Assembly (NCBI GenBank): GCA_943840615.1
Contig: CALSVI010000008.1
Location: 186,001-250,000, forward strand
DNA: 64,000 bases
Direction: 5' to 3'
DNA from: an uncultured Luminiphilus sp.
GTDB taxonomy: Bacteria > Pseudomonadota > Gammaproteobacteria > Pseudomonadales > Halieaceae
Part shown: positions 1 through 64,000 of the stretch, one piece after another
Layout of the letters: each line of letters opens with the position of its first letter
Position numbering within the stretch: position 1 is the stretch's first letter
Notes under the pieces: generated by a model
What the model was told of the DNA's origin: nothing
Databases searched by the model: none
The model's input: the letters and a program-made list of their open reading frames with translations, nothing else
Made by a program: the position numbers and the translations under genes

Positions 1-926
1 TTGAAGTCTCGGGGCAGCTCGGCCCAGGCGTCACAGCAAAGGATATTGCTCTGGCCGTGATTGGCGAGATCGGTACCGCCGGCGGCACCGGCTACGCGCT
101 GGAATTTACCGGCTCGGCGATCGAGAGTTTGACCATGGAGGGTCGCATGACGCTCTGCAATATGGCGATCGAAGCGGGTGCCCGATGCGGGCTGGTGGCG
201 GTCGATGAGGTCACGTTGGACTATTTCCGGGAGAAGCCCTTTGCGCCAAAGGGAGCCCAATGGGACGCGGCTGAGGCTTGGTGGCGGACCTTGCGCACTG
301 ACAAGGGTGCTGTTTTTGATCGCCGTATCGTAATCGATGGCGATTTGATCGCACCTCACGTCACCTGGGGAACATCACCTGAGATGGTGGCCTCGATAAA
401 AGGGCATGTCCCCCGGTTGGCAGATATGCCCGACGAGACGGCACGAGTAGGGCTGTCGAGAGCGCTCGATTACATGGGGCTCGAGGAGGGCATGGCCATT
501 TCTGATATCCAGCCAGACGTTGTCTTTATCGGTTCCTGCACGAATTCGCGTATCGAAGATCTGAGAAGTGCGGCGGCCATTCTCGACGGGCATCGCATCG
601 CACCCACCATTCGCAAGGCGCTGGTGGTCCCGGGTTCAGGGTTGGTAAAAGCCCAGGCAGAGGCTGAGGGGCTCGATCAGATATTCCTTGAGGCGGGCAT
701 GGAGTGGCGCGAGCCGGGGTGTTCAATGTGCTTAGCTATGAACGCTGATCGGCTGATGCCCGGCGAGCGTTGCGCGAGTACCTCGAACCGAAACTTTGAA
801 GGCAGGCAGGGGAGTGGCGGCAGAACGCACCTGGTGAGCCCCGCGATGGCCGCTGCCGCCGCGGTCGCCGGGCGCTTTGTTGCAGTCGGCGAGATCATGA
901 GCGATGCCGGAGGTGCCGCCCGATGA
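1..926 (+). CDS. leuC: 3-isopropylmalate dehydratase large subunit (5' partial)
   Basis: LeuC with LeuD isomerises 2-isopropylmalate to 3-isopropylmalate in leucine synthesis. The reading frame is open from base 3, upstream of the first internal start codon at 57, and encodes the conserved stretch before [12 protein letters not shown], so the gene begins outside the window; about 308 residues are visible. The [4Fe-4S] cysteines appear in GSCTNSR and in [10 protein letters not shown], as in the aconitase superfamily. The stop overlaps the leuD start by four bases (ATGA), indicating translational coupling in a leuCDB operon. Identification is secure. Confidence 0.97.
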
Positions 927-1573
927 AGCCTTTTACCCAGCATGATGGCTTAGTAGCGCCTATGGATCGGGCTAACGTCGATACCGATCTGATGATCCCG
1001 AAGCAGTTTTTGAAATCGATTAAGCGGTCCGGTTTTGGCCCTAATCTGTTTGACGAACTTCGCTACCTCGATGAGGGTCAGCCAGATGCCGATAACAGCC
1101 AGCGACCGCTGAACCCCGAATTCGCGCTGAACTCCGCCCGTTATGAGGGCGCGTCGATATTGCTCACGCGCGAAAATTTCGGCTGTGGGTCGAGTCGTGA
1201 GCATGCCGCCTGGGCCATGGATGATTACGGTTTTCGGGCGGTTATTGCGCCCAGCTTTGCCGATATATTTTGCTCGAACGCGCTCAAAAACGGGCTTTTG
1301 CCCATTGTGCTCTCGACGGCACAGGTTGATGCCTTGTTCGTGGCGCTCTATGCCGAGGAGGGGTTTAGTCTCCGTATCGATCTACAGGCCTGTACGATCA
1401 CGCTGCCCAACGCCGAGCAGTGGTCTTTCGAGGTAGATGCGTTTCGCCGGGACTGTTTATTGAGCGGTTTGGATGATATCGGCATCACGCTTGAGCGGTC
1501 AGAGGCGATTCGGACATTTGAGCGCCAGCATCAAGCGCGTTTTCCCTGGCTCTTTGAGGATATTGTACTGTGA
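923..1573 (+). CDS. leuD: 3-isopropylmalate dehydratase small subunit
   Basis: LeuD is the swivelling-domain partner of LeuC. The 216-residue length is typical of proteobacterial LeuD. Family landmarks seen are the N-terminal [14 protein letters not shown] segment and the [15 protein letters not shown] loop, which contacts substrate and the partner subunit. It overlaps leuC by four bases at its start and leuB by four at its end, so the three are one translationally coupled unit. No anomalies. Confidence 0.97.
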
Positions 1574-2670
1574 CCCGTCACATCCTGTTGCTGCCGGGTG
1601 ACGGGATTGGTCCAGAGGTGGTTCGAGAGGCGCGCCGGGTACTGGAAGTAGTGGGCGATCGATACGCGCTTGATCTGGCCTTTACCGAGGCGAATCTGGG
1701 TGGCGTTGCTATCGATCTAGAGGGCCGCGCTTACCCCTCTTCTACCCAACACCTAGCGCGCGAGGCCGACGCTATCTTGCTTGGAGCGGTAGGTGGACCG
1801 AAATGGGATTCGCTGCCCGCCGCCCAGCGACCTGAGCGAGGGCTGTTGGCCATTCGCTCCGATCTAGACTTATTTTGTAATCTTCGCCCGGCCATGCTGT
1901 TTCGGGAGCTGGCAGAGGCGTCGAGTCTGCGTGCGGAGCTCGTCGCGGGGTTGGATATTCTGATCGTGCGAGAGCTGACAGGCGGCATCTATTTTGGTGA
2001 GCCGCGGGGTATACACACCCTTGATGATGGGGTGCGCGAGGGGGTTAATACTGATCGCTACAGCGAGACAGAAATACGTCGTATTGGACGCCTTGCGTTT
2101 GAGGCCGCCCGTAAACGAGATGGCCGTTTGTGTTCGGTGGATAAGGCCAACGTGCTTGAGGTCACCATGTTGTGGCGCGAAGTGATGGAGTCTCTTAGCG
2201 CGGAGTATCCTGATGTCGTGCTGTCGCATCTGTACGTGGATAATGCGGCCATGCAGCTGGTGCGCGAGCCAAAGCAGTTCGATGTGATGGTTACCGGGAA
2301 TCTGTTCGGCGATATTCTCTCTGATATTGCCGCGATGCTGACAGGGTCTATCGGGATGCTGCCTTCTGCCTCGCTCAACGCGGAGGCTCGTGGCCTCTAT
2401 GAGCCTGTGCACGGCTCGGCGCCCGATATTGCGGGTCAGGACAAAGCTAATCCGCTCGCAACGATGCTGTCGGCCGCCATGTTGCTGCGTTACTCGCTAA
2501 ACGCGCCTGAAGCGGCGGATCAGATTGAGCGAGGCGTTGCTGCGGTGCTGGCGCAGGGATTGCGCACCTGTGACCTTGCAGTAGGCGACGCTCAGGCAGA
2601 CGCGTTGGGCACGCGCGCAATGGGTGATGCCGTTGTGGCGGCGCTTTTGGCTCAGTCACCAGCTCAGTAA
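1570..2670 (+). CDS. leuB: 3-isopropylmalate dehydrogenase
   Basis: LeuB oxidises and decarboxylates 3-isopropylmalate to 2-oxoisocaproate using NAD. The 366-residue protein opens with the dinucleotide-fold motif [12 protein letters not shown], carries [13 protein letters not shown] (substrate and cation site), the VDKANVLE segment with the catalytic lysine, and [10 protein letters not shown]. The C-terminal region has [18 protein letters not shown], the cofactor-binding loop. The GTG start overlaps the leuD stop. asd follows after 15 bases. Confidence 0.97.
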
Positions 2671-2685
2671 CGGGAGAAATCAGTC

Positions 2686-3717
2686 ATGAAGCCAGTCAAT
2701 GTGGCAGTCGTCGGTGCGACCGGCGCAGTGGGCGAAGCCATCATCGAGATACTGGAATCGCGGGACTTCCCGGTCGATACCCTTTATCCGCTTGCCTCCA
2801 GTCGATCTGCGGGGAAATCGTTGCAATTCAGAGGCAAACGCCACACCGTTCAGGATTTACATGAGTTTGATTTTTCCCTTACGCCGATTGCCCTGTTTTC
2901 TGCGGGGGGCGACATTAGTGCGAAGTACGCCCCGATTGCGGCAGAGGCGGGTTGTGTCGTCATCGACAATACCTCTCATTTTAGGCGAGAAGACGATATT
3001 CCGCTGGTCATACCCGAGGTCAATCCTGCAGCGATCGCGGATTTTAAGCGGCGCGGCATCATTGCCAACCCGAATTGTTCAACGATCGGCATGCTAGTCG
3101 CGCTGAAGCCGCTTTACGATGCGGTCGGCATTGAACGCATTAATGTGGCGACCTATCAGGCGGTGAGCGGCAGCGGAAAAGCAGCCATCGAGGAGTTAGC
3201 GGGTCAGACAGCGCGTTTGCTTAACGGTAAGGGGGCAGAGCCCGATGTTTACCCCAAGCAAATTGCCTTCAATGCATTACCTCACATCGATAGCTTTCAG
3301 GATAACGGCTACACCCGAGAAGAAATGAAAATGGTATGGGAGACACAGAAAATTCTTGATGACCCCACCATTCGGGTGAATCCGACCTGCGTGAGGGTGC
3401 CGGTGTTCTTCGGTCATGCCGAGGCGGTGCACATCGAGACTCGCGAGGCCATTAGCGCCGCCGACGCCAGAGCGCTATTGGAAGCGGCTGATGGCGTTAC
3501 GGTGATGGATAGCCATGAAGCGGGCGGCTACCCCACCCCGGTCACGGAGGCTGCCGGTGCCGATGCCGTGTTTGTCGGGCGAATCCGCGCAGATATTTCA
3601 CATCCAAAAGGGTTGAATCTTTGGGTGGTGGCTGACAACGTACGCAAAGGAGCCGCGCTGAACAGCGTGCAGATCGCAGAATTGCTGCTGGCAGAGCATC
3701 TCCTGGAACAGTCGTGA
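2686..3717 (+). CDS. asd: aspartate-semialdehyde dehydrogenase
   Basis: Asd reduces aspartyl phosphate to aspartate semialdehyde, the branch point to lysine, threonine, methionine and cell-wall diaminopimelate. The 343-residue protein has the N-terminal NADP motif VVGATGAVGEA, the active-site cysteine in ANPNCSTIGM, and a late RVPVFFGHAE segment with the catalytic histidine. A ribosome site GGGAGAAA precedes the ATG. The leuB-asd-fimV order is shared with Pseudomonas. Length and motifs are normal. Confidence 0.97.
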   Translation: MKPVNVAVVGATGAVGEAIIEILESRDFPVDTLYPLASSRSAGKSLQFRGKRHTVQDLHEFDFSLTPIALFSAGGDISAKYAPIAAEAGCVVIDNTSHFRREDDIPLVIPEVNPAAIADFKRRGIIANPNCSTIGMLVALKPLYDAVGIERINVATYQAVSGSGKAAIEELAGQTARLLNGKGAEPDVYPKQIAFNALPHIDSFQDNGYTREEMKMVWETQKILDDPTIRVNPTCVRVPVFFGHAEAVHIETREAISAADARALLEAADGVTVMDSHEAGGYPTPVTEAAGADAVFVGRIRADISHPKGLNLWVVADNVRKGAALNSVQIAELLLAEHLLEQS

Positions 3718-3805
3718 AATTCGGTCTCAAGTAACGCAGACGCCAGGGAAAGGCGACAGGGGCCGCATTGAAGCCAGACCACAGGAAGGTAAAGGCGACG
3801 AGCCC

Positions 3806-5932
3806 ATGAAAACATATATTGTATTGTTTGCCAGTTGTGTGATGGCCGCTACGGCGGCGCGGCATAGCTGGGCCCTTGGGCTTGGAGAGCTCACACTGTC
3901 TTCTTATTTGAACGAGCCGTTCCGTGCCGAGGTCGCGCTGCTCGAGGCAGACTTACTCGACGAGAATGACGTTCATGTGGGACTGGCACCTGATACGGAC
4001 TTCTCACGATTTGGTCTGGAGCGCGTTTTTTTTCTGACCGACATCCGTTTTGAGATCCAATCGGACCCCTCGGGGAAGCGGGTCATACTGTCCACCGATG
4101 CACCGCTACGCGAGCCCTACCTCGACTTTATTATTGAGGCGAGGTGGCCTGATGGTCGTCTGCTGCGAGAGTACACGGTGCTGATTGACTTGCCTCCGCG
4201 GACTGTAGTGCCCGCGTTGAAGCCGGTTGGCAATGATCTTAAGTCAGAGGCGGTCGTATCGAGTGCCGTCAGCGCCGGAGATACGGCTGATACGGGACGC
4301 TATCTGGCTTCTACTGAGCTGCGACCCGCACCCGGTGCCCGTTATCTGGTGACCCCCAATGACACCCTGTGGCGGATCGCGGCCGATGCGTCAGCCGATG
4401 GTATTTCGGTCGAGCAGACCATGCTGGAGATTGTAGCGGCGAACCCGTCGGCATTTCAGCGCGGCAACATCAATGGTCTGAAATCAGGTTATGTGCTGCA
4501 AATCCCGCGTGCGGAAGATATTCAGATCGCGCCTCTCGCCGCGCTTAACGAGGTGGCGCTTCAACATGAACAATGGTCCCGGGGCACGGCGCCAGCCGGT
4601 CAGGGGCTCAGGTTGGTTGCCGACACGGAGCCTGAGACGGAGGCCGCGCCAACATCCCTACAAGACGCCCCGGAGTTCGATGCATCGCCGATGCCTATGG
4701 AGGCGCCGAGTATTGCGGGTGAGGGGTCAGAAGATAGCTTGCCGGCAGATGCCTTGCCCGACGTAGCGGATCCAGAGCTTGATGCGCTCAGGGCAACGGT
4801 TAATCGGCTACAAGCCAATGTTCAGGGTCTAGAAGCGAGACTCGCTGAGAAGGATACGGAGTTGGCCGAGTTGCGCAGCGCTTTGGCCGCAAAAGAGGCG
4901 GAGATGGCCCCTGCGGCGGTGACAATCGAACGCAGTACTCCCTCAGCGACCAGTCCGCCGTCGGAGGCTTTACCCGTTTGGCCTGTCGTGGCCGGACTAG
5001 CACTGCTTCTGGCTGGGGCGGGGTCACTAATATGGCGACGGCGGCGCACAGGTCGTCAGGTGCTCGACGGGGACCTCACCGATGGCCAGCCGGAGAGGAG
5101 GCCCGAAACGCAAGCTGAGGCAGGAAGTGTGTCTCGACTGACTGACCCTCAGATCATGGCCTCCAAGGCCGTTGAAGAAGCAGAGATCTACATTGCTTAT
5201 GGCCGCACCGATCAGGCGGTTGAGGTCCTTGAATTCGCCCTAAATCAGGGCCTGTCCTCGCCCGCTATTAATATGAGCCTGCTGGAGTGCTACGTTGAAG
5301 TGGAGCAGTTTACCGAGGCAGCGTCGGTTCTGAAGCAGCTTGAATCCGGAGAAGATCTCGAGCTGTTGGAGCGAGCGCGTCAAGTCATGCTTGATGCGGG
5401 CATAGCCTCAAGCTTGAGTGCTGCTGACGCGAATGCCGCCAGCGCCGACGAGGCAGTGTCTGAGGCTGACCAGGCATCGGTATTGAGCGAATTCTCTTTT
5501 TCCACCGATCCGGCGTTTGATTTAGCGTCAGAGCCGGTGCCTTTTGCAGACCCCACTGATGACCAACCGTTGGCGCCGCTCGCGCAGGATGTCGGTGCGG
5601 TGCGGCCCGACGAAAATCCGCTTGATAACGAGGCAAGCTCGGCGCTAGCGGAGGGCGCCTCCGCGCCCGACCCATCCGGGCTGTCATTGACGCCGCTTGA
5701 TAGGGGGCCGGATGACGCGGGGGAGGAGGCTGCTGAAGGATTGGAGAGTGATGCGTCCATATATGGCGCAGAAACGGACCCTATCGACAGTAAGCTGGAT
5801 CTCGCTCGAGCCTACATCGACATGGGCGATGACGAGGGTGCTCAGCCGGTTTTGATGGAGGTCATTAAGGAAGGCGGGCTGGCCCAGCAGGCAGAAGCGC
5901 GGGAGTTATTGCTTCGCCTCGAGACGTCGTAA
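3806..5932 (+). CDS. fimV: FimV-like polar hub protein (LysM, membrane anchor, TPR)
   Basis: FimV proteins are inner-membrane polar organisers for type IV pili and flagella. The 708-residue protein has an N-terminal signal sequence ending near residue 23, then the FimV N-domain (LGELTLSSYLNEPFRAEV), a LysM-like peptidoglycan module around 180-233 (YLVTPNDTLWRIA), and a coiled coil around 325-360. One transmembrane segment lies near 390-410 (WPVVAGLALLLAGAGSLIW), followed by an acidic cytoplasmic region with TPR-type helices. It ends with the FimV C-terminal motif LDLARAYIDMGD (about 660-705). The location between asd and truA matches Pseudomonas. The acidic linker is typically variable. Confidence 0.93.
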   Translation: MKTYIVLFASCVMAATAARHSWALGLGELTLSSYLNEPFRAEVALLEADLLDENDVHVGLAPDTDFSRFGLERVFFLTDIRFEIQSDPSGKRVILSTDAPLREPYLDFIIEARWPDGRLLREYTVLIDLPPRTVVPALKPVGNDLKSEAVVSSAVSAGDTADTGRYLASTELRPAPGARYLVTPNDTLWRIAADASADGISVEQTMLEIVAANPSAFQRGNINGLKSGYVLQIPRAEDIQIAPLAALNEVALQHEQWSRGTAPAGQGLRLVADTEPETEAAPTSLQDAPEFDASPMPMEAPSIAGEGSEDSLPADALPDVADPELDALRATVNRLQANVQGLEARLAEKDTELAELRSALAAKEAEMAPAAVTIERSTPSATSPPSEALPVWPVVAGLALLLAGAGSLIWRRRRTGRQVLDGDLTDGQPERRPETQAEAGSVSRLTDPQIMASKAVEEAEIYIAYGRTDQAVEVLEFALNQGLSSPAINMSLLECYVEVEQFTEAASVLKQLESGEDLELLERARQVMLDAGIASSLSAADANAASADEAVSEADQASVLSEFSFSTDPAFDLASEPVPFADPTDDQPLAPLAQDVGAVRPDENPLDNEASSALAEGASAPDPSGLSLTPLDRGPDDAGEEAAEGLESDASIYGAETDPIDSKLDLARAYIDMGDDEGAQPVLMEVIKEGGLAQQAEARELLLRLETS

Positions 5933-5936
5933 ACCA

Positions 5937-6767
5937 TTGAAGTTCTCTGACACGCCCCTCGCTGCGGGAACCCGCGTGGCCGCGCGCATCGAATACCACG
6001 GTGGGCGATATCACGGTTGGCAGGCGCAGCCTCACCTCGACGTGGAAACGGTACAGGAATCGCTGGAGCAGGCTTTAATGGCGATTGCTGGGGTGCGCAT
6101 CAGGACGGCCTGTGCAGGGCGAACTGATACGGGCGTCCATGGGTTCTCGCAAATCGTCCATTTTGACGACCCCGTTGGCCGGAGCATTAAAGCTTGGGTC
6201 ATGGGCACGAACCGACATTTACCCCCTGATATCAGAGTTCACTGGGCGCAAGCGGTGAGTGAGGCGTTTCACGCGCGTTACAGCGCGACCGCTCGACGCT
6301 ATCGGTACGTGATCTGCAATACGCCCACCAAGCCTGCCCTGCTCGGTGACCTCGTTACATGGTATCGCCAGCCGCTTAACATTGAATTGATGAATGAAGC
6401 GGCGGTGTTTTTACTCGGAGAGCAGGACTTTAGTGCTTTTCGAGCGGCGTCCTGCCAGGCATCTACGCCACACCGTTGCGTGACAAGCTGTTCTGTTATT
6501 CGGCGCGGCGATTACGTCATCGTGGATATCACCGCCAACGCTTTTCTCCATCATATGGTGAGAAATATTGCAGGATCCCTGTTGAGTGTGGGCGCTCAGA
6601 CCCACGCGGTGACCTGGTTTGAGGAGGTGCTCAATCAGAGAGATCGTCATCTCGCTGCCGAGACTGCGCCCCCCGAGGGCCTGTATCTCGTCGCCGTGAC
6701 TTATCCTGATGAGTTCTCTTTGCCGGCAGTGCCAGAGGGGCCGATGCTGCTGGAGGGGCAACTCTAG
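5937..6767 (+). CDS. truA: tRNA pseudouridine38-40 synthase
   Basis: TruA makes pseudouridine at positions 38-40 of the anticodon stem-loop. The 276-residue protein shows the family opening RIEYHGGRYHGWQAQP and the catalytic aspartate in CAGRTDTGVHGFSQ. A TTG four bases after the fimV stop is the best start, because the next candidate would cut into the first beta strand. It is tightly packed behind fimV, as in Pseudomonas, and trpF follows. Confidence 0.95.
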   Translation: MKFSDTPLAAGTRVAARIEYHGGRYHGWQAQPHLDVETVQESLEQALMAIAGVRIRTACAGRTDTGVHGFSQIVHFDDPVGRSIKAWVMGTNRHLPPDIRVHWAQAVSEAFHARYSATARRYRYVICNTPTKPALLGDLVTWYRQPLNIELMNEAAVFLLGEQDFSAFRAASCQASTPHRCVTSCSVIRRGDYVIVDITANAFLHHMVRNIAGSLLSVGAQTHAVTWFEEVLNQRDRHLAAETAPPEGLYLVAVTYPDEFSLPAVPEGPMLLEGQL

Positions 6768-6779
6768 TGCCCTCTAAAC

Positions 6780-6788
6780 TGCTAGAAT
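6780..6788 (+). promoter_or_regulatory. extended -10 promoter candidate for trpFBA
   Basis: TGCTAGAAT is an extended -10 element (TG, one base, TAGAAT) just after the truA stop. Transcription would start near 6795, about 20 bases before the trpF GTG. No convincing -35 box was seen, which is usual for extended -10 promoters. Inferred by eye only. Confidence 0.35.
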
Positions 6789-6813
6789 ACGCGTTTATTT
6801 CCGAGGACTCACC

Positions 6814-7443
6814 GTGCGCATCAAGATCTGCGGCATCACGAGGCCTGTCGATGCTGAGCAAGCGCTGGGTTTTGGAGCGGACGCTGTAGGGTGTGTATTC
6901 CACCCCGGCAGTGCGCGCGCTGTCAGTATCGGGATGGCAAGGGATATCAGCAGTGCGGCAGCCGGCTCGGGCACTTTGGTGGGTTTATTTGTGGACCCCA
7001 CTGCCGAGCAGGTAGAGGCGGTGCTCGAGAGCGTGCCTTTGGACCTGTTGCAGTTTCACGGCGCGGAGACCCCGGAATTCTGTGATCGGTTTGCGCGCCC
7101 CTATATCAAGGCGGTAGCGATGACGGCAGATGTGGATTTGGTGGCGGTGAGCGAGCGGTATGCGTCTGCCGAGGCATTGCTACTGGATAGTTCGCATGAT
7201 GGACAGTTCGGTGGCACCGGCACTCGGTTTGATTGGAGCTGGATTGACCGCGCCCTTTCGCAGCGCACGATTCTGGCGGGGGGCTTAACTCCCGATAATG
7301 TCGGGGCGGCGATAGAGCAAGTGAGTCCCGCTGCAGTCGATGTGAGTAGCGGCGTAGAAAAGGAAACAGGGTTAAAGGATCTGGCCAAGATGCGCGCGTT
7401 TATCGAGGCTGCAAAGTGGGCGATGGGTGAAAATAGAGTATGA
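6814..7443 (+). CDS. trpF: phosphoribosylanthranilate isomerase
   Basis: TrpF carries out the third step from chorismate to tryptophan, an Amadori rearrangement. The 209-residue single-domain protein starts with IKICGITRP, whose cysteine is the general base. It has the phosphate-binding [10 protein letters not shown] loop and the VDVSSGVE end motif. It is a stand-alone enzyme, not the TrpC-TrpF fusion of enteric bacteria. The GTG start is preceded by GAGGA. Its stop overlaps the trpB ATG, giving a coupled trpFBA group. Confidence 0.96.
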
Positions 7444-8660
7444 CGAGTGAAGTGACTCCTGACTTGTATGCATCGGTGCCAGACGCCGACGGACGGTTTG
7501 GCCGTTTCGGTGGGAAGTTTGTCGCCGAGACTTTAATGTCGGCGCTGGCTGACCTTGAGCAACTGTATTTTGATCTCAAAGATGATCCGGCGTTCCAGAG
7601 AGAATTTGATCTGGATCTGGCTCATTACGTGGGTCGTCCGTCGCCACTCTATGAGGCGGCGCGGTTGTCAGACGATATCGGCGGTGCACGAATTTTTTTG
7701 AAGCGCGAAGACTTGAATCACACCGGTGCCCACAAGGTGAACAATACGATCGGGCAAGCGCTTCTTGCGAAGCACATGGGCAAGAAAAGAGTCATTGCCG
7801 AGACGGGCGCGGGTCAGCACGGAGTCGCGAGCGCGACAGTGGCAGCGCGTCTGGGGCTTGAGTGTCAGGTTTTTATGGGTGAAGAAGACATCCGGCGACA
7901 GACGCTGAATGTCTATCGGATGAAGTTGCTGGGCGCCGAGGTGATCTCGGTGACCTCGGGCTCACGTACGCTCAAGGATGCGTTGAACGAGGCGATGCGG
8001 GACTGGGTGACCCACGTCGACAATACGTTTTACATCATTGGCACGGTGGCGGGCCCCCATCCATACCCCATGTTGGTTCGCGATTTTCAGAGCGTGATCG
8101 GCAGGGAGGCGCGGGCACAAAGTTTAGCGCAGGTCGGGCGGTTGCCAGATGCCTTGGTCGCGTGCGTCGGCGGTGGTTCAAATGCCATAGGCCTGTTCCA
8201 CCCCTTCCTGCAGGACGATAGCGTGGCGATGTACGGAGTCGAAGCCGGCGGTAAGGGGCTTGAGACCGGTCAGCACGCGGCGCCGCTGTCGGTGGGAAGT
8301 CCGGGCGTATTGCACGGGAATCGCACATATCTGATGCAGAATGAGGATGGCCAGATACTCGATACACACTCGGTGTCGGCGGGCCTTGACTATCCGGGTG
8401 TGGGTCCGGAGCACGCTTGGCTCAAGGATATTGGTCGCGTGCAGTACGTGGCGGCCAACGACGACGAAGCGCTGGCGTCATTCCATCGCCTTACGCGGAT
8501 CGAGGGCATTATGCCTGCCTTGGAGACGGCGCACGCGATGGCTTACGCTGAGAAACTCGCAGCCACTATGTCTCCTGAGCAGCACATCGTCGTGAATCTC
8601 TCTGGCCGCGGAGACAAGGATATTCTTACCGTGGCCGCTATTGATGGGATCGAGGTCTGA
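7440..8660 (+). CDS. trpB: tryptophan synthase beta chain
   Basis: TrpB joins indole and serine using pyridoxal phosphate. The 406-residue protein opens with [14 protein letters not shown]. It carries the PLP lysine (about residue 99) in [13 protein letters not shown], the ammonia-tunnel region [11 protein letters not shown], and the phosphate-binding GGGSNAIG. The start overlaps the trpF stop and trpA begins seven bases after its end, as expected for a stoichiometric alpha-beta complex. All hallmark motifs are intact. Confidence 0.98.
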
Positions 8661-8667
8661 GACCCGA

Positions 8668-9495
8668 ATGAGTCGTCTGAGCCATACTTTTGCTGAGCTT
8701 CGTACGCGGGGTCGAAAGGGCCTGGTGCCCTATGTGGTCGCTGGTGACCCCAGCCCCGACGGCACCGTCACGTTACTTCACGCTCTCGTGGCTGCGGGGG
8801 CAGATGTGCTGGAAGTCGGCGTGCCGTTTTCGGACCCTATGTCCGAGGGGCCGGTTATCCAGAAAGGACATGAGCGGGCGCTCGCCAGGGGAATGAGTCT
8901 CCAGCGAGTACTCGACATGGTGAGCGTTTTTCGGCAGGAAGATGATAAGACCCCGATCGTGATGATGGGTTATGCCAACCCTATTGAGCGCTTCGGTTAT
9001 GAGCGTTTCGCGGCGGCTTGCGCCAAGGCTGGGGTGGATGCCCTGATCACCGTGGATCTTCCGCCAGAAGAGGTCGATGAGATTGATGGTGCGCTGCAGG
9101 GGGTCGGATTGGACAATATTTTTCTGATTTCTCCCACCACGCCAGAGGCCCGTATTCAAACCATTGTCGAGCGGGCGCGGGGTTTTATTTATTACGTGGC
9201 CGTTAAGGGCGTCACGGGGTCAGGGCAGCTCGATGCTGAAGAGGTCTCCCGTAGCGTCGCGCTGATACGTCAGAAAACTGACCTTCCCATTGCTGTGGGC
9301 TTTGGTATTAAGGATGCTGAGAGTGCTCGTGCCGTCGCCGCATCGGCCGACGCGGTGGTTGTGGGCAGCGCTTTGATTGCCGAAATGGACAAAAAAGCGC
9401 GCTCTGGCGAGCCTTTACAAGAGATCCAGATACACGACGCGGCGGTACAATTGCTTCAAAGTATGCGTGCGGGTGTGGACTCTTCACCTTCCTAG
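8668..9495 (+). CDS. trpA: tryptophan synthase alpha chain
   Basis: TrpA cleaves indole-3-glycerol phosphate and passes indole to TrpB. The ATG at 8668 (275 residues) is chosen over an upstream in-frame ATG at 8641 inside trpB, because [16 protein letters not shown] is the normal N terminus. The first catalytic residue, Glu49, is present in [11 protein letters not shown]. The second, Asp60 in the enteric enzyme, falls on Glu60 here (MSEGPVIQ). The phosphate-binding motifs [10 protein letters not shown] and VVGSALI are normal. The function call is secure; the Glu60 variant is reported separately. Confidence 0.96.
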
Positions 9496-9511
9496 CAAAA
9501 CACTACCCTCG

Positions 9512-9517
9512 TATACT
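9512..9517 (+). promoter_or_regulatory. -10 box candidate upstream of accD
   Basis: TATACT stands 28 bases before the accD ATG, in the short trpA-accD gap. It matches the sigma70 -10 consensus in five of six positions. A -35 box at the right distance is weak, so this may be an internal promoter giving accD-folC expression independent of trp transcription. Confidence 0.3.
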
Positions 9518-9544
9518 CTGTCGCTTTCCACGTTGGAGAATCCA

Positions 9545-10462
9545 ATGAGTTGGATTGATAAAATCCTACCGTCCGGGGTCAATAAAGACGAAAGTGCGAA
9601 TCGTACGAGCGTGCCGGAAGGATTGTGGAAGAAGTGCGTTAAGTGCGAAGCCATACTTTACAAGCCCGACCTCGAACGTAACGCCGAGGTTTGCCCTAAG
9701 TGCGATCATCACATGCGTATTGGTGCGCGCCGTCGACTAGAGCTCTGCCTCGACAGGGGCGCGGCGGAGTTGTTCGCTGATTTAGAGCCCGTTGATCATC
9801 TCAAGTTCAAAGACAAGCGGAAATACCGCGACCGACTTACCGCAGCTCAGCGCAGTACCGGAGAGAAGGACGCTTTGATTGCAATGCGGGGCACTATTTT
9901 GGGTGTTGAGTTGGTCGCCGTGGCGTTTGAGTTCGATTTTCACGGTGGCTCGATGGGTTATGCGGTAGGGGAGAAATTTAGTCGCGCGGCGACGGTGGCG
10001 CTTGACGAGCAGCTTCCCCTGATTTGTTTCTCTGCATCGGGCGGCGCGCGCATGCAGGAGGCCCTGATCTCCTTGATGCAGATGGCTAAGACGTCAGCGG
10101 TGATCGAGCGATTAAAGGGGCAGGGCACGCCCTACATCTCTGTTCTGACCGATCCCATTTATGGTGGTGTATCCGCCTCGCTGGCGCTTTTGGGTGATAT
10201 CAATATTGCGGAGCCTGATGCTCGCGCCGGGTTCGCGGGGCCCAATATTATTGAGCAGACGATTCGCCAAAAGCTACCGAAAGGGTTTCAGCGCAGCGAA
10301 TTTCTGCTTGAGCATGGTGCCATCGATATGATCGTTCACAGAAATGATATGCGCGATACCCTTGCTCGTGTACTGGCGAAGTTGACTGATTTGGCCGCGC
10401 CCGGCCAGCCTGCGCCTGTTCTCGAGGGGGAGGTCATTGAGGCTGACAGGGACGACGCCTGA
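9545..10462 (+). CDS. accD: acetyl-CoA carboxylase carboxyltransferase beta subunit
   Basis: AccD with AccA transfers CO2 from carboxybiotin to acetyl-CoA for fatty acid synthesis. The start is set at the ATG at 9545, preceded by GGAGAATCC; it gives the usual [11 protein letters not shown] terminus and 305 residues. Upstream in-frame codons overlap trpA and are not conserved. A zinc ribbon is visible as Cys31-x2-Cys34 and Cys50-x2-Cys53. The crotonase-type core includes [12 protein letters not shown] and the [10 protein letters not shown] loop. The accD-folC-dedD-cvpA-purF order is a classic gammaproteobacterial cluster. Confidence 0.98.
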
Positions 10463-10469
10463 CGCCCGC

Positions 10470-11729
10470 ATGCCTGATTTATCGCTGCAGGGGTGGCTGT
10501 CGCGCCTAGAGTCTCAGCATCCGGTTGAAATAGAGTTAGGTCTTGATCGCGTTGCCGAGGTTGCTCGCGTCATGGGTTTGCTCCGCGCGCCGCCGCCTAC
10601 GTTTACCGTTGCCGGGACGAATGGTAAGGGTAGCGTTGTCGCGGTGTTATCCGCCGCACTTCAAGGCGCCGGCCTGCGGGTCGGCTGCTATACCTCTCCT
10701 CATCTAATGTGTTTTAACGAGCGCATCTGTATTGATGGCGCTCAGGTCGATGATCAGGCCTTAATCGATGCCTTTGTGGCGATCGAGGGCGCGCGGGGTC
10801 CGGTCAGTCTGAGTTACTTTGAGGTGGCGACCTTGGCCGCGCTATGGCTTTTTCGGGAGCGCTCAGTCGACGTGCAGGTGCTAGAGGTTGGGCTCGGTGG
10901 GCGACTTGACGCCGTTAACATTCTTGATGCCGATGTCAGTGTGGTCACCAGCATTGGCCTCGACCATACGGATTGGTTGGGCAGCGACCGGAGCCAGATT
11001 GCAATCGAGAAGGCGGGTGTAGCCCGTCCGGGCCGGCCCTGCATCGTTGCCGACATCGACCCGCCGGACTCGCTACTCGCGGATCTTCATCAGCGTGCCG
11101 TCGATACGCGGCTGATTGGAAGGGATTGGCGTGTTGAGGAGGGCCGGCTGCACACCGCCTCTGGAGCGACCTATCGGATGCCGGATATCGATGGCCTACT
11201 GTCGGAAAATATTGCGGCGGCGTTACAGGCGCTGGAGGCCGGGCGGCAAATTGATCTCACGCAGGCCGTTATCGATAAACTGTCTGCGGTCAGGGTGCCA
11301 GGCCGACTCAGCCGTCGTGATGTGGGTCCTGTCGAGGTGATACTGGATGTCGCTCACAACGTTGAGTCCGTCTCTCGGCTAGTTCAGTTCATGGGCAGCC
11401 ATCCGGTTTCTGGGAGGACGTTTGCGGTGTTCGGAGTCATGGGAGACAAGCCTATCCGTGATATGCTCGCAGCCTGCATTGGTGCGTTTGATGAGTGGAA
11501 TCTTGTTGATCTGAGCCATGTGCCCAGAGCAATGCCAACGGCTGATCTTGCCCGTATGCTTCACCCGGAATCGGTCGTGGGTGATCATGGTCCTTTTAGC
11601 GATATCTGGGACTCGATAAAAATGCGAAGTCGTGCCGGAGACCGCGTTGTGGTGTTTGGTTCTTTCTTCTCTGTCGGCGAGGCACTCTCAGTGCTGGAGG
11701 CGGAATATCATAGCGGGGAGCGGGGGTAA
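10470..11729 (+). CDS. folC: bifunctional folylpolyglutamate / dihydrofolate synthase
   Basis: FolC adds glutamate to dihydropteroate and to folates. The ATG at 10470, just after the accD stop, is preferred over an earlier in-frame start that overlaps accD; it gives 419 residues. Mur-ligase family motifs are clear: P-loop VAGTNGKGSVVA (near residue 50), YTSPHLMCFNERI, and VGLGGRLDAVN. Later come SIGLDHTDWLG and a C-terminal LDVAHNVES. Length and order are standard. Confidence 0.96.
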   Translation: MPDLSLQGWLSRLESQHPVEIELGLDRVAEVARVMGLLRAPPPTFTVAGTNGKGSVVAVLSAALQGAGLRVGCYTSPHLMCFNERICIDGAQVDDQALIDAFVAIEGARGPVSLSYFEVATLAALWLFRERSVDVQVLEVGLGGRLDAVNILDADVSVVTSIGLDHTDWLGSDRSQIAIEKAGVARPGRPCIVADIDPPDSLLADLHQRAVDTRLIGRDWRVEEGRLHTASGATYRMPDIDGLLSENIAAALQALEAGRQIDLTQAVIDKLSAVRVPGRLSRRDVGPVEVILDVAHNVESVSRLVQFMGSHPVSGRTFAVFGVMGDKPIRDMLAACIGAFDEWNLVDLSHVPRAMPTADLARMLHPESVVGDHGPFSDIWDSIKMRSRAGDRVVVFGSFFSVGEALSVLEAEYHSGERG

Positions 11730-12338
11730 GTGGATCCGTTACTGAAACAGCGTCTGGTTGGAACGCTGGTGCTGGTGGCTCTGGGCGTTGTCTTCTGGCC
11801 TTTGATTTTTGTCACCCCCCAGGACCGAGACCCAGTGGTATTGCAGCCAATTGCCGGAAGGCCAGTCATTGATCAATCACCGATCGCTGAGCCCGAAAGT
11901 TATCAGGTGTCTGTGGCGGAAGCGCTTCCGGACGCGCCGACTGCGTCAGACGCTGCTCAGGGGGATGCCGATCTGGGTACGCGGACCGAAATCGACGCGC
12001 GCGAGCTTCGGTCTCTGCCTCCTGCAGATGCGGTGGCAGCGCCATCATCCAGAATCGCTCCGCCATCGGACGCATCGCTGATCGACGAACAGGGTGTCGC
12101 GGTATTCTGGGTGTTGCAGGTGGCGACCGTGGGTTCGGCTGACCGCGCTACCGAGATCGTCGACGGCCTCCGTGAGCGCGGTTATAAGGCGTTTTCGAAG
12201 CGCTACGTGCGGGTTGATGATGAGCTGTTTCGCGTCCAGGTGGGGCCCAACGCAGACCGCGACGTGTTGGCGCGAATCAAGTCAGAAGTCGATCAGGCGC
12301 TGCGCGTGGATTCCAAGATTCTAAGGTATGTTCAATAA
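11730..12338 (+). CDS. dedD: SPOR-domain cell-division protein (DedD-like)
   Basis: The 202-residue protein has the DedD layout: a short cytoplasmic end, a transmembrane segment near residues 8-27 (VGTLVLVALGVVFWPLIF), a low-complexity periplasmic linker, and a SPOR domain from about 125 to the end (VFWVLQVATVGSADRA). SPOR domains bind denuded septal glycan. The GTG start directly follows the folC TAA. The folC-dedD-cvpA-purF location supports the name, although SPOR proteins are divergent and DedD itself is not proven. Confidence 0.85.
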   Translation: MDPLLKQRLVGTLVLVALGVVFWPLIFVTPQDRDPVVLQPIAGRPVIDQSPIAEPESYQVSVAEALPDAPTASDAAQGDADLGTRTEIDARELRSLPPADAVAAPSSRIAPPSDASLIDEQGVAVFWVLQVATVGSADRATEIVDGLRERGYKAFSKRYVRVDDELFRVQVGPNADRDVLARIKSEVDQALRVDSKILRYVQ

Positions 12339-12909
12339 CATGGAAGATCTGCTAAATCAGATTGCGTCTGGAGCCGCTGACTTCAACCTGTTTGACTGGC
12401 TGATTCTGCTGATCTGGGTGGTATCTTCCGGTTACGGTGTTGTTCGCGGTTTCGCGCGTGAGGCGTTGTCCATTCTGGGGTGGGTTAGCGCTTTTTTGTT
12501 GGCCAATTTGCTCGCTGACCCCGTCGCTAACCTGGGGCGCAACCTAATCGATGAGCCCACCACCCGATACCTGCTTGGATGGGCGCTGACTTTTATCGCC
12601 GTATTACTGATGTTTGGCGTTATCGCCGCCTTTCTGTCGAAGCAAATGCGCCAGCCCGGCTTCAATGTTGGTAATCGCCTGCTGGGCGGTATTTTTGGCT
12701 TGCTCCGGGGGATGATCATCGTGGCTGCACTCAGTATTCTTCTCCGTGCGGTGCTGCCAGACGGCGATGAAGACTTACTCGATTCAGCCGTGTTGATGGA
12801 ACCCGCAGAATGGGTGGCAGAGTGGATCGGTGGCAATTTTGAGCGTGTGATGGAGTCCGAACCGACAGAGGCGGTGAAAGACACCATTAATTCAAGTGAC
12901 ATGTTGTAG
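12328..12909 (+). CDS. cvpA: CvpA family membrane protein
   Basis: The 193-residue protein has four predicted membrane segments (around 20-38, 44-60, 80-102 and 118-135). It shows the CvpA signature NLFDWLILLIWVVSSGYGVVRGFAREALSILGW only in part as quoted in short pieces: FDWLILLIW and GVVRGFAREAL. CvpA was named for colicin V export; recent work on the family points to envelope stress roles. It overlaps the end of the SPOR gene by 11 bases and lies just upstream of purF. A second possible ATG lies at 12340. Confidence 0.93.
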   Translation: MFNNMEDLLNQIASGAADFNLFDWLILLIWVVSSGYGVVRGFAREALSILGWVSAFLLANLLADPVANLGRNLIDEPTTRYLLGWALTFIAVLLMFGVIAAFLSKQMRQPGFNVGNRLLGGIFGLLRGMIIVAALSILLRAVLPDGDEDLLDSAVLMEPAEWVAEWIGGNFERVMESEPTEAVKDTINSSDML

Positions 12910-12924
12910 GGCTGGAGAGGCGAT

Positions 12925-14448
12925 ATGTGTGGACTGGTAGGGATGGTTGCGGAGCGAGATGTCGCAGCAGACATCTATGATGCGCTCACCATGCTGCAGC
13001 ATCGCGGTCAGGACGCGGCGGGCATCATGACCTGCTCCGATGGAAAATTGATGCAGCGCAAGGGTGAGGGTTTGGTTCGCGATGTGTTTCGGTCGAGCCA
13101 CATGTCGCAGTTACTGGGCCGTTTTGGTATTGGTCACGCGCGCTATCCGACTCAGGGGAGCTCGGGCACTGCGCTCGCCCAACCGTTCTACGTGAACTCG
13201 CCGTATGGCATCGCTTTGGCGCACAACGGCAATCTGACTAATTCAGCATTTTTGTCAGACGAGCTTTTTAAGTCTGACTTGCGGCACTTGAATACCGACT
13301 CGGACTCGGAGGTGTTGCTTAATGTTTTTGCTCACGAGCTTCATCGGCTCGGCAAATTACGGCCCGCGCCCAGAGATATCTTTGACGCCATCAGAGTGGT
13401 TCATAAGCGCTGCGAGGGGGGCTATGCAGCCGTGGCATTGATATCCGGGTTTGGGCTGGTCGCGTTTCGCGACCCCAACGGGATCCGGCCCCTGGTCGTT
13501 GGGCAACGCGCGGGCAAGGGCGGTGTCACGGAGTACATGGTGGCGTCAGAGAGCGTGGCGCTCGATGTGTTGGGTTACGAATTATTGGGTGATGTGCTTC
13601 CCGGCGAGGCGGTTTGTGTCACCCAAAGCGGTGAATTGCATCGCGAGCAGTGTGCTGATTCGCCAAAGCTTACCCCGTGTATCTTCGAGCATGTCTATTT
13701 CGCAAGGCCGGATTCACTGATGGACAGTATCTCGGTTTACAAGACACGGATGCGACAGGGTGCGGCGCTCGCCAAAAAGATTCTTCGTGAGCGGCCGGAG
13801 CACGATATCGATGTGGTGATTCCGATCCCCGATACCAGCCGGGTTGCCGGCCAGTCTATGGCTTATGAGCTGGGCGTTAAATTTCGCGAAGGATTTATGA
13901 AGAACCGCTATATCGGGCGGACTTTTATCATGCCCGGGCAGAGTGAGCGCAGGAAATCAGTCCGGCAGAAGCTCAACCCCGTGCCGCTGGAGTTTAAGGA
14001 TAAGACCGTGCTGCTGGTCGATGATTCGATCGTCCGTGGCACCACCTGCGATCAAATTATTCAGATGGCGCGCGAAGCGGGTGCCCGCCGGGTGTATTTT
14101 GCGTCTGCGGCACCCCCCGTGCGATTCCCTAACGTCTATGGTATTGACATGCCTGCCGCCAATGAACTCATTGCGCATGGCCGAACCGTTGACGAGGTGC
14201 GTGAAGAAATCGGCGCCGATTGGCTGGTCTATCAGGATTTGGATGATCTCATCGAGTGTTCCCGGGAGGGCAATCCAGACGTGGACGGGTTCGAGTCCTC
14301 GGTTTTTGACGGCCGCTATCTTACAGGCAACATTGATGATCAGTACCTGCAGGCCATTGAGGCAGCTCGCGCTGACGGTGCGAAGGGGCGGGGGCCTTAC
14401 CTTGGCGCCAGTGAGGGCGCCATTGTCGGCCTTCACAACGATACGTAG
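12925..14448 (+). CDS. purF: amidophosphoribosyltransferase
   Basis: PurF is the first committed step of purine synthesis, converting PRPP and glutamine to phosphoribosylamine. The N-terminal nucleophile Cys2 (MCGLVGMV) becomes residue 1 after Met removal. The glutaminase domain includes [12 protein letters not shown] and LAHNGNLTN. The PRTase domain has the PRPP loop [14 protein letters not shown] near 360-373. A ribosome site GGAGAGG lies just upstream. The 507-residue length matches E. coli. The stop is two bases from the metZ ATG. Confidence 0.98.
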
Positions 14449-14450
14449 CC

Positions 14451-15656
14451 ATGACGCAGGATGACGGTAAGTGGCTTGAGCAAGCCGGGCCGAGAACTCG
14501 TGCGGTCCGCGCAGGGATTCGCCGCACGGCCGAAGCAGAACACGCCGAGCCGATCTTTACGTCCTCGAGCTTCCTGTTTGAGACAGCCGAGGACGCAGCA
14601 GCTAAGTTCTCTGGCGATACGACGGGCAACGTGTATTCGCGATATACCAATCCCACCGTAAGAGGGTTTGAGGAGCGCCTCGCGGCACTCGAGCAGGGAG
14701 AGCTGGCCGTGGCAACGGCTTCCGGCATGGCCGCCATCATGGCGTTATGCCTGACACACCTGAAAGCCGGGGATCATGTTTTGTGTTCCCGAGATGTATT
14801 CGGCGCCACCGTGGGGTTATTTGAAAATACCCTCAAAAAATTTGGCGTGTCCGTGAGTTTTGTATCGTTGACCGAGATCGACGCCTGGCGGGATGCGGCG
14901 ACAGCAAATACCCGGTTACTGTTTCTTGAAACGCCGTCAAACCCAATGAACGCCATCGCCGATATCGCTGCGCTGGCCGAGCTCAGTCGCGATCTGGATG
15001 CGCTTCTGGCGGTGGACAACTGCTTTTGCTCGCCCGCATTACAGATGCCGTTGCTGCTAGGCGCTGACCTCGTGACGCATTCCGCAACCAAGTATTTAGA
15101 TGGTCAAGGTCGGGTGTTGGGCGGTGCGCTGGTAGGGCGAGAAGAGTTGATCGCACCGGTAGTCGCTTTTAATCGTTCGTGCGGCCCCACGATGAGCGCC
15201 TTCAACGCCTGGGTGATGCTCAAAGGGCTGGAGACGCTCGATCTCAGGATGCGGGCCCATTCTGACAATGCGCAGCGACTCGCTGAATGGTTGACGGAGC
15301 AGGCACCCGTTGAAGCGGTGCACTATTGTGGGTTGCCAGATCATCCGGGGCATGCGCTGGCGGGACGTCAGCAGCGAGGCTTTGGCGGGGTGCTGGCATT
15401 TGAACTTGCAGGAGGGCGAGAGGCGGCGTGGCGCTTTATTAACGCGACAGAGCTGATGTCTTTGACGGCCAATCTCGGTGACGCGAAAACAACGATTGTA
15501 CATCCTGCTTCCACGACGCACGGGCGCTTATCCGCGGATCAGCGGGACGCCGCGGGAATTTGCGAGGGTCTGATCCGCATCGCCGTCGGGCTTGAGGACC
15601 TGGAAGACATTCAGGCGGATTGTGATCGCGGTTTCACTGCGATTTTATCGCAGTAG
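14451..15656 (+). CDS. metZ: O-succinylhomoserine sulfhydrylase
   Basis: MetZ makes homocysteine directly from O-succinylhomoserine and sulfide, bypassing cystathionine. The 401-residue protein belongs to the Cys/Met PLP family: the PLP lysine lies in THSATKYLDGQGR, with YSRYTNPTVRGFE and LETPSNPMN also present. Placement directly behind purF is the Pseudomonas arrangement, which favours MetZ over MetB or MetC. The substrate (succinyl versus acetyl) is inferred from that context. Confidence 0.93.
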   Translation: MTQDDGKWLEQAGPRTRAVRAGIRRTAEAEHAEPIFTSSSFLFETAEDAAAKFSGDTTGNVYSRYTNPTVRGFEERLAALEQGELAVATASGMAAIMALCLTHLKAGDHVLCSRDVFGATVGLFENTLKKFGVSVSFVSLTEIDAWRDAATANTRLLFLETPSNPMNAIADIAALAELSRDLDALLAVDNCFCSPALQMPLLLGADLVTHSATKYLDGQGRVLGGALVGREELIAPVVAFNRSCGPTMSAFNAWVMLKGLETLDLRMRAHSDNAQRLAEWLTEQAPVEAVHYCGLPDHPGHALAGRQQRGFGGVLAFELAGGREAAWRFINATELMSLTANLGDAKTTIVHPASTTHGRLSADQRDAAGICEGLIRIAVGLEDLEDIQADCDRGFTAILSQ

Positions 15657-15786
15657 CCCTCGCCGGCTTTGCTAACGGGTTAGCGCTCGATGGCAATCGA
15701 GCTGTTGAACGCCCCTAACGGAGGTTAACGCGCCCGACGAGCGTCAGAAGAGCGCGTGCTGAGTGTCCGATGTTTGAGTCCGATGC
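15657..15786. other. convergent metZ-acnB gap with two back-to-back hairpins
   Basis: Two perfect hairpins abut here: 15671-15684 (GCTAA, loop CGGG, TTAGC) and 15685-15702 (GCTCGAT, loop GGCA, ATCGAGC). Neither is followed by a T-tract on either strand, so they are not classic intrinsic terminators. They may still separate the two convergent transcripts. Nothing coding was seen. Confidence 0.5.
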
Positions 15787-18403
15787 TTAGGCGACCTGAT
15801 CGATGATGGTTGCAGCGATGCGTTTTCCATCGGCCGCCAGCTTTTGGAAAGCGACCACCTGATCGAAATTCATATAGCGGTAGATGTCATCTGCCATCGA
15901 GTCGATCTTGCTCGCGTACTCCAGATACTCTTCCGGGGTGGGAAGCTTGCCAAGCAGTGCCCCCACCGCGGCGAGTTCAGCGGAGGTGAGATAGACGTTC
16001 GCGCCTTCACCGAGCCGATTGGGAAAGTTCCGCGTTGAGGTCGACAGTACCGTCGACTTCGGGGCGACTCTGGCCTGATTGCCCATGCACAGTGAGCATC
16101 CGGGCATCTCGGTCCGCGCGCCGGCTCGTCCGAAAATGGCGTAGTAGCCTTCTTCCATCAGCTGATGCTCGTCCATTCGAGTCGGAGGGCAGATCCACAT
16201 CCGGGTGCTGACCGGTGCCCCATGCGCCTCCAGCAGCTCTCCCGCCGCTCGGAAATGCCCAATATTGGTCATGCAGCTTCCTATAAACACCTCGTCGACC
16301 TGGTCTCCCTGTACCTCCGAGAGCAGACGAGCGTCGTCGGGATCATTGGGGGCGCAGACAATCGGCTGGTTGATGTCGGCCAGGTCGATTTCAATGACCG
16401 CGGCATACTCGGCATCTGGGTCGGCCCCCAGTAGCTCGGGTTTGGCCAGCCAGGCCTCCATGTTTCTCACCCGACGCTCCAGTGTCCGAGCGTCCCCGTA
16501 GCCTTCGGCGATCATGGCGCGTAGCAGCACGATATTCGATCTCAGATACTCCGCGATCGTATCCTCGCCCAGCTTGATGGTGCACCCGGCTGCAGAGCGT
16601 TCCGCCGAGGCATCCGACAGCTCAAAGGCTTGCTCGACGGTGAGTGTAGTCTAAACCCTCGATCTCAAGAATCCGCCCTGAGAATATGTTTTTCTTGCCT
16701 TTTTTCTCAACCGTCAGCAGGCCTTGCTGGATGGCGTAGTAGGGAATCGCGTGGACGAGGTCGCGTAGCGTCACGCCCAGCTGCAGCTCGCCTTTGAAGC
16801 GGACGAGCACCGACTCGGGCATGTCCAGCGGCATCACGCCAGTGGCGGCCGCGAAGGCGACCAGTCCGGAGCCCGCAGGAAAGGAGATGCCCATCGGAAA
16901 GCGGGTATGAGAGTCGCCGCCCGTGCCGACCGTATCGGGCAGGAGCATGCGGTTTAGCCAGCTGTGGATAATGCCGTCTCCCGGCCTTAATGACACGCCG
17001 CCCCGGGTCATGATGAAGTCGGGCAAAGTGTGCTGGGTGTCGATATCGACGGGTTTCGGGTACGCCGCGGTATGGCAAAAGGACTGCATTGTCAGGTCAG
17101 CAGAGAAGCCGAGGCAGGCGAGGTCTTGTAGCTCATCCCGCGTCATGGGCCCCGTCGTGTCCTGCGAACCCACGGTGGTCATGCGCGGCTCGCAGTATGT
17201 GCCCGGGCGGATGCCCTCAACCCCGCAGGCCCGCCCCACCATTTTCTGTGCCAAAGAGAAGCCTTTGTCCGATTCTTCGGGTTGCTCCGGTTTTCTGAAC
17301 AGGTCGCTCTCCCCGAGGCCAAGCGCCTCGCGCGCCTTGGCGGTCAGCCCGCGACCGACGATCAGGTTGATGCGTCCCTCCGGCCCGGACTTCATCAAGC
17401 AGCACCTCTGAGCGCAGCGAGAATTCAGACAGAATGTCGCCTGACTCGGAGAGGATCTTGCCGTCATAAGGCCGGATCTCGATGACATCGCCCATGCCCA
17501 GTGCATCCACCGGCGCCTCAAACACCAGCGCTCCCGCATCTTCCATCGTGTTGTAAAAAATCGGGAGCGACCTTGCCGCCGATGCACACGCCTCCCGCCC
17601 GTTTGTTAGGGATCCCCGGGCGTATCGTCTCCGAAGTACCAAAGCACGGAATTGGTGGCTGACTTCCTCGAGGAGCCTGTGCCTACTACGTCCCCTACAA
17701 AAGCGACGGGCAGGCCCTTCTCCTTGATGGACTCAATGTGCTTAAGCGGGCCAACCGTGCCGGGTTCGTCGGGCGTGATCCCGTCGCGCGCCATCTTGAA
17801 CATGGCCAGCGCATGCAGCGGAATATCGGGCCTAGACCAGGCGTCGGGGGCAGGGGAGAGGTCGTCGGTGTTGGTCTCCCCCGTCACCTTGAACACCACC
17901 ATTTTCAGTGATTCGGGGACCTCGCTCCGATCCGTAAACCACTCACCCGCAGCCCAGCTTTCCAGTACGGCCTGCGCGTTGGCTGATCCGTTTTTGGCGC
18001 GTTCCGCCACATCGTGAAAGGCATCAAAGACCAGCAGTGTTTTTTTCAGTTCCCGAGCGGCGCTCACGCCCAGCGTCGGGTCGTCGAGCAGTCCGACCAG
18101 TGTCGTGATGTTATACCCGCCGTGCATGTCGCCCAGAAGCTGAATCGCGTGTTCCCGGTCAATCAGCTCGCAAGGCGTCTCCCCTGTGGCCAGCGCCGAC
18201 AGAAATCCGGCTTTCACGTACGCCGCTTCGTCTACGCCCGGCGGCACCCGTTCCGTCAGTAACTCAACCAGATAGGCTTCTTCGCCCGCCGGTGGGTCAT
18301 TCAGCAGCTCCAGCAGATCGGCCACCTGCGCTGGAGACAACGGCGTTGGGGGAATATTGTGAGCGGCGCGCTCGGCGACGTGTTGGCGGTAAGCTTCCAG
18401 CAT
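15787..18403 (-). CDS. acnB: aconitate hydratase B, interrupted by four single-base insertions
   Basis: AcnB interconverts citrate and isocitrate in the TCA cycle. Read across frames, the whole protein is present from [14 protein letters not shown] (ATG at 18403, ribosome site AAGGAAA) to the end at 15787. The [4Fe-4S] ligands are in GSCMTN and [10 protein letters not shown]. The frame is broken at about 17614-17617 (extra G in a G run), 17555-17564, 17374-17377 and 16641-16652; each site needs removal of one base. The corrected length of 2613 bases gives 870 residues, against 865 in E. coli. Conservation on both sides of every break argues for sequence errors rather than a decayed gene, but a pseudogene cannot be excluded from this window alone. 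Confidence 0.9.
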
Positions 18404-18569
18404 TGACAGGTTTCCTTTTCCAGCCGCAATTAGGGCGCGCGGATTATAGCTCGGCCGCACTGTGCCCGTTAGCCCCGAATTGAATATCCCTCATTCATTG
18501 CGCCGATACCCGCCGTCCTCGAGCCTGAGATCAAGAAACTGCTAAACTGACGCCCTCCCGGGAGGTAAC

Positions 18570-19059
18570 GTGTCCAATCTCAATCCTGTTCGAACCCCTT
18601 GCATCGGTGTCTGCTCGACCGGTATCGGCGATGCGGTCTGTCGTGGCTGTAAGCGGTTCACCCACGAGGTGATCGACTGGAACGGGTATTCGCAGGCCCA
18701 GAAGCAGGCTATCGATGCCCGCCTTGATCGCTTCCTGGCAATGTGTGTCGGCAACAAGCTGCGCATCGTCGACCAAAAGCTCCTGGATTGGCAGTTATCG
18801 GTCCAGAAGATCCGTCATCAGCCGCATCACGACCCGTATTGCCACTTGTTCGCCTCTGCTCAAGGCGGGCGCGAATCAAATTGGCGCTCCCGAACAATAT
18901 GGATTCGAAGTTCTACCAAGCTGTCGGGGGCTCACACTGGCGGCCCTGCGAGATCAGATCGACGAAGAATTTTGGGTGCTCTCCACGGCGCACTTCGACC
19001 GCTACATTGCTACGGCTGACCTGTTTGCTGACGAGGCGGTTCAGGGTGCGCCCCGGTGA
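18570..19059 (+). CDS. DUF1289 family protein, one frameshift
   Basis: The N-terminal part encodes the DUF1289 zinc-ribbon-like motif (TPCIGVCST...CRGCKRF) with four cysteines. About 60 more residues follow, then the frame breaks near 18860-18866, and the same protein continues one base on (ALRDQIDEEFWVLSTAHFDRYIA). Removing one base gives 162 residues. The GTG start has a strong GGGAGGTAA site. Its TGA overlaps the miaE GTG by four bases, so the two are translationally coupled. The molecular role of DUF1289 proteins is unknown. Confidence 0.75.
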
Positions 19060-19699
19060 GTGTGCCTGCCGCGCTATTGAGAGATATCGAGGCATTTTTG
19101 CCTTGCGCAACACCCGACGCTTGGGTGGTCACGGCGAGGCGGCCGGATCAGCAAGCGATTTTGCTGATAGACCACGCGAATTGCGAAAAAAAAGCAGCTG
19201 CGACGGCGTTGGCGTTGATGCATCGCTATACGGGGAATACCGTTTTGCTGAACAAAATGTCCCGCTTGGCGCGCGAAGAGCTTCGTCACTTTGAGCAAGT
19301 GGTCAAGCTGATGACGCGTCGCGACATTTGCTATCGGTCTATCAGTGCATCGCGCTACGCTCAGGGTCTGCACAAGGGGGTGCGACGTCAGGAGCCCGGT
19401 CGGCTGATTGACACGCTCATTGTCGGCGCCTTAATCGAAGCGCGCTCCTGCGAGCGTTTCGCGCGACTCGCCCCCGAGCTTGACGATGAGCTCGGCGAGT
19501 TCTATCGGTCTCTGCTGAAGAGTGAGGCGCGACACTTCGGTGACTACCTGAGATTGGCTGAGGGGCTTGTAGCGATAGGCGGCACTTGGCGGATCGGCTG
19601 GATCATTTTCGTCTGCTTGAAGCCGATTTAGTGCAAGGCGTTGCGATACGGAGTTTCGGTTCCATAGCGGCCCTGTCTCAGAGCGCTATGGGCCGATAG
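19056..19699 (+). CDS. miaE: tRNA 2-methylthio-N6-isopentenyladenosine hydroxylase, C terminus frameshifted
   Basis: MiaE is a diiron oxygenase that hydroxylates ms2i6A37 in tRNA. Ligand motifs are visible: CEKKAA (first Glu), REELRHFEQV (Glu-x2-His), EARSCERF and SEARHFGDY (Glu-x2-His). The visible frame stops at 19631. The expected C-terminal helix (ADRLDHFRLLEADLVQGVAIR) continues in another frame from about 19590, so one base is missing near 19575-19591. A further missing base near 19655 would restore the usual RFHSG ending. The true end is therefore uncertain (about 19670-19699). Coupled to the DUF1289 gene. Confidence 0.85.
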
Positions 19700-20408
19700 C
19701 AAACGACTCCAGCGTGAGCGTCGTTTCTCGCTCTCTGAGTAGCCATCCCTGCTGCGCTGTCCAGTCTCCGAGCACAACGCGTTCCCCTGTCATCTGTCTC
19801 GTGGCGCGCCGGGCGATGGGTGTGGCCGTGGATCATGCGCGCCACCCCGGCAGCCTCCATGGCCGTCGCCACCGCCTGCGCATTAACGTCCATGATGTCT
19901 TCGGGCTTGTTGCTTGCCGCGTCAATGCTCATCGATCGTAATTGCCTGGCGAGCTCGCGACGCTCCTGCAGGGGCTTGCTCATCATCTCGGCATCTGCCA
20001 CTCAGCTGAGTGGACGAGGGTCCGGAACTGCTGATAGTCAACGTCGTCCGTGCACAGCGTATCGCCGTGGAGGAGTAAGGTCGGTTGGCCGGCGACTTCC
20101 AGGACGGTTTCGTCTTGCAGCAGCGTCCCGCCAATGTCGCCGGCAAATTGTTCGCCCAGCATGAAGTCTCGGTTGCCTCTCGGGCAATCAGTAACTGCAA
20201 CGCCATCATCGGCTAGCGCTTGCAGGCGTGTTTTGATGCGGTCAGCCAGCGGGGCATCATCATCATCGCCGACCCAGGCTTCAAAAAAATCGCCGAGGAT
20301 CACCAGCGAATCGAAGCCCGCTTCCCGTTGCAGTAGCGCAGCGAGTGCCGCCTCAATCTCAGGGGTGTCTTCGCTGAGGTGCAGATCGCTTATGAACAGT
20401 CGGTGCAC
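19686..20408 (-). CDS. lpxH: UDP-2,3-diacylglucosamine diphosphatase, two frameshifts
   Basis: LpxH hydrolyses UDP-diacylglucosamine to lipid X in lipid A synthesis. The calcineurin-like metal motifs are intact but lie in different frames: LFISDLHLSE, ILGDFFEAWVGDD, RGNRDFMLG, LLHGDTLCTDD, then IMDVN and IHGHTHRPARHE. Frames change near 19990-20000 (one base missing) and near 19783-19790 (one extra). Corrected, it is 240 residues, equal to E. coli, ending in ESFAIGP with TAG at 19686-19688. The GTG start at 20408 lies 12 bases from the ppiB stop. It converges on miaE. Confidence 0.88.
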
Positions 20409-20419
20409 CAGTGGAATCC

Positions 20420-20931
20420 CTACTCGCCGACGACAGTCACGCTCTCAATGATGATCGGCTCAAGCGGGACATCCTGATGCCCGGCCTGATTGCCAGTCTG
20501 GAACGCCGCGGATCTTGTCGAGCACCTCTTCGCCTTCGGTGACTTTGCCGAATACCGCGTAACCCCAGCCCTGCATATTTTCGCCAGTGTGGTTCAGGAA
20601 ATCGTTTTCCGACACGTTGATAAAAAACTGTGCCGTCGCGGAATGGGGGTCTTGTGTGCGCGCCATAGCGATCGTGCCACGCGCATTTTTAAGCCCGTTG
20701 TTGGCTTCGTTTTCAATGGGTGCCTGAGTGCTCTTCTTGCTCCATGTCCGTTGTAAAGCCGCCGCCTTGAATCATGAAGTTGTCGATCACGCGATGAAAT
20801 ATGGTGCCGTCATAGTGGCCGTTAGTAACATAAGACAGAAAATTCTCGACGGTCTTGGGAGCCTTATCTGTATCGAGTTCGAGTGTCATGGGGCCAACGG
20901 TGGTGTTCATCAGGATGTGCGCAGCTGACAT
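20420..20931 (-). CDS. ppiB: cytoplasmic-type peptidyl-prolyl cis-trans isomerase, two frameshifts
   Basis: This is a cyclophilin, catalysing proline isomerisation in protein folding. Core motifs are [32 protein letters not shown] and [10 protein letters not shown]. One extra base near 20736-20742 and another near 20494-20500 break the frame; removing both gives 169 residues (E. coli 164), ending at TAG 20420-20422. The start is the ATG at 20931. No signal peptide is present, so PpiB rather than PpiA is likely. It is followed by lpxH on the same strand and is divergent from glnS. Confidence 0.88.
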
Positions 20932-20939
20932 GGATACCT

Positions 20940-21010
20940 CAGGGGTCAAAATCGGGTGGCGGCATCGTACCTGAGTTGGCGGAGGGTTGCGATCCCGATT
21001 TTGGACCCTG
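20940..21010. repeat. long inverted repeat in the ppiB-glnS divergent gap
   Basis: Left arm 20940-20956 and right arm 20994-21010 are inverted copies matching at 15 of 17 positions, with a 37-base loop. The left arm ends nine bases before the ppiB start codon. In a ppiB transcript it would form a hairpin next to the ribosome site. It could equally be a protein-binding dyad. Seen directly; role unknown. Confidence 0.6.
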
Positions 21011-21025
21011 ATCGCGAAGGCGGCT

Positions 21026-21055
21026 CTGCCAAGGGCGTCGTGCAGTTGGTATAGT
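21026..21055 (+). promoter_or_regulatory. sigma70-like promoter candidate for glnS
   Basis: CTGCCA (-35, four of six consensus positions), an 18-base spacer and TATAGT (-10) lie 40 bases before the glnS ATG. This is the best promoter match in the divergent gap. Confidence 0.45.
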
Positions 21056-21095
21056 ACGCGCCTCTTTTTTCAGGGTTCACCTGTTAGGGTTAAGT

Positions 21096-22757
21096 ATGTC
21101 TGTGGAGCCGCGCAGTAATTTTTTGCGAACGCAAATACAGGCCGATTTAGAATCGGCCCGCGTCAGCGCGCTTGTGACGCGGTTCCCCCCTGAGCCAAAC
21201 GGTTACCTGCACTTAGGGCACGCCAAGTCGATCTCGGTAAATTTTGGACTGGCGGAGCAGTTTGGCGGCCATTGCCATCTTCGTTTCGATGACACCAATC
21301 CCGAGAAAGAGAGTCAGGAATTCATTGACTCGATTCAAGAGGATGTCCGTTGGCTGGGGTATCAGTGGCAGGGAGAGGTGCGCTATGCCTCTGCGTATTT
21401 TAATCAGCTCTATGAATGGGCTATGTATTTGATCGATCAGCGGCTCGCCTATGTGTGCGATCTCTCCGCTGAGGAGGCGCGAGATTATCGGGGCACCCTT
21501 ACCGAGCCTGGTCGAAACAGTCCTTTTCGAGAACGCAGTGTTGATGAGAGCCGCGATTTATTTGCGCGCATGCGTCAAGGCGAGTTCGCGGAGGGTGCGC
21601 GAGTGCTCCGGGCCAAAATCGATATGGGCGCTGCGAATATGAATTTGCGTGACCCTATCCTTTATCGTATTCGACACGCCTCGCATCACCAGACCGGGAC
21701 AGAGTGGCCAATTTATCCGACCTACGACTTTGCTCATGGGCAGGAAGATGCCATTGAAGGCATCACCCACTCAATTTGCACGCTGGAGTTTGAGGATCAC
21801 CGCCCCTTGTATGAGTGGTTTGTCGAGCATCTTCCAGTGCCCCACACTCCGCGGCAGATTGAGTTCGCGCGGCTCAATACCAGCTATACGATTACCAGTA
21901 AGCGCAAATTGAAGCAGCTCGTCGATGAAGAGGTGGTCATCGGCTGGGATGACCCGCGTCTGCCGACCATCGCAGGGCTGAGGCGGCGAGGCTATCCTGC
22001 TGCGGCTATTCGCCATTTCTGCGAGGAAGTAGGCACTTCGCGATCGGACAGCACGGCGGATGTGGCAATGCTCGAGAGTGCAGTCAGGGATCATCTGAAC
22101 CAGTCTGCGCCGCGGCGTATGTGTGTGATGAAACCTCTGCGTGTGACGCTCACAAATCTACCGGACACGCTGCTGCTTGATGTGCGCAATCACCCGGCTG
22201 ATCTCGACTTTGGGAGTCGGCAGCTGTCGATGGGGGCAGAGCTGTTCATCGATCAGGACGATTTCCGCGAAGAAGCCAACAAGCACTTCAAGCGTTTGGT
22301 GTTGGGGAAGCGCGTGCGGCTTCGAGGGGGGTTAGTGATCGAGGCCGATCGTTGCGACAAGGATGCAGAGGGGGAGGTCACGCAGGTTTTTGCGCGGTGC
22401 GTTACGTCAGTGCCGGGTGCGGATCCAGAAGACGGTCTCAAGCCCAAGGGTGTCATCCATTGGGTGTCTGCTGATGAAGCGGTTCCCGCCACCATTCGCC
22501 GCTACGACAGGTTATTTGGCGTGCCCGAGCCGGCGCGGGAGCAGGACCTGATGGCGGCAGTGAATCCCCACAGCCTAATCGTCATTGATACGGCAATGAT
22601 CGAGCCGGGGTTGGTGAACGCGACGCCCGAAGCAGGTGTTTCAGTTTGAGCGGGAGGGCTATTTTGTCGCGGATCGTTATGACCACCTCTGCTGATCGGC
22701 CTGTCTTTAATATGACAATTGGTTTAAGAGATGACTTGGTCGGCGTCCCATGGCTGA
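21096..22757 (+). CDS. glnS: glutaminyl-tRNA synthetase, frameshifts in the last 120 bases
   Basis: GlnRS charges tRNA-Gln. The class I HIGH motif is in [14 protein letters not shown] and the KMSKS equivalent is ITSKRKLK; the C-terminal anticodon-binding barrels follow. The uninterrupted frame stops at 22649 (517 residues). The conserved GlnRS tail continues in other frames: [16 protein letters not shown], then [16 protein letters not shown], then a short end. Extra bases near 22635-22640, 22681-22690 and 22735-22738 explain this; correction gives about 552 residues (E. coli 554), with the stop at 22755-22757 overlapping the cysS start. Confidence 0.93.
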
Positions 22758-24134
22758 TTTTCGCCTTTTTAATACGCTGTCGGGCTCGAAAGAGGTGTTT
22801 ACACCGTCGGATCCGCAGCGCATTACGATGTATGTGTGTGGCCCCACGGTTTATAACTACGCCCATATCGGTAATGCCCGTCCGGTGGTGGTATTCGATT
22901 GCCTTTTCCGATTGCTCAGAGCGCAGTACCCGACCGTGGTCTATGCGCGCAACATCACCGATATCGACGACAAAATTATTCAGGCAGCCTTGGAACGGAG
23001 CTGCGGTATCGAGACCGTGAGCGAAGAGTTTACGGCGAAAGTATCGTGAAGATATGGCGGCGCTGGGCGCCCTGACCCCGACGATTGAGCCGATGGCAAC
23101 CGAGCACATCGCGGAAATGATTGCGCTGACCGAGAGGCTGATTGCCGAGGGCCACGCTTATTCGGCTGATGGTCATGTGCTTTTTGCCGTGGAATCAATG
23201 CCAGGCTACGGGGCGCTAAGCGGCCGCAAGCTCGACGATATGCTGGCAGGGGCAAGAGTGGAGGTTGCCGATTACAAGCGTCACCCCGGTGATTTTGTGC
23301 TGTGGAAGCCGTCGACGGGCAGTGAGCCCGGCTGGGACAGTCCATGGGGTCGGGGGCGGCCAGGATGGCATCTCGAATGCTCTGCGATGATTCGCGCGCA
23401 TTTGGGGGAGGCGATCGATATTCACGGCGGAGGCCGCGATCTCATCTTTCCCCACCATGAGAACGAGCGAGCCCAGAGCTGCTGCGCCTATGGCGGAGAT
23501 TTTGTGCGCCACTGGGTGCACAACGCCTATGTCGATATGGACGGAGAGAAGATGTCCAAGTCGCTCGGCAACGTTCGTACCGTGAGGGAGCTGAAGGAGC
23601 GCTACCCTGGCGAAGTGCTGCGTTTTGCGCTGCTCTCTGCCCACTATCGCTCGCCGCTCAATTTTTCAGGTGAATTGCTTAGCGGAGCGCGAGGCACATT
23701 AGATGCGTTTTATGGCGCTTTGAGGCGCCATGTCGATGCGCCACTCGCCGATCTGCCGGTGGAACAAACGGCGGTATTTGCGGCATTGCTGGATGATCTG
23801 AATACGCCCTGAGGCGATCGCTGCACTGCATGCGGCCGCGACGACGCTCAATAAAGCAACGGATCCCAGTGAGGTAGCGAGAGCGAAAGCGGAGTTGGTT
23901 GTTGGAGGCGGCCTGCTTGGCCTTCTGCAAGCGGACCCAGAAGTTTGGTTTACCGCATCGATGGGAGTCGAGGATCCCTCAGCTGATCAGATTGATGCGC
24001 TGATTCAAGAGCGCCTCGAAGCGAGAGCAGGTCGTGACTTTGCGCGTGCTGATGAGATACGCGACACGCTGGAGGCGCAGGGAGTGCTGTTGGATGACGG
24101 GCCCGACGGTACCCAGTGGCGCCGCCGGGGCTAG
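22750..24134 (+). CDS. cysS: cysteinyl-tRNA synthetase, two frameshifts
   Basis: CysRS charges tRNA-Cys. The N-terminal piece has [19 protein letters not shown] (zinc cysteine and HIGH motif). The middle piece has GWHLECSAM, the zinc ligands in [11 protein letters not shown], and KMSKSLGN. The C-terminal piece ends in [14 protein letters not shown]. Extra bases near 23038-23044 (a spurious TGA) and 23809-23812 (spurious TGA after DDLNTP) separate them. Corrected length is 460 residues, against 461 in E. coli. The glnS-cysS-folD-tRNA order matches Pseudomonas. Confidence 0.93.
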
Positions 24135-24137
24135 GCT

Positions 24138-24982
24138 TTAGCTCAGCGCTCTTTCACCTGATTCTACCGTCTGCTGGATCAGGGTATTGATCGTCATGGG
24201 GCCAACGCCGCCCGGTACCGGCGTAATAGCGGTGGCTCGCTCGGCAAGCGGTCCTAGTTCAATGTCACCGACGCCGCCGGGGTGATATCCCGCGTCGACG
24301 ACCACGGCGCCGTCCTTAATCCAGTCGGCGCGAATGAATTCCGGTCGGCCAACCGCGCCAACGACCAGATCTGCCTGACGCACATGGCTTTCCAGATCGC
24401 GGGTGCGTGAGTGGCAGATGGTGACGGTGGCATTGGCTTCGAGCAGCATCATCGACATGGGCTTGCCCAGAATCGGACTCCGACCCACGACTACCGCGTG
24501 TAGGCCTTCGAGGCCGATTTCGTAATGTCGCAGAAGCCGCATGATGCCTTGGGGCGTGGCGCAGCCGTAGGCCCTCTCGCCCATCGCCATTCGGCCAAAG
24601 CCGAGGCAGGTGACACCGTCCACGTCTTTCTCCAGCGCAATCATGTCGAAACAGGCGCGCTCATCGATCTGTGAGGGCACGGGATGCTGTAGCAAAATAC
24701 CGTGCACATCTGGATTCTGATTGAGCTGCTCGATTTCGCGAAGTAGCTCATTGGTTTTGGTGGAGGCGGGTAGCTCAATGGCGAGCGACTCCATGCCTAC
24801 CCGACGACAGGCATTGCCCTTCATCTTCACGTAGGTGGCTGACGCCGGGTCATCTCCTACCAGCAGCGTGGCAAGTACGGGTGTTCTGCCTTCGATTGAG
24901 CTTTCAGAGTCGTTACGCGTTCGCTGAGCTCTGCCTCGGTCAGTTGGGCGACGTGTTTGCCATCCAGAATAAGCGCGGTCAT
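24138..24982 (-). CDS. folD: methylenetetrahydrofolate dehydrogenase / cyclohydrolase, one frameshift
   Basis: FolD interconverts methylene-, methenyl- and formyl-tetrahydrofolate. The C-terminal 230 residues are uninterrupted: [24 protein letters not shown] (NADP site) and [11 protein letters not shown]. The N terminus ([12 protein letters not shown] at 24982) lies in another frame, which meets the main frame near 24888-24898 if one missing base is restored. The TYVKMK segment with the catalytic lysine is then intact and the protein is 281 residues. Convergent with cysS, three bases apart. Confidence 0.92.
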
Positions 24983-25116
24983 AGTGTTTACCCCTCGTAA
25001 AACGGGCGCGATTCTTTCAGAGATGGATCAGCGAGGAAAGCACTTTCGTTCCGCATTGCCCAATATTCTCAATGCCGGTAAACTGCGCGCCGCGCGGGAG
25101 CCGATGCTTCCGTGTT

Positions 25117-25193
25117 CGGGGTGTAGCGCAGTCTGGTAGCGCGCCTGCTTTGGGAGCAGGATGTCGGGGGTTCGAATCCCTCCACCCCGACCA
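25117..25193 (+). tRNA. tRNA-Pro (anticodon TGG)
   Basis: A 77-base cloverleaf with encoded CCA. The acceptor CGGGGTG pairs with CACCCCG; the D stem GCGC pairs across the loop. The anticodon stem is CCTGC/GCAGG with loop TTTGGGA, giving TGG. The T arm is GGGGG-TTCGAAT-CCCTC. It lies between folD and tRNA-His, a gap that holds tRNA genes in Pseudomonas too. Confidence 0.97.
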
Positions 25194-25266
25194 TCTCTTC
25201 TCATCGATGCTGTGAGAGGAGGAGCCTTCGGGTTGGTGCGTTATCAGTCTTCACGCGCCTCTTGAT

Positions 25267-25343
25267 GGTGGCTGTAGCTCACCAGGTAGAGCACCGGATT
25301 GTGACTCCGGAGGTAGCGGGTTCAAGACCCGTCAGCCACCCCA
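25267..25343 (+). tRNA. tRNA-His (anticodon GTG)
   Basis: The encoded extra 5' G (G-1, at 25267) faces discriminator C, the histidine identity pair. The acceptor GTGGCTG pairs with CAGCCAC. The anticodon stem is CCGGA/TCCGG with loop TTGTGAC, giving GTG. The T arm is GCGGG-TTCAAGA-CCCGT and CCA is encoded. Position 15 reads C and position 48 reads A, instead of the usual G15-C48 pair; see findings. Confidence 0.95.
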
Positions 25344-25448
25344 TTATCTTGTTTTACAGCCTGACCGCGGCAAGCAACGCTGCGCAACCGTGTGCTGGTG
25401 CAACGCCGGCTATGTGCGCGTGGGTGTCAATGCGTATTAGCGGGGGGT

Positions 25449-25473
25449 AAAAAAAAGGGGCAGTCCATGCCCC
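25449..25473 (-). terminator. intrinsic terminator on the minus strand
   Basis: On the minus strand GGGGCA, loop TGGAC, TGCCCC is followed at once by eight T residues, a textbook Rho-independent terminator. On the plus strand no T-tract follows, so it does not end the tRNA transcript. No minus-strand protein gene ends here, so it points to a short non-coding transcript starting to the right. Confidence 0.8.
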
Positions 25474-25556
25474 GGTATGGTGTGCTTCAGGCCTGGGTCT
25501 TGAGGCCATCCGTGGCCACCCGAAACTCACCCGTCGTCCTGACTTGCGCCTATACT
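25449..25556 (-). ncRNA. candidate small RNA with three GGA-loop hairpins (Csr/Rsm-like)
   Basis: Seen in sequence: a -10-like CATAAT at 25567-25562 (minus), then about 105 bases ending in the strong terminator. Three hairpins each show GGA in the loop: 25543-25533 (GTC, AGGAC, GAC), 25517-25504 (GGCCA, CGGA, TGGCC) and the terminator itself (GGGGCA, TGGAC, TGCCCC). The second and third match or nearly match CANGGANG, the RsmA/CsrA recognition motif. The first begins like Pseudomonas RsmY (GTCAGGAC). RNAs of this kind titrate CsrA/RsmA. No protein-coding frame explains the region. The class is inference, and no clear GacA upstream site was found. Confidence 0.55.
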
Positions 25557-25561
25557 GTTGC

Positions 25562-25770
25562 ATTATGAGACAAATAGCAAGCGATTTGCGAATTAATGCG
25601 CCGCAGCGGCCGTGGCGCCTAATAAAACAATTAAATCAAAGTATTAGAGAATAAAAATCAGTTTCTGTTAGCTGCCTAGCGGCGTGTAACGAGGCATAAA
25701 GTGGATGTTAACGCAAAATGCAACGAATGCGGCGCCTTCTGGCAGCCTGCGATAGGGGCTGCGTCAGTCT
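25562..25770. other. AT-richer intergenic region
   Basis: No convincing reading frame. The part at 25610-25680 is clearly richer in A and T than the surroundings, as expected for a promoter-proximal region of the candidate small RNA. No GacA-type TGTAAG-N6-CTTACA palindrome was seen. Confidence 0.5.
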
Positions 25771-26568
25771 CTAGGCTAGATAGCGGCCGATAAACTCGGT
25801 GAAGAACATGGGGTCCACCCACTTGAATGATGCCGCCTCAAACGTGTCGATTGTCGGGGTATCCGGAAAGGAGTAGTAGCGAGAGGGACCATCAGAGTGG
25901 ACGAGCGGCAGTGACCCGCCTTTCGTCATTGTCTCGATCGCACGCAGAAGAGCCTCACAGCCTGAGGGATATAGCCCGAGGGTGTTGGCCAGATAGCACT
26001 GTGACGGATGACGTGTGGTTGCCTGAACGCTAATGGTTCGGCCTGTATCGATCCCGGCATCGTCGATCCAGTGCAGCGTCGAGCAGAGTTCCTCGTCATT
26101 GGCCAACATGGCGCGAAAGGTAGCCATGACACCCCGATAGGCGGGTAGCCTACCCGAGTGAAGATTCAACACGCCCTTGAGTGGAAGAGAAATGGCCGGC
26201 ACATCAAGAATGCAGCCATACCGAATCGACACAGCGAGATCGGGCTCACTCGCGGCCAGTGTGGCAAGCCCCCGAGTCTCATTGGGTTCATTTAGGCTCG
26301 TCACGGGGGAGGACAGGTAATCGCTGAGCCCCTTAAAAGTGAGCAGTTCGCCCTTCGATCCTTGTGCGTCGATCAAGGGAAAAAGAAGCTCGTTGGGCAG
26401 CGTATGCTCATAAAAATTCAGCTCAGCGAGCGTGGGCTCGACGGGCTTACGTCCCACCGCGTCAGAACAGAAAACCTGCAGCTCGTGATTTTCGGAAAGG
26501 GCCGGTACAAGAAGATTCAGCGCGAAATTACTGGCGAGGTCGCGGTTGGTGAGGAAGGTGATGCGCAA
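25771..26568 (-). CDS. orphan formyltransferase-family protein
   Basis: The 265-residue protein belongs to the formyl transferase fold (Fmt, PurN, ArnA N-domain). The catalytic Asn and His appear in LNLHSGRLPAYRG and the catalytic Asp in WIDDAGIDTG. The protein is too short for Fmt and lacks its C-terminal tRNA-binding domain. The first available start is TTG at 26568; the frame is open upstream to a TAG near 26632 without ATG or GTG, so the N terminus is uncertain. It stands alone, divergent from xth. The formyl acceptor (sugar nucleotide, amino group or other) cannot be told from sequence. Confidence 0.7.
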   Translation of the reverse strand: MRITFLTNRDLASNFALNLLVPALSENHELQVFCSDAVGRKPVEPTLAELNFYEHTLPNELLFPLIDAQGSKGELLTFKGLSDYLSSPVTSLNEPNETRGLATLAASEPDLAVSIRYGCILDVPAISLPLKGVLNLHSGRLPAYRGVMATFRAMLANDEELCSTLHWIDDAGIDTGRTISVQATTRHPSQCYLANTLGLYPSGCEALLRAIETMTKGGSLPLVHSDGPSRYYSFPDTPTIDTFEAASFKWVDPMFFTEFIGRYLA

Positions 26569-26629
26569 GGCGCCCCCGAGGTCTTGGTTCTCCAGAAAGT
26601 ATAGGATCCGGCTCCGAAAGTATCCAGCT

Positions 26630-26657
26630 GTCTATGATGCTCGGGGGCCTCATAGAC
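26630..26657. promoter_or_regulatory. perfect dyad upstream of the orphan formyltransferase
   Basis: GTCTATGA at 26630-26637 and TCATAGAC at 26650-26657 are perfect inverted copies around a 12-base centre, in the divergent gap with xth. A -10-like TATACT (minus strand) lies at 26598-26603, so the dyad would sit just upstream of the promoter, a typical regulator site. The octamer ATACTTTC occurs twice in the same direction between them, about two helical turns apart. Confidence 0.5.
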
Positions 26658-26776
26658 CAGCCCTTTGTTCGTCTCTCCAACGGGGCGATCGGGTCTGGTA
26701 TCAGTTGTCTTGGTCTGAAATGTTTGATTGACTGCGGCATCGACCGCCGTTTTCCCCAAGGATGCTCAGACCGGCC

Positions 26777-27559
26777 ATGTATCGAGTGATCACCTGTAAT
26801 ACCAATGGTATTCGCGCCGCGGCGCGAAAGGGCTTCTTCGCCTGGCTGGCAAAGCAGGATGCTGATGTCGTGTGCATACAGGAAATCAAGGCGAAAGAGG
26901 AGCAGCTCACCGACAGCGTGTTTTATCCGGAGGGTTACCACTGTTACTACAACGAAGCGGTCCGGCCCGGTTACTCGGGGACGGCTATTTTCTGCAAGCA
27001 AAAGCCCCAGAAGGTGATCACACGTCTTGACTGGGAAATTGTCGACACTGAGGGCCGATATATTCAGGTGGATTTTCCAGGCCTCAGTGTGGTTTCGCTC
27101 TACGTGCCGTCGGGCTCGTCCTCTGAAGCCGCCCAGGCACGCAAAGACGGTTTCATGGAGCCTTTTTATGAGCATCTCGCCGCGCTGAAACGCAAGCGCA
27201 GACAGTTTATCGTGTGCGCAGACTGGAACACCTGTCATCAAAACATTGATTTGAAAAATTGGCGCCCCAACCGAAAGAATTCGGGCTTTATGCCTCACGA
27301 GAGGGAGTGGCTGGACAGGATTTACGACAAGCTGGGGTGGGTCGATATTTTCAGGGAAATCACGGATCAGCCAGAGTTGTATACCTGGTGGTCTAATCGA
27401 GGACAGGCGTGGGCAAATAATGTCGGATGGCGCCTAGATTACATGCTCGTCACGCCGGGCTTGTCGGGCTCGGGCCTTCGGCAGTCGATTTATCGGGAAG
27501 AGCGTTTTTCAGATCATGCGCCCCTCATCATCGACTTTGATATGCCACAGCCATGCTGA
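26777..27559 (+). CDS. xth: exodeoxyribonuclease III
   Basis: Exonuclease III is an AP endonuclease and 3' exonuclease in base excision repair. Family motifs are CNTNGIRAAARKGF, the metal glutamate in QEIKAKEEQ, ADWNTCHQNIDL, NVGWRLDYML and the C-terminal catalytic SDHAPLIIDF. The start at 26777 is chosen because MYRVITCNTNGIR matches the usual N terminus; an in-frame ATG at 26762 would add five residues. About 260 residues. It could be named exoA/xthA. Confidence 0.94.
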   Translation: MYRVITCNTNGIRAAARKGFFAWLAKQDADVVCIQEIKAKEEQLTDSVFYPEGYHCYYNEAVRPGYSGTAIFCKQKPQKVITRLDWEIVDTEGRYIQVDFPGLSVVSLYVPSGSSSEAAQARKDGFMEPFYEHLAALKRKRRQFIVCADWNTCHQNIDLKNWRPNRKNSGFMPHEREWLDRIYDKLGWVDIFREITDQPELYTWWSNRGQAWANNVGWRLDYMLVTPGLSGSGLRQSIYREERFSDHAPLIIDFDMPQPC

Positions 27560-27681
27560 CGTCGGCATGGCGCCTTTAGCGACGCTCACTAACAGCAGCC
27601 CGATCGCGTTGCGCTCGCCTAAGTATTGTTGAAACCGGGCGCAGGGCTTAGAGTGGCGCCTTGCAAACAGGAGAGCAAAGC

Positions 27682-28023
27682 ATGTTGATTCCTCAGGCCT
27701 ACGCGCAGACTGCAGGACAGCAGCCACAGGGAGGCGGGCTGTTTTTGCCGCTCATGATGGTTGGCATTTTGTTGTTTATGTACTTCACAACGATTCGTCC
27801 GCAACGCAAACGTCAAAAGGAGCACGCAGCGATGGTGACGGCGCTCAAGAAGGGCGACGAAGTGGCGCTTTCTTCGGGCATGCTGGGCAAAATCAGTGGA
27901 CTCGATGACAACTACTTATTGTTGTCAGTGGGCAATAATGTGGAGCTAAAGTTCCAGAAAGTCCATGTGACCTCCGTACTACCCAAGGGCACCTTGAAGT
28001 CAGTTGGTGTCGAGTCAGCTTGA
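27682..28023 (+). CDS. yajC: YajC-type Sec translocon accessory subunit
   Basis: The 113-residue protein has one membrane segment (GGGLFLPLMMVGILLFMYFTTIRPQRKRQKEH) seen here as LFLPLMMVGILLFMYF, followed by the RPQRKRQKEH motif and a small beta domain with VALSSGMLGKI. The ATG at 27682 has GGAG upstream; the longer in-frame start at 27661 lacks support. YajC normally sits in tgt-yajC-secDF, but here it stands alone. Its end overlaps the next gene by 20 bases. Confidence 0.92.
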   Translation: MLIPQAYAQTAGQQPQGGGLFLPLMMVGILLFMYFTTIRPQRKRQKEHAAMVTALKKGDEVALSSGMLGKISGLDDNYLLLSVGNNVELKFQKVHVTSVLPKGTLKSVGVESA

Positions 28024-29035
28024 CTATCCACCGCGCCTGAATCTGGCGCGGATCCCGACGCCGCTTCAGCTGTTGCCTCGCGCCTCAGAAAGGTGGGGTG
28101 CGGGTAAGCGGCTGTGGATGAAGCGGGACGATCTGACGGGTTCTGCACTCACCGGTAACAAAATCCGTAAGCTTGAGTTTATCGCTGCGCATGCGCTAGA
28201 ACAGGGCCTGTCAACGCTGGTCACTTGCGGAGGAGTGCACAGTAATCACTGCCGTGCGACGGCCTTGGTGGCAGCTCAGCTAGGGCTCGATTGTCACCTG
28301 GTGCTGCGCGCTGACGACGAGCCGGAACAGCACACTGGCAACTTTCTGCTTGATCAGCTGGCGGGTGCCAGCTATGAGATCTGGCCGGCCGGTGAGTGGG
28401 CAGGAAATCTGAAGAAAATCTACGCGCGTCTGGAGTCAGAATTCAAAGCGGCCGGTCGGCCCGCACTGATGATTCCCACAGGCGGTAGCGACAGTTTGGG
28501 CGTCTGGGGTTATATCGCCGCAGCCGAAGAGCTCCGAGTGGATCTCGATGAACACAGGATTGAGCGTGCAGCACTCGCGTTGGCAACCGGCTCCGCTGGC
28601 ACCCAGACGGGGCTATCGGCCGGCGTGGCGATCTTTGATTTGCCGTTGCAGGTCATTGGATATGCCGTTTGTGACGATGCCGAATGGTTCAACCGGCGAG
28701 TCGCTTCCGACTGGCAGGCTTCGCTCGCTCGCTGGCCGCAGCTTCCGCGGGTGGAACTGGTTTCGCACACGAGGGACCATTCGGTGGGCCCCGGATACGG
28801 GCGCGCTGATGCATCAGTCTACGAGCTGATCGCTGAGCTGACCCGACTTGAAGGCATCCCGCTAGACCCTGTCTATACCGGCAAGGCCTTTCAAGGGGTC
28901 GTGACAGACATTCAGAATAACTTCTATGAGGGTGTGGAAGACATTATTTTTGTTCACACCGGTGGCGTATTCGGCCTCTTCGCTCATGAGCCGCAACTAT
29001 TGGCGGCGGCCGGTCGAGCCTCTGGAGCCCCCTGA
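28004..29035 (+). CDS. D-cysteine desulfhydrase / ACC deaminase family PLP enzyme
   Basis: The 343-residue fold-type II PLP enzyme has the PLP lysine in TGNKIRKLEF and the loop TCGGVHSNHCRATA. It also has IPTGGSDSLGVWGYI and a C-terminal FVHTGGVFGLFA. This pattern is shared by D-cysteine desulfhydrase (DcyD), which releases sulfide and pyruvate from D-cysteine, and ACC deaminase. The family alone does not fix the substrate. The GTG start lies inside the end of yajC. AGCS and nucleotidase genes follow. Confidence 0.85.
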   Translation: MVSSQLDYPPRLNLARIPTPLQLLPRASERWGAGKRLWMKRDDLTGSALTGNKIRKLEFIAAHALEQGLSTLVTCGGVHSNHCRATALVAAQLGLDCHLVLRADDEPEQHTGNFLLDQLAGASYEIWPAGEWAGNLKKIYARLESEFKAAGRPALMIPTGGSDSLGVWGYIAAAEELRVDLDEHRIERAALALATGSAGTQTGLSAGVAIFDLPLQVIGYAVCDDAEWFNRRVASDWQASLARWPQLPRVELVSHTRDHSVGPGYGRADASVYELIAELTRLEGIPLDPVYTGKAFQGVVTDIQNNFYEGVEDIIFVHTGGVFGLFAHEPQLLAAAGRASGAP

Positions 29036-29164
29036 AGGAGCACTGTCTCGAGCGAAATAGCGTATTGTGGCGCCCAAACTCTCCTGCAGAGAGCGGGCAT
29101 TGGTCATCGCGCGGACTGCGCTGATAAGCTCAGACGTCTCTGCGCCGCAAAGGGTAATAGCTGA

Positions 29165-30511
29165 ATGGAAGCTTTCATCGTTGAAATCAATGCCTGGGCC
29201 TGGGGGGTCCCGATGCAGGTGTTGTTGTTGGGCACCGGGGTTTTCCTCACGCTGGGCTTGGGATTTCTGACGTGGCGCCGACTTGGGTTTGCTTTCCGCT
29301 TGCTGCTGGGTGGGTTTCAGGGGCAGGGTGAGGGAGATATTCCCCCTTTCAGGGCGCTCATGACCTCGCTCAGCGCGACCATCGGCACGGGGAATATCGC
29401 GGGCGTGGCGACCGCTATCACGCTAGGGGGCCCCGGTGCACTGTTCTGGATGTGGCTCACCGCTTTGTTCGGTATGGCAATGAAATACGCCGAGGCTGTG
29501 CTTGCGGTGCGATATCGCGAGCAGGACGACAGAGGGGGCTACAGCGGTGGGCCCATGTATTACATTCGCAATGGCCTGGGGCCTCGCTATGCGCTGCTGG
29601 GAGCAGCCTTTGCCCTTTTCGGCAGCATGGCAGGCTTTGGCCTCGCCAATACGGTCCAATCCAACTCAGTGGCGCAAGTGCTGAGCGATCAGTTTGACGT
29701 GCCTTGGGTGCTGACGGGTGGCGTCTTGATGGTGGTGGTGGGGGCCGTGATTCTAGGGGGCATCCAACGGATCGCTGCCACGGCCAGTGCAGTGGTCCCG
29801 GCAATGGCTATTGCCTACGTTGTCATGAGCATGATCGTGATTGGGATGCACTTCGACGAGGTGCCGGAGGCGCTGAGAACCATTGTTTCTAGCGCGTTCA
29901 GCGGCGCCGCCGCGACGGGAGGATTTGCCGGTGCGACGGTGTGGGCAGCGATTCGCTTCGGCGTTGCGCGCGGCATTTTTTCTAACGAAGCGGGCCTGGG
30001 GAGTGCGCCGATTGCGCACGCTGCAGCCAAAACGAACGAGCCGGTGGAGCAGGGGTTGGTAGCGATGCTGGGAACGTTTATCGATACCCTGGTGGTCTGC
30101 ACAATGACCGGGCTCGTGATTATGCTAACCGGCGTTCTAGACTCGGGTATTTCAGGGGCGAGCCTGACGGCCTCAGCCTTCGGGTCGGCGTTACCCGGCG
30201 GTGAGCTGGTTGTCACGCTGGGGGTGGTGTTATTTGCCACGACGACGATGATTGGCTGGTCGTTTTATGGTGAACGCTGTGTGGTCTACTTATTCGGCAC
30301 CAAAGGCATAGTGCCTTTTAGGGTCCTCTGGGTGCTTGCCATTCCCGTGGGTGCTGGCACCGATCTTGGCTTGATCTGGTTGGTCGCTGATACGCTCAAC
30401 GCGTTTATGGCCATTCCAAACCTGATTGCACTGCTACTTTTATCGCCTGTGGTGTTCAAGCTTTCCCGCGACTATTTCAGCCGGCGTGCGGCCGGCGCGC
30501 AAGCGACCTGA
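29165..30511 (+). CDS. AGCS family sodium/alanine-glycine symporter
   Basis: The 448-residue multi-spanning inner-membrane protein has the AGCS signatures SLSATIGTGNIAGVATAI, GGPGALFWMW and the long conserved block VARGIFSNEAGLGSAPIAHAA. AGCS carriers import alanine, glycine or related amino acids with sodium. The length and about 11 hydrophobic segments fit the family. The start ATG is at 29165. The next gene begins five bases after its stop, so the two are probably co-transcribed. Confidence 0.93.
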   Translation: MEAFIVEINAWAWGVPMQVLLLGTGVFLTLGLGFLTWRRLGFAFRLLLGGFQGQGEGDIPPFRALMTSLSATIGTGNIAGVATAITLGGPGALFWMWLTALFGMAMKYAEAVLAVRYREQDDRGGYSGGPMYYIRNGLGPRYALLGAAFALFGSMAGFGLANTVQSNSVAQVLSDQFDVPWVLTGGVLMVVVGAVILGGIQRIAATASAVVPAMAIAYVVMSMIVIGMHFDEVPEALRTIVSSAFSGAAATGGFAGATVWAAIRFGVARGIFSNEAGLGSAPIAHAAAKTNEPVEQGLVAMLGTFIDTLVVCTMTGLVIMLTGVLDSGISGASLTASAFGSALPGGELVVTLGVVLFATTTMIGWSFYGERCVVYLFGTKGIVPFRVLWVLAIPVGAGTDLGLIWLVADTLNAFMAIPNLIALLLLSPVVFKLSRDYFSRRAAGAQAT

Positions 30512-30516
30512 TCTTC

Positions 30517-31419
30517 GTGGGTGAGGGCGATGCGCAAAAGTTAGTGATCGCGATCTCGTCACGCGCGCTGTTCAATCTTGATGATGCGCACCGTATTTTC
30601 GAGCAGGACGGGTTGGAGGCTTACTCCGATTACCAGATCGAGAAAGAAGAGGAGATCCTAGAGCCGGGGCAGGCTTTCCCCATGGTAAAAAAACTGCTTG
30701 CGCTCAACACGCAATTACCGGACTCATTGGGCATCGAGGTGATTCTATTGTCGCGCAATAGTGCCGACACAGGCCTGCGCGTGTTCAATTCCATTGAGCA
30801 TCACGAACTGGGTATCACCCGGGCGGCTTTTTGTGGCGGCGAGCCGCCATGGCGTTACATCGAGGCATTTGGCTGCCAGCTGTTTCTGTCTGCAGAGGGC
30901 GGCGATGTTCGGGTGGCGTTGGATCATGGTGTTGCGGCCGCCACGTTAGTCTCTAATGCGACGGGCGGGACAGGAGATGATCAGCTGAGGTTTGCCTTTG
31001 ATGGCGATGCGGTGCTCTTCTCTGACGAAGCGGAGCAAATTTATAAGCGAGAGGGCCTAGATGCCTTCGCCGCCAATGAGGATGCGGCGCGCAAGCAGCC
31101 GCTAATGGGTGGTCCGTTCAAAAATTTTCTCGCATCGTTACAGCGGTTGCAGCATGCATTGCCTGATGAGCACCCACCCATTCGGACCGCACTCGTGACT
31201 GCGCGCTCGGCACCGGCTCACGAGCGGGTTATCCGAACCCTGCGAGCGTGGGACGTTCGGATCGATGAATCCATTTTTCTGGGTGGCCTGACCAAAACAG
31301 AGTTTCTGAAGGCGTACCGCGCGGATGTATTTTTTGATGATCAGCAGGTCCATTGCCGCGATGCGGCGGATCACGTGCCGACCGGTCACGTACCTCATGG
31401 GGTGGCCAACAGCGACTAA
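30517..31419 (+). CDS. cytosolic-type 5'-nucleotidase (NT5C1-like)
   Basis: The 300-residue protein resembles the 5'-nucleotidase family first known as vertebrate cytosolic NT5C1 (Pfam 5-nucleotidase). Features seen are VIAISSRALFNLDDAHRIF (HAD-like motif with Ser in place of the first Asp and DD following), FCGGEPPWRYIEAF, LFLSAEGGDV, and AFDGDAVLFSDEAE. It would hydrolyse nucleoside monophosphates in the cytoplasm. The GTG start is five bases after the AGCS stop. Possibly nucleotide salvage linked to transport, but that link is inference. Confidence 0.82.
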   Translation: MGEGDAQKLVIAISSRALFNLDDAHRIFEQDGLEAYSDYQIEKEEEILEPGQAFPMVKKLLALNTQLPDSLGIEVILLSRNSADTGLRVFNSIEHHELGITRAAFCGGEPPWRYIEAFGCQLFLSAEGGDVRVALDHGVAAATLVSNATGGTGDDQLRFAFDGDAVLFSDEAEQIYKREGLDAFAANEDAARKQPLMGGPFKNFLASLQRLQHALPDEHPPIRTALVTARSAPAHERVIRTLRAWDVRIDESIFLGGLTKTEFLKAYRADVFFDDQQVHCRDAADHVPTGHVPHGVANSD

Positions 31420-31440
31420 TTTTCGCTTATAAAAAAATTG

Positions 31441-31488
31441 AACCTTATTCCTTTTTGGTGGTCAGGCGAATGAAAGGGGAGTAAGGTT
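31441..31488. promoter_or_regulatory. imperfect dyad in the cysB leader
   Basis: AACCTTATTCCTTT (31441-31454) and AAAGGGGAGTAAGGTT (31473-31488) are imperfect inverted copies about 40 bases before the cysB start. LysR-type genes are commonly autoregulated through dyads, so this may be a CysB site, or an RNA hairpin. Seen directly; function inferred. Confidence 0.4.
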
Positions 31489-31525
31489 TTATCCCCATAG
31501 GACTATTGGAGAGGGCCTCTCGAGC

Positions 31526-32500
31526 GTGAAGCTGCAGCAGCTGAGGTATATTTGGGAGGTCGCGCATCACGATCTCAACGTGTCTGCCACGGCGCAGAGT
31601 TTGTTTACGTCGCAACCAGGAATCAGCAAGCAAATACGTTTGCTTGAGGATGAGCTTGGGGTCGAAATCTTCGCACGGAGCGGTAAGCACCTGACGCATG
31701 TTACGCCAGCGGGAGAGGTTATTCTGGATCTGGCGAGCGAAATCCTCCGCAAAGCAGACTCGATTAAACGGGTGGCGCAGGAGTTCTCCGATGAAACTTC
31801 GGGTACGCTCTCTATTGCGACGACCCATACGCAAGCGCGATATGTGTTGCCGCAAGTCATCCAGCGTTTCATGACCCGCTACCCCGATGTATCCCTCGTC
31901 ATGAAGCAGGGTACTCCGCCGCAGGTGGCTCAAATGGCGGCCGACGGTGAGGTTGATTTTGTGATCGCAACGGAAGCGCTTAATCAGTTTTCGAGTCTGA
32001 TTACGCTACCGTGCTACCGTTGGAATCGGTGTGTTGTCGTGCCACAGGAGCACCCCTTGGTGAGCCTTGAGCACTGCTCGTTGGAGGCGATCGCAGAATA
32101 TCCGATCGTGACCTACACCACGGGCTTCACGGGGCGCTCAAAGCTTGATGAGGCCTTCAGCGACCGCGGGCTGACGCCTCGGGTGGTATTTACTGCCGTT
32201 GACTCCGACGTCATCAAAACCTATGTCCGGTTGGGTCTGGGTATTGGTTTAATAGCCGGCATGGCCTACGACCTGCCATTGGACACGGATCTGGTGAAAA
32301 TCGATGTGTCACATTTATTTGCCAGCTCAGTGACTAGCCTTGGTTTTCGCAAGGGCACGTTTTTACGCGGTTATATGCATGATTTTATCCACGAGCTGGC
32401 GCCTCATCTTGGCCGCGATCTCGTGCAAGAAGCGCTCTCAAGAGCGAAGCTGATCGATCGCATTGCCCTTTATGAAGGGATCGAATTGCCCGAGCATTGA
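31526..32500 (+). CDS. cysB: LysR-type regulator of cysteine biosynthesis
   Basis: CysB activates sulfate assimilation genes in response to N-acetylserine. The 324-residue protein starts MKLQQLRYIWEVAHHDLNVSATA with the CysB-type winged helix (SQPGISKQIRLLEDELG). It has the ligand-pocket region ATTHTQARYVLP and TYTTGFTGRSKLD, and shows higher similarity to CysB/Cbl than to general LysR proteins. The GTG start follows GGAGAGG. Its 3' end overlaps convergent pabB by 31 bases. Confidence 0.94.
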   Translation: MKLQQLRYIWEVAHHDLNVSATAQSLFTSQPGISKQIRLLEDELGVEIFARSGKHLTHVTPAGEVILDLASEILRKADSIKRVAQEFSDETSGTLSIATTHTQARYVLPQVIQRFMTRYPDVSLVMKQGTPPQVAQMAADGEVDFVIATEALNQFSSLITLPCYRWNRCVVVPQEHPLVSLEHCSLEAIAEYPIVTYTTGFTGRSKLDEAFSDRGLTPRVVFTAVDSDVIKTYVRLGLGIGLIAGMAYDLPLDTDLVKIDVSHLFASSVTSLGFRKGTFLRGYMHDFIHELAPHLGRDLVQEALSRAKLIDRIALYEGIELPEH

Positions 32501-33834
32501 TCCGCCCCTTCCAGTGTCGCCATTATTGGCCCCACCTTATCGATGGTCTCCTGGTATTCCGCATGCCAGTGCGAGCTTGCTGTGATTCCGCCGCCTCCCC
32601 AGCAGTGCAGCGTGCTGCCGGTTGCCTCGAGGGTCCGAATGGCGATGCTGCTCTGCAGCCAGTCGCGCCCGGCCAAGACGAAGAGTGAGCCGCAGTAGGC
32701 GCCTCTGGGATAGGGCTCCAGCTCAGCAATAATCTCGACAGCCCGCTTTTTAGGTGCGCCCGTAATCGACCCCCCGGGTGACGTCGCGAGCAGCATTTGG
32801 CCTGCACTGACGTGAGGAGCCAGGCGTCCCTCAACGGTGCTGATGAGGTGGTGCACGTTGCCGAAACTATGCAGCCCACACAGTTCGGTCACCGCAACGC
32901 TTCCCGTTTCGCAAAATTGTCCAATGTCGTTGCGCAGTAGGTCGGTGATCATGACATTCTCGGCCCGGTCTTTTTCAGAGCTGAGCAGCGATGCGGCAAG
33001 CTCTGCATCGCGGGTGGGGTCAGCGTGTCTGGGTGCCGTGCCCTTAATCGGTTGCGTGGTCACCACTCCCTGCTGAATGCGGAGGAAGCGTTCGGGGGAC
33101 AACGATAAGATGGCGTGGTCTGAAGCCGTCCGCACAAAGCCCGAAAATCCGCCCGCGAGCTTCCCTCTTGTGGCGCGGTATGCAGACCAGGGATCACCCT
33201 GCAGCTCGGTTTCAAAGCGCTGTGCATAGTTAACCTGATAGCAATCGCCCGCCAGAATATAGTCCTGAATCTGCTCGATATGCGTCTGATATTGTCGCTT
33301 GCTGATCGAAGTTCGAAAGCGCGTAGATAGCGTGTAACCTTGAGGTTCCACCTGCTGTTTTGAGTCGACAATACCGCAAACCTGCCTGCGAATCGGATCG
33401 GGACAATCAGGATGAAAAAGTATCTCTGTCGTAGCGGTTTCCCGGTGGGTCACCAGCAGCCAGTGAAAAATGCCCGCCATGGTGCGCGAGGGGTTTCGGA
33501 ACTGGCCCGTCAGCCGCTCAGCGGCTGAGTCGTAATCCAGCGCGCCAATGGCCACACAGCCGGTAAAAGTGGCTGATGCGCCGATAGTGTCGTAGCCGAC
33601 GACCCCCTTCTCAATATCGGCCTCAATGGCAGTCATCCATTCATCGAGGTTTCCCGAATAATTCTGCAATCGATGGTTCGTCGTCGGGAGCGCAGCCACA
33701 ATCTCCATTTCTGCATCCGTTTGGCTCGAACCGCTGTCCAGATACACAAATCCCGATAACCCGGCGAAATGATCCGCCCAGCCCATTAGGCTGGGGGTGT
33801 AGTCGAGAGCAATGACTTGGCCGTATACAGCCAT
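32470..33834 (-). CDS. pabB: aminodeoxychorismate synthase component I
   Basis: PabB makes 4-amino-4-deoxychorismate for folate, using ammonia from PabA. The 454-residue protein has chorismate-enzyme motifs: GDCYQVNYAQRF, LSLSPERFL, PIKGTAPR (the PIKGT signature of PabB), DLLRNDIGQ, SFGNVHHLIS, and PGGSITGAPKKRA with AYCGSLF. PIKGT favours PabB over TrpE, which has LAGTR. It is divergent from the propionate operon and convergent with cysB. Confidence 0.94.
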   Translation of the reverse strand: MAVYGQVIALDYTPSLMGWADHFAGLSGFVYLDSGSSQTDAEMEIVAALPTTNHRLQNYSGNLDEWMTAIEADIEKGVVGYDTIGASATFTGCVAIGALDYDSAAERLTGQFRNPSRTMAGIFHWLLVTHRETATTEILFHPDCPDPIRRQVCGIVDSKQQVEPQGYTLSTRFRTSISKRQYQTHIEQIQDYILAGDCYQVNYAQRFETELQGDPWSAYRATRGKLAGGFSGFVRTASDHAILSLSPERFLRIQQGVVTTQPIKGTAPRHADPTRDAELAASLLSSEKDRAENVMITDLLRNDIGQFCETGSVAVTELCGLHSFGNVHHLISTVEGRLAPHVSAGQMLLATSPGGSITGAPKKRAVEIIAELEPYPRGAYCGSLFVLAGRDWLQSSIAIRTLEATGSTLHCWGGGGITASSHWHAEYQETIDKVGPIMATLEGADQCSGNSIPS

Positions 33835-33863
33835 ACATACCCCTATAGGCGTTAGGGATTAAA

Positions 33864-33893
33864 TTGACAGCAATGCGTAAGGATAAGTAATGT
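33864..33893 (+). promoter_or_regulatory. sigma70-like promoter candidate for the propionate operon
   Basis: A perfect -35 TTGACA at 33864-33869 is followed by 18 bases and TAATGT. Transcription would start about 80 bases before the first operon gene. It lies in the only divergent gap serving this operon. Confidence 0.45.
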
Positions 33894-33981
33894 CACGGCC
33901 TGTGCACAGAGCGGCGATGCGTCGTCAAAGCTGCCCCGAGGGGGCTGGCGCAGACTTTGTAGCAAATCTGAGAGTTCACTC

Positions 33982-35703
33982 ATGACTAATGGTACCGAAG
34001 AGGGCGTTCAGAAGGGGACGGCCGTGTCACTCGAAAACCCCTTTGGCAACGCAGTGGCTGAGCAAACTGACACGGGGCGCTACGAGGCAACGCTCAAGCG
34101 AGGCGCAGAGTTGCGCGAGAAGCCCTATGTCGCGGCGGGGCCTGCGAATCGGCAACGGCAGCACCTCAAGGGGCGCATGACGGTATGGGAGCGAATCCGT
34201 TTGCTTGCCGACGAGGCGCCGCACGTTTTGTATCAGAACTGGGGCCCCAACCTCGACGGGGCATCGTTAGTCACCGCTATTATCTCGGTGGATGGACGCG
34301 ACGTTGCCGTATACGGGCATGATTTTACCGTTCGTGCCGGTTCGATGGACGCGACCAACGGGAAAAAACTGGCGCGGTTGTTTGAGCTGGCGGCTAAGCG
34401 ACACATTCCGTTAGTGGGTCTCAATGATTCGGCAGGTGCTTATATTCCAGCGGGTGTCGGCGGGCTAGATGGGTATGCTGATGCCTTTACCGCACTGCGT
34501 AAGATCAGCGGGATCGTGCCCAGCATTATGTGTATGTTCGGTTTCAATGCTGGCGGTGGCAGTTATCTGCCTCGTCAGGGTAGTTTTTTGATTCAGCCCA
34601 AAAACACGTTTTTTGGGCTTACCGGCCCCGGGGTGGTAAAAAGCGTATTGGGAGAGGACGTTACGCCGGATGAGCTGGGCGGCCCCGGGGTGCACAGCCA
34701 GACCGGCGTCACGGACTTTGTCGTGGAAGACGAGGTCGCGGCGCTGAGAAAAGTCCGCGAATTGCTGCGTTATTTCCCCGACTCCAACGCATCCATCGCT
34801 CCCTTCAGAGAGACCTCGGATCCTATTGATCGACAAACTGTTGATATCGATATTCTGCTCAAGAAAGCCTTCAATTCTCCCACGGGATTCAATACGCCCC
34901 TCGACATCAGCATTTTGATTCAGCAACTTTGCGATCATGGTGATTTTTTGGAGACTCAGGCGGATCGAGCCAGAAATACCATCACGGCATTTGGCCGGAT
35001 GGGCGGCAACGTGGTGGGGTTTGTTGCGAATAATTCGGCGGTAGCCTCTGGCCAGATCGATATCGATGCCGCCTATAAAAACGCCCGCTTCATTCGTTTT
35101 TGCAACCTCTATAACATCCCCGTGATTTTTCTTGAGGACACGACCGGCTTCCTGCCCGGGAGAGAGCAGGAGCACCGTGGGATTGTGCAGGCCGGCCGGG
35201 CAATGCTCGACGCGATTGTCGATCTCAGAACGCCGCGTTTTCTGGTGCTGGTTCGCAACGCCTTTGGCGGTGCTTACGCCTCCTACAATAACTACGCAAC
35301 GGGGGCTGATTTTGTTGTAGCGCTTCCGACCACGCGGGTAGCGGTAATGGGTCCTGCTGGCGTCGAGTTTGTGTACAAAAATGAATTGAAAAAAATTCGT
35401 TCGGAACGGCCCGGACAGCTGAAGGAGGAGGTCGCGGCGAGGGTGGCTCAGGGCTTGACGGAGACCGAGGCGTTGTCAGAAGCCGCTGAAGCAGTTGATG
35501 TGGCGATCAAGGCCGAAGAAGCACTGCTGACGCAGCGGTACGAACGTGAAATCATGAACCCGGAGGAGGCTCTCAGTTTGGGTTCGATCTCGGAGATTGT
35601 GATGCCGTCGGACCTGCGCCGGACGCTGGCGACGCAAATGGCCTTTTGTTTAAGACACTACACGCCGGGACCGATGCAAGCGGTTCAGCGCGAATTCCAC
35701 TGA
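33982..35703 (+). CDS. acyl-CoA (probably propionyl-CoA) carboxylase, carboxyltransferase subunit
   Basis: The 573-residue protein has two crotonase-fold halves like PccB. The N-terminal half carries [27 protein letters not shown] and [12 protein letters not shown]. The C-terminal half carries [17 protein letters not shown] and the oxyanion-hole stretch [18 protein letters not shown], followed by [14 protein letters not shown]. It would move CO2 from carboxybiotin to an acyl-CoA. The epimerase, mutase and MeaB genes downstream make propionyl-CoA the likely substrate. It is about 60 residues longer than typical PccB, including an N-terminal extension. Confidence 0.88.
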
Positions 35704-35727
35704 TCAACGGCCGGGAGAGCAGATCAC

Positions 35728-38529
35728 TTGGGCACCCAACACTATCTCAATAATCCGTTGATTCACGGCGATCGGCGGAGCAAGTTGCGCCGATCAGAGT
35801 GGACGGAACAGTTTCGTTGCGATCATCTGAAGCCGTTGATTATTTGCCGAGGCCCGATTCGCAAGGAAGCCATGGATGTCTTTGCGGAAATGGGCATCAA
35901 TCAATATGGAATCCTGCTGTCCGAAAAAGATTCGATCGTTTATCGCGGCGCCTTGGCGCCCGAACTTCGTGTGCTAACAGATCCCGAGCGGGTCCACAGG
36001 GTGCCCGATTACAGTGGTGCAACTAAAGAAGAGCGCGAGCAGCGTATTGCCGACATCATAAGTATTGCGCATGAGCATGGTTACAACGCCATCTTTGCGG
36101 GTTACGGCTTCATGGCTGAAGACGAACAGATGGTGGCCTCCATGGAGCAAGCCGGACTCAATTTTATCGGCCCGTGCTCCCGCACCGTGCGGCAAGCCGG
36201 CTTGAAGGATGAGGCAAAGCGCACTGCGCTAAAGTCCGGGGTTTCAGTGACGCCGGGAATTGACAACGGCACAACACTCACTTTGCTTAAAAAATATCCC
36301 GACCAAAAAGCCCTGCTGGGTGTGATCGAACAGCAAGACTTGGAGCTGGAGGATGATGCAGCGCGTGACGGAGAGCTCGAGCCACTTGCCGAGGCAGTGC
36401 TTACGGCCAGCTACCGAAAGGGCATAGATCTTTACACGATTGACGAGCTAGGCGAGACGCTGACAGAGGCGGTTGTTCAGATGAGCCAGCAGTACCCGCA
36501 AAATCGGGTGCGCCTTAAAGCGATCGGCGGCGGCGGCGGCAAGGGCCAACGGATCGTGCCGCTTGGTCAATCAGATCGCACCCCTGAGTTGGTCCGTGAA
36601 ATCCTCAACGAGGTCAAAACGACGGGCGTTGGCGACAACAAAAATGTCCTGGTTGAGCTCAATATTGAAACCACTCGCCACCAGGAAATTCAGGTCATCG
36701 GCAACGGTGACTGGTGTATCACCTTGGGCGGCCGTGACTGCTCATTACAGATGCACGAGCAAAAGCTACTCGAGGTGTCAGTGACCCGAGAGTCACTGCA
36801 GGCGGCTGAGACCCGCGCCAGCCAGCTGGGTGCTGAGCAGGAGGCTGCCGTTCTGGCTCAGGACGTAAAAACGCTGGATGCCATGGAAGCCGAGGCGGCG
36901 CGATTCGGTGAAGCCGTGGGGCTCGATTCAGTCTCAACATTTGAGTGCATCGTCGATCGCGACCAGCATTTCTTTATGGAAATGAATACTCGTATTCAGG
37001 TCGAGCACCGGGTGTCAGAGCTGTGCTACGCGATGCGCTTCGTCAATCCGGCTGACAGCGAGGATGGCTTTGTCGTTGAATCGTTGGTTGAGGCGATGGT
37101 GCTGCTCGCTGCTCATGGTCCCAGTCTTCCCAAGCCCGAGCGGATAGCGCGGCTACCTGATTCCCTAGAAGCGCGCCTGAATGCCACAAATGACGCGTTG
37201 CAGCCTAGCGCCGGAGGCATTGTCGAGTTCTGGTCTGATCCAATTGAAGGTGAAATTCGGGACGATCAGGGGATCAGTCTGCATAACCCCGACACAGACG
37301 TCTTTATGGAATACACCCTGGCGGGTGCCTATGACTCCAATATCGCACTGTTGCTCACGGTAGGTGACACGCGAGAGGCCGCCTACGAGCACATGGCTGA
37401 GGTACTCAGGGCCAGTCGGCTACGCGGCAAGGATCTGGCCACCAATCTGGCCTTCCACTACGGATTGGTAAATTGGTTTCTCGGGCGCACGGTAAATGCA
37501 AGGCCGACCACGCAGTTCATCGTGCCCTACCTCACGGCGGTCGGCGAACTCGCGCAGGAGTCGGGGCGGGTGGATGTAGGTATCGCATGGCGCTTGCTGT
37601 GCGCGGCCAGGCTCGATACTGCCGGCGCGGAGCACGACGCGTTGCGTCAGGTGCTGGCGGCAAAAGAGAGCTTACTGATCCGACCGATTGAGCAGCTGAT
37701 GGCTTCGCCGCATCTGCTCTCGGGCTGGCTCAGCCTGAACCAGCAGGCGTTTCTTTTTGAGGCGGGGCATTTCGCCTGGGCAGAAAACCCCATCGAAGTG
37801 CTTGCGGATACCTACCATTTTTTGCGGTTGGACTGGAACGACACCCTGCCTGCAGCGAATATGATTTGGGACCATGATCACAAAATCCTTACCGACGCCG
37901 AGGATTTCTACGCGGAGCTGACGAGGCGTTTTAGCTGCGAGGATTGGGCGTCGATGTGTGAGGTGTTGTCTGGCACCGCTCCTGATGGCATGACGGAGGC
38001 CGACTGGCTGGCCGTTCAAGCTGCGCATCGAGGCTATCAGGCGGGCACCGAAATTCTCGAGCTGCTCCCCGCGATGGCGCGGTTCACCGGCTTTTTTGAT
38101 TTGGCGATTCAGCCCGACATGAGCATCGATTTCCCTGAGAGGCTGCTTGACGAGGCTCACCAGAAAGCCATGAGTAGAGCGCTTGCGCCCCCGCCGGTCG
38201 CCAAGTCAGACGAAATCGTAGCGGAGAGTGGCGGTATGTTTTACGGCCGTGAGGTTCCCGAGGCGCCGCTCTATGTGCAAGCTGGCCAGCATTTTGAAGC
38301 AGGAGAACCGCTTTATATTGTTGAGGTGATGAAAATGTTCAACAAGGTTATCGCGCCCTTCGCTGGAACGGTTGACGAAGTTTTGGTCGAGGGAGACGGC
38401 GTAATCATTGCCAAGGGTCAGCCCCTGTTTAAAGTGACGCCGGATGAGAAGGTTGAGGTGCTATCGGATACCGACCTCGCTGCACTCCGGAAAGATCACA
38501 CGACAGAGCTCGTAAAGCTTTTTATCTGA
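35728..38529 (+). CDS. divergent biotin carboxylase / biotin carboxyl carrier fusion (933 aa)
   Basis: This is an ATP-grasp biotin carboxylase fused to a biotinyl domain. An atypical N-domain (LIICRGPIRKEAMDVF instead of the usual ANRGEIA form) leads to a lysine-bearing segment KRTALKSGVSVTPG near 164-177. The glycine loop LKAIGGGGGKGQRIV is near 263-277, about 55 residues further than in E. coli AccC, so there is an insertion near 180-250. Catalytic MEMNTRIQVEH is near 417-427. A long helical region (about 560-825) separates it from the biotin site VEVMKMFNKV, Lys869. It is the partner of the upstream carboxyltransferase, 24 bases away. Confidence 0.85.
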   Translation: MGTQHYLNNPLIHGDRRSKLRRSEWTEQFRCDHLKPLIICRGPIRKEAMDVFAEMGINQYGILLSEKDSIVYRGALAPELRVLTDPERVHRVPDYSGATKEEREQRIADIISIAHEHGYNAIFAGYGFMAEDEQMVASMEQAGLNFIGPCSRTVRQAGLKDEAKRTALKSGVSVTPGIDNGTTLTLLKKYPDQKALLGVIEQQDLELEDDAARDGELEPLAEAVLTASYRKGIDLYTIDELGETLTEAVVQMSQQYPQNRVRLKAIGGGGGKGQRIVPLGQSDRTPELVREILNEVKTTGVGDNKNVLVELNIETTRHQEIQVIGNGDWCITLGGRDCSLQMHEQKLLEVSVTRESLQAAETRASQLGAEQEAAVLAQDVKTLDAMEAEAARFGEAVGLDSVSTFECIVDRDQHFFMEMNTRIQVEHRVSELCYAMRFVNPADSEDGFVVESLVEAMVLLAAHGPSLPKPERIARLPDSLEARLNATNDALQPSAGGIVEFWSDPIEGEIRDDQGISLHNPDTDVFMEYTLAGAYDSNIALLLTVGDTREAAYEHMAEVLRASRLRGKDLATNLAFHYGLVNWFLGRTVNARPTTQFIVPYLTAVGELAQESGRVDVGIAWRLLCAARLDTAGAEHDALRQVLAAKESLLIRPIEQLMASPHLLSGWLSLNQQAFLFEAGHFAWAENPIEVLADTYHFLRLDWNDTLPAANMIWDHDHKILTDAEDFYAELTRRFSCEDWASMCEVLSGTAPDGMTEADWLAVQAAHRGYQAGTEILELLPAMARFTGFFDLAIQPDMSIDFPERLLDEAHQKAMSRALAPPPVAKSDEIVAESGGMFYGREVPEAPLYVQAGQHFEAGEPLYIVEVMKMFNKVIAPFAGTVDEVLVEGDGVIIAKGQPLFKVTPDEKVEVLSDTDLAALRKDHTTELVKLFI

Positions 38530-38560
38530 CTATCCCAGACCTTGTTAAGGGCGTATTTTC

Positions 38561-38974
38561 ATGATTACTGCATTGGACCATATCGCTATTGCTGTGCCCG
38601 ACCTGGAGGCGGCGGTAGCACGATTTTTGGATGATTTCGGACTGCGTCACGATGGTAATGAGGTGGTGGAAGCGGCTCAGACAACCACGGCGTTTTTCAG
38701 TGTGCCTGAGACGCATATTGAGCTGGTGCACCCACTCAACGGCGGCGGCCCGATTTCGACTTACCTTGAAAAGCGCGGGGGAGGGCTCCATCACCTCTGC
38801 TTTCGCACCGACGACATTGATGCTGACGTGGCGAGACTGAAAGAAAAAGGCTATCAGTTTATTGGTGACGGACCCACGCCGGGCGCTCATGGTTCCCGGG
38901 TGATTTTTATTCACCCGAAAAGTTGCGACGGCGTGCTTATCGAGCTGTCGGAGCCCGCGGAGGCGCCGGCATGA
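38561..38974 (+). CDS. mce: methylmalonyl-CoA epimerase
   Basis: The 137-residue protein has a VOC (glyoxalase-like) fold with the opening [21 protein letters not shown]. The metal ligands are probably the His of DHIAI, the His in [10 protein letters not shown] and the late Glu in GVLIELSEP. It converts (S)- to (R)-methylmalonyl-CoA between carboxylase and mutase. Its TGA overlaps the mutase ATG (ATGA). The operon position makes the assignment strong. Confidence 0.93.
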
Positions 38975-41119
38975 GCGTTTATGATCCAGAGGCGGCGAAC
39001 CTGTCTGCCTGGGGCGCCTTGGTTGAGAAGCAGAGCAAGGGGCTGACGCCGGACGACTTTACCTGGCACACCCCGGAAGGCATTCCCCTGAAAACCCTCT
39101 ATACCGCCGAAGATCTCGAGCAGTTGCCGTACACGAATACGCTGCCAGGAATGTCACCCTATATCCGCGGTCCACAGGCCACCATGTATGCGGGTCGGCG
39201 ATGGACGATTCGCCAGTATGCGGGGTTCTCGACCGCCGAAGCCTCCAACGCGTTCTACCGCAAATCGCTGGCTGCGGGCGGTCAGGGCATTTCAGTTGCC
39301 TTTGATCTCGCTACACACCGTGGGTATGACTCTGATCATCCGCGTGTCTCGGGCGACGTCGGGAAGGCGGGTGTCGCCGTCGATTCGGTTGAAGATATGA
39401 AAATCCTGTTCGATGGCATTCCCCTCGATCAGGTCTCTGTCTCCATGACCATGAATGGCGCGGTGCTACCGGTATTGGCCGGGTATATCGTGGCCGCCGA
39501 AGAGCAAGGGGTTGCGCCCTCAGCCCTCTCGGGGACGATCCAAAACGATATTCTTAAAGAGTTTATGGTGCGCAACACCTATATTTATCCGCCCACACCC
39601 AGCATGCGCATCATTGGCGACATCATCGCCTATTGCTCTTCGAATTTACCCAAGTTCAATACCATCTCGATCTCCGGATACCACATGCAGGAGGCGGGCG
39701 CGAATACCGCGTTGGAGCTTGCCTATACCCTCGCTGATGGCAAGGAGTACATTCAAACTGCGATTGCCGCGGGTCTTAAGATCGACGATTTTGCCCCCCG
39801 CCTCAGTTTCTTTTGGGGCATCGGGATGAATTTCTACATGGAAATCGCCAAGATGCGGGCCGCCCGCTTGCTGTGGGCTGAGATTGTTGAGGCCTTTGGC
39901 CCAACCAATCCGAAGAGCGGCATGCTCCGCACGCACTGCCAGACCTCGGGCTGGTCGTTAACGGAGCAGGATCCCTACAACAACATCGTTCGCACTACCA
40001 TCGAGGCGATGGCGGCGGTGTTCGGCGGTACCCAATCTTTGCACACCAACGCGCTCGACGAAGCGATTGCGTTGCCCTCGGATTTTGCGGCGCGGATAGC
40101 CCGCAATACCCAACTTGTGCTTCAGGAGGAGACCGGGATCGGGCAGGTAGTCGATCCATGGGGCGGCTCCTACATGATGGAGAGCCTTACACACGATATG
40201 GCGGCCAAAGCGCGGGAGCTGATTGCCGAAATTGATGAGCTGGGTGGCATGGCCAAAGCGATCGAGAGCGGGGGTGCCCAAGCTGCGCATTGAAGAGGCT
40301 GCCGCCAAGAAGCAGGCGCGCATCGATCGAGGTGAAGATGTCATCGTCGGCGTGAACAAGTTTCAGATCGATGAGCAGGACGCGGTTGACATTCTGGAGA
40401 TCGACAATGAGCAAGTCCGCGACGCGCAGCTGTTACGGTTGGATAACGTACGCGCTGCTCGGGACGACAAAGCGTGCAGCGCGGCTTTGCTGGCGCTTAC
40501 CGACGCCGCATCGTCGGGCGAGGGCAATTTGCTGGATCTGGCAGTCAAAGCGACGCGTTGCCGGGCAACGGTAGGGGAGATCTCTGACGCACTGGAAAGC
40601 GTGTACGGTCGGTTTGTCGCCAATGCGCAGACCGTCTCGGGGGTGTATGGTGCGGCGTATGCCGAGGATGCCAATTGGGAGGGCATCTCTATGGATATCG
40701 AGGCCTTCGTTGAAAAGCATGGCCGGCGGCCGAGAATGCTGGTGGCAAAAATGGGGCAGGACGGTCACGACCGGGGCGCCAAGGTGGTGGCGACGGCCTT
40801 TGCGGACGTGGGGTTTGATGTTGACTTGTCGCCAATGTTCGCGACCCCCGAGGAAGTGGCTAGGCAGGCGGTAGAGAATGATGTGCATGTAGTGGGGGCA
40901 TCGAGCCTTGCTGCTGGGCACAAGACGCTTGTCCCGCAGCTGATTGAGGCTTTGCGCGCGCAGGGTGCTGACGAGGTCATCGTGATAGCGGGCGGCGTGA
41001 TTCCCCAGCAAGACTATGCTTTTCTGGAAGAGAAAGGCGTGACCTTAATTTTTGGGCCGGGCACGCCCATCCCCGAAGCGGCTCGTAAAGTCCTTGATGC
41101 CATCAACGCCAACAGCTAA
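38971..41119 (+). CDS. mcm: methylmalonyl-CoA mutase, one frameshift in a G run
   Basis: The B12-dependent mutase converts (R)-methylmalonyl-CoA to succinyl-CoA. The substrate barrel (residues 1-440) has [43 protein letters not shown] and [15 protein letters not shown] (short signatures). The C-terminal cobalamin domain has [10 protein letters not shown] with the cobalt-ligating His, then SSLAAGH and GGVIPQQD. The frame changes at about 40281-40286 inside GCGGGGGTG: with four Gs the reading continues as [14 protein letters not shown]. Corrected length is 715 residues, as in homodimeric mutases (E. coli 714). Start ATG at 38971 overlaps mce. Confidence 0.93.
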
Positions 41120-42071
41120 AGCGATCCTGTCAGGTGACCGCAGAGCACTGGCCAAGGCGATTACCCTTGTAGAAAGTCAGCGCGAGACCGACAGAGACGC
41201 AGCGCAGGCGCTTCTGAAGGCGCTACTGCCTCATACTGGAGGCAGCATCAGGGTCGGTGTCACCGGTGTGCCGGGTGTGGGAAAGTCCACTTTTATCGAG
41301 ACGTTTGGTCAGCACCTCCTTGAACAGGGGCATCGACTTGCTGTGCTGGCGGTGGATCCCAGTTCGCCAGTGGCCGGCGGTTCCATTCTGGGCGATAAGA
41401 CCCGGATGGAACGCTTATCCCGCTCTGAGGCCGCCTTTATCAGGCCCTCCCCAGCGGGTAAGGCACTGGGCGGCGTTGCCTTTAAAACCCGTGAGTCGCT
41501 TTTGCTCTGCGAAGCAGCAGGCTACGACGTCATCCTGGTTGAAACGGTCGGAGTGGGTCAGTCAGAGCATCAAGTAGCGGGAATGGTTGATTTCTTTTTA
41601 TTGCTCATGCTCCCGGGAGGGGGTGATGAGCTTCAGGGGATCAAGAAAGGCATCCTTGAGCTCGCAGATGCGATTGTCGTCAACAAGGCAGATGGTGCCA
41701 GCGAGGCATTGGCTCGCACCACGCAGCAGCATTATCGGGGCGCGATGTCATTGCTGAAGCACGAGGGTTTCTGGGAGCCGAAGGTGATGACTTGCTCTGC
41801 ACTTCACGGGCAAGGAATTGAAGCGGTTTGGGAGACTATCGTCGATTATGCAGAAGCAGCGCAATCCGGCGGCACATTCGATGAAGCCCGTGCGGCACAG
41901 AATCTGGCTTGGATGCGGCAATTGATCGACGAACTGTTGCGGAGCAGTTTGGCTCAGCATCCCCAGGTGAGGGCCGCCATGCCAGAGGTTGAGGCCGCAG
42001 TGCGCTCAGCAAGTCAAACCCCCCTCAGCGCTGCGCAGGCGATTTTAGCCCTGTCGAGAGAGCACGATTGA
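41097..42071 (+). CDS. meaB: MeaB/ArgK-type G3E GTPase, chaperone of methylmalonyl-CoA mutase
   Basis: MeaB guards the mutase and gates cobalamin loading with GTP. The 324-residue protein has the P-loop [14 protein letters not shown], the switch-like [28 protein letters not shown] and NKADGASE (guanine specificity). The start at 41097 within the end of the mutase gene gives a normal N terminus; longer in-frame starts lie deeper inside the mutase. It is the last gene of the operon, facing convergent roxA. Confidence 0.94.
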
Positions 42072-42092
42072 AAGGATCAGGCTAGTCCTGCG

Positions 42093-43190
42093 TCATCCTA
42101 TTTCCTCGTCCGTGAGCGCGCCTTTTAGGAGCAGGTATTGATAGAGCGTGTCGGCTTGATTGAGCATCAATTTCCGTTCAAGCCAGTCGCCGCGGCATAG
42201 CGGCACAAGATACTCCAGCTCTTCCCGGGGGATCTCGACGTGTTCACCCATGACAAACAGATCGATGTGTCGAGATCGCTCGGTCCAGGCGATCCGGGTG
42301 GTGGCTGTGAGTCGAACAAAATCGCCCCGAGGTTCTGCGCTTTCGGAGCCTAACTCGAGCGCATCGGGGGGCTCTGTCACCAGTTCACCAAACCACCGAT
42401 TGGTGTCCAGTGCGTCCATGGCATTGTGAATAGCGTCGCGCGCGTTCGCCAAATGCTCAGCCGTAATTTCACCGGGCTGCCCGGGGTTTAGGCCGGCAAA
42501 GCCATCCTCGAGCAGGCTGGTTGAGGAAAGACGGTCTAGCACCGCATCGGTCCGTCGAGCCGTCAATTCGGCGAGCGTTGGTGCACGGAAACCCAGCGAG
42601 TAAGTCATGGCGTTACCGCGAGCGATACCCCAGTGGGCGATGCCCGGGGGCACGTAAAGCACATCGCCAGCGTCCAGCAAGTAGATCTCCTCCGACTCAA
42701 AAGGCGGCAAGAGGCTGAGGCCGTTCTCATTCAATTGCGGCGTCGCGTCATTACAGTGCGGTCCGATGCGCCACTCCCGCTGCCCTGTTCCCTGCAACAG
42801 GAACACATCGTACCGATCAAAATGCGGGCCTACGCCCGCCCCGTCGGTCGCAAAGCTCACCATGACATCGTCAAAGCGCCACCGGGGTACTTTTGGTAAT
42901 TCATTTCTGAGTGCCGAGACGGCTGGAGCCCAGCTATCGACCCCTTGTACCAGAAGTGTCCAAGGCCCCTCGCGTTGAAAGTGCTCCGCTGTGAATGGGC
43001 CCTGTTGTTGCTGCCATGCACCTGTTTCCTGCCACACCAGCCGGCTCTCTACATCGGCTTCCATCGCTAGACCGGCAAGCTCCTCGGCAGACAGGGGAGA
43101 GCGAAAGTGCGGCAATGCGTTGGGACACAGCAGCGGCTTCTGCTGCCAATACTCAGCCAGAAACTGCTCGTCTGTGACGGGAAGCAACAT
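42093..43190 (-). CDS. roxA: ribosomal protein uL16 arginine 3-hydroxylase (cupin/JmjC)
   Basis: RoxA (YcfD) is a 2-oxoglutarate and Fe(II) dioxygenase that hydroxylates an arginine of ribosomal protein L16. The 365-residue protein has the JmjC iron triad, HFDRYDVFLLQ (His-x-Asp) and PPGIAHWG (second His). The C-terminal winged-helix dimerisation region ends in LYQYLLLKGALTDEE. The opening EQFLAEYWQQKPLL is characteristic. It precedes the purB gene order as in other gammaproteobacteria. Confidence 0.93.
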   Translation of the reverse strand: MLLPVTDEQFLAEYWQQKPLLCPNALPHFRSPLSAEELAGLAMEADVESRLVWQETGAWQQQQGPFTAEHFQREGPWTLLVQGVDSWAPAVSALRNELPKVPRWRFDDVMVSFATDGAGVGPHFDRYDVFLLQGTGQREWRIGPHCNDATPQLNENGLSLLPPFESEEIYLLDAGDVLYVPPGIAHWGIARGNAMTYSLGFRAPTLAELTARRTDAVLDRLSSTSLLEDGFAGLNPGQPGEITAEHLANARDAIHNAMDALDTNRWFGELVTEPPDALELGSESAEPRGDFVRLTATTRIAWTERSRHIDLFVMGEHVEIPREELEYLVPLCRGDWLERKLMLNQADTLYQYLLLKGALTDEEIG

Positions 43191-43216
43191 CGCGTTGTTA
43201 CCTTGATGCGGCCGCG

Positions 43217-44617
<1,401 letters not shown>

Positions 44618-44644
44618 TTACCATGGCGGGGGTGCCCCGTTTCG

Positions 44645-45286
44645 TTAATGGGTCACACCGAGGTCTCTGGCCATGCGGGCTGCGCTCTCTCTTACTGCAC
44701 CCCGACTGAACATCAGTTTGAGGCGGGTGCCGCCGAGTTGACGCCACAGGAAGGCGGCTCGGACCCCGCACATCAGTAGGGCGCGGACCACGTCGGCGAC
44801 ATGGGGATTGTTCAGGTGTTGGGCGCTTCCAGTGACTTTAATGCGGTAGGGAAGCGTGCTGAGCGTATCCTGATAAATGGACGAAATATTAGCGCTTAAC
44901 CCTTTAATATCACTTGAAAAATTTTCAGCCTTGTAGGCGGTATGTTTCAGTCTGGAGTGGACAATCGCCTGTAAATCATCTCGCGGGGCAAAACGCCGTT
45001 CGAGCTGCAGAATCGCCAATGTGTAGCGGAGTGTATCAGCGCTCGCTTCATCCTGAGAGAGGCCAAGGCAGGCGGATAGCTGCTCGAGTCCGAGCCGGAT
45101 GCCTTGTGGGGTACCAAAGACGGTGTCTACCGCGTCGGGATCAAAACAGAATAGAGAGTGAATTGACGCTTCTACAAACGGAGTCGGCCAGCTACCCGTT
45201 TTGGCCGCCAGGTCCACAATGCGTGCGGCTTGCGCGACGCCCGCCAATGCGAGTGTTCGTTGCTCGACTGGCGAGCGCGGGCTCAT
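44645..45286 (-). CDS. hflD: HflD-family membrane-associated protein
   Basis: The 213-residue, mostly helical protein matches HflD (YcfC): [20 protein letters not shown] at the start and [18 protein letters not shown] with [18 protein letters not shown] near the end. HflD in E. coli binds phage lambda CII; its host role is unclear. It overlaps the mnmA stop by four bases and precedes purB. Confidence 0.93.
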
Positions 45287-46443
45287 GCGGCGCGCTCGAT
45301 CACGCCACCACCAAGGCAGACATCACCCTCATAGAAGACGACGGATTGCCCGGGTGTGACCGCGCGCTGAGGCTCCTGAAACGTCACCTCGAGTAGGCCA
45401 TCCTTGGCGCTGACAACGCACCCCTGATCTGCCTGGCGGTAGCGTATTTTAGCGTTGCACCTTAATGGTAGCGTCGGGGGTTTACCGCTGATCCAGATCA
45501 CATCGGTCGCTTTGAGCCGCTGATGGAATAGCGCCGGATGATCATTGCCTTGCGCCACGATCAGTGCGTTGCCCGACACGTCTTTGCCCACCACATACCA
45601 GGCGGCTTCGGAGTGATTGGCGAGTCCGCCAATACGCAGACCCTGTCTTTGCCCAATCGTGTGATACATGAGCCCCTCATGCGCTCCCATATCCTCCCCC
45701 TCCACGGACAAGATAGGCCCAGGTTGGGCGGGAAGATATTGGCGGAGGAAGTCCCGAAAGCGCCGCTCCCCAATGAAGCAGATGCCCGTGCTATCTTTTT
45801 TACGTGCATTGATGAAGCCTGCATCAGCTGCCCTTTGACGGACCGACGTTTTGTCTGCGGCGCCCACTGGGAAAAGGGTTCTCGCCAGCGCCTTGTGGTC
45901 TACCTGATGGAGGAAATAGCTTTGGTCCTTGTTGCCGTCAGTACCTTTCAGGAGCCGGCTGGCGCCGCCCAGCGAATCCGTTTGCACGTAGTGCCCCGTG
46001 GCGATCATGTCGGCTCCAAGTTGGGTGGCGTAATCCAAAAATGCGCGGAACTTGATCTCCCGGTTACATAAGATATCGGGGTTGGGGGTGCGACCGGCCT
46101 GGTACTCTTTTAAAAAATGCTCAAAGACACCATCCCAATACTCTGCGGCAAAGTTGGCACTGTGGAGCCGGATCCCGAGCTGATCTGCTACTGCTTGCGC
46201 ATCGGCCAGATCCTCCTTGGCTGTACAGTATTCGGTGCCGTCGTCTTCCTCCCAGTTTTTCATGAACAAGCCCTCGACACGATAGCCCGCGTCGATCAAC
46301 AACATCGCGGCCACGGAGGAATCGACTCCTCCAGACATGCCGACGATAACGGTCTGATCTTGTTGTGTTGGCGCGTTCACTGTCAGGAGGGGGCTCGAAT
46401 TAGCACGGGTGCGAAGCATGAGGGCAGCGTGGAGTCTGGTCAA
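45283..46443 (-). CDS. mnmA: tRNA-specific 2-thiouridylase
   Basis: MnmA puts sulfur on uridine 34 of tRNA Lys, Glu and Gln. The PP-loop [16 protein letters not shown], the first catalytic Cys in [15 protein letters not shown], and the second in [13 protein letters not shown] are present, as is SYFLHQVD. The longest frame (386 residues) has about 25 poorly conserved N-terminal residues; the real start may be ATG 46419 or GTG 46380, none with a convincing ribosome site. hflD and purB follow. Confidence 0.95.
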
Positions 46444-46450
46444 TATTGCA

Positions 46451-47005
46451 TCATGATAGGGAAAGGTAGCGATGGTCTCCGGGCTTCAATGTTTCAATGT
46501 GCCACGGACCGATACTCACCCGGATCAACCGCAGGGTGGGGTAGCCTACCGCAGCAGTCATCCGCCTAATCTGGCGATTTTTGCCCTCTGTGATGGAAAT
46601 CTCCACCCATGAGTCATGCACGGTCTTGCGCACGCGGATAGGAGGCTGGCGCTCCCAGATATCGGGCGGCGTAAGGAGGCTCGCCCTCGCGGGACGAGTC
46701 ATCCCGTCTTTGAGCGCGACACCTTTTGTCAGTTGCCTGCAGGCCTCGACATTAATTTGACCTTCAACTTGCACCCAGTAGGTTTTCCACTGGACGCTTT
46801 TGGGATGTGCAATTTGTTGCTGCAACTTGCCATCACAAGTGAGCAGCAGGAGTCCTTCTGAGTCATAGTCGAGCCTACCAGCGGGCCGATAAGCGGGCGC
46901 TGTTACGAAATCTGAGAGTGTGGCGCGGGCGTTGTCAGGCCGCTCGCGATCGGTAAATTGGCTGAGCACGCGAAACGGCTTGTTAAACAAAATCAGCTGA
47001 CTCAT
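46451..47005 (-). CDS. rluE: 23S rRNA pseudouridine2457 synthase family protein
   Basis: The 184-residue RsuA/RluE family protein opens [18 protein letters not shown], has the catalytic Asp in [16 protein letters not shown], and ends with [23 protein letters not shown]. It lacks an S4 domain, which fits RluE rather than RsuA or RluB. It lies just upstream of mnmA on the same strand and is divergent from icd. Confidence 0.92.
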
Positions 47006-47027
47006 TCGCCTAGTGTGCCGGATTTGG

Positions 47028-47036
47028 TGCTAAAAT
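47028..47036 (+). promoter_or_regulatory. extended -10 promoter candidate for icd
   Basis: TGCTAAAAT is an extended -10 element in the rluE-icd divergent gap. It would give an icd leader of about 100 bases, which includes a GC-rich hairpin region followed by a run of seven T residues (see findings). Confidence 0.4.
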
Positions 47037-47090
47037 ACGGCCTTCAATTGTATGCCACTTAACGCCAATCGCAGGAGGGGCGCGGGCATA

Positions 47091-47130
47091 GCGCGTTCAC
47101 CCCGCCACGCGCCGGGGGCATTGTTTTTTT
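47091..47130 (+). promoter_or_regulatory. possible attenuator in the icd leader
   Basis: CCCCG (47100-47104) can pair with CGGGG (47113-47117), followed after six bases by seven Ts (47124-47130), resembling a weak terminator. An alternative stem, GCGCG (47091-47095) with CGCGC (47108-47112), excludes the first. Mutually exclusive stems before a T run suggest attenuation, but the hairpin is short and the T run is offset. Confidence 0.3.
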
Positions 47131-47145
47131 CTAGGGATCTCCACT

Positions 47146-48399
47146 ATGTCATACAAGCACATTTCCATTCCCGAGGCCGGCGATATGATCGTTGTCAACG
47201 ACGACAACAGCATCGCGGTTCCGGATAACCCGATCATTCCCTACATCGAGGGGGACGGCATTGGAGTTGATATTTCGCCCGTCATGATCTCGGTAGTGGA
47301 CGCCTCGGTGGCTAAGGCTTACGGCGGCACGCGCAAGATCTCCTGGATGGAAATTTACACCGGTGAAAAAGCGGCAGAGCTCTACGATGGCGATTGGTTT
47401 CCGGAAGAGACCTTAGATGCCATTAAAACCTACGGTGTTGCGATCAAGGGTCCCCTTACGACCCCGGTCGGTGGTGGATTTCGCTCATTGAATGTCGCAC
47501 TGCGTCAAGAGCTGGACCTCTACACCTGCCTGCGCCCAGTGCGCTGGTTCGAGGGTGTGCCTTCGCCGGTCAAAAAGCCGGGCGACTGCAATATGGTGAT
47601 CTTTAGGGAGAACTCTGAAGATATTTATGCGGGGATTGAATACCAGGCCGGCACCGCCGAGGCGCAAAAAGTCGTCGACTTCATTATCAAAGAGATGGGA
47701 GCAACCAAGATCCGCTTCCCTGACAATGTGGGCATTGGCATTAAGCCCGTGTCTGCCGAGGGGACTCAGCGGCTTGTCCGTAAGGCGATTCAGTACGCCA
47801 TTGATCAGGATTTGCCTTCCGTCACCTTGGTCCATAAAGGCAACATTATGAAGTTCACGGAAGGGGCTTTCCGTGACTGGGGTTATGAGCTCGCGCAGCA
47901 AGAGTTTGGGGGGTCCCTGTTGGACGGCGGCCCCTGGGTTAGCATCAAAAACCCGCAAACGGGCAATGACATTGTGATCAAGGACGTGATTGCCGACGCC
48001 ATGCTGCAGCAAGTGCTGACGCGGCCGCGGGATTACAGCGTGGTGGCCACCCTGAACCTCAACGGCGATTATTTATCGGACGCGCTGGCGGCACAGGTTG
48101 GTGGCATCGGTATCGCACCCGGTGCAAATCTTTCAGACACGGTAGCCCTGTTTGAAGCTACCCATGGCACTGCCCCAAAGTATGCGGGGCAAGACAAGGT
48201 CAATCCAGGATCGCTGATCCTGTCTGCTGAGATGATGCTGCGGCATTTGGGTTGGAATGAGGCGGCTGATCTGATCATCGATGGCATGAACGGCGCGATT
48301 CAGGCGAAGACCGTGACGTACGACTTCGAAAGACTGATGGAGGGTGCCACGCTGGTCTCCTGCTCGGCCTTTGGCGAGGCGGTGGTGTCACATATGTGA
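47146..48399 (+). CDS. icd: isocitrate dehydrogenase (NADP+)
   Basis: Icd oxidatively decarboxylates isocitrate to 2-oxoglutarate. The 417-residue protein matches the E. coli homodimeric type: [13 protein letters not shown], and [17 protein letters not shown] with the serine that AceK phosphorylates in E. coli. [13 protein letters not shown], and [19 protein letters not shown] in the NADP site, are also present. The conserved serine suggests, but does not prove, control at the glyoxylate branch. An intrinsic terminator follows. Confidence 0.97.
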
Positions 48400-48421
48400 C
48401 GGAAGGGTTCGCGCAGCAGCA

Positions 48422-48447
48422 AAAGCCCGCTTAGTGCGGGCTTTTTT
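48422..48447 (+). terminator. intrinsic terminator after icd
   Basis: AAAGCCCGC, loop TTAGT, GCGGGCTTT forms a perfect nine-pair stem running into a T tract, 23 bases after the icd stop. The preceding A run makes it partly effective on the other strand too. Confidence 0.9.
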
Positions 48448-48556
48448 GTGGCATCGAGTTTGCACAAGCTGATGACAGCGCAGGTTATCCCTGTTCAGAC
48501 GGATGAAAAACCTGCAGAAACTGGTGGAGAGAGGCTCCAAACGGTGCCCGTTGGAC

Positions 48557-48562
48557 TATACT
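48557..48562 (+). promoter_or_regulatory. -10 box immediately before clpS
   Basis: TATACT lies six bases before the clpS ATG at 48569. If used, transcription would begin at or next to the start codon, giving a leaderless or nearly leaderless clpS message. No Shine-Dalgarno sequence is seen before this ATG. The -35 region is weak. Confidence 0.4.
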
Positions 48563-48568
48563 AACGTT

Positions 48569-48952
48569 ATGTATCAGATTGGTCGCAATACTGCTTTTTC
48601 CCCTTTGTGTGGTCCCAATAACGACCAGCCGGATCAAGATGACGGCGACCTTGCCGTCGCCCCTGCCAAGCCGCAACTTAAGCGTCCCCCCTTATACAGG
48701 GTTGTCCTGCTGAACGACGATTACACGCCGATGGAGTTTGTCGTGCAGGTACTGGAACAGTTTTTCGGTATGAACCGTGAAAAGGCCACTCAGGTCATGC
48801 TAGCGGTCCATACGCAGGGTAAAGGCGTATGTGGAATATATCCGCAGGATATTGCGGAAACCAAAGCCTCACAGGTAAATCAATCTGCCAGAGACAGTGG
48901 ACATCCACTACTGTGTGAGGCAGAACCCGCCAGCGACGACGACGAGGATTAG
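48569..48952 (+). CDS. clpS: ClpS adaptor of the ClpAP protease
   Basis: ClpS delivers proteins with N-terminal Leu, Phe, Trp or Tyr to ClpAP. After a variable N-terminal tail comes the core [27 protein letters not shown], then [27 protein letters not shown]. The Asn-Asp-Asp of the N-degron pocket and the HTQGKG histidine are in place. The start at 48569 is preferred, giving 127 residues; a longer frame from 48503 is not supported. clpA follows after four bases. Confidence 0.94.
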
Positions 48953-48956
48953 CTGA

Positions 48957-51233
48957 ATGTTGAGCAAAGAGCTCGAAAACACGCTTAACGAAACTTTCCG
49001 CATGGCGCGATCCCGGCGGCATGAATTCATCACGGTCGAGCATTTGCTGCTCGCCTTACTGGATGATTCTGCGGCGGTCGCAGTATTGGAAGCGTGTCAG
49101 GTGGATCTCGATGACCTGCGTGGAGAGCTCACGGAATTCATAGACTCGACCACGCCTTTGTTGTCTGACTCCGACGACGGACGCGATACCCAGCCCACGC
49201 TCGGTTTTCAGCGCGTGCTTCAGAGAGCCGTGTTCCACGTCCAAAGCTCCGGGCATCAGGAAGTCACGGGCGCGAATTTGCTGGTCGCTATTTTTTCTGA
49301 GCAGGAATCACAAGCGGTTTACTTCCTTAAATCGCAGAACATCTCCCGTCTTGATATCGTGAATTTCATTACTCATGGCATCGGCAAAGACGGTGAAGAG
49401 GACGCCGACGGCATCGACTCGATGGGCGATTCGGCAGAAGTCCATGAGGCGGCAGAGAAGCGCCCCCTCGATGCGTACGCGACCAACCTCAATGCTGAAG
49501 CCGAGGCGGGCAACATTGACCCGCTGATCGGCAGATTGACCGAGGTAGAGCGAGTGGCGCAAATCCTCGCTCGTCGACGCAAGAACAATCCGCTGTTAGT
49601 AGGCGAGTCGGGAGTGGGTAAAACCGCCATCGCGGAAGGACTCGCCAAGATGATTGTGGACGGCGAAGTACCTGAAACACTGAAAGAGGCCGTTGTTTAC
49701 TCGTTGGACTTGGGGGCGTTGCTTGCGGGAACCAAGTATCGAGGCGATTTTGAAAAACGTTTGAAAGGATTGCTTGCAAACCTTAGCGAGAACGATCACG
49801 CGATTCTCTTCATAGACGAGATCCATACCATCATCGGCGCTGGTGCGGCCTCGGGTGGGGTGATGGATGCCAGTAACCTCCTGAAGCCTTTGTTAGCCTC
49901 GGGCAAAATGCGCTGCGTGGGCTCTACCACCTATGCGGAATACCGCGGCATTTTCGACAAGGACAAGGCGTTGAGCCGCCGGTTTCAGAAGGTCGATGTG
50001 CTCGAACCCTCGGTGGAGGACGCTTACAAGATTCTCAAAGGGTTGAAGTCACGTTTTGAGGCGCATCACAAGCTCCGGTACACCGACAAGGCGCTTCGCG
50101 TGGCGTCCGAGATGGCGGCGCGCTATATCACCGATCGATTTCTGCCTGACAAGGCGATCGACGTGATTGACGAAGCGGGGGCCTTCCAGCAGTTACGCGC
50201 ACCCAGTAAACGAAAGAAAGTACTGGGACCGAGTGATATCGAGGCGGTCGTTGCCAAGATCGCGCGCATCCCGCCGAAAACGGTCAGTAGTGATGACAAG
50301 ACGCTGCTCGGCAAACTTGAGGGGAATCTCAAAATGACGGTGTTCGGACAGGACGCCGCCGTGTCGCAGATGGTGGGCGCCATCAAGCTGGCACGAGCCG
50401 GGCTCCGCGCCGGACAGAAGCCCATAGGGTCGTTCCTGCTTGCCGGGCCCACGGGTGTCGGCAAGACCGAACTGACCCGCCAACTCGCACTGCAAATGGG
50501 GCTCGAACTGCTTCGTTTCGACATGTCGGAGTACATGGAGCGCCACACCGTGTCGCGTCTCATCGGCGCGCCACCCGGATATGTCGGCTTTGATCAGGGC
50601 GGGCTCTTAACGGATGCAGTGACCAAGCATCCGCATTGCGTCGTGCTGCTTGATGAGATAGAGAAAGCGCACCCGGAAGTGTTCAATCTGTTACTGCAGG
50701 TGATGGATCACGGCACCTTGACCGACAATAACGGGCGTAAAGCGGACTTCCGGAATGTGATTCTGGTGATGACAACGAATGCGGGCGCCGAGAATGTCAG
50801 TCGTCGCTCGATCGGATTTTCGATGCAGGACCACTCCACGGATTCACTGGAGGCGATCAACCGAACCTTTACGCCGGAGTTCCGGAATCGCCTGGATGCA
50901 ATCGTCCCGTTTGATCCGCTGGGGGAAGATGTCATTCTGACCGTTGCGGACAAATTCCTCACAGAGCTGCAGTCCCAGCTTGATGAACGGCAGGTGGTGA
51001 TCGACGTAGACGAAGAAGCCCGTCTTTGGCTGGTAGAGCAAGGCTATGACGCGACGATGGGCGCGCGTCCGATGGAGCGAGTGATCCAGGAGCATATCAA
51101 GAAGCCGCTGGCCGATTTGGTGCTATTTGGGGCCTTGGCAAAGGGAGGTTCTGCAATTGTGACGCTGAATGAGGAGCGCAGTGGCTTATCGATCGAAGCG
51201 CTCGTTGAGACTGACGAGCCTGTAGAGGCTTAG
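48957..51233 (+). CDS. clpA: ClpA AAA+ unfoldase of the ClpAP protease
   Basis: The 758-residue protein has the N-domain that binds ClpS (1-145). The first AAA+ module carries Walker A GESGVGKTAIAEGLA and the GAGAASGGVMDASN loop. The second carries Walker A GPTGVGKTELTRQLA and the pore motif GAPPGYVGFDQGG. The ClpP-binding tripeptide appears as IGF in RRSIGFSMQ. Length equals E. coli ClpA. It converges on infA. Confidence 0.97.
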   Translation: MLSKELENTLNETFRMARSRRHEFITVEHLLLALLDDSAAVAVLEACQVDLDDLRGELTEFIDSTTPLLSDSDDGRDTQPTLGFQRVLQRAVFHVQSSGHQEVTGANLLVAIFSEQESQAVYFLKSQNISRLDIVNFITHGIGKDGEEDADGIDSMGDSAEVHEAAEKRPLDAYATNLNAEAEAGNIDPLIGRLTEVERVAQILARRRKNNPLLVGESGVGKTAIAEGLAKMIVDGEVPETLKEAVVYSLDLGALLAGTKYRGDFEKRLKGLLANLSENDHAILFIDEIHTIIGAGAASGGVMDASNLLKPLLASGKMRCVGSTTYAEYRGIFDKDKALSRRFQKVDVLEPSVEDAYKILKGLKSRFEAHHKLRYTDKALRVASEMAARYITDRFLPDKAIDVIDEAGAFQQLRAPSKRKKVLGPSDIEAVVAKIARIPPKTVSSDDKTLLGKLEGNLKMTVFGQDAAVSQMVGAIKLARAGLRAGQKPIGSFLLAGPTGVGKTELTRQLALQMGLELLRFDMSEYMERHTVSRLIGAPPGYVGFDQGGLLTDAVTKHPHCVVLLDEIEKAHPEVFNLLLQVMDHGTLTDNNGRKADFRNVILVMTTNAGAENVSRRSIGFSMQDHSTDSLEAINRTFTPEFRNRLDAIVPFDPLGEDVILTVADKFLTELQSQLDERQVVIDVDEEARLWLVEQGYDATMGARPMERVIQEHIKKPLADLVLFGALAKGGSAIVTLNEERSGLSIEALVETDEPVEA

Positions 51234-51305
51234 CGAGGCGTCCCGCCCGTGATGTGCTGCCTTGGATGTCAATGCCGAGACGGCACTAAGCGCAGTCTGG
51301 TCGCC

Positions 51306-51524
51306 TCAACGTTCTCGGTAGGTAATGCGACCTTTGGTCAGGTCGTAGGGGGTGAGCTCAACACGTACCTTGTCACCGGTCAGGATGCGAATGTAGTTTT
51401 TGCGCATCTTCCCTGAGATATGAGCCGTCACGACGTGCCCGTTTTCGAGCTTGACCCGAAACGTAGTATTCGGAAGCGTGTCGATAATTTCGCCTTCCAT
51501 TTCGATCTGATCTTCTTTCGCCAT
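51306..51524 (-). CDS. infA: translation initiation factor IF-1
   Basis: The 72-residue single OB-fold protein has [21 protein letters not shown] and [25 protein letters not shown] as short signatures. A strong GAGGAGGAAAGG ribosome site precedes the ATG at 51524. IF-1 caps the A site during initiation. The clpA-infA-bpt-aat neighbourhood is conserved in gammaproteobacteria. A small hairpin (TGCCG, AGA, CGGCA at 51273-51285) lies in the gap with clpA. Confidence 0.98.
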
Positions 51525-51609
51525 TCAGGCCTTTCCTCCTCAGGTTAGGTGGGCCGCACTGTATCGGAAAGTCAGGGTGGGGGAAAGCGCTGCGTGTGCG
51601 CTCGGTGCT

Positions 51610-52385
51610 TTACCCAGTCCCCTTACCGGGGTCGAGTAGCGATACGACAGCGGTGGTGTCATGGGATGCGGTCTGCTCGGTTTTTTGCTGTTGCCACTGA
51701 CCATCAACAAATAGCTCAAGTGGCGTAAAACGAGCTTTATAAGACATCTTACGGCAGCCATCGATCCAGTAACCCAGATAGACAAAAGGCAGCCCCGCCG
51801 TCTGAGCTTCTTGAATCTGCAACAAAATCGCTTCGGTACCGAGGCTTCGGTGAGATTGATCCGGATCAAAAAAGGTGTAAATAGCGGCCAATCCGTCGAG
51901 CATTTTGTCTGCCACCGTGACGGCCACCAGTCGATCTCCAAGATAGAGTCGATAATAATTCGCGCATCCCAGGCCATCGTTGAGAAAGGATTCGTACTGC
52001 TCTCGCTCCGGGGGGTACATGTCGCCGTCAGCATGGCGTGATTCGATGTAGTAGCGATAAAGGTTGTAGGCTTCATCATCAAGAATCGACTCTGAGCGCT
52101 CCAGACGAAGGTCAGCGTTGCGGCGCTGAACTCTTTTCTGGCTCCGGTTGGGTGTGAAGTCGTTAACGCGCACCCGCGACGCAATGCAGGCATTGCAGCG
52201 CGCGCAGTGAGGCCTGTAGACATGGTCACCACTCCGCCTAAAGCCCAGCAGAGACAGCTGCGTATAGAGCTCCGGGCTCAGCTTTTGTCGAGGGTCAACG
52301 AACAGCGTAGTCGCTTCCTCTCCCTCTAGATACGAGCAGCGATGGGGGAAGGTGGTGTAAACCTTAATCTCTCTTAAGGATGCGG

Positions 52386-52389
<4 letters not shown>
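51610..52389 (-). CDS. bpt: aspartate/glutamate leucyltransferase
   Basis: Bpt attaches leucine to proteins with N-terminal Asp or Glu, making them ClpS substrates. The start ATG at 52389 gives MTASLREIKVYTTFPHRCSYLEG and 259 residues; an upstream frame start would run into aat. ATE1-like signatures are CSYLEGEEATTLF, HCARCNACIASRVRV and YLGYWIDGCRKMSYKARF, with the expected cysteine clusters. It overlaps the aat stop by one codon (ATGA). Also annotated as arginyl-tRNA-protein transferase (ate). Confidence 0.94.
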
Positions 52390-54308
<1,919 letters not shown>

Positions 54309-56654
54309 GTGGCAGGCAGAGGCAAGACGGCAGCGGCAAAATCAGAGCGCGAAGGGCAGACCTTCGGCCGACGCAGATTGCGAGACGTGCTGTTTATTGG
54401 TGTTGGTGCGGCCTGCCTGTTCGTCCTGATGGCGCTCCTCACGTACAGCGAGGCGGACCCCGGATGGTCTGCTAGCGGCACGGGCGACGCGATTGACAAC
54501 TTGGGCGGCATTACCGGCGCGTTTCTCGCCGACATCTTCTTTTCCCTGATCGGCTCAGCCGCCTACCTAGTCCCGTTTCTTTTGGCTTATCGCGCCGTGT
54601 CGCTGCTCCTCTCTGAGGATGACCATGAGCCCATTGACTGGCAGGTCTTTGGGCTTCGTGCGCTCGGACTCATGTTGCTTGTAGTGGCGGCGACGGCACT
54701 GCGAGCGCTCAATGATGCCGGCGATTCCGGCTTGCCGCAGGGGGCGGGCGGCATCATGGGCGCAGCAATCGCTGCGGGTTTTGATCAAGCCTTTAATCCT
54801 GTCGGGGCGCGACTAGTACTGGTAACGCTATTCCTGTTGGGACTGACTGTTTTCGCAGACATTAGCTGGTTAAAGGTGATCGATTGGCTCGGGCGACGCG
54901 TGCTTGAGGGTACCCGTTATGTATATCGCGAAGGGGTGAAGTGGTTCGATCAGATGCGTGATCGTCGGGCCCGCGAAAAGCAGCTGGAGGAACGAAAGGT
55001 TCAGATTGAACAGCATGTCGCGAAAGAAAAGAAACGTGCGCCACCTAAAATCAAGCCACCTAAAGCAGCACCCGTGCTGGGCGTTAAGGCGGAGCAAGAA
55101 AAGCAAAAGCCGTTATTCGACATTCCTGTTTCGGGCGAGGTGCCGGCGCTCGATTTGCTGGATGCAATCGCCGACTCGGGTCCGCGGGGATACTCCTCCG
55201 CCGAGCTAGAGTCACTCTCGCGGCTGCTAGAGCTCAAATTAAAAGATTTCGGTGTGATCGCCGAGGTCGTAGCCGTGTATCCGGGACCGGTTGTTACCCG
55301 GTTCGAAATTCAGCCTGCGGCGGGCGTTAAAGTTTCCAGAATCTCCAATTTAGCCAAGGACTTAGCACGTTCATTGGCAGTCATTTCTGTGCGGGTGGTT
55401 GAGGTGATTCCCGGTAAGAGCGTCGTGGGTATTGAGATTCCCAATGCGGACCGGCAAACCGTGAATTTTAAAGAGGTGCTGGCTTCCACGACCTTCGAGG
55501 AGTCTAAATCAACCCTCACGTTTGCCCTAGGCCACGATATCGCGGGGTCTCCGGTTGTGGCTGACTTGGGCAAGATGCCTCATGTTTTGGTGGCGGGTAC
55601 CACCGGCTCAGGCAAGTCTGTGGGCGTTAACTGCATGCTGGTGAGCCTTTTGTATAAGGCGACACCAGCCGATCTACGGCTGATCCTGGTGGATCCTAAA
55701 ATGCTGGAATTGTCGGTCTATGACGGTATTCCGCATCTACTCACGCCCGTGATCACCGATATGAAAGATGCGGCTAATGGCCTCAGGTGGTGCGTGGCAG
55801 AGATGGAGCGGCGTTACAAGGTGATGTCACTGCTGGGGGTGCGCAATCTGCAGGGCTATAACCGTAAAGTGCTGGACGCGGAGAAAGCGGGCAATCCCAT
55901 TCTGGATCCGATGTGGAAGCCGGATCCGGTGCTGGAATTAATAGAAGAAGAACAGGTGCACCCCACGCTGGAAAAGCTGCCCAGTATCGTCGTCGTGATC
56001 GATGAGTTCGCTGACATGATGATGATTGTGGGCAAGAAGGTCGAAGAATTGATCGCCCGCATTGCGCAGAAAGCCCGTGCTGCCGGGATTCATCTAGTGC
56101 TGGCCACGCAGCGGCCCTCGGTCGATGTGATCACAGGTCTGATCAAGGCGAATATCCCGTCACGGATCGCGTTTTCGGTTAGCTCCCGGGTCGACTCGCG
56201 TACGATTCTTGATCAAGGCGGTGCAGATCAGCTTTTGGGTTACGGGGACATGCTGTATCTCCCCGCTGGGTCCAGTGTCCCGGTAAGAGTCCACGGCGCC
56301 TTTTGTTCCGACGATGAGGTGCATCGGGTGGTAGCAGACTGGAAGCGCCGTGGCGACCCCAAGTATCTGGACGGACTGCTAGATGAAGGCGGTCAAACAC
56401 CTGTGACCGCTAACGAAATTCAATCTGCGGCGTCGGGCGACGGAGATGCTGAGTCGGACGCGCTGTATGACGAGGCGGTTGACTATGTCTGCCGAAGCCG
56501 TCGCGCATCGATTTCCTCCGTGCAGAGAAAGTTACGCATTGGTTATAACCGGGCGGCGCGCCTCATCGAAACGATGGAAGCCGCCGGTGTGGTCACGGAA
56601 ATGGGTAGTAACGGGCAGAGAGAGGTGCTGGCGCCACCCCCTCCGGAGGAATAA
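54309..56654 (+). CDS. ftsK: FtsK DNA translocase
   Basis: FtsK pumps chromosome ends across the division septum and activates XerCD. The 781-residue protein has four N-terminal membrane segments (about residues 28-50, 72-100, 115-130 and 158-178), then a short linker and the RecA-like motor. Walker A is [14 protein letters not shown], Walker B lies in [12 protein letters not shown], and [12 protein letters not shown] follows. The C-terminal gamma winged helix ([21 protein letters not shown]) reads KOPS sites. The linker is much shorter than in E. coli FtsK, as in Pseudomonas. GTG start. Confidence 0.97.
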
Positions 56655-57221
56655 GTGTTGTTGTCGCGCCTCGTGTGTTTGTTTCTCGCCATTGTGGCGC
56701 TGACAGCAAGGGCCGACGTATTGGATCTGCTCGCAGCGAGACAGGGTATGGCGGGGCGATTCACTCAGGAAATCCTCAGCGCTGAGGGCCAGGTGCTGGA
56801 GCGGTCTGCGGGCGGATTTGCTCTCTTGCGACCTCGCTCTTTACGGTGGGAAATTGAAACCCCAGACAGGCAGCTGTTGATCGCGAGCGACGGCCAACTC
56901 ACTCAGGTGGACTGGGATCTGGAAGTAATCGTCGAACGGGAAATACCACAGAACCAACGCAGCCCCTTCGACTGGCTGCTGGCGTCCCGCGCCGAGTTGG
57001 AGGCGGCCTTTTCGATCGAGATGTCAGAGCTGACCGCTATCCTGACGCCGTATGACTCGGGCGCTCTTTATCAACGCCTGGAACTGACCTATAAGCCGGC
57101 CGCCGGCTGGCGGCTCAAGGCGGCAGATCGGGGAGGGCAGGTGCTCAGCATCGATCTCAGCGAAGGCCGTGAGCGGCTGCCTACCGCGGCTGACTTTGTC
57201 GTGCCGGATACACCCTTTTAA
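56655..57221 (+). CDS. lolA: outer-membrane lipoprotein carrier protein
   Basis: LolA ferries lipoproteins through the periplasm to LolB. The 188-residue protein has a signal peptide (cleavage after TARA, near residue 20). Its mature fold shows GRFTQEILSAEGQVLERSAGGFALLRPRSLRWE, quoted here as GRFTQEI and RPRSLRWEIETP, and YDSGALYQRLELTY. The GTG start follows the ftsK stop directly. ftsK-lolA-rarA is the usual order. Confidence 0.95.
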   Translation: MLLSRLVCLFLAIVALTARADVLDLLAARQGMAGRFTQEILSAEGQVLERSAGGFALLRPRSLRWEIETPDRQLLIASDGQLTQVDWDLEVIVEREIPQNQRSPFDWLLASRAELEAAFSIEMSELTAILTPYDSGALYQRLELTYKPAAGWRLKAADRGGQVLSIDLSEGRERLPTAADFVVPDTPF

Positions 57222-57236
57222 TCAGGTGCGCGTTAA

Positions 57237-58568
57237 GTGAATAGCGAACCTGACTTATTTGGCGCTGCTTTGAAGGATCTCGAGCCGCTCGCCGCTCGAA
57301 TGCGCCCTCAATCCCTCGACGAGGTAGTGGGGCAATCGCATTTGTTGGGCGCCGATCAACCTCTGCGTCGCGCTATCGAGTCGAGCGCCTTGCACTCGTT
57401 CATTCTCTGGGGTCCGCCGGGCGTGGGCAAGACCACGCTTGCCCGATTGGTCTCGGTTTACAGCGATGCATTGTTTCTTCAACTATCGGCGGTTTTTTCA
57501 GGTATCAAGGATATTCGAGCCGCCGTTGACCAGGCGCGTGACGCGGCGGCGCGCGGACGTCGGACCGTTCTTTTTGTCGACGAAGTACATCGTTTCAATA
57601 AAAGCCAGCAAGACGCATTTTTGCCGCATATCGAGGATGGCACGCTTTGCTTTATCGGCGCGACCACTGAGAACCCCTCGTTTGAGGTCAACAGCGCTCT
57701 GCTGTCTCGACTGCGGGTGTATCGATTAAGACCGGTCTCAGAGGATTCCCTGACCGCATTATTAAGACGGACCTTGCAGCAGTGTTATCCCGGCATTAAG
57801 GCATCGGAGGGTTTTCTGGCTGGCCTCGCCTCACTCGCAGACGGCGACGTCAGACAATCGCTCAATTTGCTCGAATTGGCAGCGGATCTGGCCGACAGCC
57901 AAAAGCAAGGAGAGGCGCTCGATGAGGCCCTGCTGCAAGAATTGCTGGTGAGCGGTGTCAGACGATTTGATAAAGGCGGTGATGTTTTTTATGAACAAAT
58001 CAGCGCGTTGCATAAGTCCGTTCGGGGATCAGATCCGGATGCGGCGCTCTACTGGTTCGCACGTATGCTAGACGGAGGATGCGATCCGCTCTACATCGCT
58101 CGCCGCTGCATTCGTATGGCGTCCGAAGATATTGGCCTCGCTGACCCCAGGGCGCTTCAAATGGCGCTGGATGCCACCTCGGTACACGAGCGCCTGGGTA
58201 GCCCGGAGGGGGAGCTTGCGATTGCGCAGGCGGTGGTTTACCTCGCCTGTGCCGCAAAAAGCAATGCGGTTTACCGCGCCTTCAATAGCGCGAGAGAGGC
58301 CGCGCAAACCACAGGATCAGCGGAGGTGCCGCTGCATCTGCGTAACGCGCCCACAGCACTGTTGCGTGAGCAAGGCTATGGTGAGGGCTATCGGTATGCG
58401 CATGACGAATCGGGCGCTTTTTCTGCCGGTACAGATTACTTTCCTGACGGGATGGAGGCTGCTCGATTTTATGAGCCCACTGACCGGGGCCTCGAAGGTA
58501 AGATCAAAGAAAAGCTCGACCAGCTTCGAGCACTCAACGCGCAAGCAACTCAGGAAAAGATACCATGA
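57237..58568 (+). CDS. rarA: replication-associated recombination protein A (MgsA/WRNIP1 family)
   Basis: RarA is an AAA+ clamp-loader-like ATPase acting at stalled replication forks. The 443-residue protein has MRPQSLDEVVGQSHLLG, Walker A WGPPGVGKTTLARLV, Walker B FVDEVHRFNKSQQDAFLP and sensor IGATTENPSFEVN. The C-terminal tetramerisation region has RRCIRMASEDIGLADP and YKYAHD-like RYAHDESGAF. GTG start 15 bases after lolA; its stop overlaps crcB. Confidence 0.96.
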   Translation: MNSEPDLFGAALKDLEPLAARMRPQSLDEVVGQSHLLGADQPLRRAIESSALHSFILWGPPGVGKTTLARLVSVYSDALFLQLSAVFSGIKDIRAAVDQARDAAARGRRTVLFVDEVHRFNKSQQDAFLPHIEDGTLCFIGATTENPSFEVNSALLSRLRVYRLRPVSEDSLTALLRRTLQQCYPGIKASEGFLAGLASLADGDVRQSLNLLELAADLADSQKQGEALDEALLQELLVSGVRRFDKGGDVFYEQISALHKSVRGSDPDAALYWFARMLDGGCDPLYIARRCIRMASEDIGLADPRALQMALDATSVHERLGSPEGELAIAQAVVYLACAAKSNAVYRAFNSAREAAQTTGSAEVPLHLRNAPTALLREQGYGEGYRYAHDESGAFSAGTDYFPDGMEAARFYEPTDRGLEGKIKEKLDQLRALNAQATQEKIP

Positions 58569-58939
58569 CGACGGGATATTGGCTGGTGGTCGCTGTGGGT
58601 GGGGCGATCGGATCGATGGGGAGGGCAGGGATCTCTGTCTGGCTGCCATCGGTGGGCGCTTTCCCGCTAACGACTTTTGCGGTCAACCTGTTGGGCTCCT
58701 TCGCCATCGGCTTGATGTGGGCAACTCTGGCCCGGATCGATGCCAGCGCGCTGTGGAGTGCCTTTGTGATCACCGGGGTGCTGGGAGGCTTTACGACGTT
58801 CTCCAGTTTTTCCCTTGAAACCCTACAGCTGTTTGAGCAGGGTGCCTGGCAGACAGCATTGCTTTATGTTGCGCTCAGCTTGGTGACCTGCGTCCTTGGT
58901 GCGGGGCTGGGTGTGGGCTTGGTAAAGCTTGTGGGGTGA
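58565..58939 (+). CDS. crcB: CrcB/Fluc fluoride channel
   Basis: Fluc channels export fluoride as antiparallel dimers. The 124-residue protein has four membrane helices with GGAIGSMGRAGIS, the NLLGSFAIGLMW segment holding the conserved Asn, and GFTTFSSFSLE lining the pore. It overlaps rarA by four bases (ATGA). No fluoride riboswitch precedes it, so expression is probably constitutive with rarA. Confidence 0.95.
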   Translation: MTTGYWLVVAVGGAIGSMGRAGISVWLPSVGAFPLTTFAVNLLGSFAIGLMWATLARIDASALWSAFVITGVLGGFTTFSSFSLETLQLFEQGAWQTALLYVALSLVTCVLGAGLGVGLVKLVG

Positions 58940-59014
58940 TTCGCGTATTTTCGCACACCAGACTAGGATCGTTTCGCGGTAAACTCGCGGCCCTCTCGGT
59001 AAAGTAAATCGACC

Positions 59015-60313
59015 ATGCTTGATATCAAAACCATTCGCCAGAACCCCGAGCAAGTGGTTGCGGCGCTTGAGAAGCGCGGCATCCAATTTGACCTGATGCA
59101 GTTCGAGGCGCTAGACGCTCGACGCAAAGCCGCCGATATGCGCTCACAAGGATTGCTCGCTGAGCGAAAGGCGGCGTCAAAAAAAATTGGTGAGTTGGTG
59201 TCCTCCGGGTTGAGCGTCGACGAAGCAAAAGCGGAAGTGGATGACAGTCTTGCGCGTCTTGCGTCTGAGCTGGAAGTCGCAACCCACGACGCCGAACAGG
59301 TGCAGAGCGAAATTGATGCCTTGCTAGGGGAGACGCCCAATCTTCCAGACGATCGGGTACCGCTCGGTACATCCGAGCAGGACAACGTCGAGGTGCTCGC
59401 CTGGGGCGAGCCGCCAGAGTTTGCCTTTGCGCCCAAAGATCACGTCGATTTGGGCGAAGCGCTCGCACAAATGGATCTGGAGGCTGCCAGCCAAATTGCC
59501 GGCGCCCGGTTCTCACTGCTTTCAGGGGATCTCGCGAGACTGCACCGTGCATTGATCCAGTTCATGCTTGAGCGTCATACGCAGGCGCATGGCTACACAG
59601 AAGTCTACGTGCCTTACATTGTCAATGAGGCATCGCTTACCGGTACCGGTCAGCTGCCCAAGTTTGCAGAAGATCTGTTTCGGCTCGAGGGTGAACAGGG
59701 CTTTTATCTGGCTCCGACAGCGGAGGTTCCCGTCACCAACATGGCACGCGGGCGCATTTACGCGGCGGACGAATTGGGTGATTCAGGCCTGTGTTACGTG
59801 GCGCATACGCCGTGCTTCCGGAGCGAGGCAGGCAGCTATGGGCGTGACACGCGAGGCCTGATTCGTCAGCACCAATTCGAAAAAGTCGAACTGGTCCAAA
59901 TGGTCAGGCCCGCGCAGTCCGATGCGGCATTGGAGGCGCTAACGGGGCATGCGGAGGCGATTTTGCAAGCGCTCGAACTGCCGTATAGAAAGGTGGTCCT
60001 CTGCGGCGGCGATTTGGGCTTCAGCGCTGCGCTCACTTACGACCTCGAGGTCTGGCTGCCGGGTCAGAGTGCCTACCGGGAAATATCCAGCTGCTCTAAT
60101 TTCCGGGACTTTCAGGCCCGCCGTCTGCAGGCGCGCTGGCGCAACCCCGAGACAGGCAAGCCCGAGTTGGTTCACACCCTCAACGGGTCTGGTTTGGCAG
60201 TCGGCAGGACCTTGGTGGCGGTGATGGAAAACGGCCAGCAGGCGGATGGCAGCATTGCGTTGCCCGAGGCACTGAGGCCGTATCTCGGCGGGCAGGGCGC
60301 TATCTCAGCATAG
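59015..60313 (+). CDS. serS: seryl-tRNA synthetase
   Basis: SerRS charges tRNA-Ser and tRNA-Sec. The 432-residue protein has the N-terminal coiled-coil tRNA arm (about 25-105), then class II motifs: motif 1 near [23 protein letters not shown], motif 2 in [28 protein letters not shown], and motif 3 [17 protein letters not shown]; short cores only are quoted here. All are intact. It follows crcB as in Pseudomonas. Confidence 0.97.
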
Positions 60314-60342
60314 CCCTTCAGCAGGGTGGGACTAGCAGCTGC

Positions 60343-62496
60343 TCACTGTAGGTTGTTCGCAGAGGCGCCCGCCGGCTCCCGTCCCGCAATACTGGTGTCT
60401 GGTCGCAGGGTGATCGCGTCAACGAGAATCCTGCCGGTCTCAACCAGCAACACGTCTGGGGTTTCGTCTTTATCAGCGTCGGCGACCTCTTCACTCGGCT
60501 GCTCGGCTTTGGGCCCTTGAGCGTGGCCTGATCCTTCAGACGCGCTGTCCTCATGGTCGCCACCGAGGCTCTCAATTGGCGCTAACCCCTTCGCCACCCG
60601 GCGCTTGTTTTCGATCGCCAGTGCCTTTGACTCCTGATTATCGCGCAGCGCTACCCGACCGGACTCCTGAAGCGGCAGCGCGGTGATAGAACGCGCTTCC
60701 TGCGCGATACTGACCTGATCTTCAAGATACAGATAGTCAGGGTCATTTGCGGCGCGTTTCTCGTGCAACGTCGTTAGCATTGGCAGTATTGCGCCGTAGT
60801 CGTGGTAGCGGTTAAACCTCGCCGGAGCGATCTGATCCCAGGCCAGAGCGTTATCGAGCGCGCTCTCGCCGATTTCCTTCGGATCAAACAGGGAAGGGTA
60901 GTCAATGTCGGGAATGACCCCGCGATGCTGCGTGCTGCCTCCCGATATGCGATAGAACTTGCTCTCCGTGATTTTCAGCTGCCCTTCCTGGAGGGGCACC
61001 AGTGACTGCACGGTGCCCTTACCAAAAGACTGTTCACCCACCACGATACCGCGGCCATAATCCTGAATAGCGCCAGCAAAGATCTCTGATGCCGAGGCGC
61101 TGAGACGATTGATCATGACTGCCAGTGGACCTTCGTAATAACTTGAGCGACGTCGCTTGCCGTCTCGCCAGACTCGACTTTCAGCCGAGCGAATCTGCAC
61201 CGTTGGTCCATACTCGATGAAAAGGCCTGTCAATTGATTGGCCTCCTGTAAGGAGCCGCCGCCGTTGTCCCTCAAATCGATGACCAGGCCCTCAACCCCC
61301 TCGCGAACCAGCTCATCAATCAGTTTTTGGACGTCGCGGGTCGTCGATCGATAGTTTTTATCGCCGCGACGGTAGGCGTCAAAATCGATGTAAAAAGCGG
61401 GGATATCGATCACGCCGATGCGATGCGTTTGGTCCGCCTCGTCGGTGAACTCAATAATCTCTTTTTGAGCGGCCTGCTCTTCCAGCTTGACCTCATTCCG
61501 TCGAATAGGGACCACCCGTCGCTGATCTGTTTTGCCTTTCCCTGGAATGACCTCGAGGCGAACGACGGTGTCTCGCGGCCCTCGGATCAGATCCACGATC
61601 TCATCGAGTCGCCAGCCCACCACGTCCTCAATTGCCCCTGACTCGTCCTGGCCCACACCGATGATCAGGTCGGAGGGACGCAGCTCGCCTTGCTTATCGG
61701 CAGGGCCTGCGGGTATCAGGCGACTTACTTTGGCGTACTCATCGTCAATTTGCAGCATGGCGCCAATGCCCTCAAAGGACAGACTCATGTTGATATCAAA
61801 GTTTTCTGCGCGCCGGGGTGAGAAGTAGTTCGTGTGGGGGTCGTATTGCTCCGCAAGCGTGTTGGCATAGATCTGGAACACGTCTTGTGAATTATATTGA
61901 TCCAGTCTGTTCAACTGGTTGTTGTAGCGGCGCTCCAGCGTCTCGGGAATTTCCTCCGCAGGCTTGTCAGCGAGCATCAGACTGAGCACCTGATTTTTCA
62001 GCCGTTTCCGCCAACGCTCATCCAGTTCTTCTGCGTTTGGCGCCCAAGGCATTGTGGAGTGGTCGATAACCAAGTACTCATCGAGCTCGTAATCAAAGCT
62101 CGCCAGCGTCTCAGGCAGTGTCGCAATGATCTCTTCGAGTCGACTCCTGAGCTTTTCATGGTAGCGATTGAACATGGCAAAGGCCGGGTCCAGATCACCT
62201 CGACGGCCCGCATTATCCAGCTCCAGTTGCCACGGTGTGAAAGTGGCAATATCCGCCGCATCGAAGAACATCCGCTGAGGATCCAGCGCATCGAGGTAGG
62301 CCGCAAAGTGCTGTGCCGCGAGCACGTCGTCGTAGCGCCGACTCGCGTAGTGGCGCTCCTCGATCACCTCAATGAGCTCTTTCAGGGTATCCCCTTGCTC
62401 GCTACTGGAGACCACCGCCTGGCTCGCCAACGGAGCGCCTAGCAGCCCTAACGCGATCACCCCGCTAAAAATCTTGAGTCTGTTCAGTGCTGACAC
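60343..62496 (-). CDS. prc: tail-specific carboxy-terminal protease
   Basis: Prc (Tsp) is a periplasmic S41 protease that degrades misfolded and ssrA-tagged proteins and trims envelope enzymes. The 717-residue protein has a signal peptide ending near residue 27 (ASQA), then helical domains and a PDZ domain around 240-330 (SLSFEGIGAMLQID). The catalytic Ser is in LSASASEIFAGAIQDYGR and the catalytic Lys in GEQSFGKGTVQSL. The C-terminal tail is acidic and longer-linked (DADKDETPD). Stand-alone on the minus strand. Confidence 0.95.
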   Translation of the reverse strand: MSALNRLKIFSGVIALGLLGAPLASQAVVSSSEQGDTLKELIEVIEERHYASRRYDDVLAAQHFAAYLDALDPQRMFFDAADIATFTPWQLELDNAGRRGDLDPAFAMFNRYHEKLRSRLEEIIATLPETLASFDYELDEYLVIDHSTMPWAPNAEELDERWRKRLKNQVLSLMLADKPAEEIPETLERRYNNQLNRLDQYNSQDVFQIYANTLAEQYDPHTNYFSPRRAENFDINMSLSFEGIGAMLQIDDEYAKVSRLIPAGPADKQGELRPSDLIIGVGQDESGAIEDVVGWRLDEIVDLIRGPRDTVVRLEVIPGKGKTDQRRVVPIRRNEVKLEEQAAQKEIIEFTDEADQTHRIGVIDIPAFYIDFDAYRRGDKNYRSTTRDVQKLIDELVREGVEGLVIDLRDNGGGSLQEANQLTGLFIEYGPTVQIRSAESRVWRDGKRRRSSYYEGPLAVMINRLSASASEIFAGAIQDYGRGIVVGEQSFGKGTVQSLVPLQEGQLKITESKFYRISGGSTQHRGVIPDIDYPSLFDPKEIGESALDNALAWDQIAPARFNRYHDYGAILPMLTTLHEKRAANDPDYLYLEDQVSIAQEARSITALPLQESGRVALRDNQESKALAIENKRRVAKGLAPIESLGGDHEDSASEGSGHAQGPKAEQPSEEVADADKDETPDVLLVETGRILVDAITLRPDTSIAGREPAGASANNLQ

Positions 62497-62551
62497 AACG
62501 TCATGCTCCTCTATCCGTCCGTGGATTTATCTGACCCCTACGGTAATGCAC

Positions 62552-63727
62552 TCAGAAGGGATGACCAAATCGCAAATAAAGCGCTTCGTTATCGCTTTTA
62601 CCCTTCGCAATCTCCAGTCGGATCAATACCGACGCCTCTTCCTTGAGCATATAGGATACCCCGACCCCTAATGAGGGGTAGGTAGCGTCGCCGCAAGAGA
62701 GGTCCTTGCCGGCGATATCCTCTCCGAACTGACAGCCGACCCCGCCAAAAGCAACAAGACCAAGCTTGCCTGTCAGGGGAATTCTGCCCTCTAGCAATAC
62801 ATGAGAGTAGTGCCGCGAGAGATAGTTCCCCATGGTGTAGCCCGGCAGGGAAACCGAAGAATAACCTGATAGCGGGGCATCATCGGTAAAGCGACCCTTC
62901 AGTTGTAACGCCAGCACGGGAGCTCGTTGGCTACGACCGGAGGAGGGGCGTTTTATTGAGTGATACCAGCGCAGGTCTGCAAAACCCACATCGAAGGATG
63001 ACTCCCCGCCAAGGCCCTCTCGATACGCAAAGTTATGCAGCGTGAAGAGGTGTCCTGCTGAGGGATCACGCTGATGATTCATTGTGTCGTGCTGGAATAC
63101 CAAGCCAAGCCCTGTGGCGTCAAAGCCCGCAAGGCCAACTTGGGTCATTAACCCCTCTAGCAGCCCGTCGGCACCCACGGCGTAGTTCGTGCTGATCCCC
63201 TGAACGCCGCCAAACCAACCCCCTTTTCGCAGCTGATGGAGGTACCTGAAGCCATAGGTATGCACGTTGTCTTGAGTCTTGACTGGCTGGCCGCTGCCCA
63301 GAAAGTCATCGTATTCATTGTTGATCTCGGCGGTTGCCGCCAGCAGGCTTAATCGCCGCGTGTCGGCTCCCCAATAAAGTTGGCTGAATGCGGCCGCCGT
63401 CGAAGAGTCGGTGTCGGAATACGAAATGGTCAGTCCTGTCATAGACGGCGTGGACTCGGCATCCAGTCGCTTTAAGTAGGCAATCAACGCGCCGACGTTG
63501 GCGCCCAGCTTGGGGTCCGCCGATAGGGTCGGCGCGATCAGCCAGGGCTTGTCTTGCTTCGCGGCGTCGAGCGTGCCGGGCTCCGTCGCCTCCATATCAG
63601 ATTGCGCTTTGGGGGCCTCCTCAGAGCGCACGCTGGCAGGAAGGGCCGTGAAGAGGGCTGCGCAGAGCACCAAGAAGAGGCCTAAAAGCGGGGAGGGCTT
63701 TGCTGTCACGGTCATCGTTTGACTCAT
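62552..63727 (-). CDS. Omp85-superfamily surface antigen-like outer membrane protein
   Basis: From the ATG at 63727 the 391-residue product has a signal peptide (LLGLFLVLCAALFTALPAS) and a beta-barrel domain of the bacterial surface antigen type. Alternating amphipathic strands run from about residue 75 to the C-terminal Phe (LYLRFGHPF), as in BamA/TamA C-terminal barrels. No POTRA domains are present. A longer frame to 63901 lacks a signal peptide at its N terminus. The cargo or role is unknown. It lies directly upstream of prc on the same strand. Confidence 0.75.
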   Translation of the reverse strand: MSQTMTVTAKPSPLLGLFLVLCAALFTALPASVRSEEAPKAQSDMEATEPGTLDAAKQDKPWLIAPTLSADPKLGANVGALIAYLKRLDAESTPSMTGLTISYSDTDSSTAAAFSQLYWGADTRRLSLLAATAEINNEYDDFLGSGQPVKTQDNVHTYGFRYLHQLRKGGWFGGVQGISTNYAVGADGLLEGLMTQVGLAGFDATGLGLVFQHDTMNHQRDPSAGHLFTLHNFAYREGLGGESSFDVGFADLRWYHSIKRPSSGRSQRAPVLALQLKGRFTDDAPLSGYSSVSLPGYTMGNYLSRHYSHVLLEGRIPLTGKLGLVAFGGVGCQFGEDIAGKDLSCGDATYPSLGVGVSYMLKEEASVLIRLEIAKGKSDNEALYLRFGHPF

Positions 63728-63845
63728 TGTTGGTTGTCTGCCGAGTGGAAGGCAGATATGGCTTAGTCTGCTCCGACAACGGCGCAAGGCGAGCGAGAAT
63801 GCTAACACTTCGAGCTGAGACGACGGTGCTCTGGAGGTGACAGGC

Positions 63846-64000
63846 TCAGCTTGCTGCTGAGGCTGCGTCGGCGATAGGTCCTTGAAGTGCGCGATGTTCA
63901 TCCACCATCAGCCAGGGCAGTCCCGCATGAGAGAGCCACTCTGTGGCCCCAGCCCCGGCTTTGAGGCAGGCTACCGTGGCGACGGCCCCTGCGGTTAGGC
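63846..64000 (-). CDS. 3' end of a gene, probably ApbE-like (partial)
   Basis: The minus-strand frame is open from the window edge to a TGA at 63846-63848. About 50 residues are seen, with AGAVATVACLKAGAGATEWL and AGLPWLMVDEH. The pattern (Ala-rich start, small hydrophobics, WL, GLPxLxVD) resembles the C terminus of ApbE, the FAD:protein FMN transferase. Too little is visible for certainty. It is upstream of, and in the same direction as, the Omp85-like gene. Confidence 0.4.
   Translation of the reverse strand, partial: LTAGAVATVACLKAGAGATEWLSHAGLPWLMVDEHRALQGPIADAASAAS

Follow-up and report, generated by a model that had tools for sequence, protein, structure and literature searches.

A candidate Csr/Rsm-type small RNA in the genus Luminiphilus (Halieaceae)

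CsrA is a global regulator, and the usual activator of the Csr/Rsm small RNAs is GacA. The consensus loop for CsrA/RsmA is given as ANGGAN in the excerpted text of PMC3791407, and RNAs with one or two GGA motifs are described in that of PMC11882849 as binding CsrA far less strongly than the classical Csr sRNAs. Not all members of the class follow GacA; e.g. RsmW of P. aeruginosa binds RsmA and exposes three GGA motifs on outer loops, and GacA does not activate it (PMC4950607, in excerpt), which makes it a precedent for Rsm RNAs outside GacA activation. The candidate RNA described here would be similar to RsmW in these respects.

The window, i.e. the whole 64,000-nucleotide stretch that was analysed, comes from a draft genome (G000; 19 contigs, 2.09 Mb, completeness 82%) of a Luminiphilus sp., a genus that NCBI taxonomy places in the Halieaceae. 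The initial annotation had proposed a minus-strand RNA with a -10-like box, three hairpins exposing GGA and a terminator, and all of these are found where it placed them (Table 1), together with the fit of the hairpin 2 loop region, CACGGATG, to the RsmA/CsrA motif CANGGANG and the ATGGA of the terminator loop. The three hairpins are thus present, but the second is not a separate element, since folding of the window sequence places it at the top of an extended central hairpin. The start of hairpin 1 presumably resembles that of Pseudomonas RsmY. The 5' end of the RNA was set from the -10 box (near 25544-25545), which lies 17 nt from the -35-like box, and the 3' end was placed within the T run. 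From the GGA of hairpin 1 to that of hairpin 2 is 28 nt, and 45 nt more lead to that of hairpin 3, spacings that fall within the 10-60 nt over which one CsrA dimer can bridge two sites (PMC4066749, in excerpt). Near the unit in the window are glnS, cysS (from the ORF reading) and, on the minus strand, folD; an Exo_endo_phos gene lies on the plus strand beyond the formyltransferase-like gene.

Table 1. Features of the candidate small RNA locus, in window positions
Feature	Positions	Strand	Basis or remark
tRNA-Pro	25117-25193	+	
tRNA-His	25268-25343	+	
Proposed sRNA, ~97 nt	25449..25545	-	Covariance models R1/R2 match model positions 1-95 of 95; alignment A6
Terminator T8 run	25449..25456	-	Sequence and terminator scan
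Hairpin 3 / intrinsic terminator stem GGGGCATGGACTGCCCC, AUGGA in loop	25457..25473	-	GGA at 25464-25466
Long central hairpin (lower stem with hairpin 2 as tip)	25482..25528	-	Folding, covariation
Hairpin 2, GGCC-ACGGAU-GGCC	25504..25517	-	GGA at 25509-25511
Hairpin 1, GUC-AGGAC-GAC	25533..25543	-	GGA at 25537-25539
-10-like box CAGTAT	25552..25557	-	CATTAT, TACT, TATTAT in relatives; conserved TGC(A/G)A precedes
-35-like box TTGCTA	25575..25580	-	In most relatives TTGA.. or TTTACA; column conservation peaks here across 22 upstream regions
Formyltransferase-like gene	25771-26568	-	3' end ~225 nt upstream of the sRNA unit

A search at the DNA level covered 58 genomes, of which 36 were further genus members; it returned the window's own copy and six more, all within the genus. 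A covariance model built from these seven copies (R1) matched 20 of 140 family genomes under stricter filters, again all of the genus, and a second model built from those 20 copies (R2) yielded three further copies (E 2.5e-6, 1.1e-5 and 3.4e-4) in the 37 remaining genus genomes, where two weaker hits (L104, E 0.06; L105, E 0.12) were rejected as terminators without GGA hairpins. The RNA is present in 23 of 57 genus genomes, the source genome included. In a sample of 390 genomes of the order, searched with strict filters, R2 returned G000 and G015 plus a weak match in a genome of another family (G182, E 0.005). A pattern search of contigs gave 28 stretches, of which 12 are Luminiphilus/Halieaceae copies, mostly on the same contigs as the counted genomes, and 16 belong to other bacteria, are by eye without the promoter and terminator of the sRNA, and were excluded from all counts. 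Seven of these 16, in which the pattern is present by construction, nevertheless score 20.5-28.9 bits with R2 (E 0.0002-0.01), near the 34.5 bits of the weakest accepted copy (L103), so that the separation is not clean. The Pseudomonas setting in which the RNA had been framed does not hold, since the relatives found are Luminiphilus/Halieaceae. No copy is seen in 34 of the 57 genus genomes, among them three single-contig genomes (G006, G030, G077) that all have csrA; the sRNA is therefore not an obligatory partner of csrA.

Placement relative to the tRNA-Pro/tRNA-His pair is readable for 18 of the 23 copies, and in all 18 the RNA lies beyond the 3' end of tRNA-His and is encoded on the other strand. 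The distance to tRNA-His is at most about 0.4 kb in 12 copies, ~1.5 kb in G032, 5.5-6.5 kb in G002, G065, G031 and G061, and 6.0 kb in G073. For 19 copy-less genus genomes the tRNA pair was retrieved, and there the 420 nt after tRNA-His are a different sequence. An Lrp-type gene adjoins all seven of the copies L062-L065 and L101-L103; that these form a separate locus was rejected for four of them (G002, G065, G031, G073), where tRNA-His is found on the same side at a distance of 5.5-6.2 kb, the sequence of the other three (G068, G033, G015) being readable only short of tRNA-His. The Lrp-type gene beside the G002 copy (L062:1839-2304) matches in two pieces with a break, and may be broken.

Conservation was judged on a free MAFFT alignment of all 23 copies (A6) and on an alignment of 20 copies fitted to the model (A4). 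The initial annotation had named lack of conservation of the GGA loops in relatives as evidence that would speak against it, and covariation in relatives as a check. On A6 the loop of hairpin 1 has GGA in 23/23 copies (displaced by one base in L103), hairpin 2 has the ANGGAN hexaloop in 23/23, with the A and GGA fixed and the second and last letters varying, and the loop of hairpin 3 has GGA in 17/23 (absent in L054, L055 and L057-L060); two or more A(N)GGA loop motifs, the mark of the Csr/Rsm class, are conserved. Counted per copy, GGA sites number 2 to 5 (22 copies), with three in the window and only two in six copies. Copies are 90 to 108 nt long, and the differences in length are not multiples of three, which argues against a coding sequence.

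The stems vary in a way that keeps them paired: in hairpin 1 a U-A pair becomes C-G in three copies, and in hairpin 2 GGCC/GGCC becomes GGUC/GACC in three and AGUC/GACU in three, plus one U-G pair. The five-pair stem of hairpin 3 is invariant in 23/23 copies and, because it never varies, is uninformative on pairing. The covariation score stands above all 500 shuffles on both alignments (A4, 0.288 vs 0.123±0.013; A6, 0.192 vs 0.131±0.013), with all slid registers lower, and in the first seven copies alone one of 500 shuffles reaches each covariation measure. Lower-stem pairs changed on both sides number 10 of 11 on A4, which is model-fitted, and 8 of 10 on A6, where the lower stem is paired in only 64% of cells. 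Other measures on A6 are weaker: both-side pair changes number 11, a value reached by 22/500 shuffles, and further pair types are not above shuffles (22 vs 23.3), with two slid registers higher (23 and 26). RNAalifold, unaided, gives the same three hairpins on A4.

These features also bear on a trans-acting, Hfq-type sRNA, the GGA loops of which would pair with mRNA rather than bind CsrA. The terminator tail, U-rich in most copies including the window's, is consistent with such an RNA, as is an AAGACCC-like stretch between the arms of the central hairpin that is kept in part of the family; however, the invariant part of the RNA is the hexaloop, whose pattern of fixed and variable letters is that predicted by CsrA recognition, the stem changes preserve pairing, and six copies have no U tail. 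The Hfq-type reading is consequently improbable, although it fares best among the alternatives to a CsrA-binding RNA.

The six copies in question (L063-L065 and L101-L103) are distant ones with no T run after hairpin 3. All six keep the GGA loop of hairpin 3, versus 11 of the 17 remaining copies, which suggests that this loop is retained for more than termination. The RNA of these copies may be ended by Rho or may run on. Beyond hairpin 3, L063-L065 have a mostly C-rich, G-poor stretch, followed by a convergent Lrp-type gene.

As to transcription, upstream boxes ~17 nt apart are conserved, most clearly in the 16 closest copies, and together with the terminator they give the appearance of an independent unit on sequence grounds, apart from the six distant copies with no T run. 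Some relatives have a clear palindrome in the promoter spacer, which is degenerate in the window and is not claimed. Two of the 23 copies are at contig ends and stand outside the count of neighbors; in the 21 loci that could be read, the closest frame upstream with at least 130 aa is on the same strand in 12, divergent in eight (L049, L057, L059, L062, L063, L065, L102, L103), and ambiguous in one (L064, where a same-strand frame is antisense to a longer divergent frame). The divergent neighbors at eight loci indicate that the sRNA is probably a gene in its own right. The statement that no protein gene ends at this terminator has to be qualified, since in the window the formyltransferase-like gene, on the same strand, ends ~225 nt upstream, but the divergent neighbors in relatives point to a separate unit. 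An origin like that of RsmW, an RNA with seven GGA that derives from the PA4570 3'-UTR (PMC4950607, in excerpt), would make the RNA a 3'-UTR piece of the formyltransferase-like gene, and its terminator the terminator of that gene. The same-strand neighbors favor this, but the divergent ones do not, and the promoter boxes, which the RNA has as its own and conserved, are seen in both groups; such an origin is quite unlikely.

Taken alone, the window sequence is at chance level: the fold z-score of the unit is -1.30, with 17 of 200 shuffles folding as well, one terminator was found in 25000-26000 vs 1.0 expected, and no site in 25000-26000 passes a promoter consensus scan. Cross-genome conservation is decisive in lifting the unit above chance, and against that conservation, which includes the GGA loops, and the covariation, the idea that GGA motifs fell by chance into an intergenic, terminator-bearing region is scarcely credible, even though the single-sequence statistics would agree with it.

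Absence of csrA from the genome had also been named as a possible refutation, and here the outcome is mixed: csrA (PF02599) was not found in the window's own 82%-complete draft, but it is present in 13 of the 23 sRNA carriers, and in 39 of the 57 genus genomes. lysC adjoins csrA in the 4/4 loci inspected, three of them from carriers, and the window's draft has no lysC either. Eight of the ten csrA-less carriers were searched for lysC (G031 and G073 being the other two), with none found in six, including G000, and a weak 28% match in G076; the contig of G029 ends 14 codons into csrA. Since the neighboring lysC is absent too, and since a contig breaks inside csrA in G029, the absence from the window's draft is probably an assembly gap. 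Loss of csrA in the window's lineage was judged to be less fitting, although one carrier that is 95% complete (G036) has neither csrA nor lysC, and this stays against a gap. The CsrA proteins inspected (4/4) keep Thr5, Gln29, Arg31 and Arg44, which are RNA contacts of CsrA according to the excerpted text of PMC3791407.

The GacA box TGTAAG-N6-CTTACA has seven 3-mismatch sites in the window, where 10.6 would be expected, and all of them are more than 2 kb from the sRNA; in 22 upstream regions the best sites average 4.23 mismatches of 12 vs 4.31 when shuffled; a 3-mismatch site is found upstream of two copies (L060, L063). NF007018 (PRK09483.1), which we take to be the UvrY/SirA/GacA model, gives at most 78.9 bits in 12 Luminiphilus genomes, vs a cut-off of 280. 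None of 37 Halieaceae (in the set of 58 genomes round G153) reaches 140 bits, the best being 138.9, whereas in other families of the order 14 of 21 genomes reach at least 272 bits and 7 of 21 fall below, so that absence is not unique to the Halieaceae. A diverged GacA in the Halieaceae is possible. Control of the sRNA is thus probably not by GacA, as judged from these box and model searches. One tentative scenario, to which we give somewhat less than even odds, is that GacA was lost in the Halieaceae, that CsrA and a dedicated sponge RNA were retained in Luminiphilus at least, the RNA now being under a different conserved promoter, and that the Csr switch was rewired to another input. The most interesting part is this setting in a family with no recognizable GacA, where the sRNA would be a natural test of Csr sponge control after loss of the usual activator.

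Hairpins of similar appearance were seen in other bacteria. Genomes of the Rhodanobacter/Lysobacteraceae type have GTCAGGATGAC (GTCAGGACGAC in L041) and a long hairpin topped by GGCC-ANGGAT-GGCC directly after a stop codon (L025:186-509 on the minus strand, L022, L023, L028, L031, L033, L035, L036, L038, L039, L041, L043); in most, the end of the preceding gene resembles dihydrolipoamide dehydrogenase by eye, and no Rfam family matches these loci at gathering. In L025 this stretch is repeated in tandem, with 5.8 copies of a 56-nt unit, which looks like an array of CsrA-type hexaloops. In G182, of the other family of the order, L106:1428-1590 has the motifs ATC-AGGAC-GAT, CAGGGAAG and CCGGATC, as well as a strong T-run terminator; it is possibly another Csr-type sRNA, and has no Rfam match above cut-off.

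On balance the RNA is read as a Csr/Rsm-type sponge, with a probability of roughly 0.8: an independent non-coding RNA with two to three CsrA/RsmA hairpins. It would be transcribed from its own promoter, its A(N)GGA loops would present two to three CsrA/RsmA recognition sites, and CsrA would be titrated away from mRNA leaders, as it is by RsmY/RsmZ and CsrB. Sequence comparison bears out the conserved structure, the loops, the promoter boxes and the terminator, and places csrA in the lineage; transcription, CsrA binding and sequestration we infer. Counted against the sponge reading are the few GGA sites, the csrA-less G000 draft and G036, the 34 of 57 genomes with no copy, and the weak measures on A6. 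If correct, the reading would give the OM60/NOR5 (Halieaceae) clade of marine bacteria a Csr/Rsm antagonist RNA, and Rfam 15 would gain a covariance model it lacks. In the open-access literature, which leaves out most subscription papers, nothing was found on CsrA small RNAs or GacA in Halieaceae; a search on Luminiphilus small RNA returned phototrophy work only, and csrA is unmentioned among the OM60/NOR5 matches listed.

Comparison with the known systems begins with Rfam. Its Csr/Rsm models match nothing in the window at gathering, and relaxing the limit to E 10 for 25200-25800 and to E 5 for 20 of the 22 relatives' loci also brought no match; the RsmX, RsmY, CsrB and CsrC models were run on individual loci. 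Weak matches to ncS54, tmRNA_permuted and suhB are far below cut-offs and were taken as chance. PrrB_RsmZ (RF00166) is above cut-off in 0/140 Halieaceae, but also in 0/14 control genomes, so that this count is without a positive control; sub-threshold matches in L130-L132 (26-29 bits) were rejected, since each resembles the end of a coding gene and its terminator. The description as a new member for its lineage is thus apt. From Pseudomonas RsmX, RsmY and RsmZ the RNA differs in having no Rfam match to them even at relaxed thresholds and no evident GacA box, yet its length is similar to the 133 positions of RF00166 and near the 110 nt of Pseudomonas rsmX-2 (PMC7911923, in excerpt), and the loop of RsmZ hairpin 2, AAGGAU, is an ANGGAN hexaloop like that of its own hairpin 2 (PMC3791407, in excerpt). 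Its two to five GGA per copy are fewer than the seven of RsmY (PMC4950607), the 22 of CsrB and 14 of CsrC, and the 25, 21 and 9 of Pseudoalteromonas Pf1-Pf3 (PMC11882849), as these sources give them in excerpt. With CsrB, CsrC and Pf1-Pf3 the proposed role nevertheless has the logic of CsrA titration in common, and the RNA, although matched by no Rfam Csr/Rsm model, would be a new member of a known functional class and not a new kind.
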